Below, one piece after another: positions 1 through 43,807 of a stretch of DNA of 43,807 nt. Under the pieces are notes generated by a model. It made no database searches. It was not told where the DNA came from and saw only the letters and a list, made by a program, of their open reading frames with translations. Numbering within the stretch: the stretch's first letter is position 1; each line of letters begins with the position of its first letter. Origin of the DNA: Fragilaria crotonensis (lineage: Eukaryota; Bacillariophyta; Fragilariophyceae; Fragilariales; Fragilariaceae); assembly GCA_022925895.1 (NCBI GenBank), contig JAKSYS010000526.1:1-43807 (forward strand), in the 5' to 3' direction. A program made the translations under genes and the position numbers.

Positions 1-485
1 ACTACCGTAGTATACCAGGTATAAATGTAGGGAACATCGATACACTGTAGTACTAGTACTGGTACTTGTACTTTGTACGGTACTGTTCCAAGATTTGGGG
101 GTTCCGGTTCATTACTCATGTCTCATTAGTAGAATTTACGCGATTTTATTACCAGGTGAACAAGGAAACCGCCTCACGGCGAACCGGAGTGACAGAGGTG
201 ACTCGGGATTCGGGATGACATTTCGGAGAGGTCCCAAATAGGCGAGCGTGCATGATTTCAGATGGTTTGAAAACATACGAGCTGCTACACAGAGCCTCTG
301 TAGAATTTCTCAATCCAACAAGAATTCTCGGTCGTAATTAAGGACGAATTACAGGATGTTTGCTATGGTGTGTTCGTACGAGTGCGTCGTAGGCACTCAA
401 GGCAAGACCGCAGTCTGTCGTTGCCATATCAACCCCAAAACAGCAAGACCGACGACAGACCTTGGGAATAGGACAACAACAGACC
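1..485. other. Intergenic, upstream of the STPR-like gene
   Basis: No gene is supported here. The first ~85 bases are rich in GTAC-centred palindromes (several GTAC within positions 29-85), the same signal found upstream of most genes in the window. The remainder is ordinary mixed-composition sequence leading to the ATG at 486. No TATA box or other motif is convincing. Confidence 0.6.
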
Positions 486-1508
486 ATGAGTGAAGAAACG
501 GACGGACAGATCGACTTGACTCCGGATGCTTTGCCCCGCGATCCAGTGGATGCAGATGAAGTTGCCGCTGCTGTTGCCGCAGTAGCCAACGATGCCGCTG
601 CGACAGCTGCCGATGAGAAGAGTGCGGAGGAGGCTGCAATTGAAGCAGCGGTAGGGGAAGAAGCATCTGTGCTGATCTCGGAAGCTGCGGCTGGTAAGTT
701 TTATCTTTGTGTTGTTGTTATATCTGATTTGTGGATGTTTGACTTTGCACACACAAACTCATCACGTTTGCACAATGTCAATTCTAATTTCCCATTATCC
801 TTCATCAATCCCACAGCTGCCGCCGCCGCTGCAGCAGCAGCGTCTGTAGCAGATCAATCTGCAGAAGCCGATGAAGCCACAATGGCTGCGTTGAACGTTA
901 CCAAAAACGAAGAAGTCGAAGATGATGATGACGAGGACGACGATGATGATGACGACGACGCGAACGCTCGTCGTAATGAGCAACGCCGTAAGCGTTACCG
1001 CGAAGCCAAGGTGGATGACTCCTCCAGCAAAGATGATGGCGACAAATCTCCAAAGAAGGCGCAGACCCATGAATCTCAACTTGCCGCACGTCGTTTGAAG
1101 GATCGTCAGCGCTACGCGAACATGACGGACGAACAGCGCCAGGTATACAATGCGAAACGCCGGGAACAGTACCATCGCCAGACGGAATTGAGTCGCATCA
1201 AGAGAAGAGAGCGCGAGAGATCCCGATACCACGCCCTCACCACGGATATGGCCAAGGACCGGAATGCGCGTCGAGCTCGATTGGAACGAGAACGTTATCA
1301 GAAATTGAGGCCCACGGAGCTGGAAAACAAGAATCGACGCAGGAGAGAGCGAGCAGCGTTGGCTCGACAAAAGAAGGAAGCTGCGGCCGCAGCTGCCGTT
1401 GCGGCCGCCGCCGTGGGAGAGGAACCTGATGTGAAAATGGAAGAAACACCTGTGCCCTCCGATGTGCCTGTTGCCGTGAAGACGGATGATGAAATGGTGT
1501 CTGTCTAG
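486..1508 (+). CDS. Acidic/Ala-rich protein with basic STPR-like repeats (one in-frame intron)
   Basis: Exons 486-693 and 817-1508 give 299 aa. The frame is open upstream to a TTG at 462, but the first ATG is at 486. The intron (694-816) has GTAAGT...CACAG borders, is 123 bp long, is a multiple of three and has no in-frame stop, so retention would add 41 residues, many hydrophobic. The N-terminal half is rich in Ala, Glu and Asp, with Ala runs and a long Asp/Glu run. The C-terminal half has basic repeats of about 20-24 residues of the form RYxxLT...NxRRRxxR. These resemble the STPR repeat found in some DNA-binding proteins; that likeness is recalled, not searched. A nuclear nucleic-acid-binding role is inference. 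The function is unknown. Confidence 0.75.
   Translation: MSEETDGQIDLTPDALPRDPVDADEVAAAVAAVANDAAATAADEKSAEEAAIEAAVGEEASVLISEAAAGKFYLCVVVISDLWMFDFAHTNSSRLHNVNSNFPLSFINPTAAAAAAAAASVADQSAEADEATMAALNVTKNEEVEDDDDEDDDDDDDDANARRNEQRRKRYREAKVDDSSSKDDGDKSPKKAQTHESQLAARRLKDRQRYANMTDEQRQVYNAKRREQYHRQTELSRIKRRERERSRYHALTTDMAKDRNARRARLERERYQKLRPTELENKNRRRRERAALARQKKEAAAAAAVAAAAVGEEPDVKMEETPVPSDVPVAVKTDDEMVSV
694..816 (+). other. In-frame intron without stop codon
   Basis: Donor GTAAGT at 694 and acceptor CCACAG ending at 816. The downstream exon resumes with the same Ala-rich composition as the upstream exon. The intron translation is compositionally foreign (Phe, Val, Asn, Ser), which supports splicing. 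Length divisible by three leaves the frame open if it is retained. Confidence 0.7.
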
Positions 1509-2779
1509 GGACGACAACGCTAAGTTCATAGAGGCCATGACAACATGATGCATGAGGGTATTGGGTATGATGTATGATCATTCCTTCTAAGTACGTAACG
1601 ACAGTAAGCAACTGCATACAAGGGCTAGATTTGCACTAATGGTTGTCATCAAGGAGTCCACTTTCAGTTCAGTGTCTGGACTCCAGGTATTGTGGCTTGC
1701 AATGTTCAATCATACGTCATCAGGTGTGTCATGTGCAATGGACATCATTGAATGTACTGAATCAAAGTGGAGGAATGAGACAAGAAACTCCATAACGATA
1801 GAAAGATTGTGTCAGGGGAAAGCATAATCTTCATTGCACTCAAAGTACTGCCGTTCCTCTTTGGCATGTAGCTTGTTGTAGATGGCAACTTTTCTCAGGA
1901 GGGTGGAGACAAATGAAGGTTTGAAGGTTTGAAGGTTTCTGTAATGCACATCATTCATCATTTCATTGAATAAAAATTGAGAGTAGATACTTCACTGTAC
2001 ATTTAAATTTCTTCTGCTTTGCTGGACCTATCGACTACGGGAGTACAAGTATGTCGCACTCGTACCAGCACAAGTTGCACCTGGTACCATGAAGGAGTAT
2101 GTCGTATGTCATATGTCGGAGTACCTGGTACAAGTACCTGGAGGTTCCGGGATATCCTCATAACAGGAGATGGTATTGCGAATCCTGTAGAAGGTCAATA
2201 TGTGCTCTATAAGACGAAATTCCGGAACCTCCTGGTACTACTATGTCATACTTTATTCTTTATTTGACTGAGCGCTGGGATGGTACTTCTTTACTTGGTA
2301 CAAACCGTAGTAGAGCAGCATTAGTGTTCTCCCAATACCAGGTACCAGAGGTACCGTACTCGTCAGTAAAAAGTGAGGTGAAGTGATCCTATCGCCTCGA
2401 TTTCTTGCACTTCGTATAGTGTGCTACTACCGGTAGTAGAGTGCAGGAATTTGACTTGTCACAAGGCGCTGATTCTGACATTCTGACATCATCAACAAGC
2501 GTACGGTTCGTACTGTATGTATAATATATGTACAGTACATGTACAGGGCAGTGGTATAGTATATTCCAATCGTTGATGTCATCGTATGCATATATATAAT
2601 GAAGATAGAAGATACGCCCCGGTTGGTCCTGTATTCGGAAGAATGGAATTGTGAAATCACTCCAATTGCCATCAGTGGCCCGGAACATCGACCCGAAGAT
2701 TCGTATTCCACCTCTCTCACATCAACTACCTGGTACTGTCAAACTTTCATCGTTCCCATCCAATTGATTTGACACCAAC
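1509..2779. other. Intergenic with GTAC-rich segments
   Basis: No coding gene is supported. Positions 1915-1938 hold three perfect tandem copies of an 8-base unit (GAAGGTTT). Positions 2035-2360 and 2500-2545 are dense in GTAC palindromes, for example six GTAC tetramers within about 110 bp near 2040-2145. This lies on the upstream side of the PFKFB gene at 2780. Confidence 0.6.
1915..1938. repeat. 8-bp tandem repeat, three copies
   Basis: GAAGGTTT repeats three times without mismatch just downstream of the first gene. Simple microsatellite. Confidence 0.8.
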
Positions 2780-4903
2780 ATGCCGCACAGCAATGCTCCC
2801 GCCCTGTATTATGCCAAGGGCTCTGAAGAGGTTGCAAGTGAAACAGCGTTGACTTTGAAAAAGTTGGAACAGGTGAGTTAAACGTCTGTGGCCAGCCATA
2901 CCTCGCACCTGTTAGATATACTCTTGGGTACTGCCTGCTGGAGCCATGCTACCAGTACTTCGTATCTTGGTCGCCGTGCAACCTTCTGCGTACGGCCGGT
3001 ATTTCTCCTGATTTGAAAATTGAAACAAGTTGGTTCAGTGTCCTCTACTACGTCGAACGTCATTTGCCTCAAGTCTCTCAGACCTCCTTGTACATTCACC
3101 AATCTCTCTCTCACACACTTGCAACTCCCGATGACATGATTTATTGTAAATAATGCCAGCGACGCAATCTAACACGTGACTCGGAGCGCCTCATCATTGT
3201 CCTCGTCGGCCTCCCGGCGCGCGGCAAATCATTCATTTCCCGCAAACTCCTTAATTTTCTCAATTGGAGTGGGTACGCCTGTCGAACCTTCAATGTTGGG
3301 AAATACCGTCGCGAGGCATATTCACACGCTGCGGAAGAGGGCGAAAATGAGGCCCGAGCAGAAGTGGGTGCGTGCGATGCCAACTTTTTTGATTCCAAGA
3401 ATGAAGCCGCGGCCAGAATGAGACAAGAGGCTGCCGATCTGGCACTCCGGGATATGTTGAAGTGGTTGGACCGAGAAGATGAAGCGATGGACGACGACTC
3501 GTCCATTTCGCACAAGCCCGGAGTGGACAGGATTGCCATTTTTGATGCCACGAATTCGACGAATGCTCGGAGGACCTGGATTTTGGAAGAAAGCACATCT
3601 CCGACTAAACGCGCGGGAAAGGCAACTGGCGTGGTGTTTGTCGAGAGTATCTGCGACGACGAAGAGCTGCTTCGACAAAACTACAAATTCAAGGTCAGCA
3701 GCAGTCCTGATTTTAAGGACATGGACGAAGAAACGGCACTGCAAGACCTCAGAAACCGCGTTGCCAAGTATGAAGAAACCTATGAGACGATCACCGACGA
3801 CAGCCAATCGTACATCAAGATATTCAACCTTTCATCCAAGCTCATGGTTAATCATATCTACGGTCGCATGGCAAAGGTGATTGTACCGGCTATCATGGCT
3901 TGGAATGTTGGCACGCGCCCGGTTTTCCTTTGTCGTCCTGGCAAGACGCCCCATACAGTCCGAACTGATGGAGAGGACTACCTCTTGCGCAGCGATAGCA
4001 GGATTTCAGATCTGTCCAGTCACAACAGTCGAAAAGGTAGGGCAGAAAAGCTCGGACCGGAGGGTATTCGCTTCCGCGACGCGCTGGAAGAATTTATGCG
4101 AGACGAGGCCCTTGAATTTCTAATGAAACAGCAGGCCATTGCAAGCCACCCAGCTCTCTATACTGGTACTTCCATCACGGGCCTCTCGTCGTTCAGGCGG
4201 GAAGTTGGGTTGCACGGCGATGAACTACCGTTCGCGTGCACGATTCTAACGAGTACCATGCCTCGCGCCGCAGATACGGCAATGTGGGAAACATTCAGTT
4301 TTCCAGTATCGATGAATCCTCACCTCAATCCACTCGATAAGGGTGACTTTGAGGGTATGGAGCTTGATGAAATCCGCGTTGAAGATCCCAAATGGTACGC
4401 TCGTTTGGAAGCGGATCCGTATGCGACTCGGTAAGTGGGCCAATTGCAAAATGTGTTGGTGCGTTGGTGGCCGCATGTCTCACGAACCCTGCATCTGTAG
4501 CTTTCCCGGTGGCGAGTCGTATAAGGATTTGATCAAGAGACTGGAGTCACCAATCATTGATTTGGAACAGCAAACTGCGCCAGTACTCATCGTCAGTCAT
4601 GTCAGTGTGTTGCAAGCTCTAATTGCATACTTTCGTCAGTCTCCTGCCGATCAGTGCATGAATATTGAGGTACCCATGCATACGGTTCTCAAGTTTACGC
4701 CGTCACGAGGAGGAGGTTGGGTGGAAAGCCGCCATGATTTGATTCCCGAAGACGACACCCAAGTCAACGCCGAAGAAAAGATTTATTCCATCGCATCTGA
4801 ATCTGAGCTTAGTGCACTTTCCTTCGTCGATCAAGTTGCGTCATCACCTATTTGGGGCGACCATATACCGACATCACCAGTCTCGCACAAGATTGTGCGA
4901 TAA
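2780..4903 (+). CDS. PFKFB: 6-phosphofructo-2-kinase/fructose-2,6-bisphosphatase, phosphatase motif degenerate
   Basis: Three exons (2780-2872, 3160-4430, 4501-4903) join in phase to give 588 aa; the introns are 287 and 70 bp with GTGAGT and GTAAGT donors. The family makes and degrades fructose-2,6-bisphosphate, the cytosolic switch between glycolysis and gluconeogenesis. The kinase half shows the Walker A motif GLPARGKS (48-55), then FNVGKYRREA, FFDSKNEAA, FDATNSTNARR, FVESICDD and YIKIFNLSSKLMVNHIYGRM, all typical. The phosphatase half keeps the FPGGESYKDLIKRLE segment and the second histidine in VSHVSVLQAL. At the first active-site position the usual RHGE reads RPGK (CRPGK, codons near 3928-3942), so the phospho-accepting histidine is a proline. 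The prediction is a functional kinase with an inactive phosphatase domain. The 3' end faces the gene at 4995-5606, 91 bp away. Confidence 0.93.
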
Positions 4904-4994
4904 TCGTAATTGCTATAAAATGTGATCAACATTACTGCTATTTGCTGTGTACATTCATGCGACTGTCGCGGCTTCTCTAGAAGTGGCTTCAAGA

Positions 4995-5606
4995 TCAGTT
5001 GTCGTTGAGATTAACCATCTTCAACACATAACTCATCAAGGGGCTGCTGCGAATAAATTGTGACCCTCGTAGTAACAATGAATCATTGTTCTCTGGAGGC
5101 AGATTCAGTATTGATATGGTTAGATGCGGAGCTCCATCATCTGGTTGCAGACCACTGTCCATCTCAATCTGCTCATCCATGATATCTTGGAGAATATCAC
5201 ACAAATTCTTGTTGTCAGATCTTCCAGGGATATTGATATCAATATCCTCTCCACGACCTGATTCCTCCACCACCTTGGCAATGTTCCGCTGAAATCGCGA
5301 TTCACTGGATGCCTTAGCCCCTGCGTGAACAACTCGTGCGTTTCCGAGGCTGTTTTCTAGTGATGCCATGAGTTTAGCCGTTGATTGCTCGTTCAGGCGA
5401 ATGTTGGTGTATTTGCTCTCGGAGTCCGTTCCACGTCCTTTGAACAGTTTGGGACATGACAGGAGATGATATCCAGTCGCTGATGTAGCAGATGACTTCT
5501 CCAATGAGAGGTGATCAACAGCTGTTGCCGCCAAAAAGTATAGAGAAGCTATGCCGCAGAAGACGCATAGTACGTCCACCGTAATGAACAGGCAGGTCTT
5601 ATTCAT
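4995..5606 (-). CDS. Small single-pass membrane protein, function unknown
   Basis: The ORF encodes 203 aa from the ATG at 5606. The frame stays open upstream to 5816 but crosses the AGTGTGT microsatellite and lacks protein-like composition, so the internal ATG is preferred. Residues about 4-29 form one strongly hydrophobic segment (LFITVDVLCVFCGIASLYFLAA), giving a signal-anchor topology. The rest is hydrophilic and rich in Ser, Asn, Asp and Glu, with an acidic patch (GRGEDIDINIPGRSD). I recognise no domain. It converges on the PFKFB gene. Whether it is a real gene rests on its length, hydrophobic start and reasonable composition. Confidence 0.5.
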   Translation of the reverse strand: MNKTCLFITVDVLCVFCGIASLYFLAATAVDHLSLEKSSATSATGYHLLSCPKLFKGRGTDSESKYTNIRLNEQSTAKLMASLENSLGNARVVHAGAKASSESRFQRNIAKVVEESGRGEDIDINIPGRSDNKNLCDILQDIMDEQIEMDSGLQPDDGAPHLTISILNLPPENNDSLLLRGSQFIRSSPLMSYVLKMVNLNDN

Positions 5607-7320
5607 TTTTTCGATAAGCCGAGCTTTGAGCTTTGTGATTTGTGATGTGGGGAAAGTGTTGCTTTTTTCCTTTGTCTTGCTGGTAACTGGGAAAAGTACA
5701 AGTAGTGTGTAGTGTGTAGTGTGTACTACGTCGACACGAGCTTCAACGAGAGAACTGGCCGTTTCATTCAGCGATATTGAGGAAAGTGCCAGGTACAGTA
5801 CTGTACGTGGATGCACGTACCGTTTTCAAATTCGCTCCACCCACGTATGCAGGGGGCACGATTGGGATAACGGCCTCACGAAAATGAGATCACGAGTCCC
5901 TGTCGAGAAGGACTACCGGTATATGTGGATACAATCTGTCAGTTGACAATTCATACTACACTACATACAGAAATCGAAGTGCCTGTGACAGTAAGGAATA
6001 CTATATGACATAAAGGTGATGTCTTCTGCACAAGGACATTGGTTGGGGCTTAAGACACAATCTGTAAGGCAATTATCCTAACCTAAAGTCCGTTTGAAGT
6101 TTATCGCCAAGTAATGTGCCGTGGATGATTCGACCAGGTCTGGGAAGCCTGTGATTTGGTACTCCAGGGTCATCCTGTAGTATGACATATAGAGTTGGAG
6201 AACCTGGTACTGGAGCACCAACCAGAAAGTTCGCAAAGCTTCGAATCTGCTCCTCAACACCCCCAAAGTGCACGTCTGCGCCACCAATGTAGCGAGGGTG
6301 AGAGGGGCAAAGGACATGTAGGATGTACATATAGGAAGTAGGATGTGGGATGTGGTAGTAAATCTAACTTTTGGTGTCCGACGATCCGGAGAATTACCTG
6401 TATCTTGGAAAAACTACTGTAGTGATAATCGGATCTACAAAAACATTTTCATCATGACATCATCCCCTGTGACGGGGTCTGTGGTCTGTGCCACAGTGGC
6501 CGAAGACTGTTAATGCTGGAGCGGAATGTCTATGTTAATGGGAGCAACTGTTTGGCACACAGGTTTGGACACTATTTGGCCATTTTGGAAAGGGCTAACA
6601 GATAAACTAGCACTCAAATTCTGTTCCAATTTGGTGTCTGGATCAAAGAACTCAATACAAGAGCAATCAAGTTTTAGATGCATTGAAGCAACATCAATCA
6701 AATGGGGGCCAGAAACATGCTGCACCAGCATTGCTTGTAGATGAAACCTTTTGCTGCTCACCATGGAGGCATCTAATATAATCCACAATTAGCTATGAAT
6801 AGGATGAAATGGGGGAAGGGCGCGCAAGCACAGCAACTGCATATCCTCATCTATTATGAAGAAGTTTCAGTGGGCAACAGAAGTGGCATTTGCATTCAAC
6901 TTATTTATTCATTTTCATCAACAGTTTAGTCTGTCTCTGGTTGTGTTTTGTACTTCAGGAGTACAGCCTGCTGGCTAAGGGCCTCCCTCATCGGAGTGAA
7001 AAGTTGCGATGAAAAATTGAACCCCCCCCCCCAACTTTTTTGGCGTTTCCCGGCCTTATCAAATAAAGGTTGCTTAAAACCGAAATGGACAGTTGAGATC
7101 CTTGGAGTCGAATGAATCATCTCGGCAATGCATGGTATCTTTGGAAGAACGACATCCACTGTTGTTGTCGAACGAAGGACCACGAGCATCAGCCAATCCA
7201 ATAGGTTGTGGGAGCACACATGCTACCGGTTCACTCCTCCTTTGCTATTTTGGTGTCCTGCTGGTCATTAAAGTGGAATTGACAAGTGCATAGGAATATC
7301 TCAAAGAACTGCTAGGTGAA
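5607..7320. other. Intergenic, gene-poor; two weak unassigned ORFs
   Basis: GTAC palindromes occur upstream of the membrane protein gene (5695-5820). An 84-codon minus ORF from the ATG at 6764 to 6510, and an 85-codon minus ORF from 6330 to 6073, have ATG starts but no recognisable motif, and I do not call them genes. A run of eleven C residues lies at 7022-7032. The region could contain decayed transposon sequence, but nothing proves it. Confidence 0.5.
5704..5724. repeat. 7-bp tandem repeat, three copies
   Basis: AGTGTGT occurs three times in tandem, followed by GTAC-containing sequence. It lies within the open frame upstream of the minus-strand membrane protein and argues against the longer start there. 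Confidence 0.75.
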
Positions 7321-7328
7321 CGCCGACT

Positions 7329-8070
7329 ATTTCAAATGTTTGAAGTGGTGATAGGTGAGTGACATTTTCAAATGTTTCTTGAAGTGGTGATGTCTTCCAA
7401 GATTGCAATCTCGCAACGCGTACTGTGCTTGAAGGAAAGTTGTCCCAAGTACACCGAATGTGTGCTCCGTTGTTGCAGTATTCGGAGTACTCCGAGTACT
7501 TTGAGTAGCTACTTCGAGTACTATGATGAAGCGAAGCACAGCGAAAGCGATTGATGTTCTGCGAGCTCCGAGTACACCGAGTGTGTACTACATCATCTCA
7601 GTACTAGGATTACTCCGAGCATAGCTACTTCGATTACGAAGAAGAAGCGAACAAGCACAGCGGAAGCAATTGTTGTACTCCGAGTTGTTCCGAGTACACC
7701 GAGTGTGTACTCCCTTGTTGTCGCAGTAGCTTGAAGAGATTTTTGTACACTTCGAGTACATGAACGAAGAAGAAGCGAAGAAGTTGTAGTGCTCCGAGTA
7801 CTGCGAGTAGGTACCTTGACTTCGAATATTGTTGTACTTTGAGTGCAAAGAGGAAGCGATTGTACTCAAAGTACAGAGAGCAAGGAATCTATTGTTGTAG
7901 AGATCCGAGTACGGATTGTTGGACTTCAAGGACGAAGAGGGAGCAAAGAGGAGGATGCAATTGTTGTTCTATCAGTGCTACGAGTACAAAGAGTTACTAG
8001 ACTAATACTCATTATACTTTGAGTACAATGAGGAAGAAAAAAAGCTACACTGACGACGAAGGAGGATGCT
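7329..8070. repeat. Degenerate ~122-bp tandem repeat rich in CGAGTAC
   Basis: The block CCRAGTACACCGARTGTGTRCT starts at 7445, 7568 and 7690, spacing 123 and 122 bp. The block ACTTCGA followed by TAC and GAAGAAGCGAA starts at 7511, 7627 and 7749, spacing 116 and 122 bp. More divergent pieces (GAGTAC, GAGGAAG, TTGTTGTACT) continue to about 8070. A separate short direct repeat, TTTCAAATGTTT then TGAAGTGGTGAT, lies at 7329-7390 just before the array. The units are too diverged to be a recent satellite. No protein is supported in any frame. Confidence 0.75.
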
Positions 8071-10421
8071 TTAGATGTAGTAGTAGTACTCGGAGAACAA
8101 CGAGATGTCCACATAAGTCCGAATGATGTTTGGTTCAGTCCCACCACCAGCTGTGTTCTTTGTTGGTCAAAGATGTTTACTCAGTGAATGGACGTGTCAG
8201 CTGTCAAAGGCACTTGAGGGACGAGCCATAGACCTCCATAGACCCATTCTCATAGTTTCTGGTGCCTTGTTGTCACACCGTATCCAGCCACCAAATCTCG
8301 TGAAGTGAACCAGCCAGCATATCATACTCCTCCTCCTGACAGAATATGATGATCATATTCTCATTGCAATACACTCCTGCCCTTACCTTTAATGTAGTGC
8401 ACTACAGTATACTATCATTACTAGTATCTGGTACTACAATACAATGGCCATGTATAGTACGTGGATATACCAGTAGACTACCAATACAACAATACAGTGC
8501 TACAATAGAACACTGATCCTGTCTGACAGTACAACTGTACAACACTATGTGATTAAACAGTAGTTATGAGAACTTACCTTGACAACTATTGGAGTCTCCA
8601 TTAGACTCCAAGAATATCAAAGAAGATCATTTTCAATCCCATCAAGGATTGGAGTGATCTCAAGCTTGTTGTTAATCAGTCTCATTACTTTTAACCTACA
8701 TTCATCACTCTAACAAACTACAAAACTTTTCTGCAACGAAAACTGCTGATAACTTCAAACATAGGGCACTCATCACCTCTTCAAACCCCCCCTGGGGAGG
8801 AGGAGACGAGGATTTCACCTTTGGGACCTGTCAATAGTATCTAGGCTGCTGGCAATGAACAAGAATTGCTTCTACTAGGTCTCATTGTCCAACTACTAGG
8901 TACTATTACAACTACTTTTTATGCCTTTCACATTATTCTTCCTTGGTGTACATTATATGGCTGTATTAGTAGATTGCCTGCTTTATCCTTTTTATCCACA
9001 CAATTTTCTGATTTAGTTTTCACTAATATGTTCTGTCAGTCATCCGTAAATGTGTACACCGAATAGGAACTTGTCACGTACCCCATCACCGCTGACCATG
9101 ACCGTTGTAGCGGCTTCACCAACCCCGTGGCAAAGTTATCCCAAGCACCATTTGTGTGGTTACTTTCGTGACGATTGGGAAGCAAGAAAGCTTGAATCCA
9201 ACCAAATCAGAAAGGTTTCAGATGATGAATGCTATTGTATGAATGCCCATGCCAATGCTTACCATCACTTTGGAAATCCAAGCGGATGGAGTCAATAGCT
9301 ACTAGTACATTATTCTCGGTTGCTTTGTTTCGGAGGACTTTGGAGAATAAAAACGATAATCCTGGATAAGGAACCCCTCTTGGTGCACACCAGAGTAGCA
9401 CCTGTGGTGTCGATCTCTATTGCTTCTTCTCACCTGAGCCATAAAGAATCTTGTTTCTGTTAGCAGGAGTTAGGCTCCTCCTCAGGATTCAAAAACTGAA
9501 TCCTCCTCTACACCTTGCCTTTCAAATGTCAACAATAATCTCAGATCGGGTATCATTATTTCTCCGACCAGAGCTCGTCCCCTGGACTCTCAATACACTT
9601 CTTCTACCAATACTACAGTGGGAGTGGTTGATGAATGAGTAGTAGCCCATCCATTATCTCAGAAGCATGGCCAACATCAGGAGAGAGAAAAATGCCATCA
9701 TCACAGAGCTTGTGCTCCAGCAGCATGTGCGATCCAAATGGAAGGGGGGTCAGTTTAGTCAACCCAGCACCACTTTCCAGCCTCCCTCGGATACACCACT
9801 CAAGACTGCCAAAACAATCTTGACCTATGCTAACCGTGGGAGTAGCAACCTATGGGGATGAATGGGATTCTTTCAACAAACACAACTCTTTCAGTACTAG
9901 GAAGGATCCGCTAGTAGAGAATTGTTGCTGTCCCACATGTGGGTAACAGTCCCGAGATATGAATCCACATAACCCAATGTTGTCCTTATGCTGACTGAAT
10001 GGAATGGTGAATGACCACCTTGGTTGCAATCGATGCTACATGTGTGGAATAGCACAAGGATCCTCAATTATGTCAAATCCTACGCACCTCAGTCGCCGGC
10101 TGGTAGTTTACACTCGTTACTGTACACGACATGAGACCAGCTACTGTCGCTCGTACTCCAGTACGCTAGTATTCGTGTGCACCCCCTTCATACTGTACCC
10201 CTACTCCAGTACAACTTTGAGCTCGGAGTACATTGTAGCAACTTGTATGCTGTATATTTCGTGTTTGTTACTGTGCAACGCAGTACAAGTACTGGAAGGT
10301 CCGGCCCAAGCACGTTTCGCGATTAACAAGATGTACCTTAAGGATGTGCGCGCCAGCTAATGACCGGCCGGCGTGATGAGAGCTTGTTAGGATCTTTGTC
10401 GTATCATTCGAGCTGGCAAGG
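8071..10421. other. Intergenic, probably decayed mobile-element sequence
   Basis: No intact gene is seen. Positions 8398-8540 are GTAC/TAC-rich. Between about 8580 and 9860 there are short broken frames on the plus strand (for example 9050-9298 and 9667-9861) that look like fragments of one or more former coding sequences, with no recognisable motif. A small hairpin, AGGATTCA...TGAATCCT, lies at 9483-9503. Positions 10080-10290 are again GTAC-rich. Transposon origin is inference. Confidence 0.45.
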
Positions 10422-10690
10422 TTCAGCAAATGTCAGCAGATTTCTTTTTCGTCAGCAAATGTCAGCAGATTTGCTTTTCGTCAGCAAATGTCAGCAAACT
10501 TGATTCTCGTCAGCAAACGTCAGAAGATGTCAGCATCACCGTAGCTTTTGTACTGGAAAAAACTCGTTTTCGTCATCATATGTCAGAAAATGTCAGCAGA
10601 TTCGAATTTCGTCAGCAGACGTCAGCAAATTCGTTTTTTGTCAGCGGATGTCAGCAGATCTGTCTTTTCGTCAGCAAGTGTCAGCAAAAC
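10422..10690. repeat. 29-30-bp tandem repeat containing GTCAGCAAATGTCAGCA
   Basis: The core GTCAGCAAATGTCAGCAGA (two GTCAGCA heptamers 10 bp apart) recurs near 10422, 10451, 10480 and 10509, spacing 29-30 bp. After an interruption at about 10520-10570 it resumes near 10582, 10611, 10640 and 10670, again 29-30 bp apart. The heptamers are separated by T-rich spacers such as TTTGCTTTTC. The spacers are similar to each other, so this is not a CRISPR array. It lies 0.4-0.7 kb upstream of the gene at 11102. Confidence 0.8.
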
Positions 10691-11101
10691 GACGATGACG
10701 CTGGCATAACCAGTTTAGCACCAGCCAGACACAGAACGGAAATGATTTTCGCCTCCGGCCAGCGTGAATTCGACCTTGATTCACGACTAAGCGTGTATTG
10801 CCGGACCTTCCTGGAGAACTCGTGCACTAGAGTAGCTACGGTAGTACCTGGTATTACTTGTAATATATAGAATAGGCGGAAGGCGGATGAGATATCTGGA
10901 ATGGAAATTCTCATTCCTATCTACTCTATGCATATACTGTACTCAAGTACAAGGTCGTGCAGTAGAATTGCATAAGTGCCCTACCATGGTACTCGTACGT
11001 ACGGTGCAATAGTCCAATTCATGAATGACTTGACATCTGACAATTTGTTCTCTGTCGTCAATTCTTTGAAAGAATAACTTCATTGCCTCGCCACTGCTAC
11101 C

Positions 11102-12468
11102 ATGGCAGATGCAGAGACTCTCGTTCAATCTGTTATCGACCTGCTTGATGTGCTGGTTGATCTGTATCTGGGGTCGTTGGTCAAACCCTTTCTTCGGTTT
11201 CACGATGAATTCTCTTCCGACGTGAACTCCATCCTCGATGACAACAAGGACAACATTCCTGATTGGCTTACTGGAAACGCCAGCGCCTACCTTCGAGTGT
11301 TTTTAGTATTTCCTACCATCCTTTTCCTTTCATGGGGTCAGCTCGTCATTCCTTTCTTGTTTGTGGTCATGGTCGATTTATTGGGCTTGCTGGGTTCTGT
11401 CGTTGCCAAATTTTGGGTAGATGCCAAGCGAGATCATGCCGAGGATGTAGTTAGGGAGGACGACCGTCCAACCAGTAAGTCTTTCACGCCCTCCGATGAT
11501 GATAGTATGGATAGTTACGAGTTCGGTGAGTTGATGTCCGGTATGTATGCAACGTACGTGTTAGTTGTCGCCCCTCATTTTTCTTCTTTATCTAGAGGTG
11601 GTAACAACTGGATCTCCTCAGCGGATGAAATCATGGAGTCTAACTCATCGATATCGATCACGCGCTGGGTTCCTGGATGCGGCCTGCGATAAGGCCTTCA
11701 TTATACCTTGTTGGATCTACCTTCTGTCGACAGTCCCGTCAGGGCAATATCGAACCATCAAATATGTTTCACTGTTTTGGTTAATCGTGACTGAGTTGGC
11801 CAATGGATGCCTTCAATTTAAGACCTTCTACGCAGGTAGTGGTGTCCCACAGGTTGAGGGTGATGTGTTTCCATTGAGTAGCATCAGCGTAAGTTGATCA
11901 TGTTTCGGAATGTCGACGGGTTTCTTCACTCGGAATGGTTTTGTCACTCATGATTTATTCGCAGCGTGAAAAGCTCAGCGCTTTGAAGCGAAGCTTTGAA
12001 ATGTTGGGGACTGCCTTGTTCATTTTGCCTTATTTCCGTTTTCTTGGTGTGACCTTGCTGCTATTGGCATGTCCCTTGGCCTATAAATCGTTTCGCCGAA
12101 AAACGAAAAAGAGAGTTATTTACGTTGTGTGCACGCAATCCGAGAAATTCGACTACAAAATCATTAAATTCTGGAGCCAGGCCAAAGCCCTGGGAACCAG
12201 GTTGGTTGTTGGTGTCGTCGGAAAAGGTCAGACGGACATGGTATGCAATGCGTGTGCCACAGCATGCGTCGATGAAGTTATTGCAGAGGCGCCCGCCAAG
12301 GCAGATTTGATGTTTCTAGAAAGGCAACGAATCGACTATGTTGTCTTCATGTCGAGCCAGACGAGTTTGGTCACAGACGAGGTCGTTGCCATGGGCGCCT
12401 GCTTGGTGTTGGGTGATGATCATGTGGTCCGACCGATGAAGCCAAAGGTGGATTCCAAGAAGTTGTAA
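11102..12468 (+). CDS. CDP-alcohol phosphotransferase-like / cytidylyltransferase-like fusion with degenerate motifs
   Basis: Exons 11102-11525, 11596-11888 and 11965-12468 join in phase to give 406 aa; introns are 70 and 76 bp. Residues ~63-100 and ~172-280 are membrane segments. The layout matches the CDP-alcohol phosphatidyltransferase family, whose motif is DxxDGxxAR...GxxxDxxxD. Here the first half reads GLLGSVVAK (95-103), so both aspartates and the glycine are lost and Arg is Lys. The second half keeps DAACD (169-173). Residues ~288-395 resemble the cytidylyltransferase fold (RVIYV, AKALGTRLVVGVV, CVDEVIAEAP, IDYVVF), but the HxGH site is missing (KFDYKII in its place). Both halves therefore look catalytically impaired. 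A role in membrane phospholipid metabolism or its regulation is inference. Confidence 0.75.
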
Positions 12469-12880
12469 GACATTCTCCAAGTGCTTTCGTCAACCTTGTT
12501 GCGGAGGCTTTTGCGTGTTTCTATTGTCTCTAGACGCAAACGACTGACTATATGCTACGTGACACGACAATTGTAAACCTGACATAGAGATTCATTCCCT
12601 GTAGCTGATGCATCGTAGCACAACAACAACAACAACTACAAACATATCTGTTTCGAAGAGCTGTGAACCTGCGGTTTTGGCAGATGCAGCCAGGGCAGTA
12701 TGCGTAGTGACGTCAATCAAGCGTTTCGTTCCTCCTTATTCAACAAGTAGTCGTTGATCGAGAACGCATATCTACGATCTCGCAATGAACGCTCACAAAA
12801 CAACCTCGCTGAAAGGTGGAGCTATCAGATTTGTTGTGCAAAGGATTTTGTATCTTTGTGAGCGCTTTTCAGCAATCTAC
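12469..12880. other. Convergent intergenic region
   Basis: This lies between the 3' ends of the fusion gene (+) and DXR (-). There is a short CAA run near 12617-12635 and a TGACGTCA palindrome near 12709. Its position downstream of both genes argues against a promoter role. GTAC palindromes are essentially absent, unlike regions at gene starts. Confidence 0.6.
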
Positions 12881-14370
12881 TTATACAATCAATAGCTTTG
12901 AATCAAGCTTTTGGATAGCAGACTCCACGTGTTGGCGAGCCCAAACATCGCACGCCAAAATATCATCAAGCGTGACACCGGTTGTCTTCAATTCATTCTT
13001 GTGAGCCTCCATTGCTCCTTCAATCAGTCGTGGAATGTCCAAGAAGCCAAGGCCAACATTGGCACGATACTTTTCATTAGCCGCTTCATTGGCTGCGTTA
13101 AGAACGGCAGTCATAGTGCCTCCTGCTCTTCCAGCTTCGTAGGCAAGTTCAATGCAAGGATACTTTTCCCGGTCAGGCTTCATGAAGGTCAATTTGCTAA
13201 GTTCGGCTAGATCAAGAGGTCTGTACGGCATCTTCAGCCGGTGTGGCCATGCAACAGAGTAAACAAGTGGTAACCTCATATCCGCCCATCCCAACTGAGC
13301 CAAACAAGACGTGTCCTGCGTCTCGATCATGGAGTGCACAATAGATTGTGGGTGAACGACAATATCAATGTCGTCGTAGCTAGCTCCGAACAAGTAGTGT
13401 GCCTCAATGACCTATATGGAGAGCAAGCCGGTGAGTTTGAGCAAGCAAAATGTCGTCAGAGTTGACAAAAATGGTGGCGCACCTCAAGGCCCTTGTTCAT
13501 CATCGTTGCACTGTCGAGCGTGATCTTGGCCCCCATATCCCAGTTAGGATGGGTCGTGGCCTTTGCTTGGACCGCTTTTGGGTCGTTTTGGCACATTGTG
13601 AAAAGCTCTTCTTTGCTCATGTCGCGGAATGCACCGCCGGACGCTGTGAGAATGATACGACGCAGCCCGCCTTCCGGCACTCCCTGGAGACATTGAAAGA
13701 TAGCACTGTGTTCCGAGTCGGCTGGAAGCATGTTGACACCGTATTCCTTAACCAGTGGATTAATGACTGGTCCTCCACTGATAAGCGTTTCCTTGTTGGC
13801 AAGAGCAATGTCCTTCCTGAGCTTGATCGCTTCAATTGTGGGTTTGAGTCCCGCCGATCCAACGATACCAGTAACAACAGTGTCAGCACTGTCGACAGTT
13901 GCGGCAGCAAGGATTCCTTCGTCGCCAAACATAATTTCTGGCATCTTTTGGCATCCAGCCGCCTTCAAGCGGTCTCTGAGTTCGTTGGCTGCTGCCTCCG
14001 TACTCATGGATGCAATCTTCGGGGCATATTTCATCACTTGCTCTGCCATGAGCGCAGCGTTGCTGCCAGCAGAAAGAGCATCGACAATAAAGTTGTTTGG
14101 ACATGCATCAACAATTTCCAGCGTTTGTGTACCGATGCTACCAGTGGATCCCAACAAGGACAATCGCTTTTGAAAATTCGCCCCCTCTAACGATTTGGCA
14201 AGTGTCTTTCTCATGGATGCCTCAGAGTTGACAGGAGCTGCTGGGTTCAGCAACCATCCTTCTCCAGTTCCCTTACTTCCAGAGATTGGAGCCACCAAGG
14301 CTCCAACTTCTCCGACACTCAAGGCGATCAAAACGCAGGTCGTTGTTTTGATCATTGTCATCGTCAACAT
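12881..14370 (-). CDS. DXR: 1-deoxy-D-xylulose 5-phosphate reductoisomerase, plastid-targeted
   Basis: Exons (minus) 14370-13483 and 13411-12881 give 472 aa; the 71-bp intron has a GTGCGC donor and ATATAG acceptor, and the join restores [17 protein letters not shown] converts DXP to MEP with NADPH and a divalent metal, the committed step of plastid isoprenoid synthesis. Visible motifs are the NADPH loop GSTGSIG (74-80), [67 protein letters not shown] and GWADMRLP; length fits the family plus a presequence. Residues 1-24 are a signal peptide ending near VGA/LVAP, followed by a Ser/Gly/Lys-containing linker: a bipartite leader suited to a secondary plastid, although the usual Phe after cleavage is Leu here. 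The gene is divergent from the 3-TM gene across a GTAC-rich spacer. Confidence 0.95.
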
Positions 14371-15062
14371 CTTAGAATGCGGTATGATGTATGATGGTAT
14401 GATGTATGCTGATCATGATCGCAGAAATAAATTCTTGAGGAAGTTCAACATCCACTACACCTGGTCATACTGACCGTCGACAAATACGCTACGGGCTCTT
14501 GGAACTGAGTGCGTCACCGCGGGGGCTCCACGTATTGCGCCACTCCTGTACTCGGAGTATCATACCATACATACTGTGCGTGGTACTACCGGTACCAGTA
14601 GTACCTGTTAGCGCAACCCTTTTGATACGGCTCGATGACTGACCGACGACGAAAAAGTGGGCATGGTATGCTCATACCATGTACCTGGTACTGTACAATG
14701 TACAGTACTTTTTTGGCAATTACCGGTACATCGTATGAAAGTAGAACTGGAGTACCAGGTACGGTACCAGGTACTTTGATAGGTACTACTACTATCATAC
14801 TTGTACTCTACATGTGTACCAGGTACCATACAAGCTACATAGTAAATGACTGAGAGGACAAGTGCAATATACAACTTGCGTACAAATAGCGTTGCAGTAG
14901 GTCAGTAGGAGTATGATCTTCACATCTTCAATCCACACACTCACACACGCCAAAATCCAAAATGCAAGGTGCAGGCGTAAGGGTGGATGCGAATTTGCTC
15001 TCGTTTTCACGTTTTCCCAGCAAGCACACTGCACACCGCCAGGAAGACCAGGCAACAAGATC
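14371..15062. other. Divergent intergenic region with dense GTAC palindromes and hairpins
   Basis: Positions 14540-14830 hold about 18 GTAC tetramers in roughly 300 bp, many as GGTACC, AGTACT or TGTACA. Perfect short hairpins include CATGGTATG/CATACCATG near 14663-14682 and GTACTGTAC/GTACAGTAC near 14689-14710. This is the shared upstream region of DXR (-) and the 3-TM gene (+). A CA-rich stretch near 14930-14950 precedes the preferred start at 15063. Confidence 0.65.
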
Positions 15063-15560
15063 ATGAGGTCAAGGGCTAATCGTGCAAATAGAATTGATGA
15101 GATTCCAGCTGATCCCCTGGATGAGGATGAGCAAGATGAAATAACGAAAACTCTCACACATGACGCATCCGTTCAAATGAAAGAGTTAAGTGACATCTTT
15201 GGCATCATTTGTGCAATGGCGGCGATTGTTTGTCTCGTTGTCGCCGTGGGTGTCGTAAGCAACCTAAGTGGGAGAATGCATGCTGTTGTGGCATCGGTTC
15301 TACACTATGCGGCTCGACATCTTTCATTGCAATTGGGGAGTTCCCAGCTCATTATGGAGGGCGTCCTCCTGGCAATGTGCCTTCTCCCAATACTGCTTTC
15401 ATGGCTAACCGATGGACTAAATGCTGAGATCCATTGGAGTTTGAGTTTAGGCAATTTGTTGATCACTGTCGCAGCAATGTTTCTTCGACGAGAACAGCAG
15501 TCAACCAGGAAAGCAATCTTGGACCTTCATGCTGCAAAATACCGATACAAAAGCTTATGA
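15063..15560 (+). CDS. Predicted three-pass membrane protein, function unknown
   Basis: The protein is 165 aa from the ATG at 15063. An ATG at 14913 is in frame and would add 50 residues, but that stretch is Arg/Cys/His-rich, derives from a CA-rich sequence and looks like 5' UTR. The N-terminus is acidic (IDEIPADPLDEDEQDEI). It is followed by hydrophobic segments at about residues 43-63 (GIICAMAAIVCLVVAVGVV), about 95-117 (LIMEGVLLAMCLLPILLSWL) and about 127-140 (LGNLLITVAAMFL), then a short basic tail. I recognise no family. It is tandem with the OMA1-like gene downstream and divergent from DXR. Confidence 0.6.
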   Translation: MRSRANRANRIDEIPADPLDEDEQDEITKTLTHDASVQMKELSDIFGIICAMAAIVCLVVAVGVVSNLSGRMHAVVASVLHYAARHLSLQLGSSQLIMEGVLLAMCLLPILLSWLTDGLNAEIHWSLSLGNLLITVAAMFLRREQQSTRKAILDLHAAKYRYKSL

Positions 15561-16007
15561 GTTGACTCGAGTTTGTGTTGAATCGAGCGGATTGGTTCCA
15601 TTTTTCATTGTCATGTATGGTTGGTGATTGTTGCAACACGCCCTCGATAGCCGCGCTGAATATCCTTGTTTTAGTTGACCTCGATGCTCGACGATGCAGG
15701 TCCCCCCGCAAAATGCACAGCACTGCACACTGCACAGCGACTCCAACTCGCGAGCTCGCAAGGATTTCAAATTTTGAATTTTCTGCACGTGCAATTTCCA
15801 AGTTCGTGTTCTGGATACTACGTACCTCCGGTGCCCCTCGTACTCAGTATTCCAGTACCATACTGTATCTGGTACTGCACTTATAGATTTTCTCCGATTG
15901 CTTGCTTGCTGCACTTCAGACTTCACACAGCAACCACGATGGTTGCTTGGTCGTGTATCCTTCTGCCCTGACATCACAAACGTCGAAACATCAACTTGAA
16001 ACCTTTC
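15561..16007. other. Intergenic, upstream of the M48 protease
   Basis: No gene is seen. The stretch 15815-15880 is GTAC-rich (GGTACTGCAC and neighbours), as upstream of other genes here. A short CACTGCACA-type repeat lies near 15717-15735. Confidence 0.55.
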
Positions 16008-16871
16008 ATGTACTACAGAGACAATCGTCCGCGCAATCCCTACCGCGGGCGACGACACCAGCAAGGAAATATGGTTTCCCCTCGATCGAGAAACATTGCC
16101 ATGGCGTCTCTTTTTGGATTCCTGGGTCTTTGGTATCTCACGCCAGTCAGTGATTGGATCGTTGCTCGTGTATTGATCTTTGTTCCGATAGAGGCTGACA
16201 TTGACTTGGGACGAAAGGCATGGCGAAGCATGGGCTACTCGACAGCCCCCGACCGTTGGAATGTCAATGTCGTTGGGCACCGGTTGGTTTCATTGCTTGA
16301 GGAGCCTTACACTCTGCCTTGGAGTTTTGCAGTCATTCGAGCCGATATCATCAATGCATTTGCTTTGCCGGGAGGAATTGTGCGAGTGTCGGATACTTCG
16401 TTGCGCCAACTGAATCTCAGTGAAGCAGAACTCGCTGCGTTGATTGGTCACGAGATGGGTCACATCTTGCATCGTCATTCACAAGCTCGACTGTTGCAAG
16501 ATCAGCTCATCGGCTATCTTTTCAGGGCTGTGTTTTATGATGACAACGACAGCGTTCAAGAATCTTTTGGTGAAGCAATTGGAGAACTGCTGTTGAAAAG
16601 CGCCAGCTTCCTTGGAAAGCAATCTTTTTCTCGAAAGAATGAATACGAAGCCGATGCCAAGGCCTGGGAATTGTTGTTAATCTCTAAACGCTACTCGCCT
16701 CAAGCTGTCGAATCTCTCCTTAAGAAATTGTGGGATGCTAGTGGCGGATCAGGAGATACATCTTGGGAAAGTACGCACCCTGGTACCAAAGACAGGATCG
16801 ACGCTCTCAAAACAAAATGGAACGAGCTTCCCATTTCGGAACGACGACGTCTAGGACTGCTTAAGAATTAG
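16008..16871 (+). CDS. M48 metallopeptidase, OMA1-like (mitochondrial inner membrane)
   Basis: The single exon encodes 287 aa from the ATG at 16008; the frame opens earlier only at a TTG. Zn-binding HExxH is present as HEMGH (148-152), preceded by INAFALPGG and LAALIGHEMGHILHRHSQ, with the third-ligand region as NEYEAD (211-216). A late HPGTKDRIDAL matches the family's THPxxxxRIxxL motif. One hydrophobic segment lies near residues 30-50 after a basic N-terminus (RPRNPYRGRRHQQ), which fits mitochondrial targeting with inner-membrane anchoring. OMA1 cleaves inner-membrane proteins such as OPA1 under stress. Assignment to OMA1 rather than another M48 clade rests on the NAFALPGG region and layout and is moderately secure. 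It converges on the SANT/Myb-like gene. Confidence 0.85.
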   Translation: MYYRDNRPRNPYRGRRHQQGNMVSPRSRNIAMASLFGFLGLWYLTPVSDWIVARVLIFVPIEADIDLGRKAWRSMGYSTAPDRWNVNVVGHRLVSLLEEPYTLPWSFAVIRADIINAFALPGGIVRVSDTSLRQLNLSEAELAALIGHEMGHILHRHSQARLLQDQLIGYLFRAVFYDDNDSVQESFGEAIGELLLKSASFLGKQSFSRKNEYEADAKAWELLLISKRYSPQAVESLLKKLWDASGGSGDTSWESTHPGTKDRIDALKTKWNELPISERRRLGLLKN

Positions 16872-17169
16872 CAGCTGACAGCCAACGGAACATAGCTCCG
16901 TGGCTAGGCAATCACACTAAGTCGAGTCTACTAGCCTCGCAATGAAGACTTAATACTGTGTGGGACATTAGTATGGTACAAGTTCAAGATCTCCGTAGTC
17001 TCGATGAGTGTGCTCTCAAAAGAACTGTGGATTGTTCAGGTACAAAACATCATCAAGTGAGTGAAAACCCTCGTCGTTCGTGTCTGGCTTTTTGGTGCGC
17101 ATCTTGGCTTTGCTTACGAGGTTCTACAGTCAATAACTGCAGAGTTAGTCCAGTTGTTGTGTGCTTCTA
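16872..17169. other. Convergent intergenic region
   Basis: About 300 bp lie between the 3' ends of the OMA1-like gene and the SANT/Myb-like gene. I see no gene, structured repeat or GTAC cluster (two isolated GTAC). Confidence 0.55.
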
Positions 17170-18789
17170 TCAGACAACAGATGGATGATCTGCGGCAGCG
17201 GCCGCTCTGACGCTGTTTAAGAAACCTACTAGCGCTTGTGCATCTTCGGTCCCGCTGGAGTCGTTCCCACTTAAGCGCCTCGGCCTCTTATCCACTGGAG
17301 GCTGCGAACTTTCCTGATCTCCTGACAGCGACGTAGTATATTGTAGTGGGCTGTCGCTGCCCAGGGAATGGTCGAGAAGACGGGGCAACCCTGCGGTTGT
17401 TTGCTGAATGATCGGCCCTTCGTGAATAAGGCGTTGGACTTCTATCATTTCATCTTCGATCTCTTTCGCAGGTTGCGAAACGCCTCCTTGGGCGTGATCC
17501 TGGATTCGATCACCCGTTTGCAAGGGCGTGGGTTCATTTTCTCCGCCTGCAGCAAGAATCGTATTCGCACGGTCTAACCAAGATGCGGTCCTCGTGACAA
17601 TGGCCTCCTGAGGAATTGCCACTGAGTGGGCCACAGAGACACCTGTTGATTGAATGGAAGGGAGTGGGTGAAAATGGCTGCGACAAGAGGCAACAGCTGT
17701 TGCCGCAGCTGCTGACGCAGCTGCTTTTTTGGCCGCCTCTCGCTGCTGCATGTCTAGTCGACGCCGCCACCTTCGTTCGAGAGCGTCGAGTTCTGCCTGC
17801 GCGAAGAAGAAGAAGGAACATGAGAGAACGCAGAGCTACACCTTCCATTTTCTGGAATGATATGTGCGTACCTGCGCTTTGTCTATGAAGGCGGTATTGG
17901 TAGGACAACGAACAGCTGGATGGAAAACTCTCTTGCCAATACATGAGTCGCCAGTGAATTTCTTCGTGATTCGCATAGGGTCGCAATGTAGTTTGTCGGA
18001 CAAATAGCTTCGAAGAGTTGTCCCTGCTGGTGCATTTAAATAACCTGAGTTGAAATCCTGGATGACTCGAGCAACATAAGATTCCTCTTCCACAGTCCAC
18101 TTCCCTCTCCGAAGCGAACTGACGGATTGCCTCGATTTCTGCGACGAGTTATGTTGATGATTGGGCGCCATCGGATGAATAACGACCTCATCGCATTGCA
18201 ACTTCCCGGGAAAGTGAGTGCAGGGATGGAGCATTGCGTTGGTAAAAAATCCATATCTTACCTTGGAAAGAGAATGCGGAGTGGATGCGGGACGAACCAA
18301 TGTTGTCCTTAGTTGTACCTCGACTGTGGAAGGTACTGGATCAGACGAGATACTTGCAGTCTCCATCGGAGGAGAGATCCCACTCCTTTCCGAACGCCCT
18401 CCCATTCCATGAGGAGTCGATTCTTCTGAACCGTCTTCATGCCCACGCTCCTCGCTTTTGCTTGACAGCGCCGGTGATGAACTCGAGGAGGCAAGATGGG
18501 TCGTATTCACGAATGCTGGAGGCGTTTCACGTCTTTCGGGAGCGACAGAGATCGCTTGGCGAGACGATGTCCCCGTTCCTTGTCTCGCGATCAGTGGTGG
18601 GATACCTTGGATGGACGAGGCAATGCCAAATGCATTCGAGTCGCTTTCTAGAGGTCCTGCTGACGATGATGTGTGAATGTCTGGTTCACCCACTTCCATG
18701 AGGATCGATGCTGCTCCCGTTGCACCGAACCCATGAATCGACGAAGGGGTGTTCCCTTGCTCTCGTGCGGCTGTGTTTGACGGTGTCAT
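17170..18789 (-). CDS. SANT/Myb-like protein of a stramenopile-conserved family
   Basis: Exons (minus) 18789-17872 and 17796-17170 give 514 aa. The 75-bp intron (GTACGC...GCGCAG) joins FIDKAQ to AELDALERRW. A TTG further upstream (18852) is not used. The conserved block, residues ~227-293, begins RRGKWTVEEESYVARVI and continues through PAGTTLRSYLSDKLHCDP, MRITKKFTGDSCIGKRVF. The KWT..EE start recalls SANT/Myb helices; from memory the whole block is common in diatom and other stramenopile proteins of unknown role. The flanks are Ser/Thr/Pro-rich and disordered, and a basic/Ala-rich helix (RRWRRRLDMQQREAAKKAA) follows the block. A second intron at 18202-18261 (GTAAGA donor, 60 bp, in frame) is possible. 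A nuclear regulatory role is inference. Confidence 0.75.
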
Positions 18790-20179
18790 TCTTCCTAGTT
18801 TGTTCTCAACATCGCAAGTGCGTCCGACCGTGTATCCTCGGGTTGTGTTCAATCAGAGTTTGCTCCTTCTCGCTGTTGAAGCTTTTCCACTCGTTGCTCT
18901 AGGTGCTACAAAGATATACTCAGTGTACTTTCTTGCAATTATCCTTGCAGGTCAAAGGTCAAAGGCTACCCCAGCCTCCCTGTCTTCGACAAAAGTTCAA
19001 CAAGGCTGGTGAGAGGAAAAAAGATGATGGGGAAATGGCTTCTTCAACTAGAAATATTCTACAGGGGAATCAGTACTAATATGTCCCGTATCTTTAATTC
19101 GAGTTCAACAACAATGGAGGCGAATCATGGAGTATCAGGGAATCTCATACACGCTCCACTCGGAGCAAATAATCCTACAGTACTCAGTGTGCTACTGTAC
19201 AGGTTGCCGAGCTCCGAAGTGTAAATTCGAAATGTAAATCACACAACCGAGAAGTTGAAGTTCCTTCCATCCAAAGCTACGTAAAATAGTACCTGGTACG
19301 GAGGCGTGTACTGGATCATCACCATGGACGAAAATCATGGTCGAGTGCGATACAGAAATAATTGGCGACCTCGTTTCAAGACGATGATCTTGTGATTTTC
19401 AACAAGCTGAGCTAACCTACCTGATACGTCGGCGAGAGAAGCGGTTTTTTTAATACAATGAGAGATCAACAAACGACCTTTCACTTGTGTGTGTTGTTCG
19501 AATGGTTTCCGTCGCGGGAGTTGGTGAGCTTCGAGTGAGATGTCTTGCAGCTGGTTTCATGTTTCGTACTTAGAATCATCATGCCTGACATCACCTGTTG
19601 GAGTCGAATTGGTCCTCCGACGAGACGACCACTTCGACTTCAATGCATAGTGTATAGTGCATAGTAGCATAGTGCACACTCCGAGCCCCGAGTGAGGGAA
19701 GTACATCTGGACAGTATTAACATACTGGAGACTCGAGTATGTACAGTATGTATGTAAATATATAACAAAGGCCAACCCCATGAGCGAATACTGTATACTG
19801 TACACTCGAAGTACTCCAGTACAACAGTACAATCGTAACTGGTACTGCGGTAGTAGTACCTCAGTACATTCACATACCTACACTGTATGCATAATGCTAC
19901 TACTGGTACAGTAGAATGTGAGTGAAGGACCTGTTGCCTGTAAATTGTACGAGTAAATCATACATCATCCACACCTGTACTACAGTAGGCTATGACGTTC
20001 CAAGTTCCAATACCTGGTATAGCTGGTTTTGTGTAGTGAAATCCTGGCGCAGCACCCAGTACAGAATGTACGTATAGCCAATAGGAAATGAGGCTGAGAC
20101 ATTGCTTCGGAATATTGTCTCGTGTTGGAAGCCAGCGTTCCACAATGAGATTGAGCACCGCCGTTTGAAACATATTCAT
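18790..20179. other. Intergenic, GTAC-rich, between divergent genes
   Basis: No gene is supported. GTAC clusters occupy 19180-19310 and 19700-20060. A 73-codon minus ORF (19958-20179) begins with an ATG but shows no motif and runs through GTAC-rich sequence. The right edge abuts the inverted repeat before the transposase-like ORF. Confidence 0.55.
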
Positions 20180-20262
20180 TCCTATCTATCGACTTACCCC
20201 CTGCAGTTGCCCTCCAAACTCTCTCAAGAACTGTGTTGCCGGGGTTAAGTCGATAGATAGGA
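20180..20262. repeat. Inverted repeat (21-22-bp arms, 40-bp loop) overlapping the transposase start codon
   Basis: The left arm (20180-20200) and right arm (20241-20262) are reverse complements over CCTATCTATCGACTTA plus a C/G run, with one base missing in the left arm. The last base of the right arm is the A of the ATG at 20262. As RNA this would form a strong hairpin ending at the start codon. As DNA it could be a transposase-binding site or two nested terminal repeats. No matching copy is seen just downstream of the ORF. Confidence 0.8.
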
Positions 20263-23200
20263 TGTCTGACAAAGGTAGATACTCTATCTTGACCGGTGCT
20301 ATCATGCTCATGCGATTGGACATCACGTACGGACCAAGATTATCAAATTGCTGGCTCCCAGCATCAACATTCGTTGAAGCATTAACCAAATTGAACCTCA
20401 TTGATGTTTCCCTCGCCATTGATGTGAGAAAGTTCAACAGCGCCATGTCCAAGTCCCCCTTGCTTGGAGAAGCAATCCATCAATTTGATGGATCCAATAT
20501 GACGGGTGTATTCAGAATTACGTTTCAAAAGACCTTCTTTTACTATTTCACTGAAGAATCAAGGCAGGTTCGGTACCCATTTCCCCTTAACAGTGCATGG
20601 AGGGACAAGGTAATGGAAGCAGCATCAAATGTGCTAGTCGTTCCAAGTACTAGATCGTGCAGAGCTGCTCCTGATATGACGACTACAACTGCTACCGACA
20701 TCGGACAAAACACTGAAGGGCAAGATGCAGAATCTCCAAACAAACGGCCGAGGGTAGGGGATCAAGATGCTGAGCTGCTTGTTGATTCTACTTCGGTTGG
20801 TCTACTATCAGGCTCGTACTGGCCCTGCAGTCCTGAGGCATATCAACTGTTCAAACCGAAGAAAACATGTACTCGGCTTAACGACAACTGCGAAATTGAC
20901 TGCGTTGATGATCTGGATTCTGAAACTCCAATGGAAGCGGTCCAGAGGCGAATCCTGTTGCTTCAAAGTGTTCACGAGAGGGAAGATAATTGGAGAAACG
21001 TTGTAGTTGGTCGCGATGATAACGATGTATGCACCAAGGCCGAGATCTGGGAAATTCGGCAACGAGCAACATTTCTTTGCTATGCCTACCAGTTGGCGCT
21101 CGAAAAAATGAATGAGTGGACGTGGCAAGACTGTTGTTCAAGCGCTTGTCAGCTTTTGAATTCCTTCGGGATGAAGCAAGCAAGCTTCTATAAAACAGTA
21201 TCGAATTGGAACATTGCATTCAGGAAGTACGAAAGCTTCCCGCACCCAAATCTGTCGGTTCAGTGTGGAAAGCAACCACTCCCTCGACTTCTCGAAGTGT
21301 ATCCCTGTGCAAAGGAGCAGATTGTTTCATTCGGTTTGAAGAACTTAGCGCATCTATCAATTGAAGCAGTGTATCAGTTCATTCTTTCGACAGTTGTCCC
21401 GAGACTTGCAGCTTTGTGGATAAAGGAATCACATGACGATGCTGCTACTACTAGTAGTACACCATCTAGTAGCAACAACTCTACCACCGGTGCAAATGAA
21501 GACAATGATGTGGTTTCCTTATTTCTTCGTGCACATAGACTTAAGAAATTTAGCTTCTCAACATCGTGGCGATGGATGCGACTGCTAGGCTTCGACTACA
21601 ACAATCGAAGAAAAAGCTATTATGTCGACGGCCACGAACGCGAGGATGTTGTGGCACATCGACACTCGTTCTGCAAGAATTACCTTACCATGCTTGAACC
21701 CTATTGTCGGCGCTGGATACAGGTTCCTCTGAGTGAAGCTGCAACGATGAAAACATTGGATGCGGATATTGGACACCACTATTTTGATATTATATCTAAC
21801 GAATCACGCGTTGAGTTTCACGTTGACTACTGGCGAAGCTGCCTTGCAAGACTCAAGGCTTCAGAAGAGACACTGCCACATCGGGAAATTGAAGCAACAA
21901 CCAGCATTCGAAAACCAACGTCAGTAAGGCCACTCATGATAATTGGTCAAGACGAATCAGTCTTTTCGCAATACCTCATGTCGTCGAAACAATGGATGGG
22001 ACCGAGGGGACAGGTGGCACTATTGCCGAAGTCTGAGGGTGACGGGTACATGCTTTCTGCATTTGTATCCCGTGAGTTTGGATTTGGAAGACAGATGACA
22101 GAAGACGAGTTAGCAGAAGTCAATATGAGAAGGCAAACGACAGCACTTGGTAGCGGGACTTACCGAGACACGATTGCGGCAATGGAAATATTGGGAACAA
22201 CAAGGAAACCCACTTTAAAAGAATCGCCGTTTGTAAAATCCTTGTTCATTGGTATCAACAATGAAGGATATTGGAACTCATATCATATGAGCTTACAGTT
22301 TGAGGATGTCATCGATTGCGTACGAGTTTTGTACCCCACCTTCGATTTCGTGTTCCTATTCGATCATTCTCAAGGCCATGCTCGCAGACGCGACGGCGCA
22401 CTCAATGCCCTCAGCATGTCAAAGAACTTTGGAGGAGCAGGAGCACAGCAACAAATGAGAGACACGTGCATAGCATCACAAGAGGGTTATCTCGGTTCAC
22501 ACTCACCGTCACTGTCTGTTGGCGATGTCCAATCAATGGTCTTCAAAAATGACGATGACGGCCCTTGGTACTTATCACCAGAGCAAAGGGAATTACAACG
22601 GTATGATAGAACCACAGGGAAAAGTAAGATGGTTGAGAAGACGAAGAAGATACTTCTCCAAGAACTCAATGATAGGGGTGTGACGCTCCAACAGAAACGG
22701 GGATACACGAAAGCAGAGCTCCAGGGATTGGCGAGAGAAAACGGAATTGAGACCGCCAATCAGGTTGACAAACTCCTACCAGGGTGGCAAGGAAAAGCTA
22801 AAGGTCTACTACAAGTTCTGCACGAAAGAGGTCTGTTAGATCCATCGATTTCAGACAAGTACACATTGGAAGGGAAGAAAGATGTCATTTCGGGAAAGTT
22901 TGACTTACAGTTATCGCTTCGCAGAATAATGTCTGAATGTTCGGATTTCAAGAATGAACAGACTGCCCTGCAGCATCTGGGATCACAGCTTGGAGTGCAG
23001 GTGCTTCTGACTCCAAAGTTTCACGCCGAATTGGCTGGGGAAGGCGTTGAATTTAGTTGGGGACACGCGAAGGCATTCTACCGGCGTATTCCTCTTTCTA
23101 AAAAGCGGGGACGAGAGAATTTTAAACAATGTGTGAGAGATTCAACTTGTCCCATCAATGAGTTGACTCAAGGAAGAATGGAAAAGTTTGCAGCACGAGC

Positions 23201-23456
23201 ACGCGCTTATATTTGTACTTACCACCATATATATCAGCAGTCTCAACAGAGAAGGCAACAGGATCATGCAAACGCAAGCATCCCTGCATTTTCAACGTCA
23301 TGTGACGATCCCGTGCTTCTGTCGTACTCAGACATCCAACATGTTTCGAAGCAATTCAAGACACACAGATGTGTCTTGGACTTTGATACTGGCTTCATCT
23401 ATGGTTCACTGAAAGAGGCAAAGCCTTGGAAGGATCATGATGTTGATGCTTCGTGA
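20262..23456 (+). CDS. Large DDE transposase-like protein (IS630/Tc1/mariner-related), intact
   Basis: A single uninterrupted ORF encodes 1064 aa from the ATG at 20262. The catalytic triad is readable: D564 in IIGQDESVF, D701 in FLFDHSQGH and E930 in EGVEFSWGHAK, where Tc1-like enzymes have NPIExxW. The order and context (RWMRLLGFDYNNRRKSYYVDGHERxDVVAHR upstream, QMRDTC after D701, LTPKFHAEL before E930) match a large family I recall from fungal and protist genomes. The D701-E930 spacing (228 residues) includes an insertion with SAP-like helices (KRGYTKAELQGLARENGI). The N-terminal ~450 residues lack recognised motifs. No terminal inverted repeats or target duplication could be found by eye, so it may be an immobile or domesticated copy. 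Confidence 0.85.
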   Translation: MSDKGRYSILTGAIMLMRLDITYGPRLSNCWLPASTFVEALTKLNLIDVSLAIDVRKFNSAMSKSPLLGEAIHQFDGSNMTGVFRITFQKTFFYYFTEESRQVRYPFPLNSAWRDKVMEAASNVLVVPSTRSCRAAPDMTTTTATDIGQNTEGQDAESPNKRPRVGDQDAELLVDSTSVGLLSGSYWPCSPEAYQLFKPKKTCTRLNDNCEIDCVDDLDSETPMEAVQRRILLLQSVHEREDNWRNVVVGRDDNDVCTKAEIWEIRQRATFLCYAYQLALEKMNEWTWQDCCSSACQLLNSFGMKQASFYKTVSNWNIAFRKYESFPHPNLSVQCGKQPLPRLLEVYPCAKEQIVSFGLKNLAHLSIEAVYQFILSTVVPRLAALWIKESHDDAATTSSTPSSSNNSTTGANEDNDVVSLFLRAHRLKKFSFSTSWRWMRLLGFDYNNRRKSYYVDGHEREDVVAHRHSFCKNYLTMLEPYCRRWIQVPLSEAATMKTLDADIGHHYFDIISNESRVEFHVDYWRSCLARLKASEETLPHREIEATTSIRKPTSVRPLMIIGQDESVFSQYLMSSKQWMGPRGQVALLPKSEGDGYMLSAFVSREFGFGRQMTEDELAEVNMRRQTTALGSGTYRDTIAAMEILGTTRKPTLKESPFVKSLFIGINNEGYWNSYHMSLQFEDVIDCVRVLYPTFDFVFLFDHSQGHARRRDGALNALSMSKNFGGAGAQQQMRDTCIASQEGYLGSHSPSLSVGDVQSMVFKNDDDGPWYLSPEQRELQRYDRTTGKSKMVEKTKKILLQELNDRGVTLQQKRGYTKAELQGLARENGIETANQVDKLLPGWQGKAKGLLQVLHERGLLDPSISDKYTLEGKKDVISGKFDLQLSLRRIMSECSDFKNEQTALQHLGSQLGVQVLLTPKFHAELAGEGVEFSWGHAKAFYRRIPLSKKRGRENFKQCVRDSTCPINELTQGRMEKFAARARAYICTYHHIYQQSQQRRQQDHANASIPAFSTSCDDPVLLSYSDIQHVSKQFKTHRCVLDFDTGFIYGSLKEAKPWKDHDVDAS

Positions 23457-23806
23457 TGTATCGAAGCTTTTATGGAGTGTCGGGGGCATCTGTATCTTTT
23501 CCTTGATTTTAAGTATAGGATTTATTGTATGTAGTACAAATTGTACACAACGTACGCGAGGATGGTTGACCAAGAAACCAGCCGTACCGGTACCACAAGT
23601 GTTCCGTTTACTGGAACCATCCGCACGCGAGACAGGGAGAGTCGCGACGTCTCGAATTGAAACTCGAAACTCGAGTGAGGTAATTGTTGATTGTGTGTCC
23701 CCCATGTCTCCTGTCGTGTTAATGCAATCATAACACTATCAACGGGAGCCTTGTCCGATCAGTTTGGCACCGGGAAGTCCAACCTGTATCGGAATAACAA
23801 AGCGAT
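23457..23806. other. Intergenic, transposase 3' side and PRP40 upstream region
   Basis: An open frame at 23437-23733 overlaps the transposase end but has no motif. The stretch 23520-23600 has several GTAC and a GTACCGGTACC palindrome (23584-23594). No matching terminal repeat of the transposase-like element is visible. Confidence 0.5.
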
Positions 23807-26089
23807 ATGAACGACAGCAACAGGCCTTCGAATGGTCAACTACCACCTGATCAAGGATATCGACGAAGGATGCCTCTAGGTCCTCAAGGACGAGGGTTCC
23901 AGCAAGGGTTTGGATTGTATTCGAGGGACAGAGGCTTCCATCCCGGCCGGGGACCACCAAATATGATGGGGAGGGGGGGAGGCCCACCACCTCCACCTCC
24001 ACGGGGTCGAGGGGATCGATTTGGCCAACCTCCGGGTCGAGGCCACTTTTCAGAACGGGATCGCTTCATGGACCGAGGACCGCCTCCCTTGGGTAGGGGA
24101 TTTGACCATGGAAGGGGTATGATTCCCCCGCCGCCTCCTCCACCTCCTCCTCCCACGCAAGGACGTATGGGAATCGGAAGTATTCCTCCCCCGCCTCCAC
24201 CAAGGATGCATCAAGGACATTGGATTCCGCCCCCTCCTAGGACGCCGATGCACATTGCGCAGCAACCGACGAATCCGCACGTCGGTCCCGCAAACTTCAA
24301 TCGCTTCCCTCAGCATGCGCATTATCCGCAACTAATTCAAAATGTACCCCAGCAACAGCAAATGCCGCAGCAAAGGCATCAGCCCCTACATGCACCTGTA
24401 CTTCCATTACAAACATACAATGCGACCACGGCACAGGGAACTAATGCGGTTGCACCACAACCAAGCACACAATCAGCGTCACAGTCACAAATCGACCAAG
24501 CATGGACTGTCCACACTGCGCCGAATTCCATGCAGTTTTTCCATAATCTCATCACGCTGGAAAGTACTTTCACAAAACCAGAGGCCTTGATGCGAGGCGC
24601 TGAAGTTAATAAACCACCGGAGCGACCGTGGATGGAATACAGGGACGCAAAATCCGGGAAAGTGTACTATTCGAATGGTGTTGAGACAAGTTGGGAGAAG
24701 CCTGAAGGTTTTCAGGGGTCAACAGCGCTTACTTCAGAAGAAAAAGATCAAGAGCCGCCGAAGAAAAAGAAAAAAACTATTTCAACGAAGGTACCTGAGT
24801 TTGCCAGCAAATCTGAAGCCATAGCCGGGTTCAAAGGTCTCCTTCTTTCGAAAGACATCCAGCCAACAATGAAATGGAATGATGTTGTCAAAATGTGTTC
24901 ATCTGATCCAACATGGGAAGCCTGCGAAACTCTCACGCAAGGAGAGCGAAGGCAAGCGTTGGCTGAGTATCAAACCAAACGAGCGAATGAGTTGAGAGAT
25001 CTTGAACGGGAAGTACGCATGCGAGCCAAGGAAGCGTTCACCAAGCTTCTCACTGACGTATTACCAACAGTTCACTTGTTCAATCCAGTTTCGTCTCGCT
25101 ATCTAGAGATGCGAGATTATTTGTCTAAGGATGACCGCTTTTTCGCTGTCGACGATGAGCCCACTCGAGAGACCCTTTTCCTTGAGTTCTGCGAGGAAGT
25201 GAGGAAAAGGGATGAAAGAAAGAAAAGAAGCCAAAGAAGAGATTCAAAGCTTTCACTATTTGATTTCCTACGAGAACACCAGGAAGGTGGAAGGTTGACT
25301 TTCGCCTCTACATGGTAAGTGCACGCAAGCATGCTTCTGCTCGTGCAGGTGGCTTGAATCATCTCTGTTTCTAATTTTTTTTGCAGGTCATCGTTTGCAT
25401 CATCGCTCAGTGACGCAAGCAAATCTGATCCTAGATTTCAAACTTCAGACGCGATGTCAGAATCCGATCGGGAGCTCTACTTTTCTGACTTTGTGCTTGA
25501 ATTGCAAGCGGCAGAAGATGAAAAGCGACGACGAGTTCGCGACGCGAAGCATAGAGCCGAAAAAGCACAACGAGAAGAGTATACAGAGCTTCTTGAGGAC
25601 TTGGCAAGGAAGGGCACGCTCCTACCATCTACGAAATGGCGAAGTGTTGAAAATTTGCTGTCTGAACGTCGACCCTTTCAATTGGTCGCAGCGCAAGATC
25701 GTGATACTCCGAGAGAGTTGTTTCAAGACTACATCGATGAGTGGAATGACATATATCGAAGGGATCGAATCTTCCTAACGCGTCTTGTGCAGCCATCGTC
25801 GGGCATCGGTGTAAATGTTACCAACGAAACAAGCTATGATGAATTCTGTAAAGTCCTGCTCGACGCAGCCGCACATTCTTCAGAGCAATACAGTCACTTG
25901 CGGTTGATTATGAAGAGCGAAGATCCGATTTCAAGTGCTCGTGTTTACTTCCACGAGCTTGTCAATCGAGTGAATGAAGTTGCTATGACAGCTATGCGCC
26001 GCAACAATCGCCGTGGGTCAGTAAGAGATGACTCCAGCGAAGACGAAGGAGAGATCGTCGAAGATGGTGAGATCAAGGAAGAGGATTAA
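23807..26089 (+). CDS. PRPF40: WW/FF-domain pre-mRNA splicing factor, PRP40-like
   Basis: Exons 23807-25314 and 25387-26089 give 736 aa; the 72-bp intron (GTAAGT...TTGCAG) splits a Trp codon. Residues 1-200 are Gly/Arg/Pro-rich with proline runs and then Gln/His/Pro-rich. Two WW domains follow: W233 (AWTVHTAPNSMQFFHNL, then STFTKPEAL, ~230-262) and W275 (RPWMEYRDAKSGKVYYSN, then SWEKPEGF, ~272-304). A basic KKKKKT segment and at least three FF-type modules come next (SEAIAGFKGLL..., AKEAFTKLLTD..., LYFSDFVLELQAA...), and the tail is acidic (EGEIVEDGEIKEED). PRP40 proteins bridge U1 snRNP and the branch-point complex in the nucleus. TCERG1/CA150 shares this domain set, so that is the alternative. 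It converges on the armadillo-like gene. Confidence 0.88.
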
Positions 26090-26480
26090 CGTCGATTAGT
26101 TATTCTCATGGCTGGTGCGATAAATGTTTGGGAATCAATCATAAAGCCATCTGCTAATCGATTGATGGCGAGATTGAGGACGGGGATGAATGACGATGCG
26201 TCCACTATTGGATTGAATGATTGGACTGACGATGCAGTCTGACAAAACATCACAAATGCCGGATGGGGTGTCTTCGAATGCTGGCAGAAAAAGACGTGTG
26301 TGATGGGTTTGGAGGTCGACATAGTGTTGGGATTTCCCCCGTGTTGTTCATCAGTTATTGTGTGTGATCTGTCGGATTTCTGCGTTATGAGATAGTTCCT
26401 ATGCCGCGGCTTATTGATTTTGAACTTCGGATGTACTCCAGTTTGCTTCGCTGGGACGTTCTCAACAATATTATGAGAAT
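26090..26480. other. Convergent intergenic region
   Basis: This lies between the 3' ends of the PRP40-like and armadillo-like genes. No gene or repeat is seen, and there is only one GTAC. A 78-codon minus ORF (26086-26322) has no recognisable content. Confidence 0.55.
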
Positions 26481-28098
26481 TTACATGGATGGAGCGAGCA
26501 TAAGCACACCGTACAATGCCGCCCGCTTTAGTTCAACGTCCCCATCAACTGATGTCCCATACCTGGACAGAGCCTGAATGAGTCCCTTATACTTGGCTAC
26601 GCGTTTCGATGCGGATGAGTGGTTGGCAATTAGAAGAATTGAGCGCACTGCCTCTCGTTGTTCACTTTCCGATACCCCGCTTTCATTCCCTCGGTTGATG
26701 CACTCGATTAGAGTTTGGACGACCGCATCGTGCGTTGAAATCCGCCTCGCGTTTGCTGCTTCCTGGGACAAGTTTGCTATGGCTTCGAATGCAGAGCAGC
26801 GCACTCTGCTGTTCTTTGACTTGGCCAAACAGAGTAGAGATTCGATGGTAGACTCACTCCTCACCATGAAGAAGCTGTTCGATGCGTTGAGCGACTGTTC
26901 GATGTATGCGCGAGCAGTCCACAACGAAACGTCTATACTTGAGCTCTTCGACATACGTACTAGAGCATCGCATAGAGTTTGATGGCTGCTGTGTCGAGTT
27001 CGCATGTAACAAGACAGGCGTTTGATTGCCCTGGAAGCGATAACGGAACAATCAGTTGCAGGAGAGGACGATCCTATGTCGGCAAGTTGTTCCATTAAGT
27101 TTGAGACTCGTCCTATTGCGTCAGCACTCGATTCTGACACCAAGTTCGAAATTGTCTGCAAAACCCTCATCGTCATGTCAATGCATCCCTCGTTAAGTAG
27201 ATCGACCAATCGGCCAATCAAAACGCCTGACTCAAATGTAACCAGCATGTCGTTGACGAAACTTGCCGAAGACAGGTGCAGCAAACAATGACTCGCACTG
27301 CAGACAATGCCGTGCTCTTTCGAACCAGATGCAGTCTTCAACAACTCGAGGAACCCACTGGTCTTGGTGATTGCTTCTTTATTCCTGGAATCGACGACAA
27401 GGTTGGCCAGGAGAGCTAATGCATTTTCTTGACAGGCGTCAGCTGATTCAATGACGGCTTCCACTAAACCTGGGAATCGAGCAACAATAGGTTTGCTCTC
27501 TCGATGCATGGCAATGTTGCGCAACGCAAATAGTGTGCTGTTTTGACAATCAACCATCCCGTTTCGCAAGAATCGTACCATCGCGATCAAAAGAAGGTCA
27601 GCGTCCTTCATCTGTGACAGAGAAAGTCCTTCTGGATTGCTTCTCTGCAGAAGTCTTGTCGCTGTCATTTTCGAGCGAGTGAAGCCAGGCGAGCTCGATG
27701 CAATGATCACAAGAAGTGGAAGCAGTATAGCACCATGTTGACCAAAGGAAGCAGCTGCGATTGCATCTGAACACTTGTATATGCTTTCCATAAGGCGGCA
27801 GAGACGATCGGTTTCCCAGGGAGCCATAATCACTAGCTACTGCCCGACGGAGGCAATTGCAAATAATGAGATCTGCACCAAGCTTGATTTCTTCGTTGTG
27901 GACGTCTTCGTCATCGTGCTCAAACGAGATGAGTGCTAACGTGAGGACGCTACCCCTTGCCTTATCGGTGGAAGCACATTTTAGAGCTGGAATTATACAA
28001 CAGATTAGCCTCGTGATTCACAATCATTTGGCGCTTTTGACGAGCTTACCTTCAAGCAAACGCTGCGATTGCACCAGATGGAGTGATTGCTTCGTCAT
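26481..28098 (-). CDS. Armadillo-like repeat protein with an apparent frameshift near its 5' end
   Basis: The main ORF runs from the ATG at 27827 to 26481 (448 aa) and is helical and Leu/Ala-rich with armadillo/HEAT character (LVEAVIESADACQENALALL, then ANLVVDSRNKEAI; LQTISNLVSESSADAI). Upstream on the same strand there is convincing coding sequence in another frame: exon 28098-28050 (MTKQSLHLVQSQRLLE), a 63-bp intron (GTAAGC...TTCCAG) and an exon from 27986 (ARGSVLTLALISFEHDD, then IKLGADLIICNCLRRAV). The two frames differ by one base around 27824-27830, just where the main ORF's first ATG sits. Either a one-base insertion breaks the gene, or a weak ~67-bp intron (GTAGCT...ACAAG) joins them, or translation starts internally. 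Function is unknown; such repeats usually bind other proteins. Confidence 0.65.
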
Positions 28099-28535
28099 GC
28101 CTGGTTCGTTCACGACAAGGCAGCATGAGTTTTTGGAAAAGAAAATCGGCTAAGGGTGATGACCTACAGATGGAGAAACGGCTAGTTTGGCCTTGTGAAT
28201 AGACGAGTAGGGCACTGTCCTACCAATAACGTCAAAACCCGACTTATAGAATTACAGATTTGAAACGAGAAATCACGCTTTAATTCGACACCATTTGTTA
28301 CATAGGTGTACCAGAGGAACGGATCCAGTGATAAATGAGCTGCTGCTCAACTTTTCCAGGTGGTGACTTTTGTTCTACTGTACGACGATCGGCATTCGTT
28401 GTAGGCCTCGTCGACGATGCACCATAGGTTACAAATAGTTGCGCCACACGATCGTGGGCGAACGTTTTCGGCATGCATCATCATGTTGTCAGTACGACAA
28501 CAGACTCAGGACGACCTGGACTGTGCAGATTATCA
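28099..28535. other. Intergenic between tandem minus-strand genes
   Basis: No gene is seen. A few isolated GTAC occur (near 28308, 28378 and 28493). The sequence is the downstream region of TSR3 and the upstream region of the armadillo-like gene. Confidence 0.5.
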
Positions 28536-29348
28536 TCAACCAGTTTCATTCAAATTAATCTCGTCATTCTCGTGCTTTTGGATGGTATTTCCAAACGAAT
28601 CCAATTCTGAGTCATCGTCTGATTCGTAAAAGTCTTCATAGTTTTCGTTCTCCATCGATGGCAATTCTCCTAATATCTCGTGAGATTCCTGTTGTTCTCG
28701 CTCGGCTTGCTCAAGCCACTCGTTCTGTCGATGCACGACTTCTTCAGAGTTCTCGCAACTCGCATAAATATCAAGCAGCTCCTGATTAAGTCTAATGAAC
28801 TCCATGCCCCAAGAAAATTCTTGTAGAATTGCCATTGCAGCGTCAACCCTTCCACAGATGTAAAGGGTTGCGGCTCCGGCCTCAACACAGGAGAGTTTAC
28901 TTGGACGACCATAATTGACTGTATTGGCGGCAACCAAGAATGGCAGCAATCGATGGTGCCCGGCCTGCATCTGTGAGAAGGGAATCTCCGCGATTCTAGC
29001 CCAGGAGCAGTCAATCAGCGAAATGCCGAATCGCTCCAGAATTTCTGAATCAGCAGGACTGACCGCAGTCGTTCCTAGCGGACTGAGCACTATCCCTCGA
29101 AAGGGCTGTTTCAGAGGCATTGACTGAAACATCTTTCGCTTGACTAGTCTCGCACCAGTACATCGCTTTGGATCACATTGAGCGAAGTCCCATAGGCGCA
29201 ACGTCAGACCAGAGAGTGGATTTGACGGTATCTCGGACGAGCAGTACTGGTCTGTATTTCGTTGTTGTACCTCTTGAGCAGATGCGCCTCCATGTGCTCG
29301 TGACCTTTGACTTCCTCTACTTCCACTTCCTTTCTTTCCCTTGGTCAT
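28536..29348 (-). CDS. TSR3: 18S rRNA aminocarboxypropyltransferase TSR3
   Basis: The single exon encodes 270 aa from the ATG at 29348; a GTG four codons upstream is not used. TSR3 transfers the aminocarboxypropyl group of SAM to the hypermodified pseudouridine of 18S rRNA (m1acp3Psi), a late cytoplasmic step of 40S maturation. The family signatures are all present: LWDFAQCDPKRCTGARL (52-68), GIVLSPLG (85-92), LIDCSWARI (111-119), LPFLVAANTVNYG (135-147, usually NPVNYG) and LSCVEAGAA (152-160). The N-terminus is Gly/Ser/Arg/Lys-rich and the C-terminus acidic (ENENYEDFYESDDDSELD), as is usual for eukaryotic TSR3. It is divergent from the poly(A) polymerase gene. Confidence 0.95.
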   Translation of the reverse strand: MTKGKKGSGSRGSQRSRAHGGASAQEVQQRNTDQYCSSEIPSNPLSGLTLRLWDFAQCDPKRCTGARLVKRKMFQSMPLKQPFRGIVLSPLGTTAVSPADSEILERFGISLIDCSWARIAEIPFSQMQAGHHRLLPFLVAANTVNYGRPSKLSCVEAGAATLYICGRVDAAMAILQEFSWGMEFIRLNQELLDIYASCENSEEVVHRQNEWLEQAEREQQESHEILGELPSMENENYEDFYESDDDSELDSFGNTIQKHENDEINLNETG

Positions 29349-30352
29349 GATACACCCCACAAGTGTTCAAGGCTGTGTAATGCTTTTACCTTTGGGTAGG
29401 AGTCTGTTTAAGTTGGCTCGTGGCATGCGGCCTTGATTATGTCGAACTTTCTGAGTCGGGAATTTTGCAAGTTGTTTTTTCTCGATGACCGGTCGCCGGT
29501 TAGACACGTCGTACTATCGTACTGTAGTGAACGAGACTGCCTACGGTAGTCCAAATACTGTATGCACAGGACACGTGGTCATCACGTCATCAGTCATGCG
29601 TTACGACTTACTCCGATACGAATTAACTTGTGCGACATACGACATGCTAGCTCGGTACGGAGTATTCGGTACAAATACCTGTACAAGTATCACATACAAC
29701 ATTTGAGGGACTCGAAGTTTGAAATGATGTGGCCAGTTAGAGTATAGTAAAAAATGGATGAATAATACTTAAATCTCGTGCATCCGATAGTATGCCGTAT
29801 GCATTATATACGTGTACCAGGTACCATCAGAAAATGCTTCACTACGGCATGAAAATACAACATTGTCTCCCATCTTGAACCTGAACGGTCGCCAAGACAT
29901 TCATGGAAAAAAAGATCCGGGTTCTTCATGATTCCCCGTCGAACGTCGAACCATCGCAGACTTTATTAGACTCCCGTTAAGTCGTCGAACGACACCGTAA
30001 CAAAAAACTGCGCTGTCGGCTGATGCCACCACAATAGCATCGCAAAAGGATTCTTGTTGCGACAACCTTCTTGCCACGCCACCTCGACTCCCCTTCTTGA
30101 CTTGCGAAAGAAGGAAGCGAGAGAAGGAGTAGCGTGGAGCGTAGTGAACGACAGAGTGCGGATTCATTTGGCGGTGTTATTTGAATTGCAGAACGAGCGC
30201 CCATCCTGTGGCGAAGGCGAACTCTAGACTTTTTCAAGCCGTACCGTACAAATTCACCGGGGAATATCGTCTGATTTCTGCGTCATATAAAGGGATCAAA
30301 AGGCGCTGACGATCGATAGAAACCATAGAGCACTATCTTCACGGAGGCCACG
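29349..30352. other. Divergent intergenic region between TSR3 and the poly(A) polymerase
   Basis: GTAC and related palindromes cluster at 29505-29700 and around 29810-29825 (GTGTACCAGGTACC). Minus-strand ORFs at 29901-30237 overlap each other and lack motifs. No RNA gene is recognised. Confidence 0.55.
30286..30291 (+). promoter_or_regulatory. Possible TATA box for the poly(A) polymerase gene
   Basis: TATAAA within CATATAAAGGG lies 62 bp upstream of the ATG at 30353. The position is plausible only if the 5' UTR is short. No transcript evidence exists here, and single TATA matches are frequent by chance. Confidence 0.3.
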
Positions 30353-33300
30353 ATGTATACTAATCCAAGTAATCCGTTCAAAGAAGATGGAGATTCCAAC
30401 CATGGCGCAACGATGAAGCAAAATGGTATTTTTGAAACGCAGTTGAGGGCTTGGATGAACGCGTTATCACCCGAGGGTCGAGCTGCTGCATTGTCGGTGA
30501 AAGATAATGCCTTTTTGTTCACTTTGATGCATTTTGCTTCGTTGTCGTCATGGTGCGGAAATTGCAGCGACGGGACCGTGGCTGGAATTGATGGTGAGTG
30601 CACAATACATATCGCGAGAGCTCGTATTCTTGTGATTTCCGGGTTTGCGCTCGATCCGCGCATACTCCAAGTACGAGTACTTGTACCAGTTAATTACTCG
30701 TGTGTTGTACTGGAGTGCGTTTTGCTTGTTTTCAGATTCGGCGCAATACGCGCGTAGTGCAGATTTGCCTCAACTTGATTTGGGGTCACGAAACCATGCA
30801 CTTACATCGTCCCCCATCTCGTTGGATACAGGTGCAACCAGTCTTGAAATTCCTAGTAATTGCAACTGGAAGGAGGAGTTCTTGATCAGTGACATTGAGA
30901 GCATCTACTACAAACACGGCGAACGTATCTCTATGGAGCCGTCAATATCGACGAATCTTCCTGCGTGTCCGCCGTCATCATTGTCACCTGTCACCAAGCC
31001 CCGCGTTACTGAATCCGAGGCCGAAGATGGCGGAAAACAACACCAGCTCAGCTCCAGGCAGTTGAGCAAGGCGACGGATGTTGTTGTCGGTGAAAACGAC
31101 GAGGAGAGAATACAGAGTCGCTCAATTGGGTCGGATGCGTTTTCAATACAAGGTGAAACTGATGTTTTGAGTTCCACTGAATTAAATGATGCTTCAGAAT
31201 TTTCTGTTGTAAGCGACAAGTTCTACAAATCAGCTGAAACGCTTTCCTGTGACGAAGACATCCTCAAAAAGTTGTTGTTGGTATTCCCTTCTGTCATTTC
31301 TGTCGCGATGGAGCATGATCTGCGTTGTCAAGTAGAGCTTCCCAAACGAGGGGACACCCTAGTCCCGATATTGACCTTGCCTCCGCTTATCGCCAAGGCC
31401 TTCAATTTTCCTATGATCCCCCTGGATGCGTGTGCTCGTAGCGATGCGGCATCGTGGGTCAATGTGCTTCGAGTTCACGCCGAGAACAATGCTTCTTCGA
31501 CGGGGGTTCTCACGGCATCGTTGTCTCGCATGTTGGTTGCGAGGATGCAAGTTGCATTGGCGGAGTCGTTCATGTCCCACAAATATGGATCTTTGATGAA
31601 TTCTTCGGATGGTGAAGAAGAACAGTCAAGCGTCGAACAATACACCACATCCAGAGAAGACGAGGAAAGTGATGAGAAGGAAGCAGATGAATGCGGGGCC
31701 GACATTCTTGCAATTCCATGTCATGTATTGTCGAATCGAGTGCCTCGCAAGGCTCGACATCAAAGTTCCAACAGGGCTGGTGATAGTTCTCGTAAAGAGG
31801 TAAGGGAAATCGTTGTGGACGAGCCTCCTTTTCCTTCCGTTTTCAAACTATCGGAGGTGGTAACCAAGGTTGCTACAGAGTCCGATCTTGAGGGGCTACG
31901 ATCAATACCCGCGGGATCCTTGCCTTTTGTTCCTTTTGAAATCGTGATGAGGTATACCGACGAGGAAATGAGGAGGATGGACGCCGCTCTTGAGAAGTTC
32001 CTTTCGTTAACAATGCCAAGAGTTACCGACGTTAGTGCTCTAGCTGAAAGGCTCGTGTGTACCCATGATCACGAGGCGACCGATGCTGCCGTCCCCTCCG
32101 TGCAAAATGAAGGTGATGCCGATTCCGCAAATTTCGAAGATTGGCAACAGTCGTTGTCCTTGCTGAAGAAGAAAAAGAAGAAGAAGAAAAAGGTACGTGC
32201 ATAGGGTGTTGCTTCTTCTCATGGAGCTTGAGTACTAAGTATTCTTTGCTCTTATCTCCAGAAGCGTAAGGTCTCGAACGCTGACTCCTCAACGCACGAC
32301 AAGGAGGCAACAGCGATCGTTGCCGTTAAACCAGTTTCTGCTTCCATTTCCCCAGCGGTGTTCATGTTGGAAGCACCAAAGGTAGTTGCGTCGCCGGAGT
32401 CGAGTACCAAAATTAACTCGTCGGTGGAGACGAACCTCGATGACAACTTGATGACACTCGGTGAAGCGCAGACTGCTACTGGAACGTCGGCTGACGTTGA
32501 CGACCTTGGTCTGTTAGCATCACCATCAGAGGATACTTCTTCCGTTAATGTTCCACAAAGTGTTGCTCCTGAGCCCGAGCGCATTGTAGTCCCAGCCAGC
32601 GAGACACTCTCGAGCAACGGTGCGGAGATTGAAATGCAGGTAGGAGCAGACGGAGATGCGGAAGATGAGGATGCGTGGGAGACCGTCGAAGCGAAAGGAA
32701 AAGGCAAAAATCGCAATAAGCCTACTGAGTCTAGAACTCGAACAAATCATGCATCGCACAATTGGCGATTCAACTCTGCGGCGTCGCGTAAGGTGAAAAC
32801 TAGCCGGACAACTGCATCAAGGAAACGCCACGCAGCACGAAAAGTTGTTAGAGAAGTTTTGACGTCGCTCATTGACTCTGTTGAGTCGGAGGTCCGACGC
32901 TCGCGAAGCGCGGCGGAAACGAAAATCTCGGAGGAGCGGAGTGGCCGAGTATCTCAGCCTCTGCACCCACTTGGCCCATCTGTCTCATCGGTGATAGGCC
33001 AACCGGCGCCGCCATCGAATCCGCTTAGCATGCGTGACGTTGTCCTTGGAAAGCAGCGCCCCGTTGCGACAAACTTGCCTCCTACGCAGTTGCCTGTCGT
33101 TGCGAAACCCGCCAGCTGTGCGCCTTGCTCCGGTGAACCCGGAGAGGCGCTCCTTGGACAGAAGAAAACTATCACCAATGTTGAGGTGAGATCTAAAGGT
33201 ACTCAAACGCTTTCAGCTGGTGCAGATCGAAGCACGGCGCCAACTCTCCCAGAGACATTGTCAGGTGCCTCAGCGAATACCCAGTCTAGCCTTGCCACTG

Positions 33301-35831
33301 ATGAAGTAGATAATTTGCCCGAAAGAGTTCAATTGACGGGTGCAGAACTGGTTACCGATGACTCAAGCTCTGCTGGTGCAGGTGGTGATGAAGTTGAATC
33401 AAATAACACGAAGGTTCTTGCCGGTACCGAGGATGGAAGCTCCCCTCCCCTCTCGACGCTGCTTGGCCCTGGCAACACCAACAGTGCGACCTCTTCGGTT
33501 GCGTCTAGCCTTGAAGCCCCACACACTTCCAAGCATCGCCACCACCACCATCACTCCTGCAACGAAAATGATGTGGGATATCATCTTCTCGATGTATGTG
33601 ACCGTCTATCTCGCGACATGAATGTGTTTATGGCCAGACGTTCCTTGGCGTTGTCGGCAAGGAGGCAAGAGCGAGGCGCTCTTTTGTCGGCACTGCAAAA
33701 CACTGTTTCAAAAATCTGGGCGAACCGTGGCCAGGTGGAAATGTATGGAAGCTGCGCGACCCAGCTCGACTTGCCGTCATCGGATTTGGATGCAGTTATC
33801 CTTGGCCTCGATGCCCCCCGCGATGTAAATTCATCCATGTCCAAGGTTTCGATGAGGAAACAGTCGCATCGAGAATCATCTATGCATCTCGATTCAAATT
33901 CGATGAACGTAGCTGGTCAAACTCGCACCCAGTATGGCCACGTGCACCCATATGGAAGGCTGTCGTCAAATGGCGAGAGAGTCTTGATTCTCGCTGCAGA
34001 GCTTGAGAGACAGGCGTGGGCGGTTCAAGTGAAGGCTATTCCAACAGCAAGTGTCCCCGTAGTGAAAATCCTGGCTGATCCATCAAAACTGCCTGGTGCG
34101 GACATTGCGGTCGGTTCCAGTGGGAATTGGATGATTCAGCAGCATCATTTGGCGGCTGAAGCGGCTGCGGCCGCCGCTGGCATCAAACCTCCTCCCTCTC
34201 CTTCCACGCACACAAGCCGCGTAGCCCCAGTCCCTCAAGGACAAACGCCGTATCCACCGTGGCGTGGCGCCGATGTCATGAATGGTCTATTCTCCATAGA
34301 CATCACGTTTGAGGGACCAGAGCACGGTGGTATCGGATCCACTAAGTATTCGGCGGCTGTAGTGCAAGACGCATGTCGGGAGACGGGACTGCCTCCTGAG
34401 GGGACTCCGTTGGTGCAAGTGCTAATGGTTTTGAAAGAGTTGCTCGCTCAGCGAAGATTAAATGAACCTTTTTCCGGTGGACTCAGCAGTTACGCCCTAC
34501 TCCTCTTGGTCAATGCAGTCGTTAAGGAGCGAGCTATTATCCGCGAAGAGATGGAACGCATTGAGCGTCACCGAAAGCTTGTAGCAGCCGAAGACACCGC
34601 AATCCTTACCCGTCATTTCGAGGAGGCCGATGACGGTGCTGCGAAGGCGAGTAATGATCGTTCAGGCAAAAGGAAGGCAAACGGAAAAGCAGCAAGCGTG
34701 CCGAAGCAAACAACTCGCGAAACTTCCCCAGGATTGTTGATCGAAAAAGATGACAGGCAAAAGGAAACTCTTTCCACAGCCCCTTCGAATGATGGATTGG
34801 CTAGATCGTCGTGGGCCGCGATTGCTAAAAAGAGCGCGAGCAGCCACCCATCTAGACAATCTCCAATGGAGTCAACGCCGAAGAAGCCTTCAGCATCGCA
34901 CGACCCAAAATCCCCACCTTCCTTTGCTGAAGCTGTCATCAGAAACAAGCAAACTTCGCTGCGACAGGAAAGCCAAGTTAAGCTTTCGACGACGACAGAA
35001 CCTAGTGCTGAGAAACAACCAGAGGCGCAGAATAACGCGACGGGGGTCAAGCAAACGAGCAACATTGAGGAGGGTCTCAAAGCAAAGAGTGATCATGTTC
35101 CCACATCGGCGAGGTCTACCACGGCCCAGGCAGCGCCCCCGCAGACCACAAACCAATTCACCCCTCAGCTTCTGTCACATAGGCAAGGAAAGCAGGGCGT
35201 GGTTCAGCACAGCAAGACCTCGTTTGCCTCCCTCGATGCGACTTTAAGCAGTGCCCCTTCTCTGTTCCCACAGGGGTCTGACGACGTGCTGGAGGTGCTT
35301 TGTTCAGGTGAAGCCAGCGCAGGAAAGCTGCTCATGCACTTCCTCTTGTACTACGGTGAACACTTTGATTCTAGAGCGCTTGCTATTGATGTGGTTGGAA
35401 ACTGCTATCCGGACCATGTTTATGGTTTTAAGCCTCCAAACGACCACACTTCTCCGTTCATCCCAAGACGCGCCGGAGGGACGATCGATCCTGTAACTGG
35501 AATGCTCACTGTCGATCCTATTGTTGTCTATGATCCATGGGAAGGTGGCCGAGGGAGCAACGTCGCTCGAAGTTGTTACGCGTGGAGCAGCATTCAATGG
35601 CATTTCGCGCAGTGCTACATGACCCTTTCGAGTGCTGTTGAGAGATGCGGGACTTCCATAACAACGCCAGGGCTAGAATCCTCGGCACCTCGACGATCGT
35701 CTTCGGAGAACATCCAACCGACTGTTGACAGCAGGACGAACTATTCCATTGTGGACAACACTAAGGCGGGGCCACCACCACCTCCCGTCGACGTCGTTTC
35801 GCCCCTCCTAGAGTTGCTCCTCTCTTTTTAA
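30353..35831 (+). CDS. Non-canonical poly(A)/poly(U) polymerase (TRF4/PAPD-like) with very long N-terminal extension
   Basis: Exons 30353-30593, 30736-32192 and 32262-35831 join in phase to give 1755 aa; introns are 142 and 69 bp. The C-terminal third is a DNA polymerase beta-type nucleotidyltransferase: the GS motif and first two aspartates in GSCATQLDLPSSDLDAVILG (G1062, D1074, D1076) and the third aspartate D1246 in LFSIDITFEG. The PAP-associated region follows (LVQVLMVLKELLAQRRLNEPFSGGL near 1290; LLYYGEHFDSRALAIDV and ARSCYAWSSIQWHF near the end). This order is that of TRF4/PAPD5/7 enzymes, which add A or U tails in nuclear RNA surveillance. The ~1000 residues before it are low-complexity and Ser/Glu/Asp-rich. 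Nine lysines end exon 2 and KRK begins exon 3, together a strong nuclear-localisation-like patch. About 170 residues separate D1076 and D1246, so the catalytic core carries an insertion. Confidence 0.88.
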
Positions 35832-36161
35832 GTTCGGTAAACGAACAATACACCTCTTTCGATATACATAGTGAGATAGACAACATAAATAAGTATTGAT
35901 GTGCATGCGAACAGACAACGTGAAGAGCGCGTTGGGTTTTAGGAGCGTGCGCATATTCTCATCTTCTGACGTCGTGTACGTTTTTCTACATGGTAATCTA
36001 CAGTAGTTGAGGTTTTGGGGTGATATTTGTACCGTTTACGACGCACGAGTAGTTGAACGAGAGACGTGCTGACAACAGCTTCGCGTTCACGAAATGTGGC
36101 AATAGAACGTAAAACAAAGAACTCTTGGCTCCCTTCATCACCCTCAGTAAACCATGAGGCC
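35832..36161. other. Short intergenic region between tandem plus-strand genes
   Basis: The frame of the next gene is open back to a GTG at 36066, but the first ATG is at 36162. No motif, repeat or RNA gene is seen. Confidence 0.5.
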
Positions 36162-38212
36162 ATGAGCTTCGATAACAATGCCTCAGAGTATGCACCGACC
36201 GTCGACGACATAAGCAGTGATTCCGACGTTACTGTTTCGCTTTCATTAGGTGATCCTATGAAACCAGCGCCTGAAGCAAGTTCTCGGTCATCTAGTCCGA
36301 GTCGGTTCAGCCATTGCTTTCGTAGAGGTAGCTCTCCACTCACGTCGATTAATAGCAATTCACTACTTTCTTTGCCATCTGACGATTCAGAAGGTGATGT
36401 GAATCCATCGGGCTGGTTTCAACGCAGAAACTCTGAAAACGACGGAGAGAATCTTGCTGTCGAAGTATCCAGTCAACCCTCATCGCACGACCGTGGGGAT
36501 GACAACTCAGCCTCGGAGCCACAGCATATTCACGAAGTAGTTGGACCAGAACCAACCAAAAGGCGATTCGCTGGTATACCGTTGTCAGGTTACTGCCCCA
36601 AAGTGCCTCCGTTGCATCGGGTTTCCGCGTTCGTCACTAGAACTGCTCCATGCTTTTGGTGTTGTTACAGAGAGTTTCAATATGGGATTACAAATCGAGT
36701 CATCCTGCATCGTTTGAATCTTCTATGCGCCTTCTTTGCCGTTGGGCAAATTGCTGCTGGAGGCTTCCTCTTGTTCTTGCTTGTCTCGAACTCATTTGGA
36801 GCCAGAGATTATGTTCCAAGTCTATGGACTCTAAACTCAAACGTTCTTTTCCTTGGCATGGTCGCTTGCATTATTCTTGTCACAACAGTCCTTGCGTTGC
36901 GCACAGTTCGCGAGGTTAATATCCGCGGTTCCATTCTCTATCTATGGGTTTTGTTGTGGTTGCTTCCGCTGCACATCTTCTTTTTGATCGGGCTCGTTGA
37001 TGTACATCAAGTCACATATGTTTGGATCAAACATTGGTGGGTTACACCAACCATGACTTGGTTCCGACGGTGGTATTGTGTTAATGGTACTTATGACACT
37101 CTCTGCCTCGTCCCTGTTGGAGGCGAACCGGGCTACAATGGCGAAGAGCAATGGTGCCTGGGTGTGTATAATGCAACAAATTGTTCCGAGATCCGCAACA
37201 ACGCTCAAAGTGCAATGATCACAGATGCCTACATCTTCTATTACTCCGTCGCAGGTAAGTTGTGCTGGAATACCATGTTGTCCCCAAAGGAATGTAATTC
37301 TAATCGCATCTAAAATTTCAGGTTGGGCGCTCTTGGCTGCCACAGTCTTGTTTTTGACCATCAATATGCTAGAGACGATTATCACCAGGTGAGTGAGCCA
37401 GAAAAATGCTTGCTTTTAATCCTGATTGTAGTTTCATTTTCCCGTAGACCTATCGTTCAACAGTCTCGCGAGGCGAATATCCCTCTCTGGATGCTATTGC
37501 CAACGGCAGGGTGCTTTGCTGCAGGATCATTCCTTTTCCTTTCTTCGTCATCCATCACAAAAATTTCGGATATACAAACAGGAGGACCATGGATAGGAAT
37601 TCTGTACATCAGTTGTGTAAGTGTTTCGCGGTTCGCAGCATGCCTTTATAGATTTTGCCAGATGCGCACTTACCAATGTCCGCCAACAAGGGCTTCTGCT
37701 TCTTCCTTTCCGCCCTCCTGGCGGGGTGCATTAGACAGTTCAGCATCCTTGATACAAACGACAAGAAAAACAAAGTTGTTGCAGTTATTGGCTTCATCGG
37801 AATCAACGTACTTGCAGCTATAACTCTTGGTATGTGTATTCTTGCTAGTTTGTCCACATCTCAGGCGCCCCTTCATTTGACTCATTCAGCCTTTGCGTCG
37901 AACATAGTAGCCATAATCACTGGAAGCATACTAGCATCCATCCGCTTTGGTTATTATCCAATAACTGACGAGGAGCGCGGTGCCGTGGCTTGCAACTTTG
38001 ACACAGCACGAACTTGTTCATACTGCGGAAATCGTATCGGCGAGCAAGAATGCCCAGAATGGACTGCAGGTGACGTCACGAGTCTGCTGCAAGCGGAGTA
38101 CAAGATGACAGCAATCCTTGCGGTCATCTTCATAACGTATGCGATCAGCGCAACTAGGTACGGCATTCTTGCCAAGAAGCACATTTCGTCGTATCAGATT
38201 GATTACGTTTAA
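36162..38212 (+). CDS. Two-module tetraspanin-like membrane protein (about 8 TM segments)
   Basis: Exons 36162-37254, 37322-37388, 37448-37616 and 37691-38212 join in phase to give 616 aa. The last acceptor is AACAAG, chosen because it alone restores a continuous helix (WIGILYISC-GFCFFLSALLAG). Residues 1-185 are cytosolic-like and Ser/Asp-rich. Module 1 has TM at 187-210, 228-247 and 257-280, a loop with four Cys and NxT/NxS sites (WYCVNGT...LCLVP...QWCLGVYNATNCSE), and TM at 366-385. Module 2 repeats the plan: TM at 401-420, 435-457 and 472-496, a further hydrophobic stretch at 510-530, a loop with C544, C552, C555 and C564, and TM at 582-600. This is the tetraspanin layout twice over, but no CCG motif is present, so 'tetraspanin-like' is topological. 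The function is unknown. Confidence 0.7.
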
Positions 38213-39513
38213 AGCGCATCGATGGTCGATATGACTAAGGCCTTCTCATCTCGAAACTGTGCTTCCTTTGCTTCTTTATCTTTGTGCAGGCCCTCCAAAT
38301 AAGTGCAGAGTTTGATCTTGTTGTCGGATAAAATCTTAATAATCTCTGGTGACTTATTTGGGTTCGCCACGAAAATTTTGAAGACATGAAAAGCATCCAA
38401 CGTTATATGCGGGCTCTTGTCACGAAGCAGCAGCATCACCAGAATTAGATTTTTCTTGCTCTCAATGTATCTCACCATAGTTTTGTAATTTGTTCTTGTT
38501 AGAAGGACAGTGGACAAAATCTGCAACGCCATCCGTCGGATGAGATAGTTTGATTCTTCGGATGAGAGTAATTTCGAGTTAAATCGTTGATCCCAAATTA
38601 CCTCGTAATCTCGTTCCAGAAACTTTGCAACTTCCTGCAACCTCTTCAATTGGACATCGTGATCAAGGTCGCTCTCAGCATTTGCTTCCACACCACCAGT
38701 AACAATCAGCTTAAGGCTCTCCATGGCATCACTGGCGCAATCAAAATTTGGCGAGTGAACATAATTGTCGAGGAAGGGAAAGACGAATCGTTCTACGTTC
38801 TCCCTTGTTGATACAAGCTTCACGTATAAGGACAAGTGTTTGATACAAGACCGGAACATTTTTCCGGAATGGATAACAACATCCAAATCTAGCGCTGCAC
38901 TTGAGCAATCATGATTCCGGACAAGGCAAGAGATAATTTCGTCGAAGCCCGTCTCCACATAGTCGCGAAAATTAGCCATGCACTCCTGATAGCTTTCGGC
39001 ATCCACACCATCCAGACCACATAACAGCAAATACGAGAAAATTGCGGATACATCTTTCCTGGTTTCGAACTGCAACTGAAATAGATTGTGCAGCAACGTC
39101 GGTATAAGTCTCGTCAGGATATCCTTGCTGCTACCTCCCCTGCCTGTCAGCATGTCTGTCATTTTCGACGCCACAGCAGGCGTTCGATTGCGCAATGACG
39201 ACTCCGCTTGGGAGGTCTGGCGCCTTTCATCGCACAACAAAAAGCGCAGCCGACAAAGACTTGAGGACAAATGTCTCGCAGCCATTTCATGGTCCAATCT
39301 TGTTTGTTCGATACACGTTAAATCTTGAGGGCCGGGCGCTGCCACTTTATGTTCGGCGTACAACTTTGTAACATTCTCGTTCACGTCATTTAGCAGAAGT
39401 TGTACTTCTTTGCAAGTATCCGTTTCACTGGGGTTTTCACTTTTCTTCCCAAAGAAAAGACCTCCCGAAAGCCATTCGAAAGGAGTTGAAGGGCCAGTTA
39501 TGTTGGAGGCCAT
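38209..39513 (-). CDS. CAB39: Mo25/CAB39-like scaffold protein
   Basis: The single exon encodes 434 aa from the ATG at 39513. The Mo25 family forms an armadillo-like helical rod that binds STRAD and activates LKB1, MST and related STE20 kinases. The C-terminal half carries the best family match: FDCASDAMESLKLIVT, LERDYEVIWDQRFNSKLL, NYLIRRMALQILSTVLL, NYKTMVRYIESKKNLILVM and especially AFHVFKIFVANPNKSPEIIKIL, near-identical to the Mo25 signature. At 434 aa it is longer than the usual ~340, owing to extra N-terminal sequence and insertions. Its stop codon (38209-38211) overlaps the stop of the tetraspanin-like gene on the other strand. Confidence 0.93.
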   Translation of the reverse strand: MASNITGPSTPFEWLSGGLFFGKKSENPSETDTCKEVQLLLNDVNENVTKLYAEHKVAAPGPQDLTCIEQTRLDHEMAARHLSSSLCRLRFLLCDERRQTSQAESSLRNRTPAVASKMTDMLTGRGGSSKDILTRLIPTLLHNLFQLQFETRKDVSAIFSYLLLCGLDGVDAESYQECMANFRDYVETGFDEIISCLVRNHDCSSAALDLDVVIHSGKMFRSCIKHLSLYVKLVSTRENVERFVFPFLDNYVHSPNFDCASDAMESLKLIVTGGVEANAESDLDHDVQLKRLQEVAKFLERDYEVIWDQRFNSKLLSSEESNYLIRRMALQILSTVLLTRTNYKTMVRYIESKKNLILVMLLLRDKSPHITLDAFHVFKIFVANPNKSPEIIKILSDNKIKLCTYLEGLHKDKEAKEAQFRDEKALVISTIDAL

Positions 39514-40441
39514 CGTTTGATCGACTGTGGAGGGAAAGGAGGCAATGATGACTGCCGTAGTTCCATTTATTGTTTAGATAGCACTCTGGAGATTGGCGTA
39601 GTACATTTACGTATGTATGTATACCGGCAGTTATTCCCGTGAATATGCCTTTGTAAAGTACTGCGAATACAACAGTATCAGGTACCAGTGAACTGCACAA
39701 TACCAGCATACATGGAGATTGCGGTACCGGTACTTACTGTAATACAGATATGATACCGGTACATACCGGCCATGCGATGTTGACGGTTGACGAGTTTCAA
39801 GTTTCAAATCATGGCAATTCAAGCAGGGCACGGTATTACGGTATGGGTAGTATGGAAAAATAATGATGAGGCTGTACGTAGTATTTTGTATTTTGCATGT
39901 CATACAAGCATTCACGATGACCAGGGAAACGCAACATTCTTCTCAGTGGATGCCTGCAGAAAATATGATCTCTGCGTGAGAGGTTGACCATCCTACTAGA
40001 CTTGACTCCACATTCCACGAATAGCAATAGACATCCCAAAATCTAGAGTCCTTGGCAGATGAAGACAGAATTGGTAACGGGGAAACGACTTGGCATTCAC
40101 GTTTGTGAGTATCCTACTGAGACTGAAACCACACCAATAAGAACACGTTGCGCCGCGTTAACGATGATAAAGCTTACAAAACAGTATTTGGTACGCGGAG
40201 TTTAGGATGGATGCGCCTGGTACATAGTACATAGTCCTATGTCGTATTGCTAATGATCTCGTAGACTGCTGCGCACGTCAGATCAAGAGTAGGAGTACCA
40301 GTACAACCAAACAATATGCATTCCTAATTGTTCACTTGATGATACACATTACTGAACAAAGCCCCCAAGTTGATACATAAATGAAATATAGAGAACAACC
40401 CATCGCACACATCACATCATGCTTCCCAGACTAGTCGGCAA
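39514..40441. other. Intergenic, GTAC-rich, upstream of Mo25
   Basis: GTAC-centred palindromes, including GGTACCGGTAC-type strings, fill 39590-39775, with more at 40185-40310. Small overlapping ORFs (39631-39915 minus, 39787-39987 plus) lack motifs. No RNA gene is recognised. Confidence 0.55.
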
Positions 40442-41222
40442 CTAAAGAATAGTGCATTCTGCACATACCATCCCCTCCTTCTTTCCGTCATTGTCGTCGA
40501 CGTACACGCTGATTTCCTTATCTTGGTGGTCATCCGTCTCCTCTACCCCCGCCTCTGGTTTGAAATGCGTGTCCGTTTCAACAATTTCTGCCGGCCTCTC
40601 CACTACCTTCTCCTCTAGAGTTGGCGAAGAAGTAATGGTGGGTGTAAGCGACGCTTCATTTGCAAAGCCAGCTTGCTTCTCCTGCTTCTTCTTTCGAAAG
40701 GAAAACGGGAGCACCTTCTTCAGAGCTCTTCCAGTAGAATTCGCAATTTCTCGAGCGCGAGATGATGGAGATGAATCGATGACGCTTTCCTCGTCATCCT
40801 CTGGGCACGATTCCGGCACTGGCTTTCCTTGTTTCTTCAATTCTCGGTTCAAAAACTTTCGAACGCGCCTTTCTGGCAGTTTCCATGCAGGATTGTCTGT
40901 CTCCAGTATCGTTTGCACCTCCTTGGTGGTTGGGGTGCCATTAGTCTGCGTTCGTTAGTCGATGAGGGCAGAAGTTTAGTGACACCAGTTGTTCATTTTT
41001 TGTGTCATTTCAGAACTCAGAACAGAAAGGGTATCCTCTTAACAGCATCTCGGAGTGCTGAATACAGTATGCTACAGTGCAGAGGAATCAATATAAAACT
41101 TGAATTCCATTTCTTCAAAAATCAGAACGACCGATAAATTAACGTACATTGCTCAAAGCAACAACCATAGCTTTCTGCATGTCATCCGAGGTAGGGAGGT
41201 AATGCACGCTTGCGCTCGACAT
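40442..41222 (-). CDS. Small basic/acidic protein ending in a CaaX prenylation box
   Basis: Exons (minus) 41222-41148 and 40945-40442 give 192 aa. The 202-bp intron (GTACGT...ACGCAG) is required because the large frame has no usable ATG, and the join yields QKAMVVALSN-TNGTPTTKEV. The N-terminal ~60 residues (KEVQTILETDNPAWKLPERRV, RKFLNRELKKQ) read as a compact helical unit; I recall similar segments in other protist proteins without a known function. A basic patch follows (LKKVLPFSFRKKKQEKQ), then an acidic region and the C-terminus CAECTIL. The last four residues, CTIL, fit a CaaX box with Leu at X, which usually directs geranylgeranylation. Together with the polybasic stretch this suggests membrane tethering (inference). 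Confidence 0.65.
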
Positions 41223-42093
41223 GATCAAGCGTCGTCAGCAGGAAGGGTGAACCTGATTGTCGTGACAAACGATGAGAACGATTCGACAACCGAGTTAGGG
41301 GCCTGGATCGGGGATCGGGGATCGTCTGGCGTCGGGTCTGTCGAATTTGAGACCAGAGCTCTACGTAAATTAATTGGTAATCAAATCATGCCGCGTATCC
41401 ACCCTTCTAAACTTGGATTGATTTTTTTTGTATAGTGACACTGCCTCAGTAGTATAAGTACTCGGAGTTCGGACTGCGGATTACATACATTGCCTGTGGA
41501 AATTATTGATAGTTTCGTGTGGAAAACGGATATCACCTGGCAAAGATACTCGTTAGGTGCTGGAGTGCGGAGCAAGATAAAGTTACTTGGGAGTGCTGTT
41601 GCGAGGACGAAAGTGAAGATGAGCAGTTCGTATATTGTGAGCTACTAATTAGTATGCTAGCTCTATGAAGTTGACGCCTCCCTTGACACCTATCGTACAA
41701 CGTTGGTCGAAGGCGTTCTTCGCAATCGTTCGTTTGGGTTGATTAGTTCAACCATTTGATGCCTGGGAAGTTTAGTTAGGTGATGTGCCGTCACCATAAC
41801 ACTCGAAAGAGGGGACAGTCTCTTCTCGCGGGAACACATGTTGGAGCCAGAAGAACGTTGACCGAAAGTCGGTAGGACGGTAGGACAGTCCTCCACAACT
41901 GTAGGTCGGTCCGGTACCAACATACCACATTTCTGGCTCGAGGCACTAAGGCACAGACACTGCCCATAGCCGTACGCTTTTGTCGACTACTGGAGTATGC
42001 GGAACGATATGCATGCATACGAGGTCTTACAACATGTACTTTTTTCGTTCTTACATATAGTTCCTGTCCCCACCCCCCAGAGTTGCTCGCTTT
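41223..42093. other. Intergenic between the CaaX gene and the LTR
   Basis: No gene is supported; the ORFs at 41100-41435, 41690-41923 and 41791-42018 overlap and lack motifs. A GGATCGGGGATCGGGGATCG direct repeat lies at about 41303-41322. A C-rich run at 42066-42078 borders the LTR candidate. Confidence 0.5.
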
Positions 42094-42611
42094 TGTGGGT
42101 TACATCGATCACTACCGGTGCAGTAGAGATGTCGTAGTAGAGTGCCTGGAACTGATACAACCGGAGCTATCAATTAGTGGGCGAAGGGAGAACAAGGAAA
42201 GGTCTTTGTCGGGACAAAGAGAGAGTTTCTTGAAGTTGGCGATGAGCGAAGAAAAGTTCAGATGACGAATAATTGTGAGAGATTATTTTAATTCTAAAGT
42301 AACAGGTAAATTGGAACCTGCAGAGCTTCAGTAGCTTTGATATGAAGCAATCGGTCATTTTGGTAGCTTCGCTATTGATCTCAGTAGAAGTGTGAAGTGT
42401 GAGTAAACGAAGAGGTTCGTTCACTCGTTTGTAACCAATAAGAATGATCACCAAAGTGTGATAGTAATCGAATCCGATGAAGGGTGATTCGAGTGAGTGC
42501 CGGTTGAATAAATGCCATTCATTCACATTTGAACTCCAAAGCGGTACGCAGTACGTGAAGCTGTCTTCTATCCGTAGGTTAGTAGCACAGTAGACAGTAC
42601 AGTACCCCACA
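42094..42611 (-). repeat. Candidate 3' LTR of the Ty1/copia element
   Basis: On the minus strand, 30 bases downstream of the RNase H stop (42641), the sequence starts TGTGGGG at 42611 after a purine-rich tract (AATGAGGGAG, a plausible polypurine tract). About 518 bp later it ends ACCCACA at 42094. The ends TGTGGG/CCCACA are a perfect inverted repeat with TG...CA termini, as expected for an LTR. The 5' LTR and the target duplication lie outside the window, so the boundaries are provisional. Confidence 0.6.
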
Positions 42612-42640
42612 CTCCCTCATTCAATCGCACTCGACGAGAG

Positions 42641-43807
42641 TTACCAACCCAAAATGGCGAGGCGCAAACGGGAGAAAAGGGTCGTTGGCAATGGCTTGGT
42701 GTAGATGTCCGCTTCCTGGTTTGCAGAAGTGACGGGATAGAGCGAGATCTCGCCCCTCGCAACGTGATCACGAAAGTGGTGGTATTTGACATTCAAATGC
42801 TTGGTGCGGGGACGCATTTTGGGAACTTGAGCCATAGTTAGCGCACCACTGTTGTCTTCGAAGACTTTGCAATGGATTCTCGGATTGGTAGCGACATTTG
42901 GGATGCCGTGTCTCTGAGCTTCCTTCAAAAGTTCCATGAGGCATATGACCTCCCTCAAAGCGGATGACAACGCAACGTATTCGGCTTCTGTGGTGCTTAG
43001 GGCGGTTTCAGTTTGAAGTTTGGATTGCCACACGATTGGGCAACCCGCGTACTTGATGACGTAGCCAGTTCGGGATTTCGATGTGCTTGAATCTCCCTCA
43101 GCGGTATCTGGGTTCCAAGTGCCACAGAAATCGGCATCCACGTAGCAGTCGAAAGAGGCAGTTGTCGGGTTTAGAATAATGCCCTTGTCTTTGGTTCCCA
43201 CAAGGTAGCGCCCAATATGTCGGATTGCTTCTGCGTGCGAGTGTTTTGGATTCGCTGAGAAACGTGCGCACTGGTGGACGGCGTATGACAAATCGCCTCG
43301 AGTGGATTTTTCCAAGAAGTTCAACTTGCCGACGACAGACCGATATGCCCATTCTTCTTCAAAATCAGGACCATCCGTGTCTCTGTGCAGGATGGTGGTT
43401 GACGGGGCTGGCGTGCGTTTAGGCTTGGTGTTGTCTTTGAAGCCGATGTCATTGAGAATCTGTTGGATCAAGTGTGGCTGTGACAAACGCATGCGGCCTC
43501 CCTCAAGGTGGTCGATCTTGACACCCAAATAATCACTTAGTGTCCCTTCGTCCGTGATGTCGTAGGAAGTTGTGTAGTTGGTGTCTCTTTTAAGTGACAA
43601 AATCAAATCGTCAATCTCTTTGGCGTCGGGTCCAATGAAAATTCCATCGTCAACGTACAAGAGAAAAACAGTATTGCCCTTGTAGTACACGCAGTGATCG
43701 ACCGAGCTCTGGCGATATCCGCGTTCAATTAAGCCAGTATGTATATGCTTGTTCCAAACGCGACCTGCTGACGAGTGCCATATATGTTCTTGAGTAGCTG
43801 AAGGACA
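42641..43807 (-). mobile_element. pol: Ty1/copia retrotransposon, reverse transcriptase/RNase H end (partial, frameshifted)
   Basis: The minus-strand ORF ending at 42641 covers at least 349 residues and continues upstream to about 43765. It shows the reverse transcriptase box LLYVDDGIFIG, then SDYLGVKIDHLEGG, the FLEKSTRGDLSYAVHQCARF region, and RNase H features DCYVDADFCGTW, STTEAEYVALSSALREV, EDNSGALTMAQ, RTKHLNVKYHHFRD and EADIYTKPL. The order RT-RNase H with an LTR candidate just downstream is that of Ty1/copia. The rest of the element runs off the window. Near 43762-43770 the coding frame switches: the upstream part of the conserved RT segment is in one frame and the downstream part in another, offset by a single missing base. 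The copy is therefore probably inactive unless this is a sequencing error. Confidence 0.92.

Follow-up and report, generated by a model that had tools for sequence, protein, structure and literature searches.

Fusions of a CDP-alcohol phosphotransferase to a cytidylyltransferase-like domain have been described in Archaeoglobus fulgidus, as reported for Af2299 and the AfDIPP synthase in two papers (PMC4634129, PMC8633023), and the extra domain is named the IPTC (nucleotidyl transferase) domain in one of them (PMC8633023). The phosphotransferase family presents the signature D1xxD2G1xxAR...G2xxxD3xxxD4 together with a P(D/N)xx(T/S) motif at the start of TM1, and in PIP synthase and its relatives D1-D3 bind the metal while D4 is the likely base, according to PMC4634129. 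For the cytidylyltransferases of the CCT/ECT class, HxGH and RTEG(I/V)ST(S/T) are given as the signature sequences in PMC6060094.

The window analysed here, i.e. the whole stretch of 43,807 nt, contains on its plus strand a gene that runs from an ATG at 11102 to a stop codon ending at 12468, exactly as proposed in the preliminary description. Its three exons (11102-11525, 11596-11888 and 11965-12468) are separated by two GT-AG introns of 70 bp (11526-11595) and 76 bp (11889-11964), with splice sites picked by inspection, and the spliced product comprises 406 aa in an intact frame. Exon 1 encodes the N-terminal segment, TM1, TM2 and the start of an inserted loop, exon 2 the end of the loop, TM3 and TM4, and exon 3 TM5, TM6, the cytidylyltransferase-like domain and the stop codon. 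A codon-usage score was trained on seven ORFs elsewhere in the window and expressed per codon. It gave 0.113, 0.026 (weak) and 0.107 for exons 1, 2 and 3, respectively, in the frame of the spliced product, and values below zero for both alternative forward frames of each exon; one frame of intron 2 reached 0.049. The whole coding sequence scored 0.097, inside the range of 0.058-0.165 that the score gives for its own training ORFs, and the gene structure is real. The loss of catalytic residues in both halves of the protein, described below, would be expected if the gene were the decayed copy of a bifunctional enzyme and had no function left. However, the intact frame over three exons, the canonical introns and coding statistics that fall among those of other ORFs in the window argue against decay, and so deep a divergence without a stop would be unlikely to arise neutrally; we consider this reading improbable.

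The C-terminal 122 residues (residues 285-406; 12100-12465, plus strand) have the Rossmann-type alpha/beta fold and the sequence pattern of the CCT/ECT/GCT cytidylyltransferases, with the catalytic motifs lost. The domain was not recognised by Pfam, NCBIfam or phmmer against PDB, and PF01467 itself gave no score; library searches with either domain at E<=10 returned nothing or chance rows only, among them RAI1 (E 0.17), CurK (E 1.1) and a dehydrogenase (E 2.5), which were dismissed as such. Purpose-built profiles were made from human PCYT2 (both domains), mammalian CCT, P. falciparum CCT and TagD, and a mixed CCT/ECT/GCT profile was obtained by adding four divergent bacterial or viral members to this five-sequence set. 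Two collinear segments of the domain (domain residues 22-40 and 55-83) together gave 22.6 bits with the mixed profile, and the score with the five-sequence profile was 19.2 bits, values equalled by none of 10,000 shuffles in either case, while the 13.5 bits obtained with a TagD-derived bacterial profile were equalled by one in 10,000. Compared with 205 E. coli ORFs, it came out on top on both profiles that include eukaryotic sequences, and on the bacterial profile only PanC scored higher. Using hhalign, a probability of 94.7 % and an E value of 6.1e-8 were obtained over 68 columns, with 31 % identity to PCYT2 domain 1, and two kinds of shuffle, 200 of each, stayed far below the score of 47.8 (top 20.4). 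Pairwise comparisons gave the highest z value for P. falciparum CCT (10.1), followed by mammalian CCT (7.7) and the two PCYT2 domains (5.2 and 2.4), with TagD at 2.7 and the four divergent bacterial or viral members at 1.4-3.5.

We also modelled the domain. AlphaFold on the domain alone gave a pLDDT of 41.5. When whole TagD proteins were first aligned with the domain, the VDEVI of the query fell opposite DEFN, contrary to hhalign, and several trimmings were made, the TagD rows being cut twice until the VDEV stretches matched up. The second model, based on the resulting alignment of 16 trimmed TagD rows, a trimming that leans towards the fold under test, reached a pLDDT of 69.4 and a pTM of 0.65. 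Foldseek against PDB with this model returned 43 matches at E<=0.001, of which 35 were P. falciparum CCT chains, seven mammalian CCT chains and one HldC, and unrelated proteins only started past them, at E 5.5e-3. Against CCT, the TM-scores normalised by query length were modest, at 0.51-0.65, with an rmsd of 3.2-4.8. The model is not fully circular, since its closest matches were CCTs while TagD (1coz), the family supplied to it, only ranked 50th (E 9.7e-3), and since strand and helix were also predicted outside the supplied block, with moderate confidence (pLDDT of the blocks 75, 65 and 57). The cytidylyltransferase fold proposed in the preliminary description thus stands far above chance in the profile, hhalign and shuffle comparisons, and Foldseek on the alignment-biased model also leads to CCTs.

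The catalytic motifs of this domain are lost. At the position of HxGH the protein presents DYKI (residues 302-305; 12151-12162, plus strand), which hhalign aligns with HYGH of human PCYT2, in agreement with the earlier proposal that this site was missing while the fold pattern was kept. The C-terminal end of the protein lacks RTEG(I/V)ST. A conserved loop is shortened, as is the region in which the ER motif is normally found; depending on where gaps are placed, a KG dipeptide may correspond to the KG of CCT.

In the membrane half, the TM1 nucleotide-recognition motif is kept as PDWLT (residues 53-57; 11258-11272, plus strand). The position of D1xxD2G1xxAR is occupied by GLLGSVVAK (residues 95-103; 11384-11410, plus strand), in a register set by eye that places AK-FW opposite AR-RW of E. 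coli PgsA; D1, D2 and G1 are lost, A is kept and R is replaced by K. It is followed by the inserted loop (residues 106-163; 11417-11660, plus strand), split by intron 1, so that 61 residues lie between the positions of R and G2 as compared with eight in E. coli PgsA (~53 inserted), and then by FLDAACDK (residues 167-174; 11670-11693, plus strand), in which D3xxxD4 is kept, including the catalytic-base position, and G2 is replaced by Ala. Three of the eight signature residues (A, D3 and D4) are therefore retained. Both features that had been pointed out at the outset, GLLGSVVAK where DxxDGxxAR was expected and a preserved DxxxD half, are present in the spliced protein. Hydropathy runs were found at residues 4-33, 56-109, 166-189, 196-216 and 249-283; by splitting two of them, and leaving 4-33 aside, the protein probably has six helices.

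The missing motifs were also sought in alternative reading frames and splice forms. D..D[GA]..[AGS][RK] and DG..A[RK] were absent from the six unspliced frames of 11000-12600, in which HTGH occurred once, in antisense, at 11545. When single GT-AG segments of 30-600 bp were removed, none of the 2,629 cases generated D..DG..A[RK] at the junction, confirming the reported loss of DxxDGxxAR, the first half of the signature, with respect to any single alternative splice junction. HxGH arose at the junction in three of these removals by chance, with large coding parts deleted each time.

Searches of Pfam, NCBIfam and PDB sequences gave no match for the membrane half. Its HMMER local score against our own profiles was reached by 44 and 51 of 2,000 shuffles, and its hhalign local score by eight of 200 shuffles with the loop removed and by six and 11 of 200 when the loop was retained. 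On the CDP-alcohol profile it ranked third against the E. coli ORFs (2.7 bits, E 1.7), and when the window was scanned with this profile the frame of exon 2 (5.6 bits, E 0.3) was preceded by an antisense frame (5.7 bits). These results would be expected if only the C-terminal domain were what it seems and the membrane half were an unrelated multi-helix protein carrying PDxxT and LDxxxD by chance, given that none of the three libraries gave a match and that the local profile scores fall in the shuffle range and do not exceed those of E. coli ORFs or of an antisense frame in the window. The absence of five of the eight signature residues and the splitting of the motif by ~53 extra residues are also consistent with such a protein.

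In contrast, global hhalign alignment with the loop removed gave a score of 18.4, with a probability of only 6.6 %, that was reached by none of 200 hydropathy-preserving shuffles (top 16.3). A strict paired pattern written after the sequence was seen, N[IL]P[DN]x[LIM][TS] followed by LDxxxD[KRS], also argues against an unrelated protein, as it occurred in none of 100,000 shuffles, none of the 205 E. coli ORFs and three of 1,572 ORFs from other loci, all three of which match the CDP-alcohol profile. A looser pair, which rests on the published motifs, was found in 481 of 100,000 shuffles, as chance occurrence would allow, and in 24 of the 1,572 locus ORFs; however, 23 of these 24 are CDP-alcohol phosphotransferases by profile, with 49 profile matches among the 1,572. 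Moreover, a CDP-alcohol phosphotransferase is a natural partner of a fused cytidylyltransferase fold. We regard an unrelated membrane half as rather unlikely and descent from the CDP-alcohol phosphotransferases as probable, the evidence for common descent being moderate. The CDP-alcohol phosphotransferase-like membrane domain put forward in the preliminary description is therefore retained in part: the paired motifs and the global alignment agree with it, while no library profile does and the local scores are at chance level. By eye, NIPDWLT...FLDAACDK is closer in appearance to the PGP/cardiolipin-synthase type than to the choline/ethanolamine phosphotransferases. With the assignment of the membrane half no more than probable and its motifs nearer to that type by eye, the further claim that the protein joins two activities acting in sequence is weakened.

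Our best explanation, in which we have moderate confidence, is a fusion of two folds with both active sites broken, which would serve without catalysis as a scaffold in the membrane or as a regulatory subunit. The protein would consist of a multi-helix, probably six-helix, membrane part derived from a CDP-alcohol phosphotransferase and a C-terminal domain that goes back to a CCT/ECT-type cytidylyltransferase. Neither active site looks intact, the first having no metal-binding D1/D2 pair and the second no HxGH or RTEGIST, and because D1/D2 and HxGH are missing neither reaction should run by the published mechanisms, so the fusion protein most likely makes neither CDP-alcohol nor phospholipid. 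The same losses favour a non-catalytic scaffold or sensor. It might, for example, pair with an active phosphotransferase, solved members being homodimers, while the degenerate C-terminal domain, with its core fold kept and perhaps weak nucleotide binding, could recruit or sense an active cytidylyltransferase or CDP-alcohol. We infer the loss of catalysis, the dimer partner and the regulatory role from the sequence, and reading the protein as a double pseudoenzyme appears reasonable on these grounds. An active enzyme with changed chemistry, whose membrane half or C-terminal domain uses other residues, would explain why D3, D4, PDxxT and the cytidylyltransferase core were retained, and the KG dipeptide could be counted in its favour where gap placement aligns it with that of CCT; however, HxGH, RTEGIST, D1, D2, G1 and R have all been lost or exchanged, and the mechanism published in PMC4634129 uses D1-D3 for the metal, which makes changed chemistry improbable.

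A functional pseudoenzyme is recognised above all by its conservation. To our knowledge, pseudoenzymes among the CDP-alcohol phosphotransferases have been little described. No paralogue was detected within the window by tblastn (other rows only at E 7.6 and 8.3), nor any second match to the cytidylyltransferase profile below E 1 in the window. Scans of viral_contigs, genome_contigs and phages, which reach close relatives and include few or no eukaryotes, returned no relatives. ECT, EPT and PGPS appear in the lipid-enzyme list of a P. tricornutum paper, and EPT and PGPS in that of a diatom paper; since these enzymes are listed there, ordinary ECT/EPT/PGPS-type enzymes probably exist elsewhere in the genome if the DNA comes from such an alga. 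Two degenerate lipid-synthesis folds in one chain lie below the Pfam detection limit, and standard annotation finds nothing; if conserved, the protein would be a concrete candidate for algal control of phospholipid synthesis or for channelling of CDP-alcohols.

With respect to the surroundings, a convergent DXR gene (Pfam DXP_reductoisom, 1.8e-41) adjoins the fusion gene, and the 3' part of this neighbouring gene is probably carried by an additional exon inside the ORF 12881-13393. Together with the short introns, this neighbour gives the window the look of DNA from a diatom or a similar alga. A 29-bp tandem repeat forms two short arrays, at 10423-10528 (3.7 copies) and 10582-10686 (3.6 copies), ~415-680 bp upstream of the fusion gene. 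Elsewhere in the window, an ORF of 1064 residues at 20262-23456 (plus strand) matched no Pfam family at E<=0.001, and a Copia-type reverse transcriptase fragment was found at 42641-43690 (minus strand; Pfam RVT_2, 7.1e-7, 29.5 bits, with a cut-off of 31.6). Separately, the TagD-like genes of two IMG/VR contigs (L002:1001-1375 and L003:1001-1378) each contain two in-frame stops under table 11, perhaps a recoded stop.

When compared with known systems, the membrane half shares the NIPxxLT start and LDxxxDK with E. coli PgsA, of the PgsA/cardiolipin-synthase type (PF01066), while the fusion protein differs from this type in lacking the DxxDGxxAR half and in having a long insertion and an extra C-terminal domain. 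The C-terminal domain shares its fold with CCT and ECT (PF01467), to which it shows its best pairwise similarity, although the fusion protein lacks HxGH, RTEGIST and some of the loop that precedes the conserved VDEV strand. We know of no CCT or ECT that is fused to a membrane enzyme. In Plasmodium ECT one of the two cytidylyltransferase domains is reportedly inactive; as probably in our protein, a dead cytidylyltransferase domain is retained in a larger lipid-synthesis protein, so that by analogy it is a precedent for such retention, although its partner domain is an active cytidylyltransferase.

The closest architecture is that of Af2299 and the AfDIPP synthase, which also combine a six-helix CDP-alcohol phosphotransferase with a cytosolic cytidylyltransferase-like domain. 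These proteins come from an archaeon and carry the extra domain at the N terminus, whereas here it is C-terminal, and the membrane half of Af2299 is described as binding metal and CDP-glycerol. We take the IPTC domain to have a different fold from the C-terminal domain studied here. A literature search returned no eukaryotic fusion of this kind among the matches listed, in the text available for them, and none of the 1,572 ORFs (loci L001-L163, with short flanks and picked without regard to fusions) matched both profiles at E<=1e-3. As a tentative possibility, a eukaryotic lineage may keep, under selection, a doubly dead fused pair of the CDP pathway as a membrane-bound sensor or assembly platform, which would make it the pseudoenzyme counterpart of the archaeal fusions. 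The fusion of these two domain types is already known from archaea, while the variant found here is new.
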